Positions 1 to 64,000 of a stretch of 64,000 nt of DNA are shown here, piece by piece. The notes beneath the pieces were generated by a model that saw only the letters and a list, made by a program, of their open reading frames with translations, was not told where the DNA came from and searched no databases. Location of the stretch: the NCBI RefSeq assembly GCF_028898845.1, contig NZ_CP118574.1, positions 3,782,001-3,846,000 of the forward strand. The letters run 5' to 3'. Source of the DNA: Streptomyces sp. WZ-12. GTDB lineage: Bacteria > Actinomycetota > Actinomycetes > Streptomycetales > Streptomycetaceae. A program made the translations under genes and the position numbers. The first letter of the stretch is position 1. The number at the start of each line of letters is the position of its first letter.

Positions 1-119
1 TTGGCCCCCCGGTCGTGCCCGTCCAGCCCCGGCTTGGCGACGACGACCCGGATCGGCCCCGACCGGCCCGCCGCGCCCTGGCCCTCCGCCTGCGCCCCGT
101 CTTGCCGCGCCACACTCAT
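1..119 (-). CDS. Cobalamin-binding subunit of a methylmalonyl/isobutyryl-CoA mutase (N-terminal part)
   Basis: Only the first 39 codons lie in the window; the gene runs off the left edge. After a polar leader of about 25 residues the protein reads RVVVAKPGLDGHDRGA, the first strand and the DxHxxG cobalamin-ligand loop (GLDGHDRG) of stand-alone B12-binding subunits of acyl-CoA mutases. The histidine in that loop would be the lower axial ligand of adenosylcobalamin. The family works with a separate large subunit in the carbon-skeleton rearrangement of acyl-CoA esters in the cytoplasm. The ATG is chosen because GGAGG lies 5-10 nt upstream. A strong inverted repeat lies 20 nt further up. Which mutase it serves cannot be told from this piece. 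Confidence 0.85.
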   Translation of the reverse strand, partial: MSVARQDGAQAEGQGAAGRSGPIRVVVAKPGLDGHDRGA

Positions 120-138
120 CACTGCCTCCAAGACATGT

Positions 139-162
139 GCGGCACCGCCAGGGCGGTGCCGC
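139..162 (-). promoter_or_regulatory. Tight inverted repeat in the leader of the B12-binding gene
   Basis: GCGGCACCGCC and GGCGGTGCCGC form 11-bp arms separated by two bases, 20-43 nt upstream of the start codon. It may be a leader hairpin or an operator. There is no cobalamin-riboswitch consensus around it. Confidence 0.35.
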
Positions 163-482
163 CGAGCCGACATTCGGTCGCGCCACCGCGATCCGGCGGC
201 CACGAGCGTGAACGAACGTTATCTACAGCATCCCGTACCCAGCCGTTTCGTGACATCCGGCGAGGGGGAAATCACACACGGGACACATCCGTTACGCGTC
301 GCGCTCCGCGTGTCGCACCGCCGCCAGGGACGGCCGGCGACGCACGCGCGGGTCGGGCGCCCGGGGAGCCGCGGTCGGGCCAGTACGCCCGGCCCCACCG
401 CCTCGCCATCGCCGCGCGCGGCTTCCCTCAAGGGCATTCGGGGGTCATCGCCGCCTGCCGCGTGCCGTTCGGGAGGTCGGCC

Positions 483-1289
483 ATGGGGGCCCTGACTGTT
501 CTCTCCACCACCGCTTCGCTCCGCGCCACACTGGTGGACGCGGCGGTGCTCGTCGCCCACTTGATCCTCTATCCAACCGGTATCGCCCAAGAACGCTCCC
601 TGTCCGCACCGTCGGCGACCGGTTCCGCGGCCCGGCTGCCGACCGAGGGCCGCGCCCACCCGCCGGTCCTGCTGCTCCACGGCTTCGTCGACAACCGCTC
701 GGTCTTCGTCCTGCTGCGCCACTCCCTGCACCGCCACGGCTGGCGCCACGTCGAAGCGCTCAACTACTCCCCGCTGACCTGCGATCTGCGCAGCGCCGCC
801 GAGCTGTTGGGCCGCCATGTCGAGGAGTTCTGCGCCCGGACCGGCCACCACCGGGTGGACATCGTCGGGCACAGCCTCGGCGGCCTGATCGCCCGCTATT
901 ACGTGCAGCGGCGCGGCGGCGACGCCCGCGTCCGCACGCTGATCACGCTCGGCACACCGCACTCCGGCACCCGCGTCGCGCCCCTGATGTCGGCGCATCC
1001 GATCGTCCGGCAGATGCGCCCGGACTCCGACGTGGTAGCGGAGTTGGCGCTTCCGGCGCCGCGCTGCCGGACGCGTTGCGTGGCGTTCTGGAGCGCGGCG
1101 GACCAGGTGATGGTGCCGGCCACCACGGCCCGGATCGTCCACCCGGACCTGCGGGCCGAGAACGTCCACGTCGACGACGTCGGGCACCTCGCGCTGCCGG
1201 TCAACGCGACGGTAGCGGCCGGGATTAGGGAGGCGCTGACCGCCTCGGCCGCCGCCCGGCCGGACGCGGACGCGATATCGGTGGCCTGA
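483..1289 (+). CDS. Exported lipase/esterase, alpha/beta hydrolase fold
   Basis: A 268-residue hydrolase likely to cleave acyl esters outside the cell. A weakly hydrophobic N-terminal stretch (about residues 8-33) could act as signal or anchor. The fold begins with PVLLLHGFVDN (oxyanion loop HGF). The nucleophile is Ser131 in GHSLGG, the acid probably lies in SAADQVMVP and the histidine in VGHLALP. The motif order fits secreted triacylglycerol lipases of the LipA/EstA type. An open frame extends far upstream, but the ATG at 483 has GGAGG 7 nt before it and the upstream reading is arginine-rich noise. It is divergent from the B12-binding gene. No operon partner is visible. The substrate is unknown. 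Confidence 0.85.
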   Translation: MGALTVLSTTASLRATLVDAAVLVAHLILYPTGIAQERSLSAPSATGSAARLPTEGRAHPPVLLLHGFVDNRSVFVLLRHSLHRHGWRHVEALNYSPLTCDLRSAAELLGRHVEEFCARTGHHRVDIVGHSLGGLIARYYVQRRGGDARVRTLITLGTPHSGTRVAPLMSAHPIVRQMRPDSDVVAELALPAPRCRTRCVAFWSAADQVMVPATTARIVHPDLRAENVHVDDVGHLALPVNATVAAGIREALTASAAARPDADAISVA

Positions 1290-1545
1290 TCGACGCGCTC
1301 CCGGTGGCCTGACGCAATGATCCGGCGCAGTCAGTTCAATAGCCGGCGCAGTCAATGCCGGTGGCGTGATCGGCGACATGATCGGCGGCGTGATCCGTCA
1401 CTTCGTCGACGCCCGGCCGCCCCGCCCCCGTCATTTCCCGGCCGCCGCGTCGAACGACCGTCGAACGGGTCGCCAAGAACGCGCATGTGCGCCGCCGGAA
1501 GGTGCGCAAATGCCCGGCCCCGCCGAGCCCGAAACTTCGGGAAGA

Positions 1546-1575
1546 TTGTGGGCGTCGCGTACCGCCGGGTACAGT
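1546..1575 (+). promoter_or_regulatory. Candidate promoter of the M23 peptidase gene
   Basis: TTGTGG and TACAGT are separated by 18 nt, matching a vegetative -35/-10 pair, and would give a leader of about 35 nt. The rest of the interval from 1290 holds only two copies of CCGGCGCAGTCA (near 1322 and 1342) and no recognisable gene. Confidence 0.45.
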
Positions 1576-1615
1576 CGCCGCTAATTCTCCTGCAGCCGAG
1601 GCGAAAGAGAAGTTG

Positions 1616-3241
1616 GTGGACGACCGTCACCCGTCAGGGGCTCAGCTTTCTCACGCCCCCGCTTCCGACGCCTCCCGTGCACAGTTGGCATACGGCGACG
1701 GTGACCCCCTCTTCGGCTCGCACCCCGACGCCTACGGCATGGGCGCCTACGACCCGGCCGGACACCCCATCGGCGCCTACTCGACCGGCAGTTACCCCGG
1801 AACCGGCTACGACACCGGCACCTACGGCGGCGGCTACGACCCGTACCCCCACGCCGGCTACGACGCCACCGGCTACGGCACCGACGCGTACGCCACCGGG
1901 TACGACAGCGCCGCCTACGGGTACCCCGGCGGCCACGACGCGACGGCCCACGGCGCCGCCTACGACACCGGCGGCTACCCGGCCGACGGCTTCGACGGCA
2001 CGGCGTACGGCACCACCCCGTACGGCACCGGCGATGTCCTCACCGACGGCTACCCGACCGGCAGTTACCCCGAATCCGGCTACGACACCGGCACTTACGG
2101 CGGCACCGCCTACGGCTCCGCGCCCCACGACAACGCGGCCTACGACACCGCCTCGTTCGCGGCCGCCGCCACCGCCGTCCAGGAGCCGATCGGCTACGAG
2201 GCCACCGCGGTGTGGTCGACCGCGGACTACGCCGATCCGCACGCCCGCCCGCTCGACCCGGCCCCCGGCATCCCGGCCCAGGCCGGCCCGCCCGCCGACG
2301 ACACCGTCGTATGGGACCAGCCGCTCGCGGAGTTCGCCGACGGCGGTGACGTCAACGCCCCCGCGCCGGACGACGCGTCGATCGCCGAGGCGATGACGCA
2401 GGCGATGCCCGTCACCGCCGTCCCGGAGGCCCCGGAGGCCCCAGAAGCCCCGGCCACCGGTCGGCGCGGCAGCGCTCCCGCGGAGGGCCGGGCGGCCCGT
2501 GGCCGCGGCCGCCGCCGCCAGGCCAAGCGGTCGGCGCTGCTGACCGTCGCGGTGCCCTCGGTGGCGGCAATGGGCGTCTGCGCGGCGGCCGCGGCCTCGG
2601 TCAGCCAGTTCGGCGGGGAGTCCAAGGACGAGGCGACCACCCGGTCCGCGCCGGACGCCGGCACCACGACGCGGGCCACCGCGGCCAACAAGAAGCTGGA
2701 CAACCAACTCGCCGGACTCAGCGCCAGCGCCCAGGACTTCCGCGAGCGGGCCAGCCGCACCCAGGAGCGGCTGGACCTCAAGGAGCGGCAGGCGCTGGAG
2801 CGCAAGCGCAAGGAGGCGGAGGCGGCCCGCAAGGAGGCGGAGCGCCCCAAGTTCGTGCTGCCGGTCACCCAGCACGGGCTGAGCGCGCTCTTCGGCCAGG
2901 CCGGGGTCAACTGGATGTCGGTGCACACCGGCATCGACTTCCCGGTCGGCTACGGCACCCCCGTCATGGCGGCCACCGACGGCACCATGCACACCCAGTG
3001 GAACTCCGCCTACGGCAACATGGCGATCCTGACCTCGCCGGACGGCACCGAGACCTGGTACTGCCACCTCAGCAGCACCAAGGTCCGCTCCGGGACGGTC
3101 AAGGCCGGCGACACCATCGCCTACTCCGGCAGCTCCGGGAACTCCACCGGACCGCACCTGCACTTCGAGGTCCGGCCGGCCGGCGGCGCGGCCGTCGACC
3201 CGCTCCCGTGGCTGCGCACCCACGGCCTCAACCCGAACTGA
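1616..3241 (+). CDS. Membrane-anchored M23 peptidase with a Tyr/Gly-rich cytoplasmic region
   Basis: A 541-residue peptidoglycan endopeptidase of the LytM/M23 type. Residues about 35-185 are a low-complexity region dominated by Tyr, Gly, Thr, Asp and Ala (repeats such as GYDTGTYGG). A basic stretch and one membrane segment (about 305-325, LLTVAVPSVAAMGVCAAAAA) follow, so this tail should be cytoplasmic. Outside come a charged coiled coil (about 350-410) and the M23 domain (about 420-541) with the zinc-site motifs HTGIDF and HLHFEV. GTG 1616 is chosen because AGAGA precedes it by 5 nt and upstream codons look non-coding; TTG 1613 is an alternative. A 12-bp hairpin terminator follows. The tail is far longer than the catalytic part needs. 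Confidence 0.88.
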   Translation: MDDRHPSGAQLSHAPASDASRAQLAYGDGDPLFGSHPDAYGMGAYDPAGHPIGAYSTGSYPGTGYDTGTYGGGYDPYPHAGYDATGYGTDAYATGYDSAAYGYPGGHDATAHGAAYDTGGYPADGFDGTAYGTTPYGTGDVLTDGYPTGSYPESGYDTGTYGGTAYGSAPHDNAAYDTASFAAAATAVQEPIGYEATAVWSTADYADPHARPLDPAPGIPAQAGPPADDTVVWDQPLAEFADGGDVNAPAPDDASIAEAMTQAMPVTAVPEAPEAPEAPATGRRGSAPAEGRAARGRGRRRQAKRSALLTVAVPSVAAMGVCAAAAASVSQFGGESKDEATTRSAPDAGTTTRATAANKKLDNQLAGLSASAQDFRERASRTQERLDLKERQALERKRKEAEAARKEAERPKFVLPVTQHGLSALFGQAGVNWMSVHTGIDFPVGYGTPVMAATDGTMHTQWNSAYGNMAILTSPDGTETWYCHLSSTKVRSGTVKAGDTIAYSGSSGNSTGPHLHFEVRPAGGAAVDPLPWLRTHGLNPN

Positions 3242-3266
3242 ACGGCCGCCAGCCATCGCACACTTC

Positions 3267-3295
3267 GGGGCCTGCCGCACACCGCGGCAGGCCCC
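3267..3295. terminator. Bidirectional terminator between the M23 peptidase and pcrA
   Basis: GGGGCCTGCCGC and its exact complement form a 12-bp stem with a 5-nt loop in the 80-nt gap between two convergent genes. Confidence 0.8.
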
Positions 3296-3321
3296 TCACG
3301 CGTCTCCCGGCTGACCGACGG

Positions 3322-5874
3322 CTAGAGCTTCTCCACCGGTGCGTACCGCAGCAGCAGCCGCTTGGGCTTCTCGCCGCCGAAGTCGATGGTCGCCTCGGCG
3401 TTGTCCCCGCTGCCCTTGACGCCGACGACGGTGCCGAGCCCGAAGCTGTCGTGGGTGACGCGGTCGCCGACGGCCAGCGAGACCACCGGACGGTCCTTGG
3501 TCCGCCGGGTCGCGAAGCCGCTCGGCCCCTTGGCGCGCGTCGAGGAGAGCGAGGCGCCAATGCCGCCCCCGCCGAGGCCCCCGCCCGAGGAACTGCCCGA
3601 CGACAGGCCGCCCATGGACGCGGACGGCGTGGCGGAGCCGGTGCGCCGCCAGTCCAGGAAGGTGTCCGGGACCTCCTCCAGGAAGCGCGAGGGCGGGTTG
3701 TACGAGGGCTGGCCCCAGGCGCTGCGCATCGTGGCGCGGGTGACGTAGAGCCGCTCGCGGGCGCGGGTGATGCCGACGTAGGCGAGCCGGCGCTCCTCCT
3801 CCAGCTCCTTGGTCTGGCCGAGCGCCCGCAGGTGCGGGAAGACGCCGTCCTCCAGGCCGGTCAGGAAGACGACCGGGAACTCCAGGCCCTTGGCGGTGTG
3901 CAGGGTCATCAGCGTGATGACACCGGGGTCCTCGGCGCCCGCCGTGTCTTCGGCGGATTCAGCGGGTGCGTCGGGGATCTGGTCGGAGTCGGCGACCAGG
4001 GCGACCCGCTCCAGGAACTCGGCGAGCGTCCCGGGGGCGGCGGCCTCCGCCTCCTCGGCCTCCTGGGTCTCGTCGGCCTCTTGGGCCTCGCCGTGGTCCT
4101 GCTCGAACTCCAGGGCCACGGAGGCGAGTTCCTGGAGGTTCTCGACGCGGGTCTCGTCCTGGGGGTCGGTGGACGACTGGAGTTCGGCGAGGTAGCCGGT
4201 GCGCTCCAGGACCGCCTCCAGGATCGTGGCGGGGCCGGCCCCGGACTCCACGATGGTGCGCAACTCCTCCATCAGGGCGTTGAACCGCTTGACGGCGTTG
4301 GCGGAGCGGGCGGCCATGCCGTACGCCTCGTCGACCCGGCGCAGCGCCTGCGGGAAGGTGATCTTCTCGCGCTGGGCGAGGGCCTCGATCATCGCCTCGG
4401 CGCGGTCGCCGATGCCGCGCTTGGGGACGTTGAGGATCCGGCGCAGCGGGACGGCGTCCTCGGGGTTGGCGAGCACCCGGAGGTAGGCGAGGATGTCGCG
4501 GACCTCCTTGCGCTCGTAGAAGCGCACGCCGCCGACGACCTTGTAGGGCAGCCCGACCCGGATGAAGATCTCTTCGAAGACGCGGGATTGGGCGTTGGTG
4601 CGGTAGAAGATCGCGACGTCGCCGGCCTTGGCGTCGCCGGCGTCGGTGAGCCGGTCGATCTCGTCGGCGACGAACTGGGCCTCGTCGTGCTCGGTGTCGG
4701 CGACATAGCCGGTGATCTTGGGGCCGGCGCCGGCATCCGTCCAGAGGTTCTTGGGGCGGCGGTTCTCGTTGCGCTCGATGACGGCGTTGGCGGCCGAGAG
4801 GATCGTCTGCGAGGAGCGGTAGTTCTGCTCCAGCAGGATCGTGGTGGCGTTCGGGTAGTCCTCCTCGAACTGGAGGATGTTGCGGATCGTGGCGCCGCGG
4901 AAGGCGTAGATGGACTGGTCGGCGTCGCCGACCACGCACAGCTCGGCCGCGGGGACATCGACCGTGCCCGGGCCCACCAGCTCGCGGACGAGGGTGTACT
5001 GGGCGTGGTTGGTGTCCTGGTACTCGTCGACGAGGACGTGGCGGAAGCGGCGGCGGTAGTGCTCGGCGACGTCGGGGAACGCCTGGAGCAGGTGGACCGT
5101 CGTCATGATGATGTCGTCGAAGTCCAGGGCGTTGGCCTCGCGCAGCCGCGCCTGGTACATCGCGTACGCCTCGGCCAGGGTCTTCTCAAAACCGTCCGCA
5201 GCCGTGCCCGCGAAGCTCTCCTCGTCGATGAGCTCGTTCTTGAGGTTGGAGATCTTCGCGCTGAAGGACTTGGGCGGGAAGCGCTTGGGGTCCAGGTCCA
5301 GATCGCGGCAGACCAGGGCCATCAGGCGCTTGGAGTCGGCCGCGTCGTAGATCGAGAAGGACGAGGTGAAGCCGAGCCGCTTGGACTCCCGGCGCAGTAT
5401 CCGCACGCAGGCGCTGTGGAAGGTGGAGACCCACATGGCGTTGGCCCGCGGGCCGACCAGGTCCTCGACGCGCTCCTTCATCTCGCCCGCGGCCTTGTTG
5501 GTGAAGGTGATCGCGAGGATCTGGCCGGGGTGGACGTGGCGCTCGGCGAGCAGGTGGGCGATGCGGTGGGTGAGCACCCGGGTCTTGCCGGAGCCGGCGC
5601 CGGCGACGATCAGCAGCGGGCTGCCGCTGTGCACCACGGCGGCCTTCTGCTGGTCGTTGAGGCCCTCCAGGAGCGCCGCCGGGTCGATGGCCGGGCGGGG
5701 GGCGCCGTCGCGGTAGTACGGCTGCCTGGGCGCGGGCGCGTCGAACTTCCCGCCGAAGAGGTCGGCGGGCATCTCGTCCGGGACCGGGCCGTGCTCGTCC
5801 TCGGGCGGCGGCGGGGGCTCCTCGTCCGGGGGGCCGAGGTCCGCCAGGAAGCTGTCGTCAAAGAGGCTGCTCAT
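3322..5874 (-). CDS. pcrA: ATP-dependent 3'-5' DNA helicase PcrA/UvrD
   Basis: An 850-residue superfamily 1A helicase acting in nucleotide excision repair, replication restart and removal of RecA filaments. Visible motifs: LNDQQKAAV (Q motif), AGAGSGKT (Walker A, about residue 92), DEYQDTN (motif II), VGDADQSIYAFRGA (motif III), LEQNYRSSQ (motif IV), TLHTAKGLEFPVVF (motif V) and AYVGITRARERLY (motif VI). The N-terminal 60 residues are an acidic, Pro-rich extension common in actinomycete homologues. The C-terminus ends in a Tudor-like segment (GDRVTHDSFGLGTVVG) expected for binding RNA polymerase. The length is usual for the family. GGTGGG precedes the ATG closely. It is divergent from the riboswitch-controlled NlpC gene. 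Confidence 0.97.
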   Translation of the reverse strand: MSSLFDDSFLADLGPPDEEPPPPPEDEHGPVPDEMPADLFGGKFDAPAPRQPYYRDGAPRPAIDPAALLEGLNDQQKAAVVHSGSPLLIVAGAGSGKTRVLTHRIAHLLAERHVHPGQILAITFTNKAAGEMKERVEDLVGPRANAMWVSTFHSACVRILRRESKRLGFTSSFSIYDAADSKRLMALVCRDLDLDPKRFPPKSFSAKISNLKNELIDEESFAGTAADGFEKTLAEAYAMYQARLREANALDFDDIIMTTVHLLQAFPDVAEHYRRRFRHVLVDEYQDTNHAQYTLVRELVGPGTVDVPAAELCVVGDADQSIYAFRGATIRNILQFEEDYPNATTILLEQNYRSSQTILSAANAVIERNENRRPKNLWTDAGAGPKITGYVADTEHDEAQFVADEIDRLTDAGDAKAGDVAIFYRTNAQSRVFEEIFIRVGLPYKVVGGVRFYERKEVRDILAYLRVLANPEDAVPLRRILNVPKRGIGDRAEAMIEALAQREKITFPQALRRVDEAYGMAARSANAVKRFNALMEELRTIVESGAGPATILEAVLERTGYLAELQSSTDPQDETRVENLQELASVALEFEQDHGEAQEADETQEAEEAEAAAPGTLAEFLERVALVADSDQIPDAPAESAEDTAGAEDPGVITLMTLHTAKGLEFPVVFLTGLEDGVFPHLRALGQTKELEEERRLAYVGITRARERLYVTRATMRSAWGQPSYNPPSRFLEEVPDTFLDWRRTGSATPSASMGGLSSGSSSGGGLGGGGIGASLSSTRAKGPSGFATRRTKDRPVVSLAVGDRVTHDSFGLGTVVGVKGSGDNAEATIDFGGEKPKRLLLRYAPVEKL

Positions 5875-6032
5875 CGCCCACCGAGTCTAGGCCGCCGCAC
5901 TGACAACCGGTCCCGAAGTGGCGGATTGCCCGGAACCGCCCCGGTCGGGGCGTCATCTGCGCGGCCGGGGACGCCTCGTGGGCTCTCCGCGTTCAGGTCA
6001 CGAAAAGGTTTCGGGCATATCGAACACCTGCC

Positions 6033-6062
6033 TTCACAGGGGCCACACGAGTTGGCTACGGT
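6033..6062 (+). promoter_or_regulatory. Candidate promoter upstream of the c-di-AMP riboswitch
   Basis: TTCACA and TACGGT are spaced by 18 nt. Transcription would begin near 6069, giving a leader of about 230 nt that contains the complete aptamer. Confidence 0.45.
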
Positions 6063-6136
6063 CTCGCTCAAGGCAGCCCGCCGTCCCCGCGGACGACAGC
6101 GTCCGCACGGGCCGCCTCCGCCGAGTCCGGCCTGTC

Positions 6137-6292
6137 ACGAAGGCAATCCGGAGCCGGGGACCCACAAGCACCACCGGGGTGAATCGACCGGAGCGACCGT
6201 CGCCAGGCGGACGCACCGGCCGTAGGGCAAGCCTTCCGTCAGCAGACCGCCCGAACCCGACAGCTAACCCGGTAGGCGGTCCACGGAAGGAG
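6137..6292 (+). ncRNA. c-di-AMP riboswitch (ydaO/yuaA type)
   Basis: The leader carries the ordered conserved blocks of this aptamer: a GAGCCGGGGACCC segment near 6151, CCGGGGTGAATCGACCGG near 6174, CCGTAGGGCAAGCC near 6220, and CCCGAACCCGACAGCTAACC with GGTAGGCGG near 6250-6280, closed by CTTCCG pairing with CGGAAG. The 3' end of the aptamer (CGGAAGGAG) is also the ribosome-binding site of the NlpC/P60 gene, so ligand binding could affect both transcription and translation. In actinobacteria this class is known to control wall hydrolases, and binding of c-di-AMP turns expression off. Boundaries are approximate. Confidence 0.88.
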
Positions 6293-6301
6293 TCGCCGGC
6301 C

Positions 6302-7447
6302 TTGGCGTCCCATCGCAAGCCGCGCACCCCCATACTTGCCACGCCCGGCGGCCGTCGCACGGCCACCGGGCTGACCACGGCCGCACTGGCCTCGGTCACC
6401 CTGCTCTCGCAGACCGCGAACGCCGCCCCGAAGGCTCCCCAGCCGACCGTCGAAGAGGTCAAGCAGCAGGTCGACGACCTGTACCAGCAGGCCGAGGTCG
6501 CCACCCAGAAGTACAACGCCGCCAAGGAGAAGGCCGACAGCGGGCAGCACACGGTGAACCGCCTGATCGACGAGGCGGCCCGGCGCGCGGAGAAGATGAA
6601 CGAGTCCCGGCGGCGGCTGGGTTCGTTCGCCTCGGCGCAGTACCAGAGCGGCGGGATCAATCCGACGGCCCAACTGATGCTCGCCAAGGACCCGCAGCAG
6701 TTCGTCGACCGCAACCACCTGATGCAGCAACTGACCGGTCGGCAGAAGCAGGTGGTCACCGACTATCAGGAGCAGGCCGCGGCGGCCACCCGCCAACGGG
6801 CCGAGGCCACGCAGAGCCTCACGGACCTCCAGCACGCGCAGACGTCCCTGAAGGAGACCAAGCGCAACGTCCAGACCAAGCTGGCCGAGGCGCAGCAGCT
6901 GCTCTCCCGGTTGACCGCGCAGGAGAAGGCGCGGCTGGCCGAACTTGAGCGCCAGAAGGAGGCCGCGGCCGAGCGCAAGGCCGAGGAGCAGGCCCGCAAG
7001 GAGGCCGAGAAGCGGCGGCAGCATCCCGGCGGCTCCGACCAGGACACCGGCGGCGGCTCCTCGGACGGCGGCGGCTCCTCGGACGGCGGCTCGTACAGCA
7101 CCAAGGCCCAGAAGGCGCTCGCCTTCGCCCGCTCCCAGATGGGCAAGCCCTACGTCTGGGGCGCCACCGGGCCCAACTCCTACGACTGCTCGGGCCTGAC
7201 GCAGGCCGCGTGGAAGGCGGCCGGGGTCGATCTGCCGCGCACGACCTGGGACCAGGTCAAGACCGGCACCCGGGTCTCCACCGATCACCTCCAACCCGGT
7301 GACCTGGTGTTCTTCTACAACGACATCAGCCACGTCGGGATGTACATCGGCGACGGCAAGATGATCCACGCCCCGCACCCGGGGGCCAACGTCCGGGTGG
7401 AGTCGATCTACTACATGCCGATCTACGGGAGCGTCCGGCCCGGCTAA
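6302..7447 (+). CDS. Secreted NlpC/P60 peptidoglycan hydrolase with coiled-coil domain
   Basis: A 381-residue secreted endopeptidase that should cut D-gamma-Glu-diaminopimelate bonds in peptidoglycan. It has a signal peptide (basic start, hydrophobic core ending TLLSQTANA near residue 40), a long Glu/Lys/Gln-rich coiled coil (about 45-235), a Gly/Ser linker (about 240-260) and a C-terminal NlpC/P60 domain with Cys296 (DCSG), His344 (SHVGMYIG) and a further histidine in IHAPHPG. TTG 6302 is the start: GGAAGGAG ends 9 nt before it and the signal peptide follows directly. Control by the c-di-AMP aptamer just upstream is very likely. The layout is that of RipA/CwlO-type hydrolases. Confidence 0.93.
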   Translation: MASHRKPRTPILATPGGRRTATGLTTAALASVTLLSQTANAAPKAPQPTVEEVKQQVDDLYQQAEVATQKYNAAKEKADSGQHTVNRLIDEAARRAEKMNESRRRLGSFASAQYQSGGINPTAQLMLAKDPQQFVDRNHLMQQLTGRQKQVVTDYQEQAAAATRQRAEATQSLTDLQHAQTSLKETKRNVQTKLAEAQQLLSRLTAQEKARLAELERQKEAAAERKAEEQARKEAEKRRQHPGGSDQDTGGGSSDGGGSSDGGSYSTKAQKALAFARSQMGKPYVWGATGPNSYDCSGLTQAAWKAAGVDLPRTTWDQVKTGTRVSTDHLQPGDLVFFYNDISHVGMYIGDGKMIHAPHPGANVRVESIYYMPIYGSVRPG

Positions 7448-7497
7448 CCGGCACACGGGCGCGCGCCCCGCGTCCCGCTGATCCACCCCCCACACGC

Positions 7498-7552
7498 CAC
7501 CGCGCGGCCATCCGCCGGCTCCGGAGCACGGAGCGGGATGACCGCGCGGTGT
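7498..7552. terminator. Terminator after the NlpC/P60 gene
   Basis: CACCGCGCGG pairs with CCGCGCGGTG, extended by CAT/ATG across one mismatch, with an inner CTCCG/CGGAG stem. It lies between two convergent genes and probably serves both. Confidence 0.6.
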
Positions 7553-7629
7553 GCCGTTTCGGCACGGGCGCCGCGGCGCCGGGGCCGCCGGGCTTCTGCC
7601 GGGCCGGGCCGCCGGAGCGCCGGGCGGGC

Positions 7630-8007
7630 TCAGGTCCAGAGCACCGCGATGAAGATGTTGAGCATGGTGAGGCCACCGACCGCGCCGAACAGCGGCTTGG
7701 CGATCTTCTCCTCGTCCCGCTTGACGTAGACCAGCGCCAGGATCACCACCAGGACGGCCAACTTGATGCCGAACTTGATGTTGTTGAGCGAGGCGCCCTG
7801 CATCTGGTTCAGACCGACCAGCACGATGCCGGTGACCAGCATCGTCAGCGCGCCGTGCAGCATGGCCGGCACGAAGCGGGCGGTGCCCGCACTCATCGCC
7901 TTCATCTGGGTCAGGAACCCGCCGAGGAGGGAGGCGATGCCGATGATGTGCAGGGCGACGAAGACATTGATTACTACGTCCATAGTGTTGGATCGTATCC
8001 GCCCCAT
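7630..8007 (-). CDS. Small integral membrane protein, four predicted segments
   Basis: A 125-residue membrane protein with about four hydrophobic segments (VINVFVALHIIGIASLLGGF, VPAMLHGALTMLVTGIVLVG, FGIKLAVLVVILALVYV and a last one ending NIFIAVLW) and short charged loops. I do not recognise a characterised function; such single-domain proteins are widespread in Streptomyces. ATG 8007 is chosen because GGAAAGGA lies 6 nt before it. ATG 7983 (MDVVINVF) is an alternative with no ribosome site. The gene faces the NlpC gene tail to tail and is divergent from the second NlpC/P60 gene. Confidence 0.75.
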   Translation of the reverse strand: MGRIRSNTMDVVINVFVALHIIGIASLLGGFLTQMKAMSAGTARFVPAMLHGALTMLVTGIVLVGLNQMQGASLNNIKFGIKLAVLVVILALVYVKRDEEKIAKPLFGAVGGLTMLNIFIAVLWT

Positions 8008-8235
8008 AGCACGTCCTTTCCGGCAGGGCGTCCGCGATGCCCGCTTCGGTCAGGGCCCGCCGGTCCCGACCCGCCCCGACCGCCCGGGCGGTCATCCCCG
8101 CACCATGAGCGGTCGGATAAGGGCAATGCCGGGCAAGGCGGTTCGCCGCCGTGACCCCGGGCCTAGCTTCCTCCTGCACGCGACCGGGCCCCCTCCGGTC
8201 GCCCCCGTCCCGCAGGGAAGGAAGTGACGGCCGCC

Positions 8236-8871
8236 ATGGCCTCGCACCACACCACCGCCGAGCGACCACAGCTCGCACCGCAGCCGGCCCGGGCCCACGT
8301 CGCCCACGCCACCCACCAGGGGCTGCTGCTCGCCGCGGACCCACAGCGCTGCCTGGACGGCGCCACGGTGCTGGAGCGCACGGGCGGCCACCAGGCCACC
8401 GCGGTGGCCGGCTGGGCCCGCCGCCTGGGCAGCATCCGCCGGCTCGGCACCCGCCCCGCGACCGCCGAGGAACGCCCCCCGGAACCCGGGCCCGCCGCCG
8501 CTCCGCGCACCCCGACGCCGGGCGAACGCGCCGCCCGCGCCGTCTCCTTCGCCCACGGAGCGCTCGGCAAGCCCTATGCCTGGGGTGCGACCGGCCCGGC
8601 CGCGTACGACTGCTCGGGGCTGGTCCAGGCCGCCTGGAAGGCCGGCGGGATCGCCCTGCCCCGGACGACCTACACCCAGATCGCCTCCGGCGCCCGCGTC
8701 GACTGGCCCCAACTCGCCCCCGGCGACCTGGTGTTCTTCTACTCCGGCATCAGCCACGTGGGCCTCTACATCGGTGGCGGCGAGATGATCCACGCCCCGC
8801 ACCCGGGCGAGCCCGTCCAGATCACCCCGATCGACCGGATGCCCTTCGCCGGCGCGACCCGCCCGGCCTAG
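8236..8871 (+). CDS. NlpC/P60 domain protein without a signal peptide
   Basis: A 211-residue protein. Its C-terminal half (about 95-211) closely matches the NlpC/P60 domain of the hydrolase at 6302, sharing YxWGATGPxxYDCSGL, PRTTxxQ, GDLVFFY, ISHVGxYIG and EMIHAPHPG or a near variant. Catalytic Cys126 and His174 are present. The N-terminal half is Ala/His/Arg-rich with no hydrophobic stretch, so no Sec or Tat signal can be seen. ATG 8236 follows GGAAGGAAG at a longish distance; GTG 8224 is possible but sits on top of the ribosome site. It could be exported another way, act inside, or be a duplicate that lost its export signal. Confidence 0.8.
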   Translation: MASHHTTAERPQLAPQPARAHVAHATHQGLLLAADPQRCLDGATVLERTGGHQATAVAGWARRLGSIRRLGTRPATAEERPPEPGPAAAPRTPTPGERAARAVSFAHGALGKPYAWGATGPAAYDCSGLVQAAWKAGGIALPRTTYTQIASGARVDWPQLAPGDLVFFYSGISHVGLYIGGGEMIHAPHPGEPVQITPIDRMPFAGATRPA

Positions 8872-9241
8872 CCGCCACCGCCCAACCACCCGGATATCGC
8901 CGCCCGTTGGGCCACCCACCCGGCTACGCGCCGACGCCCATCACCGGCCCGCCCATCACCGTACGACCCCTCCCCCGGTCGCTCCCGTGGCCGCTGCGCA
9001 CCGGACGCCCGCCCCAATCGCCCTCGCGGTCGCCCTCCTGGCCGCTCCCCGTCACCGCCGTGGCCCCACATCCGCACCGCCCCCGTACGCCCCTCGCGCG
9101 TCGCTCCCTGTCACGCTGTACAACGCACCGCGGTGCGGCGATGTGCCCGGTTCCGGCGATTCCGGCGGAGTTTCACCCGAACGATTAACTCCGCCTGGCG
9201 CGGCGGCCGTTAGGGCGGGCCGGCCTGGCCCACCGAACGCG
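8872..9241. other. Intergenic stretch with no recognised feature
   Basis: About 370 bases, rich in CCACC/CCGCC runs, lie between the second NlpC/P60 gene and the 3' end of the esterase. I see no convincing gene, RNA or strong hairpin here. Confidence 0.5.
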
Positions 9242-10366
9242 CTAGCCCCGCAGGTACAACCCGAACCACCGGAAGATCTCCGGCACTTGGCGCTTCCACA
9301 CCGGCACGGTGTGACCGCCCGCGCTCGCCGAGATCTGCTGCACGGTGACCGTCGTCGGCTGCTTCGCGAGCTGCTTGAGGCCCATGCCGGCCTGGTAGCC
9401 GTCGCCGTTCGCGCCGGAGATGTACAGCGCGGTGCGCGGCGGCCGCCCGGCCTCGTTGGCGGCCTTCAGGATGTGCAGCGGGTTGGTCTCCACGCGCAGC
9501 TTGGGGTCCTTGCCGGCGAGCGAATCCTTCTCTATGGCAGGGTCGTTGTAGCCGGACATGCCGACCGCGGCGCGGTACCGGTCCGGGTGGGCCAGCGCGA
9601 GCTTGGTCGCGCAGTGCGCGCCCGCCGAGTAGCCGGCCAGCGCCCAGGAGTCCGGCTTGTCGCCGGCCCGGAAGTTGTCGATCACCATCTGGCGGACGTC
9701 GACGGTCAGCCAACTGTCGGCGTTGGCCTTGCCGGGGAGGTTGACGCACCCGGTGTCGGCGTTGGGCAGCACGTTGGTCCGCGGCGCCACCAGGATGAAC
9801 GGCTTGACCGCCCCGCTCTGCATCAACGGCGCGAGCTGCTCGTTGGCCTTCAGCGACCCGAACCAGGACTTGGAGGACCCGGGGTAGCCGGGCAGCAACT
9901 CGACCACCGGGAACTTCTTGTCCTTGTAGGCGGGGTCGTTGTACTGCGGCGGCAGCCAGACGTACACCTCGCCGTTGACGCCCGAGATCTGGCCCTTGAG
10001 GTCGGTCATCTGGACGCCGGCGCCCACCACCGGGTCGTCCGCCGGCCGGAAGTGCTGGAGCACCTTGGGCTCGTCCTTGAGGTTCTTGCCGCCCAGCCCG
10101 TCCGGCCCGAGGTTCCGGGCCGCGTCGATGTGGTTGCCGGTGCCGAGCAGGTCGCCCCAGTTGTCGTAGAGGTTGTTGGCGTTGTTGACCATCAGGAAGA
10201 CCACCGTGATCGCGGTGACCTGGGCGAACAGCAACATCAACAGCCGTGCCAGGCCGCGCACAAGCGGCGGCCCGGCGACTCGGCCCCACACGGTGAGCGG
10301 CAGCACGAGGGCGACGATCAACAGCAGGATCGAGAAGAGGAAGAAGGGCGTACCCGTCAGGCTCAT
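9242..10366 (-). CDS. Membrane-anchored esterase related to antigen 85 / esterase D
   Basis: A 374-residue protein. Two N-terminal membrane helices (about residues 8-28 and 38-62) are followed by an extracytoplasmic alpha/beta hydrolase domain. The nucleophile motif is GYSAGAHCA (about residue 247) and the C-terminal histidine lies in SAGGHTVPVW; an acid is likely in GANGDGYQ. The domain belongs to the family of mycolyltransferase-like putative esterases, which act on trehalose or other polar lipids or on formylglutathione-type esters. In Streptomyces, which lacks mycolates, the substrate is unknown. The ribosome site is weak. The neighbouring NlpC/P60 and membrane genes suggest envelope work. 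Confidence 0.82.
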   Translation of the reverse strand: MSLTGTPFFLFSILLLIVALVLPLTVWGRVAGPPLVRGLARLLMLLFAQVTAITVVFLMVNNANNLYDNWGDLLGTGNHIDAARNLGPDGLGGKNLKDEPKVLQHFRPADDPVVGAGVQMTDLKGQISGVNGEVYVWLPPQYNDPAYKDKKFPVVELLPGYPGSSKSWFGSLKANEQLAPLMQSGAVKPFILVAPRTNVLPNADTGCVNLPGKANADSWLTVDVRQMVIDNFRAGDKPDSWALAGYSAGAHCATKLALAHPDRYRAAVGMSGYNDPAIEKDSLAGKDPKLRVETNPLHILKAANEAGRPPRTALYISGANGDGYQAGMGLKQLAKQPTTVTVQQISASAGGHTVPVWKRQVPEIFRWFGLYLRG

Positions 10367-10527
10367 CGGGATCTCGTTTCCAGGAGGTATGCGCGTGGGG
10401 CGTGGGCTTGGGTTACGGCCCCGCCTACGGGCAGCGAGCCTCTCCGCGCCCTTAGATGGCGAACCGCGCGATCCTGGTTGCCCGCCTTGGGCGCTTCTTT
10501 ACGCGCTCCCTGCGTGCCCCGCGTCAC

Positions 10528-10554
10528 GGGGGCGGATCCCGATCGTCCGCCCCC
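10528..10554 (-). terminator. Terminator of the response-regulator operon
   Basis: GGGGGCGGA and TCCGCCCCC form a perfect 9-bp stem with a 9-nt loop, 30 nt past the stop codon of the response regulator. Confidence 0.6.
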
Positions 10555-10583
10555 GCGCCCCCATACGCTCGCGAAATCGCAGG

Positions 10584-11294
10584 TCAGACCAGGCGGCGGG
10601 CGGCCGCCCAACGGGTCAGCTCATGACGGTTGGAGAGCTGCAACTTGCGCAGCACGGCCGAGACATGTGACTCAACCGTCTTGACGGAGATGAACAGCTG
10701 CTTGGCGATCTCCTTGTACGCGTACCCGCGGGCGATGAGTCGGAGCACCTCGCGCTCACGCTGGGTGAGGCGGTCCATGTCCTCGTCCACCGGCGGGGCG
10801 TCCGTCGAGGCGAAGGCGTCCAGGACGAAGCCGGCCAGGCGGGGCGAGAAGACCGCGTCACCGTCGGCGACCCGGAAGATCGCGTTGACCAGGTCCGTGC
10901 CGGTGATCGTCTTGGTGACGTAGCCGCGGGCGCCGCCGCGGATGACCCCGATGACGTCCTCGGCCGCGTCGGAGACCGAGAGCGCCAGGAACCGCGCCGG
11001 CTGCTCGGGGTCGGCCATCAGCCCGGCGCAGCGGCGCAGTACCTCGACGCCGCCGCCCCCGGGGAGGTGCACGTCCAACAGGACGACCTCGGGGCGGGTG
11101 GCGGTGATGACCGTGATCGCCTGATCGACGTCGGCGGCCTCGCCGACCACCTCGACGCCGGTCTGCTCGGTCCGGCCGATCTCGGCCTGGACGCCCGTCC
11201 GGAACATCCGGTGGTCGTCGACCAGCACGACCCGGACGGTGCGGTCCTGGCCCTCGCCGCCGGTCTCGCCCTGCTGTGCGTCGTCGCTGCTCAT
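10584..11294 (-). CDS. LuxR/NarL-family response regulator
   Basis: A 236-residue response regulator. An acidic N-terminal extension of about 18 residues precedes the receiver domain (VRVVLVDDHRMFRTG; phosphoacceptor Asp near residue 72 in VVLLDVHLPGG; conserved Lys in YVTKTITG). A LuxR-type helix-turn-helix follows (about 170-236: LTQREREVLRLIARG, KTVESHVSAVLRKL). Its partner is the PspC-fused histidine kinase 119 nt upstream on the same strand, so the pair is probably co-transcribed. ATG 11294 is used although its ribosome site (GGACGAG) is modest. A much longer open frame continues upstream through the kinase gene, but that is only a frame shadow. Confidence 0.92.
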   Translation of the reverse strand: MSSDDAQQGETGGEGQDRTVRVVLVDDHRMFRTGVQAEIGRTEQTGVEVVGEAADVDQAITVITATRPEVVLLDVHLPGGGGVEVLRRCAGLMADPEQPARFLALSVSDAAEDVIGVIRGGARGYVTKTITGTDLVNAIFRVADGDAVFSPRLAGFVLDAFASTDAPPVDEDMDRLTQREREVLRLIARGYAYKEIAKQLFISVKTVESHVSAVLRKLQLSNRHELTRWAAARRLV

Positions 11295-11413
11295 CTCGTC
11301 CGTCCGTCCTTCGCTCGCTGCCCCGTCATGATCCCCCGCCGCGTCCGCGGTGCCGCCGCGGGCCCGCCGGTCGACGCCGCCGTCCCCGGGAGCGCCCGAG
11401 GATGCCGTCGCGC

Positions 11414-12742
11414 TCACTGCGGCTCCCCCTCCGCGCCCGCGCGGCGATCGGTGCGCCCGCGCTCCTCGCCGCGCTCCATCTCCAACTCGACGACCGTGCC
11501 GCCGTCGGGGGCGGCGCGCAGCCGGGCGGTGCCGCCGTTGCGCTCCATACGGCCGATGATGGACTCCCGCACCCCCATCCGGTCCGCGGGCACCGCGTCC
11601 AGGTCGAAACCGGGGCCGTGGTCGCGCACCGAGACGAAGACCGTGCGGCCCTCCACCTCGGCGAACACCTGCACCGCGCCGCCCTCGCCACCGTACTTGG
11701 CGGCGTTGACCATCGCCTCGCGCGCGGCCTGCATCTGCGCACCGAGCGCCTCGTCCAACGGGCAGTCGCCGACCACCACGACCTCGATGGGGACGCCGTG
11801 GTGGTCCTCGACCTCGGCGGCGGCCGCCCGCACCGCCTCGGCGAGCGTCGACGGTTCCTCGTCCTCGTCCTTGCCGCGGCCCTCGGGCTTGTAGAGCCAG
11901 GCGCGCAGCTCGCGTTCCTGGGCGCGGGCCAGTCTCGCCACCTCCCGGGGGTCGTCGGCGTTGCGCTGGATCAGGGTGAGGGTGTGCAGGACGGAGTCGT
12001 GGACATGGGCGGCGACCTCGGCGCGCTCCTGGGCCCGGATGCGCATCAGCCGCTCCTCGGAGAGGTCCTGGGTGATCCGGACGAGATAGGGGCCGGCGAG
12101 CAGGGCGATGCCGACGACGACGGCGAGCGCGGCCTGGAGCACCGAGCCGAGGTTCTGCACGGAGCCCTGGAGCACGACGATGCCGGTGACCCCGACGCCG
12201 ACCAGCAGCACCCCGGCCGCGCCGCGCACCACCGGCAGCAGGCCCTTGCGGCGCCCGAGCTCCAGCCACTGGGCGCGGCGGGAGTTGTCCGCCTGGCGCC
12301 AGACCAGCGCGACGCCGGCGCCGATGAGCAGCACCGGCCAGAGGTAGACATTGGACCTGCCTGGCTGGAAACGGGAGGCCACGATCGAGGCCCCCACCAG
12401 GAGCGCGATCAGGGCGAGGAGCTGCCCCTTGTCGGGCCTGCGGCCCAGCAGCCGCCGGCCCTCCCCCGCCGCGGGCTGCCGGGTCTCGACGCCGCCGACG
12501 CCCAGAGGCACGAAGAACCAGAACGCGGCGTAGAGCAGCGCGCCCATGCCGTCGGCCATGAAGAGCGCGACGAAGACGATCCGCACCCAGGTGACCGGCA
12601 GCCCGAGGTGCCCGGCGAGTCCGCGCGCGACACCGCCGAGCAGCCGCCCCTCTGCGCTGCGGTAGAGCTTGCGCATGGGCGGTTCGTCGGGGTCCGGCGC
12701 CGGGGCGTAGCCCGTCTCGGCGCGCGGTGGCGCTGTGGTCAT
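11414..12742 (-). CDS. Histidine kinase with N-terminal PspC domain
   Basis: A 442-residue sensor kinase. A PspC domain opens the protein (about 25-85: KLYRSAEGRLLGGVARGLAGHLG, then a hydrophobic segment). More membrane helices reach to about residue 225. The phosphoacceptor His is near residue 246 in AEVAAHVHDSVLHTL (HisKA_3 type). The ATPase domain has DHGPGFDLDAVP and MGVRESIIGRM. PspC proteins sense membrane stress in the phage-shock response, so the pair probably watches the membrane. Its target should be the response regulator downstream; the Ser/Thr kinase gene ends 90 nt upstream on the same strand. Confidence 0.93.
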   Translation of the reverse strand: MTTAPPRAETGYAPAPDPDEPPMRKLYRSAEGRLLGGVARGLAGHLGLPVTWVRIVFVALFMADGMGALLYAAFWFFVPLGVGGVETRQPAAGEGRRLLGRRPDKGQLLALIALLVGASIVASRFQPGRSNVYLWPVLLIGAGVALVWRQADNSRRAQWLELGRRKGLLPVVRGAAGVLLVGVGVTGIVVLQGSVQNLGSVLQAALAVVVGIALLAGPYLVRITQDLSEERLMRIRAQERAEVAAHVHDSVLHTLTLIQRNADDPREVARLARAQERELRAWLYKPEGRGKDEDEEPSTLAEAVRAAAAEVEDHHGVPIEVVVVGDCPLDEALGAQMQAAREAMVNAAKYGGEGGAVQVFAEVEGRTVFVSVRDHGPGFDLDAVPADRMGVRESIIGRMERNGGTARLRAAPDGGTVVELEMERGEERGRTDRRAGAEGEPQ

Positions 12743-12833
12743 GCCTCAGATCGTCACACGCCGGCCGGGCCGGGGACATCAGGGTCGACCCTGACCGGTC
12801 CCTGAGCTTGCTCGGGGATCCGCTGCGGGTCGC

Positions 12834-14741
12834 TCAGCCCGCGGTCGGGGATTTCCGGAATCCGTCCTTCACGTTCGAGAAGACCTCCTCGAACGTGGAC
12901 CAGTTCGCCGACGGCGCGGAGACGTAGATCGCGTACTCCTTGGAGCCCTCGCGACCGAAGCCCAGGTCGATGCCGCGGTACTCGCGGGCCCGGCCCTGGA
13001 AGGTGAACTCCCAGATGGCGGCTGCGTCGCCCTGGTAGATGGTGTCCTGGAGCCGGAGGCGCTGGTAGCTCGGGTACAGGCGCTTGAAGTCGGATTCGAC
13101 GCTCTTGAAGTGCTGCACCTGGTCCGCGGAGGCGAAGTCCAGGGTGCTGATGGTGAGCTGCGCCAGATCGGCGTCGGAGGTGTAGACGATCTGCCGGCCG
13201 GGCTCCTTGACCTCCCGCTTCCACCCCGAGGGCACTGGGAAGGACACCCCCATGCCCTGCTCGACGGCTCGGCGGTAACCCTGGGGCAGGGGCGGCGGCG
13301 GTGTGGTGCTGGGGGTCGGCCGCGCCGGAGAGGAGGGGGCACTGTCGCCCGCCTGGTTGGTCGAACTGCCGCCGCTCTTGCGGTGGCTGACGTACCAGGC
13401 CGTGCCCGCGCCGCCGCCGACGACCAGGACGCCGACGACGCTCCAGACCACGACCCGGCCCCGCCGCCTGCGGGGCGCCGGGGAGCCGCCGAGCACGTCG
13501 GTGCGGGCCTCGGCGGGCGTCCGGGAGGCCGCGGAGAGCGCCGCGCCCGGTACGGACACCGGGCCGGTCACCTCGCCCTCCGGGGCCGCGGCGACGGGAA
13601 GGCCGGCGGCGGGATGGCCACCGGGAGCCATGCCGGTCGCCGACCCCGGGTGGCTGCCGGTTCCGGTGGTGGTCCCCGCGGCGGCTCCGGCAGCCGCCCC
13701 GGGTGCGGTCCCGGTCGTGGTCGCCGCCGCGCTGCCGGTGGTCGAGCCGGTGTCCGCGCGGCTCCCGGTGGGGCTTTGGGTACTGCCGGGGCCGGTGCCG
13801 GTGTGCGTGACCGGACGGGTGGGCGCCTCGGAGGGCTCGCCCTCGGTGCGCCGGCCGCGGCCCACCGTCCCCAGGGCCAGCGTGGGCCAGCCCATCAGTG
13901 CCGTGTCCACCTCGGCCTCGGCGGCCCGCAGCGCCTGCTCGACGACCTCGGCGGTGGGCCGCTCGGCCGGCTCCTTGGCGAGCAGCGCCTCGATCAGGGC
14001 GGTCAACTGGCCGGCGCTGCGCGGCGGTTCCAACGGGTCGACGGCGATCGCGTACGCCGTCTCAACCGCGGTGTTCTTGCGGAACGGCGGCTTCCCCTCG
14101 ACCGCCTGATAGAGCGTCGCCCCCAGCGCCCACAGGTCCGAAGCCGGCCCCGGCGTACCGCCCTTGACCCGCTCGGGCGCCAGGTAGTCGATGGAGCCGA
14201 CGAGTTCGCCGGTCTTGGTGAGGGTGGAGGTGCCGGTGGCGACGGCGATGCCGAAGTCGGTGAGGACCACCCGGCCGTCCTCACCGAGCAGCACGTTGCC
14301 CGGCTTGACGTCGCGGTGCAGCACGCCGGCGGAGTGCGCGGCCCGCAGCGCGGAAATCATGCCGCGGCCGATCCGGGCGGTCTCCCGGGGCGAGAGGTAA
14401 GTGCCGGACTGCGCCGCCTCCTTGATGGCGTCGCCGAGCGTCGAGGAGGGGACGTACTCCATGACGATGCACGGCGAGCCCTCGTCGTCCACGACGTCGT
14501 GGACGCCGACGACGTTGGGGTGGTTGATCCGCGCCGCGGCCTGCGCCTCACGGGTGGTGCGCTCGTGGCGGGTGGCGAGTTCGTCCGCATCGAGTTGGGG
14601 CGAGACGTGCAGGCGTTTCACCGCGACCTGACGCCCCAGGAGCTCGTCCCGGGCCCGCCAGACGGTGCCCATACCGCCTTGGCCTATCCGCTGGACCAGG
14701 CGATACCGCCCGGCGACCAGTCGCCCCTCGTCCTCCGACAC
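12834..14741 (-). CDS. Membrane Ser/Thr protein kinase (PknB-like)
   Basis: A 635-residue eukaryotic-type kinase. The kinase domain (about 10-275) has GQGGMGTVW (P-loop), AVKRL (catalytic Lys), HRDVKPGNVLL (catalytic loop), DFGIA and an APERV motif. A long Thr/Gly/Ala/Pro-rich juxtamembrane region (about 290-425) leads to one membrane segment (about 430-455) and an external domain of about 180 residues starting with a Ser/Pro linker; this is not a PASTA array. GTG 14741 is preferred since GGAGGGG lies 6-12 nt before it, although the frame is open further up. It heads the same-strand group with the PspC kinase and regulator, so the signals may be joined. Confidence 0.92.
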   Translation of the reverse strand: MSEDEGRLVAGRYRLVQRIGQGGMGTVWRARDELLGRQVAVKRLHVSPQLDADELATRHERTTREAQAAARINHPNVVGVHDVVDDEGSPCIVMEYVPSSTLGDAIKEAAQSGTYLSPRETARIGRGMISALRAAHSAGVLHRDVKPGNVLLGEDGRVVLTDFGIAVATGTSTLTKTGELVGSIDYLAPERVKGGTPGPASDLWALGATLYQAVEGKPPFRKNTAVETAYAIAVDPLEPPRSAGQLTALIEALLAKEPAERPTAEVVEQALRAAEAEVDTALMGWPTLALGTVGRGRRTEGEPSEAPTRPVTHTGTGPGSTQSPTGSRADTGSTTGSAAATTTGTAPGAAAGAAAGTTTGTGSHPGSATGMAPGGHPAAGLPVAAAPEGEVTGPVSVPGAALSAASRTPAEARTDVLGGSPAPRRRRGRVVVWSVVGVLVVGGGAGTAWYVSHRKSGGSSTNQAGDSAPSSPARPTPSTTPPPPLPQGYRRAVEQGMGVSFPVPSGWKREVKEPGRQIVYTSDADLAQLTISTLDFASADQVQHFKSVESDFKRLYPSYQRLRLQDTIYQGDAAAIWEFTFQGRAREYRGIDLGFGREGSKEYAIYVSAPSANWSTFEEVFSNVKDGFRKSPTAG

Positions 14742-15041
14742 CGCACGCCCCTCCGGAAACCCGTACGTATTCAGGGCGCAACGATAGTCTTCAGCAGGGC
14801 GGAAAAGACCTCCGGCCACCGCCGCGACGAGTCTTTTTCCGGCGCGGGTCGCGGCGCACGCGGCGTGCGCGGCCACTTTTCGGCGGCTCGGGGCGCCGTC
14901 CAACGCCCCACGGCACGCACCGGAAGGCCCGGTTCACGGGGCCGCCTCGGGGAAAACCCCAGGGTCGCTCCGGGGGATCTCAGGGGTCAGCCAGGGTTTT
15001 CACCGATACCGCGCGCCGGCCGCCCTTGTCACCATGTCTCC

Positions 15042-16463
15042 ATGAACGATGCACCCACCGCCGCGGAGCCGACGGCCTCTGACCCCGCCGGCCCCACCCC
15101 GCCGCGCCCGCCGCTGCGCCGCAGCCGGCGGCACAAGGTCGTCGCGGGCGTGTGCGGCGGCCTCGGCCGGCAGTGGGACGTCGATCCGGTGATCTTCCGG
15201 GTCGTGCTCGCCGTGCTGTCCATCGGCGGACTCGGCCTGATCTTCTACGGCTTCGCCTGGCTGATCGTGCCCCTTGAGGGCCAGGAGGAGAACGAGGGCC
15301 GCCGGCTGCTCTCCGGCCGGGTCGAGGGCTCGGCGCTGACGGCGCTGCTGTGCGCGCTGGCCGGCTGCGCGCTGTTCCTGACCACGCTCGGCAAGGGCAG
15401 CATGATGTCCTTCGCGATCATGGTGACGCTGGCGGTGGCCGGCGCCGCCTACTGGTCGCGTCAGCGCCGCCGGGCGCAGTCCGAGGGCCTGGGCTCCGTG
15501 GACGCCGCCACGGCCCAGGCGGTCGCCGACGCCCCGCCGGAGGCCACCGCGCCCCCGGCCCCCAACACCCCGTCCTGGTGGCGCGATCCGCGCACCGAGG
15601 CGCTGATGCGCCGCGGCTATCTGTGGGGCCCGGAGGACGCCCGGCTCGACATCAGCTACGACTTCGCCCACGGGGTGCCGGACGACGCGGACGCCGGCCC
15701 CGGGCAGCCCGGCGTGGCCCCGGCCTCCCCGGCCGCCGCGCGCACCGCCGCCCCGCCCCGGCCCGTCCGCGGCCGGGCGATCGGCGGGCGGACGTTCGTG
15801 CTGGCCGTGCTGGCGGGCACCGGCACCGGCCTCGCCGTGTCCCGGCACGCCGCGCTGGCCCCGTCCCTCCAGGCGGGCCTGGCCTGCGCGTTGGCCGTCT
15901 TCGGGCTGGGCCTCCTCTTGAGCGCCTGGCTGGGGCGCACCGGCGGCGGCACGGTCTTCCTGATGATGCTGACGGCGGCCCTGCTGGCCGGCGCGACGGC
16001 GCTGCCCCCCACCGTCACCGCCGACTGGCAGCGCCGCACCTGGACGCCGGCCGCCGCCACCACCGTCCAGCCGCGCTACGCGGTCGGCTCCGGTGAGGCC
16101 CGGCTGGATCTCTCCCAACTCCCCCTCAAACCCGGCACGACGGTCCACAGCGCCGCGGAAGTCGGCGCCGGGCGGCTCCAGGTGACGCTGCCGCAGCACA
16201 CCACCGCGACGCTCCACCTCTCGCTCGGCGTCGGCGACATCCAGATGCCGGGCGATGCGGCCAACGACGTGGAGGTCGTCGCCGGGCACCGCGAGCGGAC
16301 CGTCACGCTGGCCGCGGAGGGCCTCAAGAAGGGCGAGCGGCCGCACGGCACACTGGAGTTGGACCTCAAGGTCGGCGTCGGCCAGATCGCCGTCGAGCGT
16401 GCCGCGCCGGCCCCCTCGGCCACCCCGTCCCCGGTCCAGACCCCCCAGGGAGCCCCCAAGTGA
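15042..16463 (+). CDS. PspC-domain membrane protein with C-terminal adhesin-like beta domain
   Basis: A 473-residue membrane protein divergent from the kinase cluster. After a Pro-rich leader it has a PspC domain (about 28-90: RRHKVVAGVCGGLGRQWDVDPVIFRVV, given here only as the family signature around residues 30-45). Several membrane segments follow (up to about 330). The C-terminal external part (about 350-460) reads as alternating beta strands with SGEARLDLSQL and LGVGDIQMPG, like LiaF/toast-rack-type domains found with PspC proteins. It probably senses or modulates envelope stress together with the PspC kinase. ATG 15042 has no clear ribosome site and may be translated as a leaderless message. 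The next gene overlaps it by 4 nt. Confidence 0.85.
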   Translation: MNDAPTAAEPTASDPAGPTPPRPPLRRSRRHKVVAGVCGGLGRQWDVDPVIFRVVLAVLSIGGLGLIFYGFAWLIVPLEGQEENEGRRLLSGRVEGSALTALLCALAGCALFLTTLGKGSMMSFAIMVTLAVAGAAYWSRQRRRAQSEGLGSVDAATAQAVADAPPEATAPPAPNTPSWWRDPRTEALMRRGYLWGPEDARLDISYDFAHGVPDDADAGPGQPGVAPASPAAARTAAPPRPVRGRAIGGRTFVLAVLAGTGTGLAVSRHAALAPSLQAGLACALAVFGLGLLLSAWLGRTGGGTVFLMMLTAALLAGATALPPTVTADWQRRTWTPAAATTVQPRYAVGSGEARLDLSQLPLKPGTTVHSAAEVGAGRLQVTLPQHTTATLHLSLGVGDIQMPGDAANDVEVVAGHRERTVTLAAEGLKKGERPHGTLELDLKVGVGQIAVERAAPAPSATPSPVQTPQGAPK

Positions 16464-16684
16464 AGCGCCACCCCTTCGAGCCGGGCCGCCTGATCACCGG
16501 CCTCGCCGCCCTCACCGTCGGCGTCGGCTACGGCCTAGACTCCGTCGGCCGCTGGCACGCCCCCGGCCCCTGGCTGTTCTTCGCCATCCCGGCCGGCCTG
16601 CTGCTCTCCGGCATCACCACCGCCGTCTGGGCCACCGTCCGACGCCACCACCACCGGGACGCCCCGCCCCGGCAGCCGTCATGA
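16460..16684 (+). CDS. Small two-helix membrane protein coupled to the PspC protein
   Basis: A 74-residue protein with two hydrophobic segments (LITGLAALTVGVGYGLDSVG and WLFFAIPAGLLLSGITTAVW) and a His/Arg-rich tail. Its GTG start overlaps the stop of the PspC gene in GTGA, so it is almost certainly translationally coupled and part of the same unit. Small membrane partners of this kind often sit beside PspC/toast-rack proteins. No catalytic motif is visible. Confidence 0.75.
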   Translation: MKRHPFEPGRLITGLAALTVGVGYGLDSVGRWHAPGPWLFFAIPAGLLLSGITTAVWATVRRHHHRDAPPRQPS

Positions 16685-16785
16685 CGGGTGGCCGGCGGCG
16701 GAGCGCCGCGCGTCGATCGGCAGAGGGGCCGGGCCGTGGGCGGCAGGCCCCCGCCCCCGCAGCTGAGACCCCCGGGCGCCGCCGC

Positions 16786-17319
16786 TCACCCGTAGAGCCG
16801 CGCCCCGCGCCGGCCGCGGCGGTGGGTGAGTGCGGCGTCGAGCGAGAAGCGCGGTGCGCCGGCCAGCACCAGCGGGGTCCAGGCGATCAGATAGGCGAGG
16901 TCGTTGCCGTAGTAGTAGGGGGCGGCCGGCCAGCTCACGGTGAGCCAGAGGGTCAGCGAGATCAGCGCGCCGCCGAAGGCCGCCAGCCGGCCCAGCAGCC
17001 CCAGCAGCGTCCCGATGCCGACCAGCACCTCGCCGCCGGAGAGCGCATAGCCGAAGGCGACCGGGCTGTGCTGCGCCAGCTCCACCAGTTGCGGAAACGC
17101 CGCGGAGTCGTGGACCTGCCGCAGTAGTTCACCCAGCGAGCCCTTGCCGCCGGCGCTCAGGAAGGCCCGGTCGGTGAGCTTCTGGGTCCCGGCGTAGAGG
17201 AAGGTGGCGCCCAGGAAGAGGCGCAGCGGGAGCAGGGCGTGCCGCGCCAGCCCGCCCCGGAGCCCGCCGGGCCGGGTGCCGACCAGGTCGGCGGGGTGCG
17301 TGCGGTGTGCGTGGGCCAT
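16786..17319 (-). CDS. DoxX-family membrane protein
   Basis: A 177-residue integral membrane protein with four hydrophobic segments. It has the DoxX pattern RLFLGATFLYAGTQKLTD near residues 35-50, followed by GEVLVGIGTLLGLLGR and a C-terminal helix. DoxX proteins are linked to quinone or thiosulfate electron transfer and, in mycobacteria, to oxidative-stress defence in the membrane. The role here is inferred from the family only. ATG 17319 has GGAGAGG about 8 nt upstream; longer readings run into the tandem-repeat region. It is convergent with the PspC operon. Confidence 0.82.
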   Translation of the reverse strand: MAHAHRTHPADLVGTRPGGLRGGLARHALLPLRLFLGATFLYAGTQKLTDRAFLSAGGKGSLGELLRQVHDSAAFPQLVELAQHSPVAFGYALSGGEVLVGIGTLLGLLGRLAAFGGALISLTLWLTVSWPAAPYYYGNDLAYLIAWTPLVLAGAPRFSLDAALTHRRGRRGARLYG

Positions 17320-17494
17320 GACGTCTGCCTCTCCGTTGCCGCCGGGGGCAGACGATTGTGCCGGGGCCCGCACGGCTTGGCGAGATGCGTACGCGCGGTT
17401 GCGCGAGATTCCCCTCCGCTTTCCCTCCGGTGCCGGAGGCGGTGCCGCCCAGATGGGCCCTGCCACGCCGGTCACCGCGGCACCGCCCGCACGA

Positions 17495-17566
17495 GCACGA
17501 GACCTGACGCGCACGAGACCTGACGCGCACGAGGCCGGACGCGCACGAGGCCGGACGCGAGGCCGG
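17495..17566. repeat. 16-bp tandem repeat, four copies plus a partial one
   Basis: Two units read GCACGAGACCTGACGC and two GCACGAGGCCGGACGC, followed by a partial unit. It lies in the 340-base gap between DoxX and the IPT-like membrane protein. A short hairpin (CCTCCGG/CCGGAGG, 17424-17439) lies on its DoxX side. Confidence 0.8.
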
Positions 17567-17665
17567 GCAACGGGCTTGGGTCACCGCCCAGATGGGCACC
17601 CCCACGGCCGCCAAGCGCGCAATCTCCGCTCAATCCCAGGGGATTGGAGAGCCACCACGCTCACC

Positions 17666-18967
17666 TCAGTCCTGGACCTCGATCCGATAGGCCCGGGTCT
17701 CCGCCCCGGCCGCCGTGATCACCCGGACGTCCACGGGGCCCGGCTCCACATCGACCGGTACCGGCACGGTCAGCACCCCGTCCGTCGGGTTGGCGAATCC
17801 GCCGGGCACCGGCACCAACGGGACGGGCACGTGCACCCCGCCGATCCGGACGACCGTACGGGCCAGCCGGTCCGGGGTCGCCGCGCCGGGCGGGACGAAG
17901 CCGGCGCCGCGGATCTCGATGTCGTCGCCGGTGCGGATCGGGGCGGCGAGGTCGCCGAGTTCCCTGGCGCGCACCACGGAGAGGATCACCGGCCGGCCCC
18001 CGGAGACGGCCTTGCCCGCCAGGTACGTCACCGCGGAGAGCGCCGCCAGGACCACCAACACCCAGGGAATACCGGGCAGTTGGGTTGAATCGCCGGCCAG
18101 TCGGACCAGGGCGAAGGTCAGCACGGCCGCGTTCACCAGCACGTACTGCGCGTCGGTGAAGCTGCCGCGGCCCCCATCGTCGGCCAACAGGTCGGCGACC
18201 CGCGGCCGGTCGGCCGGCACCTTCTGCACCCGCCCGGCGCGGATCCGCCCGGCGGTCATCCCGTAGGCCAGCACGGCCACCGTGGACCCGATGGCCAACA
18301 TGGCCAACAGCCCGCCCGAGGAGACCAGTCCGAGCCCGGAGAGCAGGTGGTGCCGGGCATCCGGGCCCGGGCCCAGCGCCAGTTGGACGGCGAGCGTCAG
18401 GACGGCGTAGAGGACCGCCGTCACCCAGGCCACGGCCACCGCCCGGGAGGTGGACAGCCGGTGGTCCTCGCCGACCAACGGGGCCAGCGCGCCGCCCTGT
18501 TCGCGGTGGAGGCGGGTCGCGGCCGTCACCCCGAGCGCCAGGAGGGCGGCCGCGGTCAGCGTGGCCGTGCGGCCGGTCGTCCAGCCGTGTCCGACGGCGG
18601 TCAGCGCCTGCCCGAGCAGCAGCGCCAGCACCCCGGCCCAGACGGCCAGCACGGCGCGCAGGCGGGCCGTCGCCGGCCAGGTGGCGCCCTCGGCCGCGCC
18701 GCGTTCGGCCAACAGTCGTGCTGACAGGGAGAGTTCGTCGGACACCCACTGCCGGGCGGCGCCCGCGGAGTGCGCCAGTCCGGCCGGCACCCCGCGCCCG
18801 GCGGCGAACTCCTCGCGCAGCGCGACGAACGCGGCGAGCGCCTGCCGGTGCCCCTCGCGGGCCCCGTGCGGGCACTGTCCGCACCGGCATCCGCCGCCGT
18901 CGCCGGGCCTCGCGCCGCCTCCCGGCTCGCTCCTCCCGGCCACCGTGCTCGCCGATTCCACCGACAC
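17666..18967 (-). CDS. Multi-pass membrane protein with C-terminal IPT/TIG-like domain
   Basis: A 433-residue protein of unknown function. The N-terminus has a Cys cluster (CRCGQCPHG, about residues 27-35) that could bind metal. Membrane helices lie at about 110-130, 138-155, 180-200, 215-245 and 300-325. The last 110 residues (from about 325) look like an extracellular beta-sandwich: GDDIEIRGAGFVPPG and GGVHVPVPLV, then VDVEPGPVDVRVI, the usual IPT/TIG pattern. Two GTG codons compete for the start (18967 and 18961); neither has a strong ribosome site. It is divergent from the Pro-rich protein gene. Confidence 0.7.
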   Translation of the reverse strand: MSVESASTVAGRSEPGGGARPGDGGGCRCGQCPHGAREGHRQALAAFVALREEFAAGRGVPAGLAHSAGAARQWVSDELSLSARLLAERGAAEGATWPATARLRAVLAVWAGVLALLLGQALTAVGHGWTTGRTATLTAAALLALGVTAATRLHREQGGALAPLVGEDHRLSTSRAVAVAWVTAVLYAVLTLAVQLALGPGPDARHHLLSGLGLVSSGGLLAMLAIGSTVAVLAYGMTAGRIRAGRVQKVPADRPRVADLLADDGGRGSFTDAQYVLVNAAVLTFALVRLAGDSTQLPGIPWVLVVLAALSAVTYLAGKAVSGGRPVILSVVRARELGDLAAPIRTGDDIEIRGAGFVPPGAATPDRLARTVVRIGGVHVPVPLVPVPGGFANPTDGVLTVPVPVDVEPGPVDVRVITAAGAETRAYRIEVQD

Positions 18968-19222
18968 GTCCGTACCGCCCCGCCGCCGCTCGTATCAACT
19001 TCTCTTCGCTAGACGGGAATTGTGCCGTAAACCACCGGGGCGAAGGGTAATCGTCCAGGTCACGGAAGTCCCGTTCGGCATCGGCAGGTTGACGCTCACC
19101 TGTGCGCAGGCGGTGTGGCGGCCCGCCGGTCGCCCGGACGCGCTTTCCCCGATGCCCCCCGTTCGGGCGAATCGCCGTCGACGGACGGCTGTCCGGCCCG
19201 GGCGCCGCGCAGACTTCCCGCC

Positions 19223-19912
19223 GTGCGTGAGATACACGAATCTCCCCGAAACGACGCCGGCGCCTCAGCGCGCCGGCGCTCCCGTGTTCGGCGCGGCGGC
19301 GGGTCCGCCGGCCGTCCGCCGTTCGCCACCCTGGTCCGCGCCGCGGCCCTGGCGCTGGCCGCGGCGTCGACGCTCGCGGCGGCGCTGGCCCTGGTCACGT
19401 CCCCGCCGGCGGCCGCCCACCCGGGACCGCTCCGACGGCCGGCCGGCGACAACTGCGCCTACGCCGGCACCGCTCCGCCCGTCCACCTGCCCACCGAGTT
19501 CCCCATGCCGCCCGGCTGGCACTTCCCCTGCACCGAGCCGACGCACCACCCCCCGTCCCGTCACACGCCCAAACCGGCCCCGCCGCCGCCCCGTCGGAGC
19601 GCGGCGCCGCGGCCCCGCCCGTGGCACGCGCCGGCCGACCCACCGGCGCCCCGGCCGTCACCACCGGCGCCGCCACCCGCGCGCCCCACGCCGCCGGCCC
19701 CACCACCCCCCTCAACGCCCGCGCGGCTCCTGGCGGTTCCGCGGCCGGCGGCCCGGCACGGCCATGTGCCGCCGGCCCGCCACAAGCCGTCCCGCGGGCG
19801 CTCCGTGGTGACCAGGATGCTGCTGCTCACCACCCCGGCCGTACTGGCCGGCGTCGCCCTCCGTCCCCGTTCGCGTTCCTCGTCCCGTTCCGCCGGGCGC
19901 AGTTCCTCGTAG
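19223..19912 (+). CDS. Pro-rich secreted or surface protein
   Basis: A protein of about 229 residues. A basic N-region and hydrophobic core (AALALAAASTLAAALALVT) form a signal peptide ending near AAAHPG. A short domain with two Cys (DNCAYAG and FPCTEP) follows, then about 100 residues of Pro/His/Arg/Ala repeats. The C-terminus has a hydrophobic stretch (MLLLTTPAVLAGVAL) and an Arg/Ser tail, like a surface anchor but without an LPxTG-type motif. The stop TAG overlaps the AGGAGG ribosome site of the next gene, which supports a real, coupled ORF. The start (GTG 19223) is uncertain; the frame stays open to GTG 19115. Confidence 0.55.
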   Translation: MREIHESPRNDAGASARRRSRVRRGGGSAGRPPFATLVRAAALALAAASTLAAALALVTSPPAAAHPGPLRRPAGDNCAYAGTAPPVHLPTEFPMPPGWHFPCTEPTHHPPSRHTPKPAPPPPRRSAAPRPRPWHAPADPPAPRPSPPAPPPARPTPPAPPPPSTPARLLAVPRPAARHGHVPPARHKPSRGRSVVTRMLLLTTPAVLAGVALRPRSRSSSRSAGRSSS

Positions 19913-19921
19913 GAGGTCTCC

Positions 19922-20680
19922 ATGTCGCAATGGCTGGTGTTGACCCTCGCCATGGCCGCGGTCTGCGGCGTCGTGCTGTCCATCACCGTCCTCAAGGAGC
20001 GCCGGATCGGCGAGGACGACGACCCGTCCGAGACGCCGGACGTGATCGAGTACCTGACGATGATGGTGGGCGTGGTCTACGCGATCGTGCTGGGCCTGGC
20101 CATCGCCGGTGTCTGGGAGGCCCGGAGCACCGCCGAGGACACCGTGCGGGCCGAGGCGCAGGCGCTCCACGAGGTCAGCGCGCGGGCCCAGGCGTGGCCG
20201 GCGCCCGTACGGGACGCCATCCGCGCGGACGCCAACTCCTATGTCAGCTATGTCGTCCACAAGGAGTGGCCGGTGATGGCCGATCGCGGCGAGCTCACCG
20301 AGCAGGGCGACGCGCTGCTGGCGAAGGTCCGCTCCGACGTCATCGGCTACCACCCGCGGGACGACTACGAGCGGGAGTCCTACCAGCCCCTCGTCGACCA
20401 GGTGGCGGCCGCGGACAGCGCGCGGATGGCCCGTTCGGACGCGGCGGAGCCGACGCTTCCCGGGGTGGTGTGGTTCGGGCTGATCGTCGGGGGCGTGATC
20501 TCGATCGGGGTGATGTTCACGCTCCAGATCAGGCGCTCGGCGCGGGAGTTGCTGATGGCCGGCGTGTTCAGCGCGCTGATCGCCTTCCTGCTCTTCCTCG
20601 TCTGGGACTTCGACGCGCCGTTCAGCCGCGGGCTGCCGACGGCCGTGGATCCGTTCCTGAAGCTCTTCCCGCAGAAGTAG
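19922..20680 (+). CDS. DUF4239-like membrane protein
   Basis: A 252-residue membrane protein. Helices lie at about 3-22, 45-70 (MMVGVVYAIVLGLAIAGVW), 183-205 and 212-232. Between them is a soluble region of about 110 residues rich in Ala, Asp and Arg, expected outside or in the cytoplasm as a four-helix bundle. This layout fits the bestrophin-like DUF4239 family; the function is not established. The start has AGGAGG 6 nt upstream, placed right over the stop of the Pro-rich gene, so the two are translated together. Confidence 0.8.
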   Translation: MSQWLVLTLAMAAVCGVVLSITVLKERRIGEDDDPSETPDVIEYLTMMVGVVYAIVLGLAIAGVWEARSTAEDTVRAEAQALHEVSARAQAWPAPVRDAIRADANSYVSYVVHKEWPVMADRGELTEQGDALLAKVRSDVIGYHPRDDYERESYQPLVDQVAAADSARMARSDAAEPTLPGVVWFGLIVGGVISIGVMFTLQIRRSARELLMAGVFSALIAFLLFLVWDFDAPFSRGLPTAVDPFLKLFPQK

Positions 20681-20703
20681 CGACCGGGGAACGCCGATGC
20701 GCA

Positions 20704-20749
20704 CGGGCGGCGCTCACAGGGCCCCTCACGGCCTCGTGAGCGCCGTCCG
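20704..20749. terminator. Terminator between the DUF4239-like gene and the aldolase gene
   Basis: CGGGCGGCGCTCAC and GTGAGCGCCGTCCG form a 14-bp stem with one G-T pair, between convergent genes. Confidence 0.7.
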
Positions 20750-20790
20750 CCGCGCGCGCGAGCCCGGCGCCGTGCCTCATCGGGCCGGCG

Positions 20791-21576
20791 CTAGCCGAAC
20801 ATCTCCGGTTCGCGGCGGGCGATCTGCTGGTACAGGGACTGGTAGTTGATCCACGCGACCAGGTCGCTGCCGAGCTGCTCCCGGGTGCGCACCGCGTCCT
20901 GGTGGGCGATCGGCACCGGCTTGCCGGCCGCCCCGGCGGTCAACTGCACCTGGCAGCAGCGCTCCATGGTGAGGAGCCACCAGGCCGCCGCGTCGACCGA
21001 GTCGCCGACCGTCAACAGCCCGTGGTTCCGCAGGATCACGGCCTTGTGCGGGCCGAGCGCGGCGGCGATCCGGCGGGCCTCCTCCTCGTCCACCACCACG
21101 CCCGTATAGGCGTTGTAGACGGCATGGTCCTCGTAGAACGCGCAGGCGTCCTGGGTGATCGGGGCGAGGGGCTCCCCCAGGGCGGAGAGCGCGCGCCCGT
21201 AGGGGGAATGGCTGTGGGCGGCGGCGACGACGTCCGGGCGGGCCCGGTGGATCCGCGCGTGGATCGTGAACGCGGCCTGGTTGACGTGGTGGTGGCCCTC
21301 GACGACCTTCCCGTCGCCGTTGACCAGGATCAGGTCGCCGACGGTCAGCAACGCGAAGGCGAGGCCGAAGGGGTTGGCCCAGTAGCAGTCGGTCAACTCC
21401 GGGTCCCGCACGGTGAAATGGCCCGAGACGCCCTCGTCGAACCCGTGCCGGCCGAGCAGGCGCACCGCCGCCACCAGGCGCTCCTTGCGGTGCCGCCGCT
21501 CCTCCTCGACGCTCTGGTGTGTCGGCGGCATCGCGAAGTGGAGCTGCTCGGGGGGTATCGGGGTCGGCTCCGACAT
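20791..21576 (-). CDS. Class II aldolase/adducin-family protein
   Basis: A 261-residue cytoplasmic protein. The core has the zinc-site histidines (AAAHSHSPYGRALS and the later RNHGLLTVG), the FTVRDPE entrance of the fold and a hinge with DEEEARRIAAALG. Family members cleave or decarboxylate sugar phosphates or ulosonic acids. It lies 116 nt downstream of a beta-hydroxyacid dehydrogenase on the same strand, a pairing seen in tetronate or sugar-acid breakdown (OtnC/LtnD-like). That link is inferred from context; the kinase of that pathway is not in the window. Confidence 0.85.
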   Translation of the reverse strand: MSEPTPIPPEQLHFAMPPTHQSVEEERRHRKERLVAAVRLLGRHGFDEGVSGHFTVRDPELTDCYWANPFGLAFALLTVGDLILVNGDGKVVEGHHHVNQAAFTIHARIHRARPDVVAAAHSHSPYGRALSALGEPLAPITQDACAFYEDHAVYNAYTGVVVDEEEARRIAAALGPHKAVILRNHGLLTVGDSVDAAAWWLLTMERCCQVQLTAGAAGKPVPIAHQDAVRTREQLGSDLVAWINYQSLYQQIARREPEMFG

Positions 21577-21692
21577 CGTGGTTCTCCTTCCGGGCGCGTG
21601 CGGCTCGCGGCGCTCGGGCGGAAGCTACCTCCCGCCTCCGCGAGAGACCAGGCCCGTGCCGCCACCAACCGCGCCGCGCCCCGAGGGCGGCC

Positions 21693-22580
21693 CTACCGCT
21701 CCTGGCCGCAACCGCCGAGCAGTTCCACGCCGCGGAGCAGCGCGGAGTGGTCGAGCGCGCCGTCGCCCCTGGCCACCGCGGAGGCGATGAGCTGGGCGGT
21801 GGCGGCGCCGACCGGGAGCGGGGCGCCGACGGTGCGGGCGGCGTCGGTGACGATGCCCATGTCCTTGTGGTGGAGTTCCAACTTGAAGCCGGGGGCGTAG
21901 GAGCGCTTGAGGAGGTTGTCCTTCTTGCGGGTCAGGACGGTGGAGCCGGCCAGGCCGCCGTTGAGGACGTCGAGGGCGGCCGCGAGGTCGACGCCGGACT
22001 TCTCCAGGAAGACCACGGCCTCGGCGCAGGCTTGGAGGTTGACGGCGACGATGAGTTGGTTGGCGGCCTTGACGGTCTGGCCGGCCCCGTGCGGGCCGCA
22101 GTGCACGAGGGTCGTACCGAGGGCCGCGAGGACGGGCTCGGCGGCGTCGAAGTCGGCCCGCTCCCCGCCCACCATGATCGACAGGACGGCCTCGATGGCG
22201 CCGGCCTCGCCGCCGGAGACCGGGGCGTCCAGGACCCGGATGCCCTTCTCGGCGGCGTTCTTGGCCAGGTCGACGGAGGTCTGCGGGGTGATCGAGGACA
22301 TGTCGATCAGCAGCGCCCCGGACTTGGCGTGGGCCAGGATGCCGTCCGGCCCGTAGGCGACCGCCTCGACCTGCGGGGAGGCCGGGACCATGGTAATGAC
22401 GACGTCCGCGTCGGCGACCGCCTCGGCGATCGACGCGGCCTCCCGGCCGCCCGCGGCGACCAGCGCGCCCGCCTTGCCGGGGCTGCGGTTCCAACCGCGC
22501 ACGGTGTGCCCGGCCTTGGCGAGGTTCACCGCCATGGGACTGCCCATGATGCCGAGGCCGAGGAAACCGATGGTGCTCAT
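21693..22580 (-). CDS. NAD(P)-dependent beta-hydroxyacid dehydrogenase (tartronate-semialdehyde-reductase-like)
   Basis: A 295-residue dehydrogenase. The N-terminus has the dinucleotide site GFLGLGIMGSPMA. DAPVSGGEAGA is the family substrate motif and HCGPHGAGQTVKAANQ carries the catalytic Lys with its flanking Asn. The KDMGIV segment near the C-terminus is typical too. The family reduces tartronate semialdehyde or oxidises 3-hydroxyisobutyrate, L-threonate and similar acids; the substrate here is open. ATG 22580 matches the usual N-terminus; 13 extra codons upstream are possible. It is probably the first gene of a two-gene operon with the aldolase. Confidence 0.9.
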   Translation of the reverse strand: MSTIGFLGLGIMGSPMAVNLAKAGHTVRGWNRSPGKAGALVAAGGREAASIAEAVADADVVITMVPASPQVEAVAYGPDGILAHAKSGALLIDMSSITPQTSVDLAKNAAEKGIRVLDAPVSGGEAGAIEAVLSIMVGGERADFDAAEPVLAALGTTLVHCGPHGAGQTVKAANQLIVAVNLQACAEAVVFLEKSGVDLAAALDVLNGGLAGSTVLTRKKDNLLKRSYAPGFKLELHHKDMGIVTDAARTVGAPLPVGAATAQLIASAVARGDGALDHSALLRGVELLGGCGQER

Positions 22581-22704
22581 AGCGCGCGCCCCACTTACTT
22601 CCGCATACCGAAGAATCATTACCGTCTAGCGGAAAACATCTTCCGCCCTCGGTCGTCGGTCGTCAACCACCGACCGCCCGCGGCGGGCCGGCCCCGCACA
22701 CGAC

Positions 22705-22741
22705 GAACGCCGCCGCCCGCACACGGCGGGCGACGGCGTTC
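22705..22741 (-). terminator. Terminator of guaA
   Basis: GAACGCCGCCGCCCGC pairs with GGCGGGCGACGGCGTTC around a 4-nt loop (one mismatch), 26 nt past the guaA stop. Confidence 0.8.
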
Positions 22742-22761
22742 CTCATCGGGCGTCAGTGGGA

Positions 22762-24353
<1,592 letters not shown>

Positions 24354-24385
24354 TTCGGCGGCCTTCCGGCGGTGTGGAGCAGGGG

Positions 24386-24415
24386 TTGGACTTTCGATTC
24401 TAACGGGCTCATACT
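24386..24415 (+). promoter_or_regulatory. Candidate promoter of the chorismate mutase leader
   Basis: TTGGAC and CATACT are spaced by 18 nt. The -10 box ends 7 nt before the ATG of the leader peptide, so the transcript would begin at or within a base of that ATG (a leaderless message). Confidence 0.55.
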
Positions 24416-24422
24416 GGGCGCC

Positions 24423-24494
24423 ATGTCCAGGCAGCTCACCTTCGTCTTTACCTATGGCACCGGCCCGTCCGGCTGCCAAGGTCGTGCTGCTTGA
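24423..24494 (+). CDS. Leader peptide with clustered Phe/Tyr codons
   Basis: A 23-codon ORF. Codons 7-11 read Phe-Val-Phe-Thr-Tyr, and it stops at TGA 24492. A rho-independent-type hairpin begins 20 nt after the stop and chorismate mutase follows. Chorismate mutase leads to Phe and Tyr, so clustered aromatic codons here are what a ribosome-stalling attenuator needs. It is too short for normal gene finding and its translation is inferred, not shown. No ribosome site precedes it, in keeping with a leaderless start. Confidence 0.6.
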
Positions 24495-24514
24495 TCAACT
24501 GACAGCGACTTCCC

Positions 24515-24550
24515 CAGGCGCCCCGGGCCGACCACGGTCCGGGGCGCCTG
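24515..24550 (+). terminator. Attenuator-type terminator hairpin before chorismate mutase
   Basis: CAGGCGCCCCGG and CCGGGGCGCCTG form a perfect 12-bp stem around a 12-nt loop, followed by TTGTCTG and not by a strong U tract, as is common in Streptomyces. A possible competitor exists: CGGCCCG at 24461-24467, just past the aromatic codons, is exactly complementary to CGGGCCG at 24524-24530 inside this hairpin. Confidence 0.65.
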
Positions 24551-24615
24551 TTGTCTGTCCGGGACCGGTGCCGGATCCCGCGGCTCCCGGGGCCAGGACC
24601 CCAGGAGGAACGGAC

Positions 24616-24924
24616 ATGAGCACGAGCAGCGACACCGCGCGGCCGACGGCCACCCCGGACACCGGCGCGCACACCTCGGAGGCGGCCGGTGTGATCCAGG
24701 ACGCCCGGCGCCGGATCGACGACCTCGACGGCCGGATCATCGGGCTCGTCCAGGAACGGATGGCGGTCTCCGCGGTCATCCAGCGCGAGCGGATCGCCTC
24801 CGGCGGGCGGCGGGTGAACCTCTCCCGCGAGATGGAGGTGCTGGCGCACTACCGCGACCAGCTCGGCCGGCCGGGCACGGCGCTGGCGATGACCTTGCTG
24901 GAGCTGTGCCGGGGCCGGGTCTGA
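24616..24924 (+). CDS. Chorismate mutase (AroQ class)
   Basis: A 102-residue protein with a disordered 25-residue leader and an AroQ all-helical domain. It has IDDLDGRIIGLVQERMAVS (helix 1 with the active-site Arg), IQRERIASGGRRVNLSREMEVL (second active-site Arg and Glu) and a last helix ending LELCRGRV. It converts chorismate to prephenate, the branch to Phe and Tyr, in the cytoplasm. ATG 24616 has AGGAGG 7 nt upstream. It is preceded by a leader ORF and hairpin that look like a transcription attenuator. Confidence 0.92.
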   Translation: MSTSSDTARPTATPDTGAHTSEAAGVIQDARRRIDDLDGRIIGLVQERMAVSAVIQRERIASGGRRVNLSREMEVLAHYRDQLGRPGTALAMTLLELCRGRV

Positions 24925-25258
24925 CGGCCGGGCCCAACGACGGTCCGGCGGCGGTCCGATGGGCGCCCTCCGCACCGGTCGCGCGGCCGTGCGGAGGGGA
25001 TGCGTGTGGGGGCCCGGCTGGAACTGAGTTCGGTTGCCGACTCACCCGTACGGCGCGTGACCGGGCCCGGAGAGGCTTCGTTGTTCCCGGTGCCACGCCA
25101 GCCAGACGTGGCCTGCAGGACTACGCGTAGACGCCGCCCCACGGGCGGAAAGCCGGAGTGATGAGACGTCGGCCGCTGGCAGCGGCCCGCGTCGTGGGAC
25201 CTCGCTCCGGTCCGTGACCGGTCAGCAGGGGACAGCAGCCCGGTCACACCGATGGGGT

Positions 25259-25288
25259 GGTCGGTCCTGGGGACGCCCGGGACCGACC
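25259..25288 (+). terminator. Hairpin, possible terminator of the chorismate mutase transcript
   Basis: GGTCGGTCC and GGACCGACC pair and continue with a wobble and GGG/CCC to about 13 bp. It lies 335 nt past the chorismate mutase stop. The rest of the interval 24925-25560 shows no convincing gene or tRNA, only CAC-rich sequence. Confidence 0.45.
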
Positions 25289-25560
25289 GCATCCCGTCGA
25301 AACGGTTGCGCCAGGTGAGGCGCATCCTGGACGATGCTTGACGAACCACTGACCGCTTCCGGTACGGACCTTTGCCGCGCACGCCATTGGTCCACACCAC
25401 ATGCCGAGCGGCCCCGCGCACCACTTCCGCACCACGTCTCGCACCGCATGCGCACCACTCCGCAACACCGCACCACCGCACCCCTCTTGATGAGCCAGCG
25501 GCGCTCCCCCCAGCGCCGCCTGTCGGTGCCGGCGCCGCCCTGACGTCGGCACCGAACGCC

Positions 25561-25612
25561 AAGGGCCCCGTGGCCTCCGCATCCCCCCTCGCGGAGGAGT
25601 TCGCGGGGCCCT
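25561..25612 (-). terminator. Terminator of the GMC oxidoreductase gene
   Basis: AAGGGCCCCG and CGGGGCCCTT form the outer stem, with CCTCCGC/GCGGAGG inside, 20 nt past the stop codon. Confidence 0.75.
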
Positions 25613-25631
25613 TCGCCGTGCCGGGCGGGCG

Positions 25632-27476
25632 CTACGGCTTCTTCGGCGGGACCGAAGGGACCGGTAGGAACGGCAAGTTGAGCGCGCCGAAGGCCGCGCG
25701 GGGCACGGCCGGGCGGACCGGCTCGACCGGCGCCACCCGCTCGTACGGCCGCCCCGGGGCCGGGCGCGGATCCGCCTCGCCCTTGTTGGGCCACAGAGAC
25801 ATGGCGCGTTCGGCCTGGGCGGTGATGGTCAGGGACGGGTTGACGCCGAGGTTGGCGGAGACCGCGGCGCCGTCGACGACGGAGATGCCCGGGTGGCCGT
25901 AGAGGCGGTGGTAGGGGTCGATGACACCGTGGTCGGCGTCCGCACCGATCGGGCAGCCGCCGAGGAAGTGTGCGGTGAGCGGGGTGCCCATCAACTCGCC
26001 GACGTTGCTGCCCGGGAAGCCGTTGATCTCGCGGGCGAGCAGGGCGGCGGCCTCGGTGGCCTCGGGGATCTGGTTGGGGTTGGGGGCGCCGTGGCCCTGC
26101 CGGGCGGTGAGCAGGCCCTTCCCCAGGCCGCCCGGTTTCCGGTACGTGGTGAGGGAGTTGTCCAGGGACTGCATCACCAGGCCGATGATGCTGCGCTCGG
26201 ACCAGCGGCGGTTGGAGAGCGAGCGGACCGCCAGCACCGGGTGGCGGACCATGTTGCCGACCCACCCCCGGACCCGCCCGGTCGGCCGGTACGGCACCTG
26301 GAGGAGCGTCAAACTCCCCATGGAATTGGAGCCCTTGCCGTAGCGGACCGGCTCGATGTGGGTGTTCTCGTTGGGGTGGATGGACGAGGTGATCGCGACG
26401 CCCTTGGTGAAGTCGGCGCGGTTGGCGCCGTGTTGCTTCCGGTAGCGGCGGTCGGTGGTCTGGGCGCCCACCAGGGCCTCGGAGTTGGTGCGGGTCAGCG
26501 TGCCGAGGCGGTCGGAGAGGTACGGCAGCAGCCGGCTGTCCTTCATGCGGTGCAGCAGCGTCTGGGTGCCGTAGGTGCCGGCGGCGAGGACCACCCGGCG
26601 GGCGGTGAACGTCCTGCCCGCGCCCTTCTTCTTGTTGTCGGTGGGCAGCGTCTTGACCGCGAAGCCGCCGCGGGAGTCCTCGGTGACGGCGACGACCGAG
26701 GTCATCGGGTGGATCACCGCGCCGGCCTGTTCGGCGAGGTGGAGGTAGTTCTCGTTGAGGGTGTTCTTGGCGCCGTGCCGGCAGCCGGTCATGCACTCAC
26801 CGCACTCGGTGCACGCCCGGCGGGACGGGCCCGCGCCGCCGAAGTACGGGTCGGGGACCTCCGCGCCCGGCTTCGCCCGGGGCGTGCCGTCGGCGTCCTC
26901 GCCGTCGCCGAAGAAGACCCCGACCGGCGCCATGTGGAAGGAGTCGCCGACGCCCAGCTCCCGGGCGGTCGCCCTCAGATGGACGTCGGAGGGGGTCATG
27001 GTCGGGTTGAGCCGCACCCCGAGCATCCGCCGGGCCTGGTCGTAGTACGGGTCCAACTCCCCCTGCCAGTCGGTGATGTCGCGCCACTGGGGGTCGTCGA
27101 AGAACGCCTTCGGGGGGACGTAGAGGGTGTTGGCGTAGTTCAGCGAGCCGCCGCCGACCCCGGCACCGGCCAGCACCATCACGTTGCCCAGGAGGTGGAT
27201 GCGCTGGATGCCGTAGAGGCCGAGGGCGGGGGCCCACAGGTAGTTCTTCAGGTCCCAGGAGCTCTTCGGCAGGGTCTCGCGGGTGAAGCGGCGGCCGGCT
27301 TCGAGGACGGCGACGCGGTAGCCCTTCTCGGTCAGGCGGAGGGCGGAGACGGAGCCGCCGAAGCCGGAGCCCACGACGATGACGTCGTAGTCGTAGTCGT
27401 AGGAGTCGGGGGTGGGCCCGGTGGCGGCGAACTCGCCGTTCGGGGAGGGGTGGGGGGAAGCGTTGTCCTGTGGCAC
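25632..27476 (-). CDS. FAD-dependent GMC oxidoreductase, cholesterol-oxidase-like
   Basis: A 614-residue flavoprotein. The ADP-binding motif VVGSGFGGSVSALRL lies near residue 35, GAGVGGGSLNYANT follows near 115, and the C-terminus has NLGVNPSLTITAQAERAM. The domain order fits cholesterol oxidase-like (ChoD) alcohol dehydrogenases that oxidise sterols or other alcohols. A Cys cluster CTECGECMTGC lies near residues 220-230 with CX2CX2CX3C spacing, as expected for an iron-sulfur site in this subfamily. GTG 27476 has GGAGG 5 nt upstream. No clear signal peptide is present. SSADH lies upstream in the same direction. The substrate is unknown. Confidence 0.88.
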   Translation of the reverse strand: MPQDNASPHPSPNGEFAATGPTPDSYDYDYDVIVVGSGFGGSVSALRLTEKGYRVAVLEAGRRFTRETLPKSSWDLKNYLWAPALGLYGIQRIHLLGNVMVLAGAGVGGGSLNYANTLYVPPKAFFDDPQWRDITDWQGELDPYYDQARRMLGVRLNPTMTPSDVHLRATARELGVGDSFHMAPVGVFFGDGEDADGTPRAKPGAEVPDPYFGGAGPSRRACTECGECMTGCRHGAKNTLNENYLHLAEQAGAVIHPMTSVVAVTEDSRGGFAVKTLPTDNKKKGAGRTFTARRVVLAAGTYGTQTLLHRMKDSRLLPYLSDRLGTLTRTNSEALVGAQTTDRRYRKQHGANRADFTKGVAITSSIHPNENTHIEPVRYGKGSNSMGSLTLLQVPYRPTGRVRGWVGNMVRHPVLAVRSLSNRRWSERSIIGLVMQSLDNSLTTYRKPGGLGKGLLTARQGHGAPNPNQIPEATEAAALLAREINGFPGSNVGELMGTPLTAHFLGGCPIGADADHGVIDPYHRLYGHPGISVVDGAAVSANLGVNPSLTITAQAERAMSLWPNKGEADPRPAPGRPYERVAPVEPVRPAVPRAAFGALNLPFLPVPSVPPKKP

Positions 27477-27495
27477 CGGTACCTCCGTGTCCGTC

Positions 27496-27546
27496 TTCGG
27501 GGCTCCGCCCCGGACCCCGCTCCTCAAACGCCGGAGGGGCTGAATG
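27496..27546. repeat. Dispersed Streptomyces-type intergenic repeat
   Basis: The stretch contains GGGGCTCCGCCCCGGACCCC and CAAACGCCGGAGGGGCTGAA, a sequence I recognise as widely scattered between Streptomyces genes. It lies in the leader of the GMC gene. Its identity rests on memory of the motif, not on a search. Confidence 0.5.
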
Positions 27547-27596
27547 TGTGGGCTCCGTCGCCGGCCCTGCTTCTCACGCGCAGCAGGGTCGGAATC

Positions 27597-27632
27597 TGCC
27601 GTCGGCGGGGCTGGTTGGACCCGCCGACGGCA
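27597..27632 (-). terminator. Terminator of the succinic semialdehyde dehydrogenase gene
   Basis: TGCCGTCGGCGGG and CCCGCCGACGGCA form a perfect 13-bp stem with a 10-nt loop, 14 nt past the stop. Confidence 0.8.
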
Positions 27633-27645
27633 CGCACCGTTCGGT

Positions 27646-29367
27646 TCAGCGGAGGCGGAGGGCCTTCATTGCGCGCAGGCTGCGGGTCATGAAGGCGGCG
27701 TAACTCTCGTCGTTCATCCCGAAGGACGGGGCCATGGGCATCAGGCGTTGCTGGGCGACGGTCTGGGCCTCGGTGTACTTGAGGATGCCCTCGGACCCGT
27801 GTCGGCGGCCCAGGCCCGAGTCGCCCATGCCGCCCATCGGGGACTGCACGCTGCCGTAGCCGGCCGCGTAGGACTCGTTGACGTTGACGGTGCCGGTGCG
27901 CAGCCGTGCCGCGAGCGCCCGGCCGCGTCGACCGTCCTTGGTCCAGATGCTGGAATTGAGGCCGTAGGGCGTGGCGTTGGCGCGGGCCACCGCCTCGTCC
28001 TCGTCGCGGAAGCGGTAGATCGACACGACCGGGCCGAAGGTCTCCTCGCCGCAGACGGCCATCGGCGTCTCGACGCCGTCCAGGATGGTCGGCTCGTAGA
28101 AGAGCGGGCCGATGTCGGGGCGGGGGCGGCCGCCGGCGAGCACCCGGGCGCCCTTGGCCACCGCCTCCTCGACGTGCCGGGTGACGGTCTCCAACTGGCG
28201 CGGGCCGACCAGCGAGCCCATGTCGGCGCCGTAGGCGAGGGCGTTGCCCAGCCGCATCGCCTTGGTGCGGGCCACGAACCGCTCGACGAACGCATCGGCG
28301 ATCGACTCGTGGACGTAGAGCCGCTCGATGGAGATGCACAACTGGCCCGCGGAGGAGAAGCAGCCGCGGACGGCGCCGGCGGCGGCCTTGTCCACGTCGG
28401 CGTCGCGCAGCACCAACATGGCGTTCTTGCCGCCGAGTTCGAGGGAGACGCCGACGAGCCGGGCGGCGGCGCCCTGGGCGACCTCGCGGCCGGTGCGGGT
28501 GGAGCCGGTGAACGAGACGTAGTCGGCGTGCCGGACGACCTCCGGGCCGATCACCGGGCCCTCGCCGAGCACCACCTGCCAGACGTCCTCCGGGAGGCCC
28601 GCCTCGATCAGTTGCTCACGGGCCCACAGGGCGGTCAGCGCGGTCTCGGTGTCGGGCTTCATCACCACGGCGTTACCGGCGACGAAGGCCGGCAGGGCGT
28701 CGCCGACGGTGAGCTCGAAGGGGTAGTTCCAGGGGGCTATCTGCCCCACCACGCCGCGCGGCTGGCGGAGTTCGGTGACCTTGGTCAGGGTCGGGACGAC
28801 GCCGGTGTGGCCCTTGGGGCGGAGGTAGGCGGGGGCCTTGCGGCCGTAGTGGCGGGCGGCGACGGCGACCGCCTGCACCTCCTCGTGGGCGTGCAGCCGC
28901 GCCTTGCCGGTCTCCAACTGGATCAGGTCCAGCACCTCGGCCTGCCGGCGCAGGACCAGGTCGTGGAAGCGGAGCAGGACCGCGGCGCGCTGCCGGACCG
29001 GGACCCTCGCCCAGCGCTCCTGGGCGGCGCGGGCCCGCTCGAAGGCGGTGGCCACGTCCTCGGGGGTGGACTCGGGCAGGTCCGCCAACTTCTCGCCGGT
29101 GAACGGGGCGTGGTTGGCGGTCGCGCCACTGCCGACCACGGCGCGGGTGAGGCGGGCGGCCACCTCCGGGGGGACGACGTCCGCGGCGGTACGGGTGCCG
29201 GGCGCGGCGGTGGCGACCGGGTTGCCGTCCGCATGGGGCGCGGCGGGCGCCACCGGATCGGCCTCCGCGCTGGGCGCGGTGGGGGCCTCGGAGATCGTCG
29301 TGGACGTCGGGGCGTCCTGGGGTGCCGCGTCGGAGGTGGCCGTTCCGGTGTCCTGCGAGTCCGTCAT
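27646..29367 (-). CDS. Succinic semialdehyde dehydrogenase
   Basis: A 573-residue NAD(P)-dependent aldehyde dehydrogenase, expected to oxidise succinic semialdehyde to succinate at the end of GABA breakdown. Residues 1-75 are a Thr/Ala/Pro-rich tail absent from most family members. After it come IAPWNYPFELTVGDALPA, FTGSTRTGREVA (cofactor loop), the general base Glu near 310 (LELGGKN) and the nucleophile Cys near 344 (GQLCIS), then EETFGPV. The ATG at 29367 has no ribosome site, but TACGCT 7 nt upstream could be a -10 box of a leaderless transcript. The frame is open further upstream without support. Confidence 0.9.
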   Translation of the reverse strand: MTDSQDTGTATSDAAPQDAPTSTTISEAPTAPSAEADPVAPAAPHADGNPVATAAPGTRTAADVVPPEVAARLTRAVVGSGATANHAPFTGEKLADLPESTPEDVATAFERARAAQERWARVPVRQRAAVLLRFHDLVLRRQAEVLDLIQLETGKARLHAHEEVQAVAVAARHYGRKAPAYLRPKGHTGVVPTLTKVTELRQPRGVVGQIAPWNYPFELTVGDALPAFVAGNAVVMKPDTETALTALWAREQLIEAGLPEDVWQVVLGEGPVIGPEVVRHADYVSFTGSTRTGREVAQGAAARLVGVSLELGGKNAMLVLRDADVDKAAAGAVRGCFSSAGQLCISIERLYVHESIADAFVERFVARTKAMRLGNALAYGADMGSLVGPRQLETVTRHVEEAVAKGARVLAGGRPRPDIGPLFYEPTILDGVETPMAVCGEETFGPVVSIYRFRDEDEAVARANATPYGLNSSIWTKDGRRGRALAARLRTGTVNVNESYAAGYGSVQSPMGGMGDSGLGRRHGSEGILKYTEAQTVAQQRLMPMAPSFGMNDESYAAFMTRSLRAMKALRLR

Positions 29368-29852
29368 GCGGGCGAGCGTATTCGTCCGGGACCGCTTTGT
29401 GTACCCGGCGGTAACAGGTTTTCCCGCACTGCCCACCATCGCGCCAGTATTTGCTGGCCGCAAGGGGGGTGGGCTGGGGAGACGGGGCGGGGCGCGCGGA
29501 TCTCGGCCGCCGGTGGGCGGGCGCGCCCCTGATGGATCCGGCGCGGCCGTCCAAGGCGAACTCCCGGCGTCCGGCGCGGAATCCGTCGCGGGACGGCCGG
29601 AGCCGGCCGGTGCCCACCGAGACGTCAACGCCAGGTCCACGCCCGCGTCAACACCCCGCCCTCTGGAGGGCGTTAGCCCTATCGACACGCCATCGCACCG
29701 CCTCCCCCGTCAACCCACCACCCACGTTGATCAACTCGCGACACACGGAGCGGAACCTCCCCCGCCCCTCCGGCCGTCCTTGACACAGTGAGGCGGCGGC
29801 TTCGGCGGCGACGCCGGTACGACAACGGGCGGCACGGGAACGGGGATCGGGC
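29368..29852. other. Intergenic stretch upstream of the membrane protein gene
   Basis: About 485 bases. I see a short hairpin (CGCCCTC/GAGGGCG, 29657-29672) and a TTGACA at 29780 without a matching -10 box. No gene or RNA is recognised. Confidence 0.45.
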
Positions 29853-30962
29853 ATGGTCATGCGGGACGGCGACGCGCTGGACGTCCGTCCGGGCGGGGAT
29901 CCGACCCGCGCCGCGCCCCGGCACCACGCCGCGTACCGCACCACCGCGTTCTTCCTCACCCTCTACGCCGTCGCGCTCGCCGCCTGGACGGTGTACGGCA
30001 TCGTCCAAGGGGACGGTTCGGTCTGGGACTTCGTCGAGGGGCTGTTCAATCCTGGCGCCGCCCCCGCGTCCCAGTTGGTCGGCCCCTACGAGTGGGCCTT
30101 CGCCGCGGCCTTCCTCGCGACCGCCGGCCTGGTCGTCGCGCACCGCCGACCGGCCCGCAGCGCCGCCCTGTTCTGCGGGTTCTTCCTGCTGGCCGTCTCG
30201 CTGCGGGAGGCAATCGGCCTCTGCGACGCCGCCTACCGGGATCAGTACGCCACCGATCCGCTCGGCGGCTGGGCGCTGGCCACCCGGGCGCTGGGGCTGG
30301 TGGTCGCGGTGGTCGTCCTGACGAAGATGTTCCCGGCGAAGGAGACGGCGGGGGTTGCGAAGACGCGGTCCGTGGCGGGGCGTTGGCGCCGCCCCCGGGC
30401 CGACGGGGCCGCCCCGGTTACCTCGACCCTCCTGGCCACGCCGGATGCCCCGCCCCTCTGCCCCGGCCCTCGGGACCGTCGCCTCGCGCGCATCTGCGGC
30501 GTCCTCTTCCTGACCATGGGGGTGGCCCGGCTCTCCTGGACCGCGTACGACCTGACGTCCGCCGGGGTGGAGGCCGCCCGCCGGTACCTCCGCGGCGCGG
30601 TGGACGGCTCGGTCCTGGGCACCCTCAATCTGGCCACCTCCAGCGAATTCACCACCCTCGGCTCGGTGCTGGGCTTCCTCGTGCTGGGCGTGCTGGCCTG
30701 CCGCGCCCGCCACGACGTCCGCGGCGCGCTGTTCGTCTTCGCCGCGGTCGAGCTCTACCTCACCGTCCGTACGGTGGTCTGGCTGACCGTCACCGACTTC
30801 TTCAACCGGTCCTTCGCCACCCCCGACGGCGCGCTCTACATGGCCACCACGGCGTTCGGCCTGGCCGCGATGACGTCGGTGCTGGTGCTGGCGATGGGGC
30901 GCGGCCTGGAACGGGGAGAGGGCGTCATCGACGGGGTGGGGCCGGTGGCCGGGGAGGGGTAG
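29853..30962 (+). CDS. Multi-pass membrane protein of unknown function
   Basis: A 369-residue protein with about eight hydrophobic segments in two groups of four (about 30-165 and 215-355), separated by a Pro/Arg-rich cytoplasmic loop of about 50 residues. The two halves look roughly alike (a helix followed by TAYDL or TVYGI, then an acidic turn), suggesting an internal duplication. No catalytic or transport motif is recognised. ATG 29853 is used; ATG 29859 is as good. It is followed after 86 nt by the XRE regulator. Confidence 0.65.
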   Translation: MVMRDGDALDVRPGGDPTRAAPRHHAAYRTTAFFLTLYAVALAAWTVYGIVQGDGSVWDFVEGLFNPGAAPASQLVGPYEWAFAAAFLATAGLVVAHRRPARSAALFCGFFLLAVSLREAIGLCDAAYRDQYATDPLGGWALATRALGLVVAVVVLTKMFPAKETAGVAKTRSVAGRWRRPRADGAAPVTSTLLATPDAPPLCPGPRDRRLARICGVLFLTMGVARLSWTAYDLTSAGVEAARRYLRGAVDGSVLGTLNLATSSEFTTLGSVLGFLVLGVLACRARHDVRGALFVFAAVELYLTVRTVVWLTVTDFFNRSFATPDGALYMATTAFGLAAMTSVLVLAMGRGLERGEGVIDGVGPVAGEG

Positions 30963-31010
30963 TCCGGTGGGCGGCTCCGGACGGTGGCGCAACGCCCCCG
31001 CGCCCACAGG

Positions 31011-31028
31011 CGTAGCGTGGTCGCTACG
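31011..31028. promoter_or_regulatory. Palindrome before the XRE regulator
   Basis: CGTAGCG and CGCTACG flank TGGT, 20 nt before the start codon. It contains TAGCGTGG, which recurs at 32362 before the small partner gene. It may be an autoregulatory operator overlapping a -10 box (TAGCGT). Confidence 0.45.
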
Positions 31029-31048
31029 TCCGTCTCGCGGGAGTAGCC

Positions 31049-32266
31049 ATGGAGTTGTTCCACGAGGAGCCCGGCATCGGGGACCGCATCGCCCGACTGC
31101 GCGCCCGGCGCGGGCTGACGCAGGAAGGGCTCGCCGAACGGTCCGGGATGTCCGTCGATGTCGTGCGCAAGTTGGAGCAGGGCGTGCGCCGGACGGCCCG
31201 GCTGAGCACGCTCAACTCCCTTGCCCGAGCGCTGGACGTGGAGCCGTCCGCACTCGTCGGCAAGCCCGCGACCTTCGAGGTCCGCGGGGACGGCGAGCAG
31301 CCGTCCGTCCTGGCGCTGCGCCAGGCCGTCGCTCCGGTGTCCGAGCTCCTCGGGGAGGACCCCGACCCCGAGGACCCGCCGGACATCGCGGCGCTGCAGA
31401 CGGCACTGCGCTCGACGGAGTGCATCCGCCGAGAGGGCCGGATGGCCGAAATCGGCGCCCTGCTGCCGCAGTTGATCAATGATGCCAAGGCGACGGCGCA
31501 CGCCTCCACCGGGCACCGGGCCGCCGCGGCCCACTCCGTACTGGCCGAGGCGTACCAGGTCGCGGCGACGACGCTGGCGGCGTTGGGCAAGGAGGACGCC
31601 GCGTTCACCGCGCTCGAACGCGCCAGGACGGCGGCGGCCAAGGGGGACGATCCCCATCTGGAGACCGTCGGCCTCTCCAGCCTCGCCTGGGTCCTGACCA
31701 AGCAGGGGCGGTTGGCGGACGCCGAACGCGTCGCGCTCAGGGCGGCCGAGCGGATCGAGCCTGGTTTCCGCTCCGCACCGATCGAACTGGCGCTGTGGGG
31801 CGTCCTGCTGCTCCGCGCGGCGACGGCGGCGGTGCGCTCGGAACACCAGGACACCGTCCACGACCTGCTCAACCTGGCGGGCGCGGCGGCGGCCCGGCTC
31901 GGCACGGACCGGCTCGACTACGCGACGCCGTTCGGCCCCACCAACGTAGGGGTGGCGAAGGTCAACTTCCTTGTGGAGATGGAGGACAGCGCGGAGGCCC
32001 TGCGCACCGCGCGCACCGTGCCGGAACTGCAGGCGCTGCCGCCCACGTGGCGGGCGCGGTTCCACGTCGACCGCGCCCTGGCCCACGCCGACCTGGACCA
32101 GGACGACGGGGCGGTGACGGCCCTGCTCACCGCCGAGCGCATCGCCCCGGAGTGGATGCGGTACCACTCCACCAGCCTGCGTCTGGTGTCCGAACTTCGC
32201 GGTCGCGAAAGGCGCCGGGCCTCTCCGTTGACGGCGCTCGCCGATCGGCTGGACCTCGACGCGTAG
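31049..32266 (+). CDS. XRE-family regulator with TPR-like C-terminal region
   Basis: A 405-residue DNA-binding protein. The HTH (about 11-65) reads IARLRARRGLTQEGLAERSGMS then VVRKLEQGVRR. The rest is helical, with TPR-like Ala-rich pairs (AYQVAATTLAALGKEDAAFTALERA and SSLAWVLTKQGRLADAERVALRAAERI, each here cut to its core). The layout matches Streptomyces regulators that often pair with a small downstream gene, as here. GGGAG precedes the ATG. The trigger and targets are unknown. Confidence 0.85.
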   Translation: MELFHEEPGIGDRIARLRARRGLTQEGLAERSGMSVDVVRKLEQGVRRTARLSTLNSLARALDVEPSALVGKPATFEVRGDGEQPSVLALRQAVAPVSELLGEDPDPEDPPDIAALQTALRSTECIRREGRMAEIGALLPQLINDAKATAHASTGHRAAAAHSVLAEAYQVAATTLAALGKEDAAFTALERARTAAAKGDDPHLETVGLSSLAWVLTKQGRLADAERVALRAAERIEPGFRSAPIELALWGVLLLRAATAAVRSEHQDTVHDLLNLAGAAAARLGTDRLDYATPFGPTNVGVAKVNFLVEMEDSAEALRTARTVPELQALPPTWRARFHVDRALAHADLDQDDGAVTALLTAERIAPEWMRYHSTSLRLVSELRGRERRRASPLTALADRLDLDA

Positions 32267-32287
32267 CGCACCGCCCTCCCCAGAGGG

Positions 32288-32312
32288 CGGGTAGGGCACT
32301 GCGTCCTACCCG
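32288..32312 (+). terminator. Hairpin after the XRE regulator
   Basis: CGGGTAGG and CCTACCCG form an 8-bp stem with a 9-nt loop, 22 nt past the stop. It could also be an operator for the next gene. Confidence 0.4.
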
Positions 32313-32351
32313 GCACGCAAAGTGGCACAGGGCGTCACTGTCCGGGCGTAC

Positions 32352-32377
32352 CGCGCCCGCCTAGCGTGGCGGGCGCG
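32352..32377 (+). promoter_or_regulatory. Inverted repeat around a TAGCGT -10-like box
   Basis: CGCGCCCGCC and GGCGGGCGCG flank TAGCGT. It lies 63 nt before the small partner gene and shares TAGCGTGG with the palindrome before the XRE gene, which suggests common control. Confidence 0.4.
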
Positions 32378-32439
32378 TCGAAGACGACGGCCCCGGGCCG
32401 CGCCGGCCCGATCCGCTCACCCCAAGAAAGCAGGCTGAC

Positions 32440-32916
32440 GTGCCGCACCGTTCCGACCGGAATGCCCGAACTGCCGAAACCGTCCGCCCGACCCCTACCG
32501 TTGGCCGGCTGCTCCCCTGGGTCGGCGCCGACGACCAGCCCTGCTACCTCCTCACCGACCTCGCGGGCGACGGCCCCGTCTCCCGGCACGCGGACCGGAT
32601 CGAGGCGCTCCAACTGGCCATGAGCCTCGGGCTGCTGGACCATGCCGAGCCCCTCATCGACGACCCGTCGGCCGACGCCGGACAGCTCCGCTTCCTGGCC
32701 GCGCAGCTGCTCGCCGCCCTACGGGACGCCGTACGGATCGCGGAGAGCCGGGGCGAACGACTGGCCCAGCACCGGCAGTCGACGGATACCGAGGACGCGG
32801 AGGAGGGCGCGGGAGGCGCCGAGGGCCCGGAGGGGGCACAGGGGGCGGCCGGGGTCCGTGACGTCGACGGCGACGGTAGCGGGGGCGGCGGCGACGGGGC
32901 CTCGTGGACCCCGTGA
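32440..32916 (+). CDS. Small acidic protein paired with the XRE regulator
   Basis: A 158-residue protein of unknown function. Its first part (about 20-60) reads VGRLLPWVGADDQPCYLLTD and contains a Cys. A helical part follows (RIEALQLAMSLGLLDHAEPL and LRFLAAQLLAALRDAVRIAE), and the last 50 residues are Gly/Asp/Glu-rich and disordered. It has no DUF397 signature although the genomic position is similar. The GTG start has only a poor ribosome site (AAGAAAGCAGG). A partner or antagonist role to the XRE protein is a guess from position. Confidence 0.6.
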   Translation: MPHRSDRNARTAETVRPTPTVGRLLPWVGADDQPCYLLTDLAGDGPVSRHADRIEALQLAMSLGLLDHAEPLIDDPSADAGQLRFLAAQLLAALRDAVRIAESRGERLAQHRQSTDTEDAEEGAGGAEGPEGAQGAAGVRDVDGDGSGGGGDGASWTP

Positions 32917-33104
32917 CCGGGGTGGGGAAGGTCCCCTCCGGGCCCGCCCCCGCACGCCGGGACGTCCGTCGCGTGTGGGGGCCGCGGCGGCCGTCGATGT
33001 GAGCTGCAACGCGTCCTGGGCTTGTGGCCTCTTCAGTGGTGCAGCATGAGAACCACTCTGCCCGCGGGGTCCGCCCCGCGCCATCGTCCGCAGGTCGGGC
33101 GAGG

Positions 33105-33126
33105 ACCCCCGCCGGTCGGCGGGGGT
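33105..33126 (+). terminator. Hairpin terminator before the second response regulator
   Basis: ACCCCCGCC and GGCGGGGGT form a 9-bp stem with a GGTC loop. The whole 308-base gap from 32917 otherwise shows no gene. Confidence 0.5.
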
Positions 33127-33224
33127 GCGGGGCCCTCCTAAGGGGGACCCGGAGGCGGGGACGGAGTCGCGCAGCGCCGGGCGGTTCCGGAGCTCGAACG
33201 ATGCGTGGGAGAAAGGGGCGGCCG

Positions 33225-33887
33225 GTGATCCGTGTCGCTGTGGTGGACGACGAACGGCTCGTCAGGTCCGGACTGCGGATGATCCTGGGGACCGCCCCGG
33301 ACATCGAGATGGTCGCGGACTGCGGCGGCGCGGAGGCCGTGGAGACCGTGCTGAGCTGCGCGGCCGAGGTCGTCCTGCTCGACATCCGGATGCCGGACGT
33401 GGACGGCCTGACCGTGCTGCGCGGGCTGCGGGCCGCCCCGGAGCCGCCGGCCGTGGCGATGCTCACCACCTTCGACGCCCAGGAGTACCTGACGGCCGCG
33501 CTGCGGGAGGGCGCGGCGGGCTTCCTGCTCAAGGACTCCGACCCCGAGCAACTGGTGCGGGCGGTGCGGACGCTGGCGGCCGGCGGCAGCGTGCTGGACC
33601 CCGGGGTGACCCGAGCGGTGATCGGCGGCTACCTGACCGCCGAGGACCAGGCGGCCGCGGCCCGGGCGGTGAGCGGGCTGACGCCGCGCGAGTCGCAGGT
33701 GCTGGCGCTGCTGGGCGAGGGCCTGGGCAATGCGCAGATCGCGGAGCGGATGGGACTGGCGCCCAGCACGGTCAAGGACCATGTGCGAGCATTGTTGGCC
33801 AAATTGGGCGGAATCAACCGCGTCCAGGCGGCGATCGTCGCCGACCGGGCGGGCCTGGTGGCCGGCGTCCCCCGGGGGACGTGGTGA
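33225..33887 (+). CDS. NarL/LuxR-family response regulator
   Basis: A 220-residue regulator. The receiver domain begins IRVAVVDDERLVRSGLR, with the phosphoacceptor Asp in VVLLDIRMPDVDG and the Lys in FLLKDSDPEQ. The C-terminal HTH reads LTPRESQVLALLGEGLGNAQ and STVKDHVRALLAKLGG. GTG 33225 is preferred over ATG 33201 because AAAGGGG lies 6-12 nt before it and the domain starts immediately. The kinase start overlaps its stop (GTGA), so the pair is co-translated. It resembles DesR-type regulators; the target is unknown. Confidence 0.93.
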   Translation: MIRVAVVDDERLVRSGLRMILGTAPDIEMVADCGGAEAVETVLSCAAEVVLLDIRMPDVDGLTVLRGLRAAPEPPAVAMLTTFDAQEYLTAALREGAAGFLLKDSDPEQLVRAVRTLAAGGSVLDPGVTRAVIGGYLTAEDQAAAARAVSGLTPRESQVLALLGEGLGNAQIAERMGLAPSTVKDHVRALLAKLGGINRVQAAIVADRAGLVAGVPRGTW

Positions 33888-35221
33888 TATCCGGCCGGAA
33901 GCCCGGGGGAAGACGGGACGCCGGGAAGGAGTCGGCAACGGGAGCAGGCCCGGCGCCCGTTGGGGGCCCGGGCGTCGGCCGCCGTCCCGTCCGCCGGCTC
34001 GCCCATGGCCCGTTGGGACGGCGGCTGCGCCGGATCGGTCCCGTACTGGTGCCGGTGTTGCTGGCGATCGCCGACGCGCTGCTCGTCAACGGCCTGGAGC
34101 TGGCCCTGGAGCTGGCCGTCTCGGTGCTCGCGGCGACCGCCCTGCTGCTGCGCCGCCGCTGGCCGCTGCCGGTGTTCCTGGTGACCCTTCCGGGGCTCTA
34201 CATCGGCTACATCTGGTTCGCGCCGATGGTCGCCCTCTACACCCTGGCCGCGCTGCGGCCCGGCCGGGCCCGGCTCGGCGTCTGCGCACTGCTGCTGGTC
34301 GCCGCGCACTTCCTGCCGTACCCGATCTCGGACTTCGAACCGACCGCGTACCGGGAGAACGCCCTGGTCCTGATCGACGCCTGCGTGACCTCCGCGGCCC
34401 CGATCGCGCTCGGCCTACTGGTCCGGACCCGCCGCGAACTCGCCTCCCGGGTGGACGACTTGACCCGCAGCCTGCGCCGCGAGGACCGGCTGCTGGCGGA
34501 GCGGGTGAAGGCCACCGAACGGGCCCGGCTGGCCCGCGAGATGCACGACGTGGTGGCCCACCAGGTCAGCCTGATCAGCCTCCAGGCCGGCGCAGTGCAG
34601 GTCAGCACGGCGGACGAGGCGGCGCGCAGCGGGGCCCGGACCATACGGGAGCTGTCCGTGCGCACGTTGGAGGAGCTGCGGCACATGGTCGGCGTGCTGC
34701 GGGCGGCCGGCGGCGACGCCCGGGAGACCGCCGAACTGGCGCCGCAGCCGGACCTCGACGAGCTGCCGCGGCTGATCGAGATGAGCGCGCTGGACGTGAC
34801 GTACGAGGGGCTGGGCGCGGCGGACGGGGACCCGGAGGGGGCGGCTCCGGACGGGGCGGACGCGGGCCGTCCGCGCGGCGCCCGGACGGTCGAGCGGGCC
34901 GCCTTCCGCACCGTCCAGGAGGCGCTCACCAACGTCCGCAAGCACGCCCCGGGGGCGCGGGTGCGGGTCCGGGTCGACGCGGTGGAGCTGACGGCACCGG
35001 GAGACGTGAGCGCGGCGGCGCGGGGACAGGAGGGGTTGCGGGTGGAGATCCGCAACGGGCCGGCGGACGCGGCGGTGCCGGTCCCCGCGCTCCCGGGCGG
35101 CGGGCACGGACTGGTGGGGCTCCGCGAACGCGCGCAGAGCCTCGGCGGAACGCTGGAGGCGCACCCCACGACCGAGGGCGGCTTCGTCGTACGGGCGGAA
35201 TTCCCGTACGGGGCGGGGTGA
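33884..35221 (+). CDS. Sensor histidine kinase (HisKA_3 type)
   Basis: A 445-residue kinase. A disordered Gly/Arg-rich start is followed by about five membrane helices (about 45-190). The dimerisation domain has the phosphoacceptor His near residue 220 in AREMHDVVAHQVSLI. The ATPase domain has VQEALTNVRKHAPGA (N box) and GGGHGLVGLRERA (G box), with a Gly/Pro/Asp-rich insert before the N box. The GTG overlaps the regulator stop by 4 nt. With no external sensor domain it probably senses the membrane itself, like DesK-type kinases. Confidence 0.92.
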   Translation: MISGRKPGGRRDAGKESATGAGPAPVGGPGVGRRPVRRLAHGPLGRRLRRIGPVLVPVLLAIADALLVNGLELALELAVSVLAATALLLRRRWPLPVFLVTLPGLYIGYIWFAPMVALYTLAALRPGRARLGVCALLLVAAHFLPYPISDFEPTAYRENALVLIDACVTSAAPIALGLLVRTRRELASRVDDLTRSLRREDRLLAERVKATERARLAREMHDVVAHQVSLISLQAGAVQVSTADEAARSGARTIRELSVRTLEELRHMVGVLRAAGGDARETAELAPQPDLDELPRLIEMSALDVTYEGLGAADGDPEGAAPDGADAGRPRGARTVERAAFRTVQEALTNVRKHAPGARVRVRVDAVELTAPGDVSAAARGQEGLRVEIRNGPADAAVPVPALPGGGHGLVGLRERAQSLGGTLEAHPTTEGGFVVRAEFPYGAG

Positions 35222-35350
35222 TCGGGCGGGGCGGTCGACAACCGAGGGCAGGGGCTGGCCCGTTAGGGCCGCGGCGGGCGGGCATCGGGAGACGGGCAGG
35301 CGTCGACGGCGGCCCTCACGCGGGCCGCCCGCACGCCGACACCGGGCCGC

Positions 35351-35776
35351 TCAGGCCGAGAGCGGCGCCGCCGCTTCGTCGACCGCGGTGGGCAGGTCCG
35401 GGTAGACCTCGAAGAGCCGGCGGACGCCGAGGGCGGCCAGGACACGGTTGACGTGGGAGCCGTCGACGGCACCCTGGGCGGGCAGGATCAGCCTCAGGCG
35501 CCCCTGGCAGGAGCGCATCAGGCGGCGGGCGGCGATCAGCACGCCCACGCCGCTGGAGTCACAGAACCGGACCTCGGAGAGATCGAGGACCAGGGAGCGC
35601 CGGCCCTCGGCCACCGCGTCGTGCACGTGCTGCCGCACCGCCGGCGACGTGACCAGGTCCATCTCGCCGGAAACCTGGAGCACCGCCCATGGGCCCTTTT
35701 CGTCCTCTGCCACCTTCAACGACACGCGCTCGAAGCCTTTCGCTCGCTTTCGGACCGGATGCGCCCCGGCTGCCAT
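35351..35776 (-). CDS. STAS-domain anti-sigma factor antagonist
   Basis: A 141-residue protein. The STAS fold covers about 20-125, with LQVSGEMDLVTSPAVRQHV, then LVLDLSEVRFCDSSGVGVL. The Ser in CDSSGVG is the usual site phosphorylated by an anti-sigma kinase. Such proteins free sigma factors by binding the anti-sigma factor when unphosphorylated. ATG 35776 has AAGGGTGG about 8 nt upstream; a shorter GTG start (VSLKVAED) would remove a basic leader. It is divergent from the ECF sigma gene. No kinase partner is adjacent. Confidence 0.88.
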   Translation of the reverse strand: MAAGAHPVRKRAKGFERVSLKVAEDEKGPWAVLQVSGEMDLVTSPAVRQHVHDAVAEGRRSLVLDLSEVRFCDSSGVGVLIAARRLMRSCQGRLRLILPAQGAVDGSHVNRVLAALGVRRLFEVYPDLPTAVDEAAAPLSA

Positions 35777-35957
35777 GCGGAACCCACCCTTCCCGGCTCG
35801 ACTGCCCGACCTCTCCCCCCTGAAACGCTTGCGATTCCGCGGCGCGGCAGGCCGTCCCCTCCTAAGGCTATGCCCAAGGGAAGGCGGGTTTTCGCCCGCA
35901 ACCGGTCACACCCGCGTAACACATGGGTGGATACGGCCACGAACGGTCCGCATCGTT

Positions 35958-35977
35958 CCACTTCGATCGCGAAGTGG
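35958..35977. promoter_or_regulatory. Palindrome between STAS and sigma genes
   Basis: CCACTTCG and CGAAGTGG flank ATCG in the 570-base divergent gap. The perfect 8-bp arms suggest an operator. Nothing else definite is seen in 35777-36345. Confidence 0.4.
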
Positions 35978-36345
35978 GGACGGATCTGCCACACCGTCAT
36001 CACCCCCTTACCACCCGCAACGCCTGCGCGGGCCGCTTTGCCGCAAAGGCGTCTGCGCTGTCAGACCCGGCCACTACATTCGAGGGCACGGCGATCGTCG
36101 TGGCGAACGTCACGGCGTGGGCGCGACGGCCGTAAAGCGCCCGATGCGGCGGGCCGCCGGATCGAGTGACGGACGATAGTTCGTGAGCGGAGGGGCGAGT
36201 ACGGGTACGACAGTGGGCGGGAGTGACGGCGCGGGGTCCGGCGGAGCACGGGCCCCGGGTGGAGGCTGAGGTCACGTCCGGAGGCTTCGGCGACGGCGCC
36301 GGCCGAGGTGTGAGCCCGGCCGCGAGGGGCAGGAATGGGGGTCCC

Positions 36346-37008
36346 ATGGCACACGACGCACCACCGCGCTGGGACAGGCGGATGCAGCAGCGGCTCGCCC
36401 GCGGCGAGGCCGCCGCGCTCGGTGAGCTCTACGACCGTTTCGCCTCGCTGGTGCACAGCCTCGCCCACCGCGTCCTGGACGACGAGGACGCCGCCGACCG
36501 CATCACCCGAGAGGTGTTCGGCTACATCTGGGAGCACCCCGACTCCTACGACCCCAAGCAGGGTTCGCTGCGCTCCTGGGTGGCCGGGATCACCCGCCAC
36601 CAGGCCGTCCAGCGGCTGCGCCAGACCGAGTCCGCCTCGGCGCGCGACCACGACGAGAGCGGGCCCGGATCCGCCGAATCGGAGCGCGAGTTGGAGCGGA
36701 AGATCCACGAGGCGTCCACCGCCGCCCGCGCCGACTACATCGTCACCTCCATGCCCGCCCCGCTGCGCCAGGCCCTGGAGTTGGCGTACTTCCAGCGCCG
36801 GGACTACCGCCAGACCGCCGCCGACCTCGGCGTCACCGAGGACGAGGCCCGGCGCCGGCTCCGCCTGGGCCTCCAACTGCTGTCCACCGCCCACAACCAC
36901 CAGGCGCTGCCCGCGGTCCCGATGCGCCGCGCCGCCGCCCGGGGGCCGCAGGCCCCGCGCCCGCCGCGCTCCACACCGCCCGCACCGGGCCATGGGCGGC
37001 CGCGGTGA
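36346..37008 (+). CDS. ECF-type RNA polymerase sigma factor
   Basis: A 220-residue sigma factor. Region 2 has ALGELYDRFASLVHSLAHRVL and the promoter-melting segment QGSLRSWVAGITRHQAVQRL. Region 4 has LRQALELAYFQRRDYRQTAA and GVTEDEARRRLRLGL. A basic Pro/Arg-rich tail of about 30 residues ends the protein. The ATG is fixed by family alignment; a Gly-rich site precedes it. The anti-sigma gene overlaps the stop in GTGA, the normal arrangement for co-made sigma/anti-sigma pairs. Confidence 0.92.
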   Translation: MAHDAPPRWDRRMQQRLARGEAAALGELYDRFASLVHSLAHRVLDDEDAADRITREVFGYIWEHPDSYDPKQGSLRSWVAGITRHQAVQRLRQTESASARDHDESGPGSAESERELERKIHEASTAARADYIVTSMPAPLRQALELAYFQRRDYRQTAADLGVTEDEARRRLRLGLQLLSTAHNHQALPAVPMRRAAARGPQAPRPPRSTPPAPGHGRPR

Positions 37009-38357
37009 GGGGCCCGGACGAATGGGACGGCCGCGAGCGCCCCGGTGGCCCCGGTGAACGGCCCCGGATACCGGCGCCGCGCCCCGCCGCGGAGGACCAC
37101 GGCCCGCTGCCGCCCCTGCCACGCGTCCCCCACCCGACGCCCGGTCCCGTCCCGGACCACGTCCCGTCCCACGACGTCCCTGCGGAGTACGAGAGCGATG
37201 ACGACCCCGTGACCGGCGCCGACACCGGCCCGCGCCAGCCACCGCCGGCCGCCCCGTCCCACAAGGTGCTCAAGTCCCTGCTGGGTGCCTGGGCACTGTC
37301 CGCCTGCTCGCCGGAGGAGACCGCCGCCGTCGAGGAGCACCTGACGGACTGCGCCGCCTGCGCCGAGGAGGCCCTGCGGCTGCGCGACGCGGTGGCACTG
37401 CTGCACCCCGCGGACAGCCTCGACCTCGATCCGCTGCTCCGGTCGCGGGTGTTGGCGGGCTGCCTGGGCCGCCGGCCGGCGCGCATCCCGGTGCCGGAGT
37501 GGGCCATCCCGTTCGACGCGGAGGCCGCCAAACTCGACGCGCTGCTGCGCGACATGGGCGAGGCGGAGTGGCGGGCTCCGGTGCGGCTGCGCTGGTTCGA
37601 CGGCCGGGAGCCGGTGGCGCGCGACAGCACCGTCGGCGGGGTGATCGGGCACCTGATGGCGGTGGACGGGATGGTCGCCACGGCCCTCGGGCTGCCCGAC
37701 CCGTTGGGCGCCGACGCCCCGGAGCAGCCGGGACCGCGCCGAAGAACGGAGGTGTACTGGCGCGCCCTCGGCGAGCAGCCCGATCCGCGGGCGCCACACG
37801 ACCCCTGGCGCGAACAGGGCCAGGCGCTGGTCAGAACGGTCTCGTTCGCCGACACCGGGGGCACCGAACTCTCCGTCCCGTACGGGAAGTTCGACCTCGC
37901 GCTGCGCGACGCCTTCCTGGACCGCGCCTTCGAGACCTGGGTGCACGCCGGGGACATCGCCGAGGCGGTGGACTATCCGTACAGGCCGCCGGCCTCCGGC
38001 CATCTCCATCTGCTCGTCGACCTCGCGGCGCGGCTGCTGCCGACCACGCTCGCCCAGCGTCGACAGGCCGGACTGGCCGCGCCGCCGCGGCAGTTGGTCG
38101 CCGCGGGCGCCCCGGGCCGCACGCTCCATCTGGAGGTCGAGGGCAACGGCGGCGGGGACTGGTACATAGCCCTGGACTCCCCGGCGGCGGTCGGCTCGCC
38201 TGAGAGCACCGTCGCCCATATCGCCCTGGACAGCGACGAGTTCTGCCAGTTGGCCGCCGGGCACATCTCGCCGGAGGAGGCCGCGGCGGGGCAGGACGGC
38301 GAGCGCGAGGCGATCCGCGAGGTGCTGTTCGCGACGGCGGCGCTGTCCCGCTTGTAG
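37005..38357 (+). CDS. Zinc-finger anti-sigma factor fused to a mycothiol maleylpyruvate isomerase-like domain
   Basis: A 450-residue soluble protein. A disordered Pro-rich start (1-80) leads to an anti-sigma zinc finger, with His112, Cys116 and Cys119 in HLTDCAAC (the HX3CX2C of RsrA-like ZAS domains). From about 165 a DinB/MDMPI helical bundle follows, with VGGVIGHLMAVDGMVA and VHAGDIAEAVDYPY carrying the histidines that bind metal in such enzymes. A C-terminal domain completes it (about 370-450). The GTG overlaps the sigma gene stop. The join of a redox-type zinc finger to a mycothiol-linked fold suggests thiol sensing; that is inference. Confidence 0.88.
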   Translation: MRGPDEWDGRERPGGPGERPRIPAPRPAAEDHGPLPPLPRVPHPTPGPVPDHVPSHDVPAEYESDDDPVTGADTGPRQPPPAAPSHKVLKSLLGAWALSACSPEETAAVEEHLTDCAACAEEALRLRDAVALLHPADSLDLDPLLRSRVLAGCLGRRPARIPVPEWAIPFDAEAAKLDALLRDMGEAEWRAPVRLRWFDGREPVARDSTVGGVIGHLMAVDGMVATALGLPDPLGADAPEQPGPRRRTEVYWRALGEQPDPRAPHDPWREQGQALVRTVSFADTGGTELSVPYGKFDLALRDAFLDRAFETWVHAGDIAEAVDYPYRPPASGHLHLLVDLAARLLPTTLAQRRQAGLAAPPRQLVAAGAPGRTLHLEVEGNGGGDWYIALDSPAAVGSPESTVAHIALDSDEFCQLAAGHISPEEAAAGQDGEREAIREVLFATAALSRL

Positions 38358-38380
38358 CGGGCTTGGGGCGGGGTCGCGGT

Positions 38381-38418
38381 GGTGAGGCGGGCCGCCGGCG
38401 TTGGGGGCCCGCCTCACC
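38381..38418. terminator. Terminator between the anti-sigma gene and purU
   Basis: GGTGAGGCGGGCC and GGCCCGCCTCACC form a perfect 13-bp stem around a 12-nt loop, between convergent genes. Confidence 0.8.
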
Positions 38419-38472
38419 TGCGTCGTGCGCGTCGCCTATGCCGTGCGCGTCGCCACGCGCGCGGCGTCCACG

Positions 38473-39363
38473 TCAGGCGAAGACGACCGTGCGGCGCCCG
38501 TTGAGCAGCACCCGGCGCTCGCTGTGCCACTTCACGGCGCGGGCCAGCGCCTGGCACTCCACGTCGCGGCCGATCGCCACGAGCTGGTCCGGCGTGACGT
38601 CGTGGCGGACCCGCTCGACCTCCTGCTCGATGATCGGGCCCTCGTCGAGGTCCGCGGTCACGTAGTGCGCGGTGGCGCCGATCAGCTTCACACCGCGGGC
38701 GTGGGCCTGGTGGTACGGGCGGGCGCCCTTGAAGCTGGGGAGGAAGGAGTGGTGGATGTTGATGATGCGGCCGGCCAGCGCCGTGCACAGGTCGTCGGAG
38801 AGGACCTGCATGTAGCGGGCGAGCACCACCAGCTCGACGCACTCCTTCTCCACCAGCTCCAGGAGCTGGGCCTCGGCCTGGGCCTTGGTGTCCCGGGTGA
38901 CGGGGATGTGGTGGAACGGGATGCCGTAGGAGCCGACCAGCTCGGCGAAGTCGGTGTGGTTGGAGACCACGGCCGCGATCTCGACCGGCAGGGCGCCGAT
39001 CCGGGAGCGGAAGAGCAGGTCGTTGAGGCAGTGCCCGAACTTCGACACCATCAGCACCACGCGCATCTTCTCGTCGGCGCGGTGGATCTGCCAGTCCATC
39101 TCGAAGGAGACGCCCACCGCCGCGAAGCTGGCCCGCAACTTGTCGACGTCCACCGGCGCTTCCGCGGTGAAGTGCACCCGCATGAAGAACAGCCCGGTGT
39201 CCCGATCGCCGAACTGCTGGCTGTCCTCGATGTTGCAACCGGTCATGAACAGGTAGCTGGACACCGCGTGCACGATGCCCTTCTTGTCCGGACAGGACAG
39301 CGTGAGGACGTACTGATCGTTCCGGTCCCGCGGACCGGGCTGGGTGGGCTGCGACTCGCTCAT
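38473..39363 (-). CDS. purU: Formyltetrahydrofolate deformylase
   Basis: A 296-residue enzyme that hydrolyses 10-formyltetrahydrofolate to formate and tetrahydrofolate, supplying formate for purine synthesis and balancing one-carbon units. An N-terminal ACT domain (about 12-90: YVLTLSCPDKKGIVHAVS) precedes the formyl-transferase domain, with VVLMVSKFGHCLNDLL, the catalytic motif INIHHSFLPSFKGA and the Asp in GATAHYV followed by LDEGPII. The length is normal. ATG 39363 is preferred; ATG 39381 is possible. It is convergent with the anti-sigma gene. Confidence 0.96.
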   Translation of the reverse strand: MSESQPTQPGPRDRNDQYVLTLSCPDKKGIVHAVSSYLFMTGCNIEDSQQFGDRDTGLFFMRVHFTAEAPVDVDKLRASFAAVGVSFEMDWQIHRADEKMRVVLMVSKFGHCLNDLLFRSRIGALPVEIAAVVSNHTDFAELVGSYGIPFHHIPVTRDTKAQAEAQLLELVEKECVELVVLARYMQVLSDDLCTALAGRIINIHHSFLPSFKGARPYHQAHARGVKLIGATAHYVTADLDEGPIIEQEVERVRHDVTPDQLVAIGRDVECQALARAVKWHSERRVLLNGRRTVVFA

Positions 39364-39421
39364 GACCTCATAGGGTCGCACATCCGCGAGGTCGCTCCGA
39401 CCGCGGCGGCCGGGACACCGG

Positions 39422-39883
39422 TCACGCCGGGGCCCCCAGCGTGCCGGACAGGGCGGCGGCCAGCGCTTCGAGGGAGTGCGGGGCGGTGGCCGGGTCCTCG
39501 CCGTCCGCGGTGGCCAGGTGGACGTGCGCCTCGCGGGCGGCCCGTACGGCGTCGGGCCAACCGGGGTGCTCTATGTAGGCGGTGACCGGGGCGTCCGCCC
39601 CTACCTGGTGCATGATCCGCAGCACCCGCAGGACGGCCGCGTCGACCAACTGCGCCTCCTGGGCGTCCCGGAAGATCGTGCCGATGTACTTCTCGGCGGA
39701 CCAGTTGTCCAACCAGGTGTCCTCGACGAGCCGGTAGACGGCGTCGGTGACGTCTCCGTAGCCGGGACGGCCGGCCAGCCAGGTGTGCTGCTGGAAGGCG
39801 GGGTCGGAGAGCATGTGCAGCGCGGAGCGGACGTTGCTGCGCCAGCGCCACCATGGCATGTCAGAGAGCGGCATACCGCCCAT
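39422..39883 (-). CDS. SCO4402-family conserved protein
   Basis: A 153-residue protein recognised by its core MPWWRWRSNVRSALHMLSD, VYRLVEDTWLDNWSAEKYIG and LRVLRIMHQVGADAP. The family is conserved in Streptomyces next to purU and has no assigned function. It is Trp-rich and helical without a membrane segment or catalytic motif. The start is uncertain: ATG 39883 (MGGMP), ATG 39874 and GTG 39931 are all open and none has a good ribosome site. It lies 58 nt upstream of purU on the same strand and may be co-transcribed. Confidence 0.82.
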   Translation of the reverse strand: MGGMPLSDMPWWRWRSNVRSALHMLSDPAFQQHTWLAGRPGYGDVTDAVYRLVEDTWLDNWSAEKYIGTIFRDAQEAQLVDAAVLRVLRIMHQVGADAPVTAYIEHPGWPDAVRAAREAHVHLATADGEDPATAPHSLEALAAALSGTLGAPA

Positions 39884-40054
39884 GGTGGTCGAGCGACGGC
39901 CGCGACGGGAAGACTTCTCCGAACCTTGCACAGCAAGCGATCGTACGTTCCTCCCGATTGATCTCGATCGGCCCCCCGGAGTTCACCGCAGCGTCACCAT
40001 CCGTTGCCGCGGTGTCACGCACCCGTTCCGGCCGGAGCGGAAGGCTGCGGGCTC

Positions 40055-41395
40055 ATGACCGGACGGCGACGCTCCTCCCCCCGCCCCTCTCCCCGCGCTT
40101 CCGCGACCGTCGCGGCGGCGTGCACGGCGGTCATCGCGTCGCTGCTGTCCGGCTGCGGCTCCCTCCCCGGCGCCGGTTCCGGGGAGAAGGAGCCGGTCAC
40201 GGTGATGACCTGGGCGCCCGAGGGCACCAAGACCACCAACATGCCCGGGATGCCGGCGATGGCGCAGGCGTACGCCCGCTGGGTCAACTCCCGCGGCGGG
40301 ATAGCCGGCCACCCGTTGAAGGTCCTCACCTGCAACGAGCAGAACGACTCGGCGCAGGCCGCGCGGTGCGCCCAGCGCGCGGTGCGGGGCGGGGCGGTGG
40401 CCGTGGTCGGCTCGTACAGCCAGTGGGGGCGCTCGTTCATGTCGCCGCTCGAAGCGGCGGGCATCCCGTACATCGGCGGGTACGGCGCCTCCGCCGAGGA
40501 GTTCGCCAGCCCGCTCTCCTACCCCGTCAACGGCGGTCAGGCCGCCCTCCTGGCCGGCAACGGCCGCCAGTTGGCGGGCGACTGCCGACGGGTGGCGCTG
40601 GTCCGGCCGGACACGATCCAGGGCGACCAGATGCCGGGGCTGCTCAACGCGGGTCTCAACAGCGGGGGTCGGGGCGGGGCTGCGGACGTCAGGGCGCCCG
40701 AGGCCGCCACCGATTACACGGACGAGGTGACCGCCGCCCTGAAGGCGGCGGGCGCGGACTCCGCGGTGTACGGGACGGCGAAGACCGGCGGCGCGGCGCC
40801 CGGTTCCTGCGTGGCCGCCTCACTGGGCGACCACACCGACACCTTCTTCGACTCCTTCCGGCGCCTCCAGGAGTCCCGCCCCAAGGTCCAGGTCGGCTCC
40901 GTATTGGGCAGCGTCGACCAGTCGATGGTCAACCGCAGCGGCGGCGACTCCGGCCCGTTGGAGGGCGCGGACGTCACCGGCTGGTACCCGGTCCCCAGCG
41001 ATCCGCGCTGGCTGCCGATGCGCCGGGTGATCGACCAGGAGGCGTTCGACGACAGCCGCATCGACCCGGCCGATCAGGGCGTCCAGACGACCTGGATCGC
41101 CTACACCGTACTGAGCGCGGTGATCCGGCAGTTGGCCGCCTCGGGCGTCCCGGACATCACCGCGCACGCGCTGCAATCCGCCCTGGACCGCGGCGACCAG
41201 TCCGTCGACACCGGCGGCCTGACGCCCGACCTGCGCTGGCGCGACGACGACATGCTGGCCGTCGCCGACTTCCCCCGGATCGTCAACGCGGACGTGACGT
41301 ACCAGGTCGTCCGGCACGGCGAACTGGTCGCCGCCCAGGAGGGGTTCGTCGACGTGACCCGGACGCTGGAGCAGCGGCGCACCGACGACGGCTGA
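40055..41395 (+). CDS. Lipoprotein substrate-binding protein of a branched-chain-amino-acid-type ABC transporter
   Basis: A 446-residue lipoprotein. Its signal peptide ends in LLSGCG (lipobox; Cys near residue 32). The mature part has the type 1 periplasmic-binding fold: TMPGMPAMAQ-like entrance, YARWVNSRGGIAGHPLKVL, VVGSYSQWGRSFMSPL and GIPYIGGYGAS, the typical amide/branched-chain amino acid receptor pattern. No permease or ATPase is adjacent, so it may serve another transporter or act as a sensor. ATG 40055 has GGAAGG 12 nt upstream. The ligand is not predictable. Confidence 0.87.
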   Translation: MTGRRRSSPRPSPRASATVAAACTAVIASLLSGCGSLPGAGSGEKEPVTVMTWAPEGTKTTNMPGMPAMAQAYARWVNSRGGIAGHPLKVLTCNEQNDSAQAARCAQRAVRGGAVAVVGSYSQWGRSFMSPLEAAGIPYIGGYGASAEEFASPLSYPVNGGQAALLAGNGRQLAGDCRRVALVRPDTIQGDQMPGLLNAGLNSGGRGGAADVRAPEAATDYTDEVTAALKAAGADSAVYGTAKTGGAAPGSCVAASLGDHTDTFFDSFRRLQESRPKVQVGSVLGSVDQSMVNRSGGDSGPLEGADVTGWYPVPSDPRWLPMRRVIDQEAFDDSRIDPADQGVQTTWIAYTVLSAVIRQLAASGVPDITAHALQSALDRGDQSVDTGGLTPDLRWRDDDMLAVADFPRIVNADVTYQVVRHGELVAAQEGFVDVTRTLEQRRTDDG

Positions 41396-41435
41396 CGCTG
41401 CCCGGCCGCCTACGGGGCAAGCCCCCGGCCCGGTT

Positions 41436-43121
41436 TCACAGCTGTTCGGGGCCGTGCTTCCGGAGGCCGTACTTCTCGGCGATCGGGTTCCACAGGCCGG
41501 CGGCCTGCTGCTTGGCCTTGGTGGCCGCGCCGCTGGAGGTGTTCCCCTGGGAGGCTTCCTTGCCGCCCTTGGCGTGGCCCTTGTCGCAACCGCCCTTGCC
41601 GGCGGCCTTGTCGGCCCAGGCCGCGTAGTGGTTGTCGGCGTCGGCCGAGGACTTCCAGGCCGTGGTGAGCGCGGCGGTCAGCTCACCGCTGTTGGGGATC
41701 TTGTCCACGGGGAGCTGCTGGAGCCGCTTGACCAGGTCGTTGCGCTGGCCAGCGGCGGACCGCAGGTCGCCCGCCGCGCCGCCGAGGTTGGTGCAGCTCT
41801 TGATGTTCTGTACGGCGCCGATGACCGCCGAGCGGCTGTTGTTGCTGTCGGCGAGCAGGGCGTCCAGGCCCTTGGCCTGGCCGGCGGCCGGGTCGTCGGC
41901 CGGCTTGGTCTCGCCGTCCTTGGTCGACTTGGCCGTACTGGTGCCGGTGTCCTGCTGCTTCTTCTGGGCGGTGTCATCGCCGCTGCCGCCGCTGAGCGCC
42001 CAGCCGACACCGAGGCCGACGCCGGCCAGCGCCACCACGATGGCGCCGATGACGACGGCCGCGGGTATCTTGCGGCGCCCGCCGCCGCTCTCCTCGTAGG
42101 GGACGTGCTGCTCCTGGCCGCCACCGGGGACGAACGGGCCTCCGGGGGCGGGCTGTTGGCCGTACGGCGGGTGGCCGGCGTCGCCGAAGCGCGGCAGTTG
42201 CGCGGTGGCGTCGGGGGCGGGTGCGGCCGGGGCGGCCGGTCCGTCGCGGAACAGGCCGTCGAACTCGGCGGGGGTCGACCGGCCGCCGGGCACGCCCGGT
42301 TGGGCACCGAACTGCGCACCGGGCGGCGGGGTGGGCACACCGGCGCCAACGGGACCGCCGGCGCCGCTGATCGGCGGGATCAACTGCGTGGCCTGGTCCA
42401 TGCCGGCGCCGGACATCGGCTGGGACTGCGGCATGGGTTGGGCCGAACGCGGCGGCCCCTGGTGCGCCTTGATGGGGCGCAGCATCTGCGTGGCCGCGTC
42501 CCGGTGTTGCGCGGCGGCCGACTCGGGCGGCAGCGGAGCGCCACCGGGGGCGCCGGGCCCGCCGGTGACGGGGGGCAGGAGGGTGGTGGCGTCGTCGCCG
42601 GCCACGGGCGGCAGCGGGGCGCCGGCCTGCGGGGTCGCGCGGACCAGTTCACCGGAGGGGCCGGGCCGCCGCCCTCCCTGGCCGCCGAAGGAGAGGATCG
42701 CGGTGGCCTCGGCGGCCGACGCGTTGGGCGGCATCGGGCCGGCGGCCGGCGGGCCCACCTGGGGCGGCATCGGGGGCGGCGCGGCCGGCATGGGCGGCGT
42801 CGGCGAGGGCCCCGGGAAGGGCGGCGGGGAGCCCTGCTGCGGCGCGGCGGGCGCCTGGGGCGCGGCCGGGTAGCCGTACGACGGGGCCTGGCCGTGCGGC
42901 TGCGGCCCGCCCGGGGCCGCGTCGGGCTGCCCGGGGCCCTGCGGTGCGGGCGGCGGCTGCTGGCCGGGCCCCCAGGGCTGGCCCCACGGCTGCCCGGCGG
43001 GCGGCGCGGCCTGCTGGTCGGGCGGCCATGCGTCGCCGCCGCCGGCGGGCAGCACTATGCCCTCTCTGGCCGGGCCGGCCGCAGGATCCTGCGGGTCGTG
43101 ACCCTGTCCGCTCTGCGTCAC
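41436..43121 (-). CDS. Pro-rich single-span membrane protein
   Basis: A 561-residue protein. Residues 1-360 are Pro/Gly/Ala/Gln-rich and disordered, with repeated ATxxLPPV or ATQLIPP motifs. These short Thr-containing repeats resemble phosphorylatable linkers of Streptomyces membrane proteins. One membrane segment (about 370-392: AVVIGAIVVALAGVGLGVGW) is followed by an external domain of about 140 residues with two Cys (KSCTNLGG and KGGCDKG) that could form a disulfide. GTG 43121 has AGGAG 6 nt upstream. The function is unknown. Confidence 0.75.
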   Translation of the reverse strand: MTQSGQGHDPQDPAAGPAREGIVLPAGGGDAWPPDQQAAPPAGQPWGQPWGPGQQPPPAPQGPGQPDAAPGGPQPHGQAPSYGYPAAPQAPAAPQQGSPPPFPGPSPTPPMPAAPPPMPPQVGPPAAGPMPPNASAAEATAILSFGGQGGRRPGPSGELVRATPQAGAPLPPVAGDDATTLLPPVTGGPGAPGGAPLPPESAAAQHRDAATQMLRPIKAHQGPPRSAQPMPQSQPMSGAGMDQATQLIPPISGAGGPVGAGVPTPPPGAQFGAQPGVPGGRSTPAEFDGLFRDGPAAPAAPAPDATAQLPRFGDAGHPPYGQQPAPGGPFVPGGGQEQHVPYEESGGGRRKIPAAVVIGAIVVALAGVGLGVGWALSGGSGDDTAQKKQQDTGTSTAKSTKDGETKPADDPAAGQAKGLDALLADSNNSRSAVIGAVQNIKSCTNLGGAAGDLRSAAGQRNDLVKRLQQLPVDKIPNSGELTAALTTAWKSSADADNHYAAWADKAAGKGGCDKGHAKGGKEASQGNTSSGAATKAKQQAAGLWNPIAEKYGLRKHGPEQL

Positions 43122-43381
43122 CGGGACTCCTACCATCGTGCAGACCTACGGAATCGTCGGCTGCACGCTACCGGTTCGCGGCAACGTTCGACATGCGTCC
43201 AGGTCACCGCACCGGCCACCGGCGGCCCCCGCTGCCGGCCCAGCAGAACGCGCCGGGGGCGGGCCGGAATTCCGGCCCGCCCCCGGCAGCACACGGTGGA
43301 ACACCCTTCGACCGGTACTCCCTTCCGCCCGTTTTCGTCCCTCGCCGCGAGGGCTCACCGCGGCGCCTGATGAGGCGTTGC

Positions 43382-44776
43382 TCACGCCGCGACGGCGCGC
43401 AGTTCCATCCGGGCGGCGAATTCCCTTACGACGGGTTCGTCCTGATACGGCTCCAGGCGCTGCCGGAAGTCGTCCAGGTATTCCGCACCGCGGTCCGAGC
43501 GCAGCCCGTTCAGCAACTCGACCGCCCTCGTTCCCGTATGGCAGGCCAACTCGACCTCCCGCTGCTGCACCTGGGCGGTGGCCAGCAGCACCAACCCGAT
43601 GGCGCGGCGCCGCGCGCGGGCCGCCGGATGCCCGTCGAGCGCCTCCTGGGCGCGCTGCGCGGCCGGCGCCGGTTGCCCCAAGTCCCGGTGGCAGTGCGAC
43701 AGTTCGTCCGCCAGGTAGGCCGGGTCGAAGTGGGCGATCCACGCCGGGTCGTCGCCGGTGCCGGTGGCCGCCTCGGCGCGCTCCATCGCGGAGACCGCCC
43801 GCCCCGCCACCGCCTGGAAGGCCCGGGTGTCGCCCATCAGGGCGTGCCCGCGCGCCTCCGCGGCGAAGAACATCGCCTCGGCCCTGGGGGTGACCATGCC
43901 CCGCGCGCCCTCCTGGGCGGCCCGCGCGAGCTGCGAGATCTCCCGCGGATTGCCCAACGAGGCGGCCAGGTGGCTCATGCTGGCGGCGAGGACGTAGCCG
44001 CCGTAGCCGCGGTCGCCGGCCGCCTGTGCGAGCCGCAGGGCCTGGATGTAGTAGCGCTGCGCCAGGCCCGGTTGGCCGGTGTCGACGGCCATGTAGCCGC
44101 CCAGTTCCGTCAACCGGGCGACGGCGGCGAAGAGTTCCCGCCCGACCGCCTCCCGGTACGACCCCGCCAGCAGTCCGGAGACCACGCTGTTGAGGTAGTG
44201 CACGACGACGGGCCGGACGTGCCCGGAGCCGAAGCGGTGGTCCAGTTCACTGAGCGCCGAGGTCATCGCCCGTACGGCCGCCACGTCCGAAACACCCACT
44301 CTGGCACCGGCGTTGCGGGACACCTGGGAATCCGCACCGGTGATCAGCCAGTCCCGGCTGGGCTCGACCAGCGCGGAGGCGGCGACGGTGGACCCGCTGA
44401 GGAAGTCCCGCCGCCCGACGTCGCTGCGCCACAGCTCGCAGACCTGCTCGATGGCCCCTAGGACGGTCGGCGAGAACTGCAGCCCCACCCCGGACGCGAG
44501 GTTCTTCCCGTCGGCCATCCCGATTTCGTCGATGGTGACCGTGCGGGCCAGTTTGCGACCCAGTGCCTCGGCGATGATGGCGGGCGCACGGCCGCGCGGC
44601 TGCTGCCCGCGCAGCCAACGGGCCACCGAGGTCTTGTCGTAACGCAGGTCGAGACCGTGCTCCGCGCCGCACATGTTGACGCGGCGGGCCAACCCCGCGT
44701 TGGAACAGCCGGCTTCCTGAATCAGCGCTTGCAGCCGCTCATTGGGCTGGCGCGCGACGAGTGGCCTGGCGGCCAT
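43382..44776 (-). CDS. NsdA/SCO4441-like regulator with TPR region
   Basis: A 464-residue regulator. It begins RPLVARQPNERLQALIQEAG, followed by an HTH-like part (SNAGLARRVNMCG and KTSVARWLRGQQPRGRAP). The rest is TPR-like, with REISQLARAAQEGARGMVTP and LADELSHCHRDLGQPA. This pattern is that of NsdA and its paralogue SCO4441, which affect sporulation and antibiotic production in S. coelicolor. ATG 44776 has AGGGGG 8 nt upstream. The 476-base upstream gap has an AT-rich palindromic patch, probably its control region. Confidence 0.87.
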   Translation of the reverse strand: MAARPLVARQPNERLQALIQEAGCSNAGLARRVNMCGAEHGLDLRYDKTSVARWLRGQQPRGRAPAIIAEALGRKLARTVTIDEIGMADGKNLASGVGLQFSPTVLGAIEQVCELWRSDVGRRDFLSGSTVAASALVEPSRDWLITGADSQVSRNAGARVGVSDVAAVRAMTSALSELDHRFGSGHVRPVVVHYLNSVVSGLLAGSYREAVGRELFAAVARLTELGGYMAVDTGQPGLAQRYYIQALRLAQAAGDRGYGGYVLAASMSHLAASLGNPREISQLARAAQEGARGMVTPRAEAMFFAAEARGHALMGDTRAFQAVAGRAVSAMERAEAATGTGDDPAWIAHFDPAYLADELSHCHRDLGQPAPAAQRAQEALDGHPAARARRRAIGLVLLATAQVQQREVELACHTGTRAVELLNGLRSDRGAEYLDDFRQRLEPYQDEPVVREFAARMELRAVAA

Positions 44777-44841
44777 GGTGTGTACCCCCTGTACTGCTGC
44801 TGCGCGTTCACCGGCGAACGCCGTCCCCGCGATCAATTCCC

Positions 44842-44880
44842 CGCATATATCTGGGATATCCGAGACATCCGGGATATGCG
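44842..44880. promoter_or_regulatory. AT-rich palindromic patch upstream of the NsdA-like gene
   Basis: CGCATAT and ATATGCG are the outer arms. Inside lie the palindrome GGATATCC and two copies of GGGATAT. It lies 66-104 nt upstream of the start codon in otherwise very GC-rich DNA, as expected for an operator/promoter. The remaining 44881-45252 shows no gene. Confidence 0.45.
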
Positions 44881-45252
44881 CGGTACGAACCCGGAGGGCG
44901 TGCTTCGCAGTGGATGCCCGGGATACGTGCGATGCGCGCGATGCCCGTGCGTCGTCGTGCGAAGCGCGGCCGCCCCCAGGTCCGCGCCGCGGAGGGCTGT
45001 GTCTACGAGGAGGGGTGGCGCGCGGTGTCCGTGCACCGGTCGCGGCGCCGCGGCGCAGGGCTCCCCTGGTGCTCCGCGGCCGTCCGCCGGGCGGTCCGTC
45101 CGCCCGTCACGCAAGTGGCTACCCGCTTCCCGGACCCCATCCGCACACGCGCCCCCACTAGTGCATCCATGCGCCCCACGTGTCGGAACGATGCGCCGGG
45201 GCCGTCACCCATTCGGCCGTAACCCTTGGTGACAAGGGGAGTTGTCCTCTGC

Positions 45253-45924
45253 GTGGAAGAGACCATCGGAGTCACAGGAGCCCCGCAGATCCCCAAACAG
45301 CGCGGCGAGCAATTCATCGACACTGCGGTGCGTTACGCCGAGGAACGCCATTGGGAGGTGTTCCCCGGCGCATGGCTGGAGCACGAGGGCGAGCTGCCGC
45401 GCTGCTCGTGCGACGCCGCCAACTGCCCCTCGCCCGGGGCCCATCCGACCGCCCCCGGCTGGGCCAACCAGGCCAGCGGCAGCGCCACCGCCGTGCGGCG
45501 GATGTGGAGCAAGCAGCCGCGGGCGTCGATCCTGCTGCCCACGGGCCGGACGTTCGAGGCACTCGACGTGCCCGAGATGGCGGGCTGCCTGGCGCTGGCC
45601 CGTATGGAGCGACTGGGCGTGACGCTGGGCCCGGTGACCCGCACCCCCGACCGCCGGATGCTCTTCCTCGTTCTGCCCGGCGCCGCAGCCAAGGTCCCGG
45701 ACATGGTCCGGAACCTCGGCTGGACGCCGGCCGCCCTCGACCTGATCTGCCGCGGCGAGGGCGAGTACATCGCCGCGCCGCCGACCCGGGTGGGCCCGCA
45801 CGGCGCGATCCAGTGGGCGCGCCGCCCCACCGCCAGCAACCGCTGGCTGCCGGACGCCGAGGAGTTGATCAGTCCGCTCGCGTACGCCTGCGCCCGCGAC
45901 GCGGCGGCGCTCCGCACCCGCTGA
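45253..45924 (+). CDS. Stand-alone PrimPol-like (bifunctional DNA primase/polymerase N-terminal) protein
   Basis: A 223-residue protein with the fold pattern of the bifunctional primase/polymerase domain: AVRYAEERHWEVFPGAWLE, a Cys-rich insert (CSCDAANCPSPGAHPT), GWANQASGSATAVRRMW and PAASILL-like strand. The acidic catalytic pair (normally DxD) is reduced to LDVPE, and the later histidine motif reads DRRMLFLV without His, so activity is doubtful. GTG 45253 has AAGGGGAG 11 nt upstream. No helicase or replication gene lies beside it. A remodelled or regulatory role is possible. Confidence 0.75.
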   Translation: MEETIGVTGAPQIPKQRGEQFIDTAVRYAEERHWEVFPGAWLEHEGELPRCSCDAANCPSPGAHPTAPGWANQASGSATAVRRMWSKQPRASILLPTGRTFEALDVPEMAGCLALARMERLGVTLGPVTRTPDRRMLFLVLPGAAAKVPDMVRNLGWTPAALDLICRGEGEYIAAPPTRVGPHGAIQWARRPTASNRWLPDAEELISPLAYACARDAAALRTR

Positions 45925-46020
45925 CGACGGCGCGAAGGGGGCTGTCAGAGCCTGCCCGTATCGTGGGTTGCCAGACGGGGGTCATGACCAGGCCCCTGCG
46001 GGGACGTCGAAGGGCAGGCC

Positions 46021-46856
<836 letters not shown>

Positions 46857-46860
<4 letters not shown>

Positions 46861-48479
46861 GCACCGAGACCGCCCTCGCCACCCCCTCCTCCCTGGTCCC
46901 GGTCTTCATCCGGCTCAAGCTGACGCTGCTGCGCAACGGCCTGCGCCAGTCGCCCGGGCGTACCGCGGCCTTCATCATCTCGGCCCTCGGCGGACTGGTA
47001 GTGGCCGCCGCGGTCGTGATCGCCCTGGTGGCGCTGCGCGGCAATCCGCACGCCGCGGCGCTCGTCGTCCTCCTCACCGGCATGCTCACCCTGGGCTGGG
47101 CGGTGATGCCGCTGTTCTTCCCCACGGGCGACGAGACTCTCGACCCGACCCGCCTGGTGATGCTGCCGCTGCGGCCCCGCCAGCTGATCCGCGCGCTGCT
47201 GGTGACGTCGCTGGTGGGCGTCGGCCCGTTGACGACGCTCGCCCTGGTGGCCAGCTCCGTCGTGGCGGTCGCGAACGGCGCCGCCGCCGCGGTCGTCGGC
47301 GTGCTGGCCGTCGTCCTGGTGGTGCTGGTCTGCGTCACACTGGCGCGGGCCGTCGCCGCCGCCTCGACGCGGCTGTTGACCAGCCGCCGGGGCCGCGATC
47401 TCGCCGTGCTGAGCGGCCTGTTCATCGCCCTGGGCGCCCAGGTCGTCAACGTCGCCGGGCAGCGGCTGGGCCGCGCCGGCGGCCTGGCCGCCCTGGAGCC
47501 GGTGGGCGAGGTGCTGCGCTGGATACCGCCGGCCTCCGCGCTCTCCGCCGTGGACGACGCCGGGCACGGCTCCTACGGGCGCGCCGCGGCCGGCCTGGCC
47601 CTGACGGTGCTGGCCCTGGTGCTGCTCCTGTGGTGGTGGCAGCGGACCCTGACCACCCTGATGACCTCGCCGGACTCCTCCACCCTCCAGGCCGTCGACA
47701 AGGACGGCGCGCGCCGGTCCGGCGACGGGGAGCGCGGCCTCGCCCGACTGCTGCCCGAAGGCCGCACCGGCACCGTCATGCTGCGCACGCTGCGCTACGC
47801 CTGGCGCGACCCGAAGTCGAAGATGTCCTGGGCGATGGCGCTGGGCATCGGCCTGATGGTGCCGATCATCACCGCCGCCCAGGGCAACGGCACCATCTAC
47901 ACCTCCTTCTCGGCGTCCGCCCTGCTCGGCATGCAGATGTACAACCAGTTCGGGCAGGACACCTCGGCGTTCTGGATGGTGGCCTCGACGATCGCCTCCC
48001 CCCGGGACGCCCACGAGGAGCTGCGCGCCCGGGCGTTGAGCCTGGCGCTGGTGGCCGTCCCGTACGTCACGCTGGTCGTCGTCGGCTCCGCCGCCCTCCT
48101 CGGCCCCTGGTCGGCCTTCCCTGACGTCTACGGCATCTCGCTGGGCCTCCTGGGCGCGCTGGTCGCCACGGGCGCCATGGCCTCCACGCTGTTCCCGTAC
48201 TCCATCCCGTCCGAGGGCAACAAGAACGTGGCGCCCGGCCAGGCCGGGATCGCCTGGATCAGCCTGCTGGCCGGCTTCCTGACGGCCGCCGTGCTGGTCT
48301 CGCCGCTGGCGGGCCTGATGGTCTGGCTCCATGTGGCCGGCTCTGCGCACCTGTTGTGGGTGCTGATCCCGGCCGGCGCGGTCTACGGCGTGGGCATCGC
48401 GGCGCTGGGCCTGCGGGTGGCGGCGCCCCGGGCGGCGGCCCGGCTGCCGGAGATCCTGGCGGCGGTCAGCAAGGGGTGA
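46857..48479 (+). CDS. ABC exporter membrane protein
   Basis: A 540-residue permease with about 12 hydrophobic segments in two halves (residues 35-265 and 330-535) separated by a charged cytoplasmic loop near 275-310. Each half starts with a segment followed by a cluster of small residues (LFFPTGDETLDPTRLVMLPL and FPYSIPSEGNKNVAPGQAG), as in large ABC-2-like exporters. It is translationally coupled to the ATPase and forms its transporter. A strong terminator lies 65 nt downstream. Confidence 0.87.
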
Positions 48480-48543
48480 CGCGAGGGCTCCGTAGGGGCC
48501 GACCGAACGGCATGGACATCAGGTTCGGTTGAGGTCCCAGGGT

Positions 48544-48581
48544 GTGGGGGTGCCGGCCGTTCAACGGGCCGGCGCCCCCAC
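48544..48581 (+). terminator. Terminator of the ABC exporter operon
   Basis: GTGGGGGTGCCGGCC and GGCCGGCGCCCCCAC form a 15-bp stem with one G-U pair and an 8-nt loop. Confidence 0.8.
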
Positions 48582-49120
48582 TGCGTTCTCCTCCCTGGAG
48601 CCCCCATGCCCGGCGCCGCCCGCACCACCCCGACCACCGTGCCCCGTCCCGTCCCGGAGCCGACACCACGGGCCCACCGGACGCCAGAACCGCCCCGCCC
48701 GGCCGGGGCGCGCGCCACGGCGACCGGCCGCCCCATCGCCCGCCTCCCACACGACGACCTCACCCGCACGCCGAACTGACGGCTGCGCCAAGGGCCTTGA
48801 GACGCCGTGGCCGATCCCCTCCCCACCTCTACGACCTCCACCACCGGACAGCGGGGCCCGATGCGGAGCGGAACCTACTCACCCGCCCCACCCCATGGCC
48901 GTCAACCACCCCGCCCCGGCCAAGGGCGGCTCCGCGGTCAAAGTTTTATCCGGGGATTGCCATCCGACGGCGCGTCAGCTCGCAATGCCGGTGAATTCAC
49001 CCGTAATTGGGCGGGGTTGGCGACGGAACCCGGAAGTCATTTTGCAGGGATTGCGGGGAATGCTCCGGGACGCTCCCGCAGTGGGCGAACGGAAAGCGGC
49101 GCGCAGGCGTCTTCCGCGTT
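48582..49120. other. Gene-poor stretch before the lipoprotein
   Basis: About 540 bases. The left half is Pro/Arg-type GC-rich sequence with no ribosome sites. The right half (from about 48940) is relatively AT-rich (AAAGTTTTATCC, GGTGAATTCACCCGTAATTG) and contains the small palindrome GGTGAATTCACC near 48990. I recognise no gene or RNA. Confidence 0.45.
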
Positions 49121-49150
49121 TCGACACGGATGAAATCGCGCTCCTATGCT
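49121..49150 (+). promoter_or_regulatory. Candidate promoter of the lipoprotein gene
   Basis: TCGACA and TATGCT are spaced by 18 nt, about 74 nt before the GTG start. Confidence 0.45.
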
Positions 49151-49223
49151 CCGCTCACACAGCCGTTCGCGAGCACTGGGCAACGGTGCTGTGAAACGGG
49201 GGAAGCAAGGACCAGGGAGCGTT

Positions 49224-49874
49224 GTGCTGCACTCAAGGACCGCATGGCTGCGCGCCGCCGCGCCGGTCGCCGCATTGGCGCTGGCGCTGACCGCCTGCGG
49301 CGGGAAGAAGAACGCGGCGGCGCCGTCCGCCGGTTCCGGACCGGCCGGCGGGACCAACTCGGCGGACGCCGCGCCGCAGACCGGCGCGGAGCCGACCGGG
49401 ACGGCCGGCGGCGGGGCGCAGCGGCCGGGGCAGAGCGGCACCGGGCAGTACAGGGAAGAGTCCGGGAAGACGACGTACGACGTCGTGGCGCAGCAGGTCC
49501 ACATCGGGACCGAGGACGAGACGAAGAGGATGGTGCAGGACCCGGCGAACGCCAAGGGCCTGATCGCCGCCACCGCCTATGTGAAGTTCACCAACAAGGG
49601 CCCGGGCGTCGTCAAGGGGTTGGCGAAGGTGGACGACGGCGCCGAGATCTACGCGGACGGGCAGCGCGGCGGGCTGCTCATCGCGGCTCCGGCGGACCTC
49701 CCCGGGTGCGAGGACCCGATCGACATCGACAACTGGCAGGTCGGCGAGAGTCACGTCATCTGTCGGACCTACATGATTCCCGCGGGCACCAAGGCGCTTG
49801 AGGTCCGCTGGAGCGGCGAGGGCGCCGCCAAGCCGCTGGCCTGGAAGTTCGACGGGGCCGGCCGGGCGGAGTGA
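49224..49874 (+). CDS. Secreted lipoprotein of unknown function
   Basis: A 216-residue lipoprotein. Its signal peptide ends in LALTACGG (lipobox; Cys near residue 23). A Gly/Ala/Thr/Pro linker (about 25-70) leads to a compact external domain of beta type, with TYDVVAQQVHIGTEDETKRM, AYVKFTNKGPGVVKG and WQVGESHVICRTYMIPAG. Two Cys (LPGCEDP and VICRTY) may form a disulfide. The pattern resembles small immunoglobulin-like lipoproteins common in Streptomyces. GTG 49224 has AGGGAG 4 nt upstream. It is convergent with the alpha/beta hydrolase. Confidence 0.78.
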   Translation: MLHSRTAWLRAAAPVAALALALTACGGKKNAAAPSAGSGPAGGTNSADAAPQTGAEPTGTAGGGAQRPGQSGTGQYREESGKTTYDVVAQQVHIGTEDETKRMVQDPANAKGLIAATAYVKFTNKGPGVVKGLAKVDDGAEIYADGQRGGLLIAAPADLPGCEDPIDIDNWQVGESHVICRTYMIPAGTKALEVRWSGEGAAKPLAWKFDGAGRAE

Positions 49875-49926
49875 ACGGCCCGCAGGGGCGGCCCCGAGGG
49901 GCACGCCGGCGTACGGGCCGTCGGCC

Positions 49927-50799
49927 TCAGGGACGGGCCGCCGCCGAGCGGAGGAATGGCTCGATCGTGCGGTGCCAGGCGTCGGGCCGCTCCCAGGGCA
50001 GCAGATGGCCGGCGTCGGGGATCTCGGCGTACTCGCCGTGTGACAGCACCCGGACCATCTCCTGGGCCTCGGCGCGGCCCAACTCGGCGTCGAGACCGCG
50101 CACGACGAGGGCGGGGCAGCCGACCTGGGCCAGCTCCTCCCAGTGCGCATCGCACACCCAGGTCTCGCGGGCGCGGAGCATCTGGCGGCGGGAGAAGACC
50201 GGGCGCCAGCCGTCGGCGCGCTCGGCCATCACCTCGGCGAAGAACTCCCCGCGGGCCGGCCGGGGGCGCTCCAGCACCGGATCGTCCTCCCCGAACCACT
50301 TGCGGACGTCCGCGAGGGTGGCGAACGGCACCGGCCAGGAGCGGAACCACTCCGACCACTCGCGCTGCGAGGCCGCGCCGAGCGCCGAGGCCCGCATGTC
50401 GCAGATCACCAGCGCGCTGACCAAGTCCGGCCGCCGGGCCGCCACCTGCCAGGCCGTCAGGGCACCCATGGCATGGCCCACCAACGCGACGGGGGGCAGC
50501 CCGAGTTGCTCGATGGCGGCGATGGCGTCGTCGACGTACGCGGTGCGGTCGAGCGGGCCCTCGGCGGGCTTGTCGCTGCGGCCGTGGCCGCGCTGGTCGA
50601 GGGCGACCGCGCGGTGCGTCGCGCCTAACTGACGCGCGGTGTGCGCCCAGTGGGAGGCGCGGCCCATCAGCCCGTGGAGCAACAGCACGCCGGGCCGCCG
50701 CCCGCCGTCCTCCAGCCCGCCACCCTTGGGCGGGTCGGTGAACTCCCAGGCCGCGAGCCGTACGCCGCCGGCCCCCGTCACATCGATACGCCGCACCAT
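49927..50799 (-). CDS. Alpha/beta hydrolase with Ala at the nucleophile position
   Basis: A 290-residue soluble protein of the epoxide-hydrolase/haloperoxidase-like family. The oxyanion region GVLLLHGLMGRASHW, the strand LDQRGHGRSDKP, the acid VVRGLDAELG and the histidine PDAGHLLPWE are all present. The nucleophile elbow reads VGHAMGAL, so the usual Ser or Asp is Ala. It may be a non-catalytic family member or use another mechanism. ATG 50799 has AGGG 4 nt upstream. A LexA-box-like palindrome lies 53-68 nt before the start. Confidence 0.82.
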   Translation of the reverse strand: MVRRIDVTGAGGVRLAAWEFTDPPKGGGLEDGGRRPGVLLLHGLMGRASHWAHTARQLGATHRAVALDQRGHGRSDKPAEGPLDRTAYVDDAIAAIEQLGLPPVALVGHAMGALTAWQVAARRPDLVSALVICDMRASALGAASQREWSEWFRSWPVPFATLADVRKWFGEDDPVLERPRPARGEFFAEVMAERADGWRPVFSRRQMLRARETWVCDAHWEELAQVGCPALVVRGLDAELGRAEAQEMVRVLSHGEYAEIPDAGHLLPWERPDAWHRTIEPFLRSAAARP

Positions 50800-50851
50800 G
50801 TGCCCTGGCACCCCCAATCATCCCCTGGCCAGCCCCGCACACCCCACATTA

Positions 50852-50867
50852 TCGAACCTAGATTCGA
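50852..50867. promoter_or_regulatory. LexA/SOS-box-like palindrome
   Basis: TCGAAC-CTAG-ATTCGA matches the actinobacterial SOS box TCGAAC-N4-GTTCGA at 11 of 12 positions. It lies 53-68 nt upstream of the alpha/beta hydrolase gene, and a -10-like GATAAT (read on the minus strand) overlaps its edge. Confidence 0.5.
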
Positions 50868-51040
50868 ATAGATCGCTTCCGCGCCGAACTCCCCACTTTC
50901 GAGTGACCTTGCTGCGTGATTGGCCACGGCCACCACGGGGAGACATCTGCCGGGAGGCGGGCCCTACCGGGAAGGGGGCCCGTGGGGAACGACCCTGAGA
51001 GCTCGGGGCTCCGGGTCACGGTGGGGGGACATGGGGAGGC

Positions 51041-51072
51041 AGGGCCCCGGCGGCTCGCAGCGCCGGGGCCCT
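51041..51072. terminator. Strong hairpin in an intergenic region
   Basis: AGGGCCCCGGCG and CGCCGGGGCCCT form a perfect 12-bp stem with an 8-nt loop. No annotated gene ends next to it; it may end an unannotated transcript or back up the dmdR1 terminator. Otherwise 50870-51240 shows no gene. Confidence 0.5.
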
Positions 51073-51244
51073 GACCGTCCCCGACCGATCTCGGTGGACG
51101 CATCCGAGCCCCCTCGGCCGTCGACGCATCACGCGGGAGTGACGACGCATGGCCATGCGTCAGCGCCAGGGTGACACGAGACCGGCCGATCCGCACGGAT
51201 TCGCACAAGACCGTTCATCGCCACCGGAGTTGACACCCCATGAA

Positions 51245-51286
51245 CGAGCCCGCCGGCCTGCGCATCGGCGCAGTTCAGCGGGCTCG
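51245..51286 (-). terminator. Terminator of dmdR1
   Basis: CGAGCCCGC/GCGGGCTCG is the outer stem and CTGCGC/GCGCAG the inner stem, about 90 nt past the dmdR1 stop. Confidence 0.6.
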
Positions 51287-51374
51287 CGGGAGTGGTCGGC
51301 TGGCGGTGCGGAGCGTAGGCGGCCGGTGCCGCGCACGGGCCGCCGGCCGCGGGGCGCCTGGGGCCGCGGGGGCG

Positions 51375-52067
51375 TCAGCGCTTGGCGACGAAGACGTGTT
51401 GGGCGATCTCGGCGTCCAGCTCGGCGGCCTCGCCGCTGCTGCCGACCAGCACCCCGGCCGGGGACTCCGTCACGCTGACCACCGCGCCCGGCTGCACCCC
51501 GGCCCGCCGCAGCGTGTACATGAGCTGGGCGTCGGCCTGGATGGGCTCGCCGATCCGGCGCACCACGGCCGTCTTGCCGTCGGCGCCGGCGTCCAGATCC
51601 ATCAGGCTCACCATGCCGGCGTCCAGGAACGGGTCGGCCTCGGCCTTCTCGCCCAGCTCCTCCAGGCCCGGGATCGGGTTGCCGTACGGGGACTCGGTGG
51701 GGTGGCGGAGCAGCTCCACGACGCGGCGCTCGACCGCCTCGCTCATCACGTGCTCCCAGCGGCACGCCTCGGCGTGCACCTGCTCCCACTCCAGGCCGAT
51801 GACGTCGACCAGCAGGCACTCGGCGAGGCGGTGCTTGCGCATCACCCGCGTCGCCAGCCGGCGGCCCTCCTCGGTCAGCTCCAGGTGTCGGTCGCCCGCA
51901 ACCGTCAGCAGGCCGTCTCGCTCCATGCGGGCCACGGTCTGGCTGACCGTCGGGCCGCTCTGTTCCAGCCGCTCCGCGATGCGGGCGCGCATGGGGACCA
52001 CACCCTCCTCTTCCAGTTCGAGGATGGTGCGGAGATACATCTCCGTGGTGTCGATCAGTCCGGACAT
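51375..52067 (-). CDS. dmdR1: Iron-dependent DtxR-family repressor DmdR1
   Basis: A 230-residue metal-dependent repressor that, with Fe2+, shuts off siderophore and iron-uptake genes. The winged HTH (about 1-65) has GPTVSQTVARMERDGLL. The metal sites are complete: Met in DTTEMYLR, His and Glu in RKHRLAECLL, and His, Cys, Glu, His in VHAEACRWEHVMSE. A C-terminal SH3-like domain follows (about 150-226). The protein matches Streptomyces DmdR1 in length and sequence. It is divergent from the SIS protein, and a long ORF runs antiparallel over it. Confidence 0.95.
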   Translation of the reverse strand: MSGLIDTTEMYLRTILELEEEGVVPMRARIAERLEQSGPTVSQTVARMERDGLLTVAGDRHLELTEEGRRLATRVMRKHRLAECLLVDVIGLEWEQVHAEACRWEHVMSEAVERRVVELLRHPTESPYGNPIPGLEELGEKAEADPFLDAGMVSLMDLDAGADGKTAVVRRIGEPIQADAQLMYTLRRAGVQPGAVVSVTESPAGVLVGSSGEAAELDAEIAQHVFVAKR

Positions 52068-52113
52068 GCGTGCCCCTCGATATGTCGTGCGGTGGCCCTG
52101 GATTCAATTCTGA
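51382..52113 (+). CDS. Antiparallel ORF over dmdR1 (adm-like)
   Basis: A 243-codon ORF lies entirely opposite dmdR1, ending in a Ser/Arg-rich frame. In S. coelicolor an antiparallel gene called adm, reported to affect siderophore and antibiotic production, lies in this arrangement over dmdR1. The Ser/Arg-rich composition is also what an antisense shadow would give, so coding status is doubtful here. No good ribosome site is visible at its start. Confidence 0.3.
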   Translation: MATKTCWAISASSSAASPLLPTSTPAGDSVTLTTAPGCTPARRSVYMSWASAWMGSPIRRTTAVLPSAPASRSIRLTMPASRNGSASAFSPSSSRPGIGLPYGDSVGWRSSSTTRRSTASLITCSQRHASACTCSHSRPMTSTSRHSARRCLRITRVASRRPSSVSSRCRSPATVSRPSRSMRATVWLTVGPLCSSRSAMRARMGTTPSSSSSRMVRRYISVVSISPDMRAPRYVVRWPWIQF

Positions 52114-52336
52114 CGCATCCCACTGACATCGGTGTCTCCTCGTCCGCCCAGCGGACCCTTGCGGGCCGGTTCAACGGGTGCATTGCCCGGCGTATTGACA
52201 GCGCACTGGTACAGACCGCAACGTGATCCGGGCCACTGCGCCACGAGGCGGCGGCGCGCCGGTGACGGGCCGGTGACGGCCCGCCACGGATCCCGCCGGG
52301 GATCCCATCCAGACGCGACGAGAGGGGCCCGCGGCA

Positions 52337-53104
52337 ATGGCTGAGAGCGACCGGAGCGAGGGGCTGGCCGGGCGGTACTTCGACGCCGCGATCGACCTGC
52401 TGCGGCAGGTCCGCGACGCCGAGGGCGACCGGATCACGGCCGCCGGGCGGCTGATCGCGGACACCGTGGCCGCCGGCGGCCGGGTCTTCTCCTTCGGGGC
52501 CGGCCACTCCTCGCTGCCGGCCCAGGACACCGTGTACCGCGCCGGCGGGCTGGCGATCATGAACCTGCTGTCCGTCCCCGGGGTCGTCGGGGTCGACGTC
52601 CGGCCGGCGACGCTGGGCAGCGCGCTGGAGCGGGTCGACGGGCTGGCCGGCGCGGTGCTGGACACCAGCCCGCTGGAGCGCGGCGACGTGCTGGTGATCA
52701 TCTCGCTCTCCGGGCGGAACGCGCTCCCGGTGGAGATGGCGATCAACGCGCGGGCCCTGGGCATCAAGGTCATCGGCCTGACCTCGGTGGCCTACGCCGA
52801 CGCCACCAAGTCCCGGCACTCCTCCGGGACTTACCTCAAGGACCACTGCGACATCGTCCTGGACAGCCGGATCCCGGTCGGCGACGCGGAGCTGACGCTG
52901 CCCGGCATCGACGCGCCGTTCGCGCCCGCCTCGACGGTCGTCACCAGCGCGATCATGCAGGCCGTGGTGGCGACGGCGGCCGGCGCGCTGGCCGAGCGGG
53001 GGGACCAGCCCCCGCTGCTGCGCTCCGGGAACGTGGACGGCGGGCACGAGTGGAACGGCCGGGTGATGCGGGAGTACGCGGACCGGATCTTCTACCGGCA
53101 CTGA
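52337..53104 (+). CDS. SIS-domain sugar-isomerase-like protein
   Basis: A 255-residue cytoplasmic protein. The SIS fold has GGRVFSFGAGHSSLPAQDT (phosphosugar-binding Ser cluster), then VLVIISLSGRNALPVEMA and LGIKVIGLTSVAYAD. The family includes phosphosugar isomerases and binding proteins; the stand-alone type found beside dmdR1 is uncharacterised. It is divergent from dmdR1, with about 270 bases between. I saw no clear iron box in that gap. ATG 52337 is the family start. Confidence 0.87.
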   Translation: MAESDRSEGLAGRYFDAAIDLLRQVRDAEGDRITAAGRLIADTVAAGGRVFSFGAGHSSLPAQDTVYRAGGLAIMNLLSVPGVVGVDVRPATLGSALERVDGLAGAVLDTSPLERGDVLVIISLSGRNALPVEMAINARALGIKVIGLTSVAYADATKSRHSSGTYLKDHCDIVLDSRIPVGDAELTLPGIDAPFAPASTVVTSAIMQAVVATAAGALAERGDQPPLLRSGNVDGGHEWNGRVMREYADRIFYRH

Positions 53105-53148
53105 GCCTCCAACGGGCGCCCGCCCCGTCACCACCGCCCCGTCCGCCC

Positions 53149-54684
53149 TCATGCCCCGCCCGCCCCCGCGAGGTCCAGGGCGGCGGCGATGCGGGCGGCG
53201 ACCTCCTCGGCGTAGTCGGCGTCCGGGCGGTCGAAGGGGCGGCGCGCGGGGGCCCGCAGGAAGGTGGCGACCCCCAGGGTGCGGCCGCGGCTGCGGAGCA
53301 CCACACACAGCCCGTGCACCGTGCCGTCCGGCCAATTGCGGGCGGCCGCCCAGCCGTCGGCCGGGGCCGGGCCGGCGCTGGCCCGTACGGAGCCGCGCCG
53401 GCCGTACGCCTGGAGCGCCGGGTGGTTGGGCGCGTACGCCACCGGGATGCCGGTGGCCGGGACCGCCTCCGAGGGGCCGGGCTCGCCCGCCGGGGAGGCC
53501 AGCACCCGCACCAGCCGCGGGGGCCCGGCCCCTTCCGGGGCGGCGCCGTCGGGGCCGCCCCCGGTGGGCGACGGTTCCGCGTCCCACTCGGCGTCCGCTT
53601 CCACCGCCCCGTACGGGGCCGGGGTCGAGGTGTGGACGAGGTCGACCAGGGCGTGGTCGGCGAAGCCGGCCAGCGCGAAGTCGAGGTGGACCGCCGCGGC
53701 CTCGGCCGGGTCCGGGCACTCGGCGGCGGCCCGGCCCGCGCGGTGCAGTTGGTGGGCCCGGAAGCGCAGCAGGGAACCGTCCTGCTCGGCCCGTTTGGCG
53801 TCGGTGACGTCCTGGAAGAGCCAGGCGACGCCGAGCGGAACGGGCTCCTCCGCCAGCGGCGAGGAGAGCCGGACGAAGCCGCTGCGCCAGCACCGGCGCG
53901 GGAGTTCGCCCTCGCCCTCCCGCAGGGTCACCCACAGCTCGGCGACGGCCGGCGGCGGCCCCTCGGCCAGGACGTGCGTCAGGGCGCTCTCCAACTCCTC
54001 GACGCCCTGCACCAGGACGTCGCCCAACGGGCGGCCCAGCAGCGCCGTACGGCCCGTTCCGAAGGCGCGGGCGGCGTGTGCGTTGACGACCGCGGGGCGC
54101 AGGTCGGCGTCGATCAGCACCACGCCCCAGGGCGCCTCCTCGAAGAGCGCCTCGCTGAGCGCCACCGCGCGTTCCAGGTCGAGTTGGGTGTGCGACTCGC
54201 TGAAGGCGCAGTAGGCCCCGACGACCCGGCCGTCGGGGGCGCGCACCGCCGAGGACTGGGTGCGGACCAGGACGCGGTGGCCGTCCTTGGCGAGCAGGGT
54301 GAAGTCGTGCACCTGGCGGCCGGCGGCGCGCATCGTGGCGGTCAGCGCGGACCGCACGCCGTCGGCGTCCTCCGTGCGCACCGCCCAGCCCGTGAGGCCG
54401 CTGCGGCCGACCGCCTCCTCGGTGGTCCAGCCCAGGATGCGCTCGGCCTCGTGGTTCCAGTGCGTGACCGTCCCGTCGGCGGCGAAGGCCATCAGGGCGG
54501 CGTCCATGCCGTCCAGGAGGGCGGCGAGCAGCCCGGAGTCGTCGGCGTCCGGAGGTTGTTCGGGCCCGGCGCCCGGGGGTCCGGAGGTGGCCTGCCCCGG
54601 CACCCGTGGGCCGGGCGGGCCGGCGGACGCAGGCTGTTGCGGCGACGAGGCCGACGAGGCCGAAGAAGCTGACGAGGCAGTCAC
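53149..54684 (-). CDS. PAS/PAS/GAF-like sensor protein without an output domain
   Basis: A 511-residue soluble protein. A Ser/Ala/Pro-rich leader (SSASSASSASS) precedes a PAS domain (about 50-160: AFAADGTVTHWNHEAERILGW), a second PAS-like domain (about 175-290: GVVLIDADLRPAVVNAHAAR) and a GAF-like C-terminal domain (about 310-505: LAGFADHALVDLV, TLGVATFLRAP). No kinase, phosphatase, HTH or cyclase output is seen. GTG 54684 is preferred because AAGGGG lies 5-10 nt upstream; GTG 54690 would overlap the ribosome site. The upstream region is unusually structured. It probably signals through a partner. Confidence 0.83.
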   Translation of the reverse strand: MTASSASSASSASSPQQPASAGPPGPRVPGQATSGPPGAGPEQPPDADDSGLLAALLDGMDAALMAFAADGTVTHWNHEAERILGWTTEEAVGRSGLTGWAVRTEDADGVRSALTATMRAAGRQVHDFTLLAKDGHRVLVRTQSSAVRAPDGRVVGAYCAFSESHTQLDLERAVALSEALFEEAPWGVVLIDADLRPAVVNAHAARAFGTGRTALLGRPLGDVLVQGVEELESALTHVLAEGPPPAVAELWVTLREGEGELPRRCWRSGFVRLSSPLAEEPVPLGVAWLFQDVTDAKRAEQDGSLLRFRAHQLHRAGRAAAECPDPAEAAAVHLDFALAGFADHALVDLVHTSTPAPYGAVEADAEWDAEPSPTGGGPDGAAPEGAGPPRLVRVLASPAGEPGPSEAVPATGIPVAYAPNHPALQAYGRRGSVRASAGPAPADGWAAARNWPDGTVHGLCVVLRSRGRTLGVATFLRAPARRPFDRPDADYAEEVAARIAAALDLAGAGGA

Positions 54685-54711
54685 TGGCACCCCTTACGAA
54701 CGCGGCCGCAC

Positions 54712-54755
54712 GTGCTCCACGTGGGGACATTCAACTGGAACGTGACGTGGAACAC
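54712..54755. promoter_or_regulatory. Inverted repeat upstream of the PAS gene
   Basis: GTGCTCCACGT and ACGTGGAACAC pair at 10 of 11 positions with a 22-base spacer. TGGAACGTGACGTGGAAC also contains a direct TGGAAC repeat. It lies 28-71 nt upstream of the start codon on the minus strand, as an operator might. Confidence 0.4.
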
Positions 54756-54944
54756 ACCCCTTTCCCGGAAATCGCCGCCCACCGGGCCCCGCCCCCGCAA
54801 AGAACCGGCCCGGAAAACAGCCCCGGATACCGTCCCGAAAGGGACCCGGAAGCACCCCGCAAGCACCCCGAGAAAAAACCTGTTGTGCCGGGACGGGGCG
54901 GTTCCTAACGTATGGGGTACACGAGAAGGGAGGTGGTTCGGCAG

Positions 54945-54983
54945 ATGATTTCGCACCGGACGCGTGAGGTGGCTGCGGGCTAG
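54945..54983 (+). CDS. Possible 12-codon ORF with a very strong ribosome site
   Basis: ATG at 54945 follows GGGAGGTGG by 8 nt and reads 12 codons (MISHRTREVAAG) to TAG. A promoter-like TTGTGC-N17-TAACGT ends at 54911, and a GGCTGC/GCAGCC hairpin overlaps the end. The in-frame ATG 54912 would extend it to 23 codons but is too close to the -10 box. No gene follows on this strand: pdxH is convergent. This could be a small peptide gene or a regulatory RNA with an internal peptide. Confidence 0.35.
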   Translation: MISHRTREVAAG

Positions 54984-55183
54984 CAGCCCGACGCTTCACC
55001 GAAGTGCAGCGCCGGATCAGCGCATACTGCAGATGCGCTCAGCCGGCCCAATCCCAAGCAGTCACCCGACCCGCGGGCTGCCGGTTCGTCCGACCGGCCC
55101 TTCGCGCCACCGAGCGCGGAGGAGACAGCCCGCGGGTCGTCTGCGTGTGCGGCCCCGACCGGCGCCGCACCACCACTCGCCCC

Positions 55184-55852
55184 TCAGGGCGCGAGGCGCT
55201 CCACCCGCCACTGGCCGGCCTCGGGCGCGCCCTCGCGGGCGTACCGCAGCCGGTCGTGCAGGCGGTTGAGCCGCCCCTGCCAGAACTCGATCGCCTCCGG
55301 GGTGACGCGGTAACCGCCCCAGTGCGGTGGCGCCGGCACCTGCTCGCCCTCCGGGTAACGGGCCGCCAACTGCGCGTAGGAGCGCTCCAGTTCGTCGCGG
55401 GAGGCGATCGGCGCGGACTGGTCGCTGGCCCAGGCACCCAGTTGGGAGCCGTGCGGGCGGGTGCGGAAGTAGGCGGCGGTCTCGTCCCGGCCGATGCGCT
55501 CGGCGGTGCCGGTCACGATGACCTGACGGGCCAACGGGTGCCAGGGGAACAGCAGCGACAGGTGCGGGTTCGCGGCCAGGTCCCGGCCTTTGCGGCTGGT
55601 GTAGTTGGTGAAGAAGACGAAGCCGCGCTCGTCGAATGCCTTCAGCAGCACGGTCCTTGAGCTGGGCCGGCCGGCGGCGTCCGCCGTCGAGACGACCATG
55701 GCGTTCGGCTCGTGCAGACCGGCCACGGCCGCGTCCTTGAACCAGCGGGCGAACTGGTCGTAGGGGCTCGCGGCGAGCTCGGACTCGGTGATGCCCTCGG
55801 CGCGGTAGTGCGCGCGCATCGAGGACGGGTCGGGGGTGTCGGCGGAAGGCAT
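55184..55852 (-). CDS. pdxH: Pyridoxamine 5'-phosphate oxidase
   Basis: A 222-residue FMN enzyme that oxidises pyridoxamine or pyridoxine phosphate to pyridoxal 5'-phosphate. The FMN-binding part has [40 protein letters not shown] and [15 protein letters not shown]. The C-terminal signature is [17 protein letters not shown], then LHDRLRY, as in all PdxH. The start is uncertain among ATG 55852, GTG 55867 and ATG 55885; none has a clear ribosome site. It is divergent from citrate synthase. Confidence 0.95.
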
Positions 55853-56239
55853 ATCGGCGGGATGCACGGCCTCATCTTGCAGCATCGGCCCGTTGACGGG
55901 CAGCCGGGTGGGCCGGAAGTCTGCCCCTCGTCGCCGGGACGTAACCCTCCCGTCAGCAAATCGCCCAGTGTGCCGGACGTCACGCTTCCCCGCTGCTGAT
56001 GAACCCGCCAAAATCATGGCCCGGCCCACTGTGGCCCTTGGACACCGGAAGTTATCGTGTCCGTCTTCAGGCCGTCGCGGCGCGCCCTGCGCGACGGCCC
56101 GTACCCGTGGACCGACCCTCCATGGGCGTAGACCGTCGCGTGGCCCCTGCCCTGGCGGGGCATCACCGGGGTGACCGGTACGGACCGCGAGCTGCCGGCG
56201 CAGCCGCGTAACCGCACCGGCGCCGAAAGAGACTCGACC

Positions 56240-56272
56240 GGACGGCAGTCGGTCACGGGCCGACTGCCGTCC
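56240..56272 (+). promoter_or_regulatory. Long hairpin just before the citrate synthase ribosome site
   Basis: GGACGGCAGTCGG and CCGACTGCCGTCC form a perfect 13-bp stem with a 7-nt loop, ending 8 nt before AGGAG. It could be an attenuator or a translation-control hairpin. A looser GGACAC/GTGTCC repeat lies at 56040-56062 in the same leader. Confidence 0.6.
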
Positions 56273-56292
56273 CCATCTTGAGGAGCCGCCTG

Positions 56293-57396
56293 ATGTCCGA
56301 CTTCGTTCCCGGGCTTGAGGGAGTCGTCGCGTTCGAGACGGAGATCGCCGAACCCGATAAGGAGGGCGGCGCACTCCGCTACCGCGGGGTGGACATCGAG
56401 GACCTCGTGGGGCACGTGTCCTTCGAGAACGTCTGGGGGCTGCTGGTCGACGGGGCGTTCACGCCGGGGCTGCCGCCCGCCGAGCCGTTCCCGATCCCGG
56501 TGCACTCCGGCGACATCCGGGTCGACGTGCAGTCCGCCCTCGCCATGCTCGCGCCCGTATGGGGCCTGAAACCGCTGCTCGACATCGACGAGCGGACCGC
56601 CCGCGACAACCTCGCCCGGGCCGCCGTGATGGCGCTGTCCTACGTCGCCCAGTCCGCCCGCGGCCAGGGCCTGCCGATGGTTCCGCAGCGGGAGATCGAC
56701 AAGGCCGAGACGGTCGTCGAGCGCTTCATGAAGCGCTGGCGCGGCGAGCCCGACCCCAAGCACGTCAAGGCCGTTGACGCGTACTGGACCTCGGCCGCCG
56801 AGCACGGCATGAACGCCTCCACGTTCACCGCCCGGGTCATCGCCTCCACGGGCGCCGATGTGGCGGCCGCCCTGTCGGGCGCGGTGGGCGCGATGTCCGG
56901 GCCGCTGCACGGCGGTGCGCCGTCCCGCGTCCTCGGCATGATCGAGGAGATCGAGCGGACCGGCGACGCGGCCGCCTACGTCCGGCAGGCGCTGGACCGG
57001 GGCGAGCGTCTGATGGGCTTCGGCCACCGCGTCTACCGCGCCGAGGACCCGCGGGCGCGGGTCCTGCGCCGCACCGCCCGCGAGCTCGGCGCACCGCGCT
57101 TCGAGGTCGCCGAGGCCCTGGAGAAGGCGGCCCTGGAGGAGCTCCACAACCGGCGCCCCGACCGGGTGTTGGCCACCAACGTGGAGTTCTGGGCCGCGAT
57201 CGTCCTGGACTTCGCTGAGGTCCCGGCCCACATGTTCACGTCCATGTTCACCTGCGCCCGCACGGCGGGGTGGAGCGCGCACGTCCTGGAACAGAAGCGG
57301 ACCGGGCGCCTGGTGCGCCCGTCTGCCCGCTATGTGGGACCGGCGGGCCGACGGCCGGAGTCCATCGCCGGCTACGACGGGATTGCCCGCCTTTAG
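56293..57396 (+). CDS. Citrate synthase 2 (type I, short form)
   Basis: A 367-residue enzyme condensing acetyl-CoA (or a related acyl-CoA) with oxaloacetate. Catalytic motifs are visible: [13 protein letters not shown] (active-site His), [15 protein letters not shown] (second His and Arg) and [12 protein letters not shown] (Asp). A short N-terminal beta part ([20 protein letters not shown]) is typical of the Gram-positive short form. AGGAG lies 7 nt before ATG 56293. A strong leader hairpin precedes it, and a large inverted repeat follows. Confidence 0.94.
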
Positions 57397-57411
57397 GCTG
57401 TGGCCTGTTCC

Positions 57412-57590
57412 CCCACGTTGGTGGCTTTCCCGCCGTGGGCCTGCGGCCGGCTGCCGCCCACGTTGGTGGCTTTCCCGCCGTGAGCCTGCGGCCGGCTGCC
57501 GCCCACGTTGGTGGCTTTCCCGCCGTGAGCCTGCGGCCGGCTGCTGCCCACGTTGGTGGCTTTCCCGCCGTGGCGCCTGCGGCGGGCCGG
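57412..57590. repeat. 45-bp tandem repeat, three full copies and one partial
   Basis: Units begin at 57412, 57457, 57502 and 57547 with CCCACGTTGGTGGCTTTCCC and differ by only a few bases. A fifth, inverted copy lies at 58129-58170. The 45-bp length keeps both strands open, but the sequence has no start signals and seems non-coding. Confidence 0.85.
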
Positions 57591-57597
57591 TCCGCTG

Positions 57598-58170
57598 CCG
57601 ATCCGCTGCGCGGGGCGGGTCGAATTGTCTGGTCCGCTGCGCGGGGCTGTCGGCTGCGGTGACGGGCCTCCGGGGGCGGCATGCCAGACTGCTTCGCTTT
57701 ACGTCTGGCACACCACCCCCTCCGGCCCGTCCCCTCCCGTTGGGTGGGTGGATTTCTCTGGGATGGGGCTGGCCACTGTGGTCCGCTGACGGTCATCGCC
57801 CGGTTGCTTGGGCCACCTGTCCTCTTACGGTCACCACTCAACCCAACGACCCGAGTTGACCCACCGGGAGAAGACTCCACTCACCGTTTTTCACCCACCC
57901 CCAACGGGAGGGGGACGGGCCGGAGGGGTGGGTGTGCAGGACGTAAAGCGAAGCAGTCCTGCACACCCACCCCGCAGGCCCGTCACCGCACCCCAACAGC
58001 CCCGCGCAGCGGACAACAACCCCACCCCCGCCCCCGCGCAAGCGGACCAGACAACTCGACCCGCCCCGCGCAAGCGGACCGGCAGCGGACCGGCCCGCGC
58101 CGCAAGGCGCAAAACACAGCAACCCGCGCGGCGGGACAGCCAACCACGTGGGCAACAGCCGGCCGCAGGC
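57598..58170. repeat. Large imperfect inverted repeat with paired hairpins
   Basis: The left arm (about 57550-57755) reappears reverse-complemented at about 57885-58170, with about 130 bases between. Matching blocks include GTCCGCTGCGCGGGGCTGT, GGTGACGGGCCT and CTCCGGCCCGTCCC. Each arm carries a hairpin with the same 13-nt loop TGCTTCGCTTTAC (57690-57702; reversed at 57943-57955). The left stem is TGCCAGAC/GTCTGGCA; the right is an 18-bp perfect stem (57925-57942 with 57956-57973). The element fills the gap between two convergent genes. Confidence 0.85.
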
Positions 58171-58171
58171 C

Positions 58172-58795
58172 CTACGGCAGCGCCTCGGAGAGGATGCGTG
58201 CCCATTGCGCGACCACCCCGCTGCGTCGGGGCGAATCATCCGTGAGGAGGTTCGCCAGGCCCAGCCCTCGGGCCATGTCGAGGAGCCCCTGGACCGTTTC
58301 GCGGACGCCGGGGACGGACTCGTCGGCGTCCAGGAGGGCCACCGCCGTGCGGTGCGCCTCGCGGCCGACGCGGGCCTCCAACGCGGTGACGCGGTCGCGG
58401 AGTTGGGCCTCGTCGGAGGCCGCCACCCATAGGTGGAGCGCGGCGCGGAAGAGGGGGCCGGTGTAGAGGCCGACGAGTTCCTCGACGATGCGTGAGGTAC
58501 GGGCCGGCGACCCGGCCGGAGGCAATTCGTGGGCCAGTGCCGCTTTCAGCGCGCTCTGCCGCTTCTCCGCGACGTGCTCGACGGCCGCGGTGAACAGGTC
58601 CTCGCGGGTGCGGAAGTGGTGCTGGGCGGCGCCTCGTGAGACGCCCGCCCGTTCGGCGACGACCGAGACCGTGCTGCCGGTCCAGCCGCGCTCCGCGAGG
58701 CAGGCGACGGCGGCCTCCAGCAGCCTGAGCCGGGTGGCGCGGCTGCGTTCCTGCTGGGGCTCCTTGGCGCCGCGGGCGGGGGTCAGTGCGCCCAT
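58172..58795 (-). CDS. TetR-family transcriptional regulator
   Basis: A 207-residue repressor. The N-terminal HTH (about 20-65) reads RLRLLEAAVACLAERGWTGS, VSVVAERAGVSRGAAQHHF and REDLFTAAVEHVAE. The ligand domain is helical (about 80-205). The start ATG overlaps the enoyl-CoA hydratase stop by 13 nt, so it is part of the acyl-CoA operon and probably controls it in response to an acyl-CoA. Its 3' end abuts the large inverted repeat. Confidence 0.9.
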   Translation of the reverse strand: MGALTPARGAKEPQQERSRATRLRLLEAAVACLAERGWTGSTVSVVAERAGVSRGAAQHHFRTREDLFTAAVEHVAEKRQSALKAALAHELPPAGSPARTSRIVEELVGLYTGPLFRAALHLWVAASDEAQLRDRVTALEARVGREAHRTAVALLDADESVPGVRETVQGLLDMARGLGLANLLTDDSPRRSGVVAQWARILSEALP

Positions 58796-59535
58796 GCCGG
58801 GGCCCGTCGTTCCAGGAAGGCGGTCATGCCCTCGCGGGCCTCCGCGGAGCCGAAGAGCCGCGCGGACCGTTCGGCGAGCGCGTCGGTGTCGCGGTCGAAG
58901 GCGGCCAGGACCTGGGCCGTCACCAGCTTCTTGGACTCGGCCAGGCCCTGGGGGGAGCCCTTGCGCAACCCGTCCAGGAGGGGCGCCAGTTCGGCGTCGA
59001 CGTCGTCGGCGGCCAGGGTGACCAGGCCGATCCGGGCCGCCTCGGTGGGGCCGAACTTCTCGCCGGTGAGGTAGTAGCGGGCGGCGGCCCGGGCGTCCAT
59101 ACGGGGCAGCAGCGGCATCGAGATCACCGCGGGGGCGAGACCGAGCCGCGCCTCGGTGAAGGCGAAGGTGGTCTCGGGGCCGGCGACGGAGAGGTCGCAG
59201 GCGCCCAGCAGGCCGAGGCCGCCGGCGCGGGCGTGGCCGGTGACCCGGGCGACGACCGGTTTGGGGAGTTCCACCAGGGCCCGGAGCAGGCCGGCGAGCG
59301 CGAGGGGGCCGTCCTTGGGGGCGCCCGAGGTGGCCTCGGAGAGGTCCGCGCCGGCGCAGAAGGTGGTGCCGGTGTGGGTGAGCACCACGGCCCGGACGGC
59401 GTCGTCGGCGCCCGCGTCCGCGAGGGCCCGGTGCAGCTCGGTGACGAGGCGGGTGGAGAGGGCGTTGCGGTTGTGGGGGGAGTTGAGGGTGAGGGTGGTG
59501 ATTCCGCGCTCGTGGGCGCGCTCCACGTCCGTCAT
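58783..59535 (-). CDS. Enoyl-CoA hydratase/isomerase family protein
   Basis: A 250-residue crotonase-fold enzyme. The oxyanion hole is formed by CAGADLSE and the GHARAGGLGLLGACDLSVA strand, and FTEARLGLAPAVISM carries the first active-site Glu; the second Glu of classical hydratases is not obvious. It may hydrate or isomerise an unsaturated acyl-CoA. Its ATG overlaps the acyl-CoA ligase stop (ATGA), and AAGGAG lies 12 nt upstream. It lies within the acyl-CoA operon. Confidence 0.9.
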   Translation of the reverse strand: MTDVERAHERGITTLTLNSPHNRNALSTRLVTELHRALADAGADDAVRAVVLTHTGTTFCAGADLSEATSGAPKDGPLALAGLLRALVELPKPVVARVTGHARAGGLGLLGACDLSVAGPETTFAFTEARLGLAPAVISMPLLPRMDARAAARYYLTGEKFGPTEAARIGLVTLAADDVDAELAPLLDGLRKGSPQGLAESKKLVTAQVLAAFDRDTDALAERSARLFGSAEAREGMTAFLERRAPAWAH

Positions 59536-61139
59536 CGGGGCGTCGAACTCCTTTCCCTGGCGCGCAGTTCGCGCCGGAGGATCTTTCCGGTGGTGGCGCG
59601 CGGGACGCTGTCCAGGAATTCCACCCGGCGCACCTTCTTGTAGGGGGCGACCCGGCCTGCAACGTAGGCGATGACCTCGTCGGCGGTGAGGGCGGCCCCC
59701 CGTTGACGCACCACGAACGCCTTGGGCACCTCGTTGCCGTCCTCGTCGTCGACCCCGATGACGGCCGCGTCGGCGATGGCCTCGTGGGCGAGCAGCAGCG
59801 CCTCCAGGTCGGCGGGGGCGACCTGGTAGCCCTTGTATTTGATCAACTCCTTGACGCGGTCGATGACATGGAGCCAGCCGCCGGTGTCCATCCGGCCGAT
59901 GTCGCCGGTGTGCAACCAGCCGTCGGCGTCGATCATCGCGTCGGTCTCGGCGGGGCGTCCGAGGTAGCCCTTCATCACCTGCGGTCCGCGGATGAGGATC
60001 TCGCCGCTCTCACCCGGTCCGAGGTCCCGGCCGGTCTCCAGGGAGACGATGCGCGCTTCCGTACTGGGCAGGAGGGTGCCCACGGCGCCCGGTGGCGGGG
60101 CGACGGCGTCGGACGGTACGACGTGGGTGCCCGGGGAGAGTTCGGTCATCCCGTACGCCTGGAGGACGGCGGGCAGGCCCAGCCGGCGGGCGCAGGCGGC
60201 GGCGAGTGCGGCGTCCAACGGGGCGGCGGCGCACACCAGGCGCTTGAGGGAGGTCAGGTCGAACGCGTCGACCAGCGGGTGCTTGGCGAGCGCCAGGACG
60301 ATCGGGGGCGCGGCGTAGACGTCGGTGATGCGGTGTTCCTGGATGGCGGTCAGGAACTGGCGGAGGTCGAAGCGGGGCAGCACCACGACGGTGGCGCCGT
60401 GGCGGAGGGGGGCGTTCATCAGGGCGGTAAGCCCATAAATGTGGAAAAAGGGAAGGACCGCGAGGATGCGGTTCTCGGCGCCGTTGGGCATCAGCGGCGC
60501 CAGTTGGGCGAGGTTGGTGGCGATGCTCCGGTGGGTGAGCATCACGCCCTTGGGGGTGCCGGTGGTGCCGGAGGAATACGGGAGCGCGGCGAGGTCGGTG
60601 GCCGGGTCGATCCTCGGGTCCGGTTCCGGGTGGTCGCCGTCGAGCAGGTCGAGGACGGAGCGGTGGCCCTCGGCGCGGTCGCAGACGAGGATCTCGGCGA
60701 TGGTGCCGGCCCGTTGGGCGGCGCCGCGGGCGACGTCCAGCAGGGCCGCCACGGTGACGATCCACGTCGCCCCGGAGTCCTTCAACTGGCGGGCGAACTC
60801 GGCCTCGGTGGCGAGCGGGTGGACGGTGGTGACCGCGGCGCCGCAGCGGGAGGCGGCGTAGAACACCACGGGGAAGACGAGGGAGTTGGGGCTGTGCAGG
60901 GCCAGCACGTCGCCCTTGCGGAGCCCCGAGGCGGCGAGCGCGGCGGCCAGGCGGCGGCTGTGCCGGTCGAGCCGGGCGTAGTCGAGGGTGGCGCCGGTGA
61001 GGGCGTCGATGAGGGCGGGACGGGTGCCGTGGGCGGCCGCGCGCCCGAGGACGGCCTCGTGAATCGGCAACTCCACGGGGGCGACGTCGGGGTGGGCGCT
61101 GCGGAAGACGTGCGGGCGGTGGGACGTCGGCGACGCCAT
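59532..61139 (-). CDS. AMP-forming acyl-CoA ligase (4-coumarate-CoA-ligase-like)
   Basis: A 535-residue adenylating enzyme that activates a carboxylic acid to its CoA ester. Motifs: YSSGTTGTPKGVMLTH (P-loop), QAYGMTELSP, DGWLHTGDIGRMD, VIDRVKELIKYKG and the catalytic Lys in RATTGKILRREL. The sequence is closest in pattern to plant-type 4-coumarate ligases widespread in Streptomyces. Substrate could be an aryl, branched or medium-chain acid. The stop overlaps the hydratase start; the acyl-CoA dehydrogenase lies 141 nt upstream. Confidence 0.94.
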   Translation of the reverse strand: MASPTSHRPHVFRSAHPDVAPVELPIHEAVLGRAAAHGTRPALIDALTGATLDYARLDRHSRRLAAALAASGLRKGDVLALHSPNSLVFPVVFYAASRCGAAVTTVHPLATEAEFARQLKDSGATWIVTVAALLDVARGAAQRAGTIAEILVCDRAEGHRSVLDLLDGDHPEPDPRIDPATDLAALPYSSGTTGTPKGVMLTHRSIATNLAQLAPLMPNGAENRILAVLPFFHIYGLTALMNAPLRHGATVVVLPRFDLRQFLTAIQEHRITDVYAAPPIVLALAKHPLVDAFDLTSLKRLVCAAAPLDAALAAACARRLGLPAVLQAYGMTELSPGTHVVPSDAVAPPPGAVGTLLPSTEARIVSLETGRDLGPGESGEILIRGPQVMKGYLGRPAETDAMIDADGWLHTGDIGRMDTGGWLHVIDRVKELIKYKGYQVAPADLEALLLAHEAIADAAVIGVDDEDGNEVPKAFVVRQRGAALTADEVIAYVAGRVAPYKKVRRVEFLDSVPRATTGKILRRELRARERSSTPR

Positions 61140-61280
61140 GGGGTCCTTTCCCTGGGGCGGCGATGGGTGCGGCGGGGGCCGCGGGGACCTTCCTTCCCGT
61201 GTGCCGGGCGGTGGTACGCCGGCCCCGTTGGTGCCGGGGGCCGGCGCACCGCCCTGCTCGGCGAGCGGAGAACCGCGGCC

Positions 61281-62456
61281 TCAGTACGACTTGGGCAGGC
61301 CCAGGGACTGGTGCGAGACGTAGTTGAGGATCATCTCCCGGCTGACCGGCGCGATCCGCGCCACCCGGGCGGCGGTGATCAGGGACGCCAGCCCGTATTC
61401 CCGGGTGAGGCCGTTGCCGCCCAGGGTGTGCACGGCCTGGTCGACGGTGTGGACGGCGGCCTCGGCCGCGGCGTACTTCGCCATGTTGGCGGCCTCGCCG
61501 GCGGCCAGGTCGTCACCGGCGTCGTAGAGCAGCGCCGCCTTGCGCGTCATCAGCGCGGCCAGCTCCAGTTCGATGTGGCACTGGGCGAGCGGGTGGGCGA
61601 GGGCCTGGTGGGCGCCTATCGGCTCCTTCCACACCTGGCGGGTGCGGGCGTAGTCGACGGCCCTGGCGAGCGCGTAGCGGCCCATGCCGAGGGCGAACGC
61701 GGCGGTCATGACGCGCTCGGGGTTGAGGCCGGCGAAGAGTTGGAGCAGCCCGGCGTCCTCGTCGCCCACCAGGGCCTCGGCCGGCAGTCGCACGTCGTCC
61801 AGGGTCAGCTCGAACTGCTTCTCCGGGGCGGCCAGTTCCATCGGTACCGGGCTGCGGCCGAAGCCGGGCGTCTCGCGCGGGACGATGAACAGGCAGGGCT
61901 TGAGCTTCCCGGTGCGGGCGTCCTCGGTGCGGCCGACGACCAGGGTCGCCTCGGCGATGTCGACGCCGGAGACGAAGATCTTCCGCCCGTTGAGGATCCA
62001 GTCCCCGCCGTCCCTACGGGCGGTGGTGGTGATCCGGTGGGAGTTGGAGCCGGCGTCCGGCTCGGTGATGCCGAAGGCCATCTTGCGGCTGCCGTCGGCC
62101 AGCCCCGGCAGCCAGGTGCGCTTCTGCTCCTCGGTGCCGAAGCGGGCGATGACCGTGCCGCAGATCGCCGGCGAGACCACCAGCATCAGCAGCGGGCAAC
62201 CGGCCGCCCCCAACTCCTCCAGCACCAGGGAGAGTTCGGTTATTCCGGCGCCCCCGCCGCCGTACTCCTCCGGGAGGTTGACGCCGAGGTAGCCGGCCTT
62301 GGCGGCCTCCCGCCACAGCTCGTCGGTGTGCCCGCCGTCGGCGACGACGGCCGCGAAGTACTCCCGGCCGTAGCGCTTGCCGAGCGCGGCGACGGCGGCG
62401 CGCAGGGCGCGGTGTTCCTCGGACTCGATCACGGGGTTGCTCAGGGCGTTGCTCAT
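61281..62456 (-). CDS. Acyl-CoA dehydrogenase
   Basis: A 391-residue FAD enzyme introducing the alpha-beta double bond in an acyl-CoA. Motifs: MAFGITEPDAGSN (flavin/substrate loop), WILNGRKIFVSG, and the C-terminal VHTLGGNGLTREYGLASLI. The catalytic base is in the TREYGL region or an equivalent position. It fits the operon of ligase, dehydrogenase, hydratase and biotin carboxylase for breakdown of an unusual or branched acid. The gap to the carboxylase gene is 73 nt. Confidence 0.94.
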   Translation of the reverse strand: MSNALSNPVIESEEHRALRAAVAALGKRYGREYFAAVVADGGHTDELWREAAKAGYLGVNLPEEYGGGGAGITELSLVLEELGAAGCPLLMLVVSPAICGTVIARFGTEEQKRTWLPGLADGSRKMAFGITEPDAGSNSHRITTTARRDGGDWILNGRKIFVSGVDIAEATLVVGRTEDARTGKLKPCLFIVPRETPGFGRSPVPMELAAPEKQFELTLDDVRLPAEALVGDEDAGLLQLFAGLNPERVMTAAFALGMGRYALARAVDYARTRQVWKEPIGAHQALAHPLAQCHIELELAALMTRKAALLYDAGDDLAAGEAANMAKYAAAEAAVHTVDQAVHTLGGNGLTREYGLASLITAARVARIAPVSREMILNYVSHQSLGLPKSY

Positions 62457-62529
62457 GACGGCTCCTGGGGCGGTGAGTGAGTGCCTACGGGTAACGGGGC
62501 CGCGACACGGCCCCGTTGGGCGCGCCGGA

Positions 62530-64000
62530 TCAATCGGTGACGACGGCGAGCAGCGTGCCCACCTCGACCTGTTGGCCCGTGCGGACGGGAAGGGCGGTCA
62601 GCGTGCCGGCCACCGGTGCGGTGATCTTGTGCTCCATCTTCATGGCCTCCAGCCACAGCAGCACCTGGCCGGCCGTGACCCGGTCGCCCTCGGCCAGCCC
62701 GTCCGCGATCCGGACGACCGTGCCGGGCATCGGGGCCAGCAGCGAACCGGGCTCCCTACGGGCGGCGGGGTCCGGGAACCGGGGCAGTGCGGTCAACGCC
62801 CGGGCGCCGGACGCCGCATCGACGTACACCCGGTCGCCGTACCGGGCGACCGCGAACGCCCGCCGCACCCCGTCGACCTCCAGCACCACCTCGTCCGCGG
62901 CCAGGCCGAGCAGTCGGACGCCGGGGAAGCCCTCGGCGTCCAGCCCGTCCCGCCCGAGGCGGTAGCGGACCTCGTGGACGGCCTCCCCGTGGGCGTAGCG
63001 CTTGGTCTGCGGGCCGGCGGGGACGTTGCGGAAGCCGCCGAAGCGGGAGCGGCCGTGTGCGTCGGCGAGCGCGGCGGCCAGCGCGCAGAGCGCGTCGCCG
63101 GCGGTCTCCGGGGCGGTCAGGGCGCCGAGGTTGCGGTCGTAGAACCCGGTGTCCAGTCCGCCGGCGCCGGCGAATTCGGGGTGCCGCAGCGAGCGGACGA
63201 GGAGGTCGCGGTTGGTGACCGGGCCGTGGATCTCGGCCCGGTCCAGGGCGCCGGCCAGCTTGCGGATCGCCTCGGCGCGGGTCGGCGCCCAGGCGATGAC
63301 CTTGGCCAGCATCGGGTCGTAGTGGACGGTGACCTGATCGCCGTCCCGTATGCCGGAGTCCAGCCGGACGCCGTCCGGTACCTCGATCCGGTGCACGGTG
63401 CCCGTCTGCGGCTGCCAGCCGGCCGCCGGGTCCTCCGCGTAGAGCCGGGCCTCGACGGCGTGGCCGCGCGGCTCGGGCAGCGCGGCCGGCAGCGGTCGGC
63501 CCTCGGCGACGGCCAGTTGGAGGGCCACCAGGTCGAGCCGGTAGATCTCCTCGGTGACCGGGTGCTCCACCTGGAGCCGGGTGTTCATCTCCAGGAAGTA
63601 CGCCCGGCCGTCGCCGGACACCAGGAACTCGACGGTGCCCGCGCCCCGGTAGTCGATGGCCCGCGCGGCCTGCGCGGCGGCCCGGTGCAGGGCGTCCCGG
63701 AGCCCGTCGGGCAACCCGGGTGCCGGGGCCTCCTCGATGACCTTCTGGTGCCGGCGCTGGAGCGAGCAGTCCCGGGTGCCCAGCGTCCAGACCGTGCCGT
63801 GCGCATCGGCGAGCACCTGCACCTCGACGTGGCGCCCGCCCTCCACATACGGCTCGACGAAGACCTCGCCGTCCCCGAACGCGGCCGCCGCCTCCGCCCG
63901 CGCCGACGCCAACTCGCCGTCCAGGGCTTCGAGTTCGCGCACCATGCGCATGCCCCGTCCACCGCCACCGGCCGCCGCCTTCACCAGCAGCGGCAGGTCC
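62530..64000 (-). CDS. Acyl-CoA carboxylase alpha subunit (biotin carboxylase plus carrier), 5' end cut
   Basis: The last 490 residues of a biotin-dependent carboxylase alpha subunit; the N-terminus lies outside the window. Visible parts: KAAAGGGGRGMR (ATP grasp), RDCSLQRRHQKVIEEAPAP, EMNTRLQVEHPVTEE (carboxylase core), RLYAEDPAAGW, and a C-terminal biotin carrier with the biotinylated Lys in EAMKMEHKI about 35 codons before the stop. It makes carboxybiotin and passes CO2 to a beta subunit, expected next to it beyond the window. It is first in the acyl-CoA catabolic operon seen here. Confidence 0.95.
   Translation of the reverse strand, partial: DLPLLVKAAAGGGGRGMRMVRELEALDGELASARAEAAAAFGDGEVFVEPYVEGGRHVEVQVLADAHGTVWTLGTRDCSLQRRHQKVIEEAPAPGLPDGLRDALHRAAAQAARAIDYRGAGTVEFLVSGDGRAYFLEMNTRLQVEHPVTEEIYRLDLVALQLAVAEGRPLPAALPEPRGHAVEARLYAEDPAAGWQPQTGTVHRIEVPDGVRLDSGIRDGDQVTVHYDPMLAKVIAWAPTRAEAIRKLAGALDRAEIHGPVTNRDLLVRSLRHPEFAGAGGLDTGFYDRNLGALTAPETAGDALCALAAALADAHGRSRFGGFRNVPAGPQTKRYAHGEAVHEVRYRLGRDGLDAEGFPGVRLLGLAADEVVLEVDGVRRAFAVARYGDRVYVDAASGARALTALPRFPDPAARREPGSLLAPMPGTVVRIADGLAEGDRVTAGQVLLWLEAMKMEHKITAPVAGTLTALPVRTGQQVEVGTLLAVVTD

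Follow-up and report, generated by a model that had tools for sequence, protein, structure and literature searches.

The window analysed here, a stretch of 64,000 nucleotides from Streptomyces sp. WZ-12, contains a chorismate mutase (CM) gene which is separated from the divergently oriented guaA gene by a gap holding a short open reading frame (ORF) and two hairpins. The elements of this locus, numbered from the first letter of the window, are as follows.

22767..24347, minus strand: guaA, GMP synthase, divergent neighbour (Pfam GATase and GMP_synt_C)
24386..24415, plus strand: promoter-like boxes, -35 TTGGAC (24386-24391) and -10 CATACT (24410-24415), spacer 18 nt (sequence reading)
24423..24494, plus strand: leader ORF of 23 codons, putatively leaderless (sequence; 110/110 Streptomyces loci)
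24441..24455, plus strand: putative regulatory codons F7 V8 F9 T10 Y11, TTC GTC TTT ACC TAT
24450..24482, plus strand: P1, leader hairpin, opening at the Thr/Tyr codons (folding versus shuffles)
24461..24477, plus strand: region 2, the P1 loop and 3' arm, putative antiterminator strand, within the ORF before its stop
24515..24550, plus strand: terminator-like hairpin, 16 pairs, 4-nt loop (hairpin search)
24517..24530, plus strand: region 3, the terminator 5' arm, which can pair with region 2 or with the terminator 3' arm
24551..24560, plus strand: T-rich tail TTGTCTGTCC, weak in the window
24603..24608, plus strand: ribosome-binding site AGGAGG of CM (sequence reading)
24616..24924, plus strand: chorismate mutase, 102 aa (NF005894, structure homologues)

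The CM protein matches the NF005894 equivalog with 122 bits, and its nearest solved structures are Rv0948c (2qbv, E 2.4e-12) and Corynebacterium CM (5hub, E 1.2e-10). We take it to be of the AroQ-delta type. Of 295 genomes sampled, 290 have this CM at E ≤0.001. The first-pass annotation of this DNA had described a promoter-like TTGGAC-N18-CATACT ending 7 nt before the ATG at 24423, a 23-codon ORF (24423-24494) with the residues F7 V8 F9 T10 Y11, a perfect 12-bp hairpin from 20 nt past the leader stop (24515-24550), and a CM start about 65-66 nt beyond the hairpin (ATG 24616), all of which are borne out by the sequence. The terminator-like hairpin consists of 12 unbroken Watson-Crick pairs, then a G.U pair and three more, giving 16. 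P1 is a second hairpin which was absent from that description. The fold of 24420-24618 has a z of -4.9, with none of 200 shuffles equally stable, and the number of terminator-like sites expected by chance is 0.2 on average in shuffles of 24300-25100.

A scan of the locus with the sigma-70 consensus called no promoter, and the support for the promoter is comparative. When a loose -10-like box was allowed 4-10 nt before the start, it was found at 6-7 nt in 137 of 177 leaders and at 9 nt in one, with none in 38, in a count made without a control. A box at 6-7 nt is the geometry of a leaderless transcript, and transcription probably begins at the leader ATG or right beside it.

P1 in the window has a z of -2.2, and 3.5% of shuffles are equally stable. 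Among 24 representatives, z was negative in 23 (-1.5 to -4.9), and in 19 at most 5% of mononucleotide shuffles were as stable; P1 was borderline and not significant in L193, L223, L214 and L216, and was missing from L229. The hairpin opens at or beside the Tyr codon, and its arms vary by family (GGCACCGG, GGCUACGGA, GGCUUCCGGA, GGGUACCG). Downstream of the leader, stems of at least 11 pairs are present in 148 of 177 leaders, and the next 10 nt have a mean T content of 0.38 versus 0.14 locally. For the 67 diverged leaders, taking the best hairpin past the stop, 38 have stems with at least 11 unbroken pairs and 29 fall below 11. A predicted intrinsic terminator lies between the leader and CM, as is expected of a transcription attenuator. 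At the curated threshold Rfam has no match at the locus; with relaxed settings the best match (E 0.078) covers the terminator only.

The way in which the terminator varies bears on a possible second partner of its 5' arm. In the alignment of 44 Streptomyces sequences, one-sided changes are C to U on the 3' arm, found at three pairs in 15, 12 and 13 sequences, and seven pairs with C on the 5' arm are unchanged (these counts are of sequences, not of events). Confinement of changes to the 3' arm is what a second partner of the 5' arm would be expected to bring about. The terminators of other lineages have changed on both arms, and the 5' arm does change there, as in L156 and L183.

The second partner proposed in the first-pass annotation was the 7-mer CGGCCCG (24461-24467), exactly complementary to CGGGCCG at 24524-24530. 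This complementarity is real, but the pairing that competes with the terminator goes beyond the 7-mer, to about 24461-24477 versus 24517-24530, and P1 shares the leader strand of this pairing. We compared the stability of own 2:3 pairs with that of pairs in which the regions were swapped between loci, after removal of row and column means, by permutation. Own pairs were more stable in 30 representatives (0 of 20,000 permutations, with relatedness left in), and the result held when the test was made by lineage (p=0.00015 with 16 lineages and p=0.00075 with 11). The leader segment and the terminator 5' arm thus co-vary between lineages. For many leaders taken singly, some other region 3 pairs better than their own, which ranks 24 of 30 in L155 and 28 of 30 in L223. 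Within Streptomyces, a pattern search for position-wise covariation found little variation and a mixed outcome, the central pair being poorly supported. GGACC in region 3 occurred in five of 392 Streptomyces genomes, accompanied by the matching U in one (G694), by a C.A mismatch in three and by another change in one; L100, from outside the 392-genome sample, is a second case with the matching change. GGTCC in region 2 occurred in seven of the 392.

The first-pass annotation had named a comparison of guaA-CM gaps as the test on which its reading could fail; the comparison favours that reading. The 110 Streptomyces loci compared comprise the window, 29 genomes and 80 records; the sample is biased to close relatives because its members were picked as the best matches to the CM of the window. 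The leader was present at all 110, by pattern in 102 and on a second look in eight, and the gaps keep the ORF, its start, the in-frame F/Y cluster, the hairpin and the spacing. Codon 9 is TTT and codon 11 is TAT in every one of these leaders, and codon 7 is usually TTC (104 leaders), with TAC (Tyr) in five and TCC in one, the counter-example L102. The gap between leader stop and hairpin is 19-23 nt in 91 of the 110, and the stem has 13-17 pairs in 104. In the 44-sequence alignment most of TTTACCTATGGCA is invariant. The length of the leader tail differs in 21 of 110, often with a different frame used on the same RNA (RPVRLPWSCCLSN for RPAGCHGRAA); in the Streptomyces leader tail it is the RNA that is conserved and not the peptide. 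One record, titled Microtetraspora glauca (L114), has a Streptomyces-type leader and a CM with 79% identity, and is possibly a mislabelled genome.

The element is not confined to Streptomyces. An RNA model built from the 44 sequences matched at E ≤0.01 in 288 of 293 genomes of the order, among the matches listed, the weak ones having been checked in part. Three of the five genomes with no RNA match (G319, G343 and G468) also have no CM; the other two (L193, L190) have CM and a leader that the model missed. G492 has a weak match to the model and no CM. The leader was found in all 30 diverged low-scoring genomes picked by the RNA model, with His in place of Tyr in L165, and in eight of a separate set of nine CM loci, the ninth (L185) being truncated at the end of its contig. 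Sampling across the class gave 56 genomes of 197 with this CM at 1e-6, 40 of them outside Streptomyces. Reading these 40 by eye gave an F/Y leader in 33, none in six and a locus cut by a contig end in one (L244). The 33 leaders are short ORFs with adjacent or near-adjacent Phe/Tyr codons, and an inverted repeat rich in G+C follows immediately in nearly all of them, L229 lacking it. A mechanical search for F/Y leaders in 39 regions (L244 excluded, L215 placed by hand) found 30 in the sense direction and 0 in the antisense direction, and 50 dinucleotide shuffles gave a mean of 0.86 and a maximum of 4.

Altogether the leader occurs in eleven families: f1, f2 and f3 in the order, and f6, f14, f16, f20, f23, f33, f37 and f39 in the class. 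The homologous gaps of the ten families other than that of the window also keep the short ORF, the start, the in-frame F/Y codons, the hairpin and the spacing, with weaker hairpins in some. The leader reads MLANRRFFYGYGPGSLAIVGC in one genus of another family and MSSRARRFSYGHRIVPAGLVVVER or MRQAAFRFSYGFRNRSGSPVAVWP elsewhere. Start, frame and aromatic codons are constant, in the form F-x-Y or F-F-Y in other families, and most of the peptide has changed. In an 8-codon block of 60 unique diverged leaders there were 63 TTT, 35 TTC, 48 TAT and 26 TAC codons; the aromatic residues are kept and the synonyms vary. The six genomes with CM and no leader (L238, L239, L241, L242, L243 and L251) all belong to family f6, which looks mycobacterial, judging from an adjoining helicase gene. 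L238 and L239, of genus g39 in f6, share a GGTCTGTTTCACGGTGAA stretch upstream of CM, perhaps another control element.

The codons of the cluster are unusual for this DNA. In five genes of the window, TTT makes up 0 of 44 Phe codons and TAT 2 of 44 Tyr codons, so that the two codons found universally before P1 in the 110 Streptomyces leaders are nearly unused in these genes. Since TTT lies outside P1, pairing in P1 does not account for its conservation.

We modelled the competition between the two partners of region 3 by folding partial transcripts that end past region 3 and recording the capture of region 3 as a function of ribosome position, in 23 representatives. For the window, predicted capture was 0.89-0.90 with the ribosome on codons 4-9, 0.70 at T10 and 0.32-0.63 at Y11, and it was 0.2-0.3 while the ribosome passed codons 12-17 (pairing across the ribosome allowed). 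At the stop codon it was 0.83 with pairing across the ribosome and 0.12 without, as compared to 0.63 with no ribosome. The means over the 23 representatives were 0.83 for Phe (0.69-0.98), 0.66 for Tyr, 0.31 at four codons past Tyr, 0.55 (with pairing across the ribosome) or 0.10 at the stop, and 0.49 with no ribosome (0 to 0.93). Capture in the Phe-stalled state exceeded that with a passing ribosome in all 23, that of the open stop state in 20 and that with no ribosome in 19. The model favours stalling at Phe over stalling at Tyr (in the window, 0.89 at F9 and 0.32-0.63 at Y11).

The stop codon deserves separate mention. The stop codon of the E. coli trp leader sits between its regions 1 and 2. 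In the CM leader, unlike that one, region 2 comes before the stop, and a ribosome waiting at the stop would therefore not cover region 2. When RNA behind the ribosome was modelled as unpaired, capture at the stop was at most 0.19 in 21 of 23 representatives, a low value that is largely built in because the RNA behind the ribosome is held unpaired. Thus the model speaks for switching between a ribosome stalled at Phe and one that passes on, and its outcome at the stop hinges on this assumption. Shuffling region 2 lowered the Phe-stalled capture from 0.83 to 0.65, and none of 100 shuffled sets reached 0.83 (19 representatives); within the model, G+C composition explains much of the capture, not all of it. 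The finished terminator wins under all conditions of the model (0.72-1.0), and the switch must therefore be kinetic, chosen during transcription.

We consider it likely that the element is a ribosome-mediated transcription attenuator of CM, as the first-pass annotation had proposed. This reading is supported by the conserved gaps, by the 2:3 co-variation between lineages and by the modelled difference between a Phe-stalled and a passing ribosome. The ORF, its frame, the aromatic codons, P1, the terminator, the spacing and the co-variation can be read from sequence; from them we infer the transcription start, termination, and the response to tRNA with its direction. RNA polymerase would begin transcription at the leader ATG or beside it, followed at once by a ribosome whose position as region 3 emerges would decide the fold. 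When phenylalanine is short, the ribosome would stall on the Phe codons and cover the 5' arm of P1, leaving region 2 free to capture region 3, in which case no terminator would form and CM would be transcribed. With ample charged tRNA, the ribosome would run into P1 and cover region 2, so that region 3 and the terminator 3' arm could pair; behind the passing ribosome P1 could close again. According to the model, Tyr codon 11 would be a weaker stall site. CM is very probably turned down when phenylalanine, and perhaps tyrosine, is sufficient. It may further be speculated that this attenuator of CM comes from an early actinomycete ancestor and senses Phe together with Tyr through deliberately rare, slow, wobble-read codons, possibly helped by a nascent F-x-Y-G peptide, and is tuned to small falls in charged tRNA-Phe; we hold this elaboration to be doubtful as it stands.

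The leader might instead act on translation, either because a stalled ribosome refolds the RNA and opens the CM ribosome-binding site or because CM translation needs ribosomes that leave the leader. The binding site does lie in a predicted helix in 20 of the 25 loci in which the CM start was found (27 tried), but the helices that mask it vary by locus and are inconsistent, and pairing is to be expected of a G-rich site in sequence of this kind. The hairpin with its T-rich tail, set at constant spacing past the leader stop, is a trait of transcription attenuators, and on balance we find control of translation unlikely. We judge it quite unlikely that the ORF is incidental to a structured RNA, riboswitch-like or protein-bound, in which P1 senses a ligand directly. 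Such an RNA would suit the extreme nucleotide conservation within Streptomyces, which includes frame-shifted tails with the same RNA; however, P1 and loop sequences differ by family, the F-Y codons stay in frame with the start while third positions vary, and the locus has no counterpart in Rfam.

That the peptide varies little within Streptomyces could also mean that the leader encodes a functional small protein which stands before CM by chance. Against this, the length or frame of its C-terminus is altered in 21 of the 110 leaders from Streptomyces, only F-x-Y/F-F-Y is common to the families, and there is no Pfam match, and we think such a protein very improbable. Short ORFs are common in G+C-rich DNA, and a chance ORF might have come to stand beside an unrelated terminator. 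The conservation across families, the shuffle and antisense controls and the swap tests argue against such a coincidence, which we find hardly credible. As guaA is divergent, it needs no terminator in this gap.

An attenuator before a chorismate mutase has a classical precedent. The E. coli pheA gene encodes a bifunctional chorismate mutase-prephenate dehydratase and is preceded by the pheL leader with its runs of Phe. The likeness lies in a Phe-coding leader with a chorismate mutase downstream, as described for pheA/pheL in the available text of PMC11802643; here the CM is monofunctional, the leader has F-x-Y/F-F-Y in place of Phe runs, and its start appears to be leaderless. The nearest known relative in kind is aroR-aroF of Corynebacterium glutamicum, an actinobacterial leader with Phe-Tyr-Phe residues, which controls a DAHP synthase (aroF), whereas the element of the window precedes CM. 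The same text, citing Neshat et al. 2014, gives aroR as responding to limitation of Phe and not of Tyr (PMC11802643), with which the stronger role of Phe in our model agrees.

Leaders of the trpE/leuS type in Streptomyces, and other actinobacterial leaders, have the classical leader-terminator architecture and are often leaderless, as set out in the available parts of PMC1262725 and PMC8079986. Mycobacterial leaderless Cys-rich uORFs are also short ORFs before amino-acid genes and have been proposed to be attenuating (PMC4633059, available text), but they are of cysteine and not of aromatic residues, and those before cys operons are described without an obvious terminator in the available part of PMC1262725. 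The same part of that 2005 actinobacterial survey reports no conserved RNA structure upstream of phenylalanine or tyrosine operons, and the eight leaders reported for S. lividans in the available part of PMC8079986 include none for Phe/Tyr. Among the titles, abstract openings and passages searched, those of PMC7356990 and PMC5784534 included, no description of the CM leader element came up, and the word chorismate is absent from the main texts of PMC8269248, PMC8914203, PMC4895711, PMC13236596, PMC11133741, PMC4633059 and PMC9094748. The 96 novel premature transcription units found by Term-seq in S. clavuligerus (PMC8269248) may include the CM leader. Judged from sequence comparison, the CM leader is apparently a real and widespread attenuator of the textbook kind, of which this member, its spread and the rare-codon signature are apparently new.

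The element precedes the branch-point enzyme of the Phe/Tyr branch in eleven sampled actinobacterial families, antibiotic producers included. Relatives of this CM are controlled as complexes with DAHP synthase, and the element would join gene-level control to such an enzyme. It also points to the exact codons to mutate and offers a means of adjusting how Streptomyces production strains are supplied with aromatic precursors.

Within its own genome the element appears to stand alone. The RNA model gave one strong match there, and ten others were weak (E 0.004-0.8). The roughly 500 nt in front of each of the three class II DAHP synthase matches showed no aromatic leader, nor did those in front of two of the three prephenate dehydratase matches (the weakest, L280, was left out), and the five other CM-domain genes have no convincing leader upstream. 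A 10-codon ORF with Y-W, considered as the leader of another CM-domain gene, falls inside the L255 gene. The second CM copies of G616 (L246) and G606 (L249) have no leader. Second matches to the RNA model in G503, G303, G306, G302 and G418 are other hairpins with no F/Y leader at those sites.

Several further observations were made beside the main subject. A second aromatic gene set, at G000:C1 903846-907305, has a CM-domain gene, a prephenate dehydratase and a class II DAHP synthase (L005, L277, L279) in a span of 3.5 kb; no leader of the CM type was seen there. In the own genome, beside the best class II DAHP synthase match, a 20-aa ORF on the minus strand (L275:1315-1377), MQTRPITTMDWWWTAQPAAH, has the form of a trp-type leader. 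On the plus strand of the window, Rfam matches the actinobacterial sRNA Ms_IGR-5 at 54919-55145 (88.8 bits) and the ydaO c-di-AMP riboswitch at 6109-6293 (50.3 bits).
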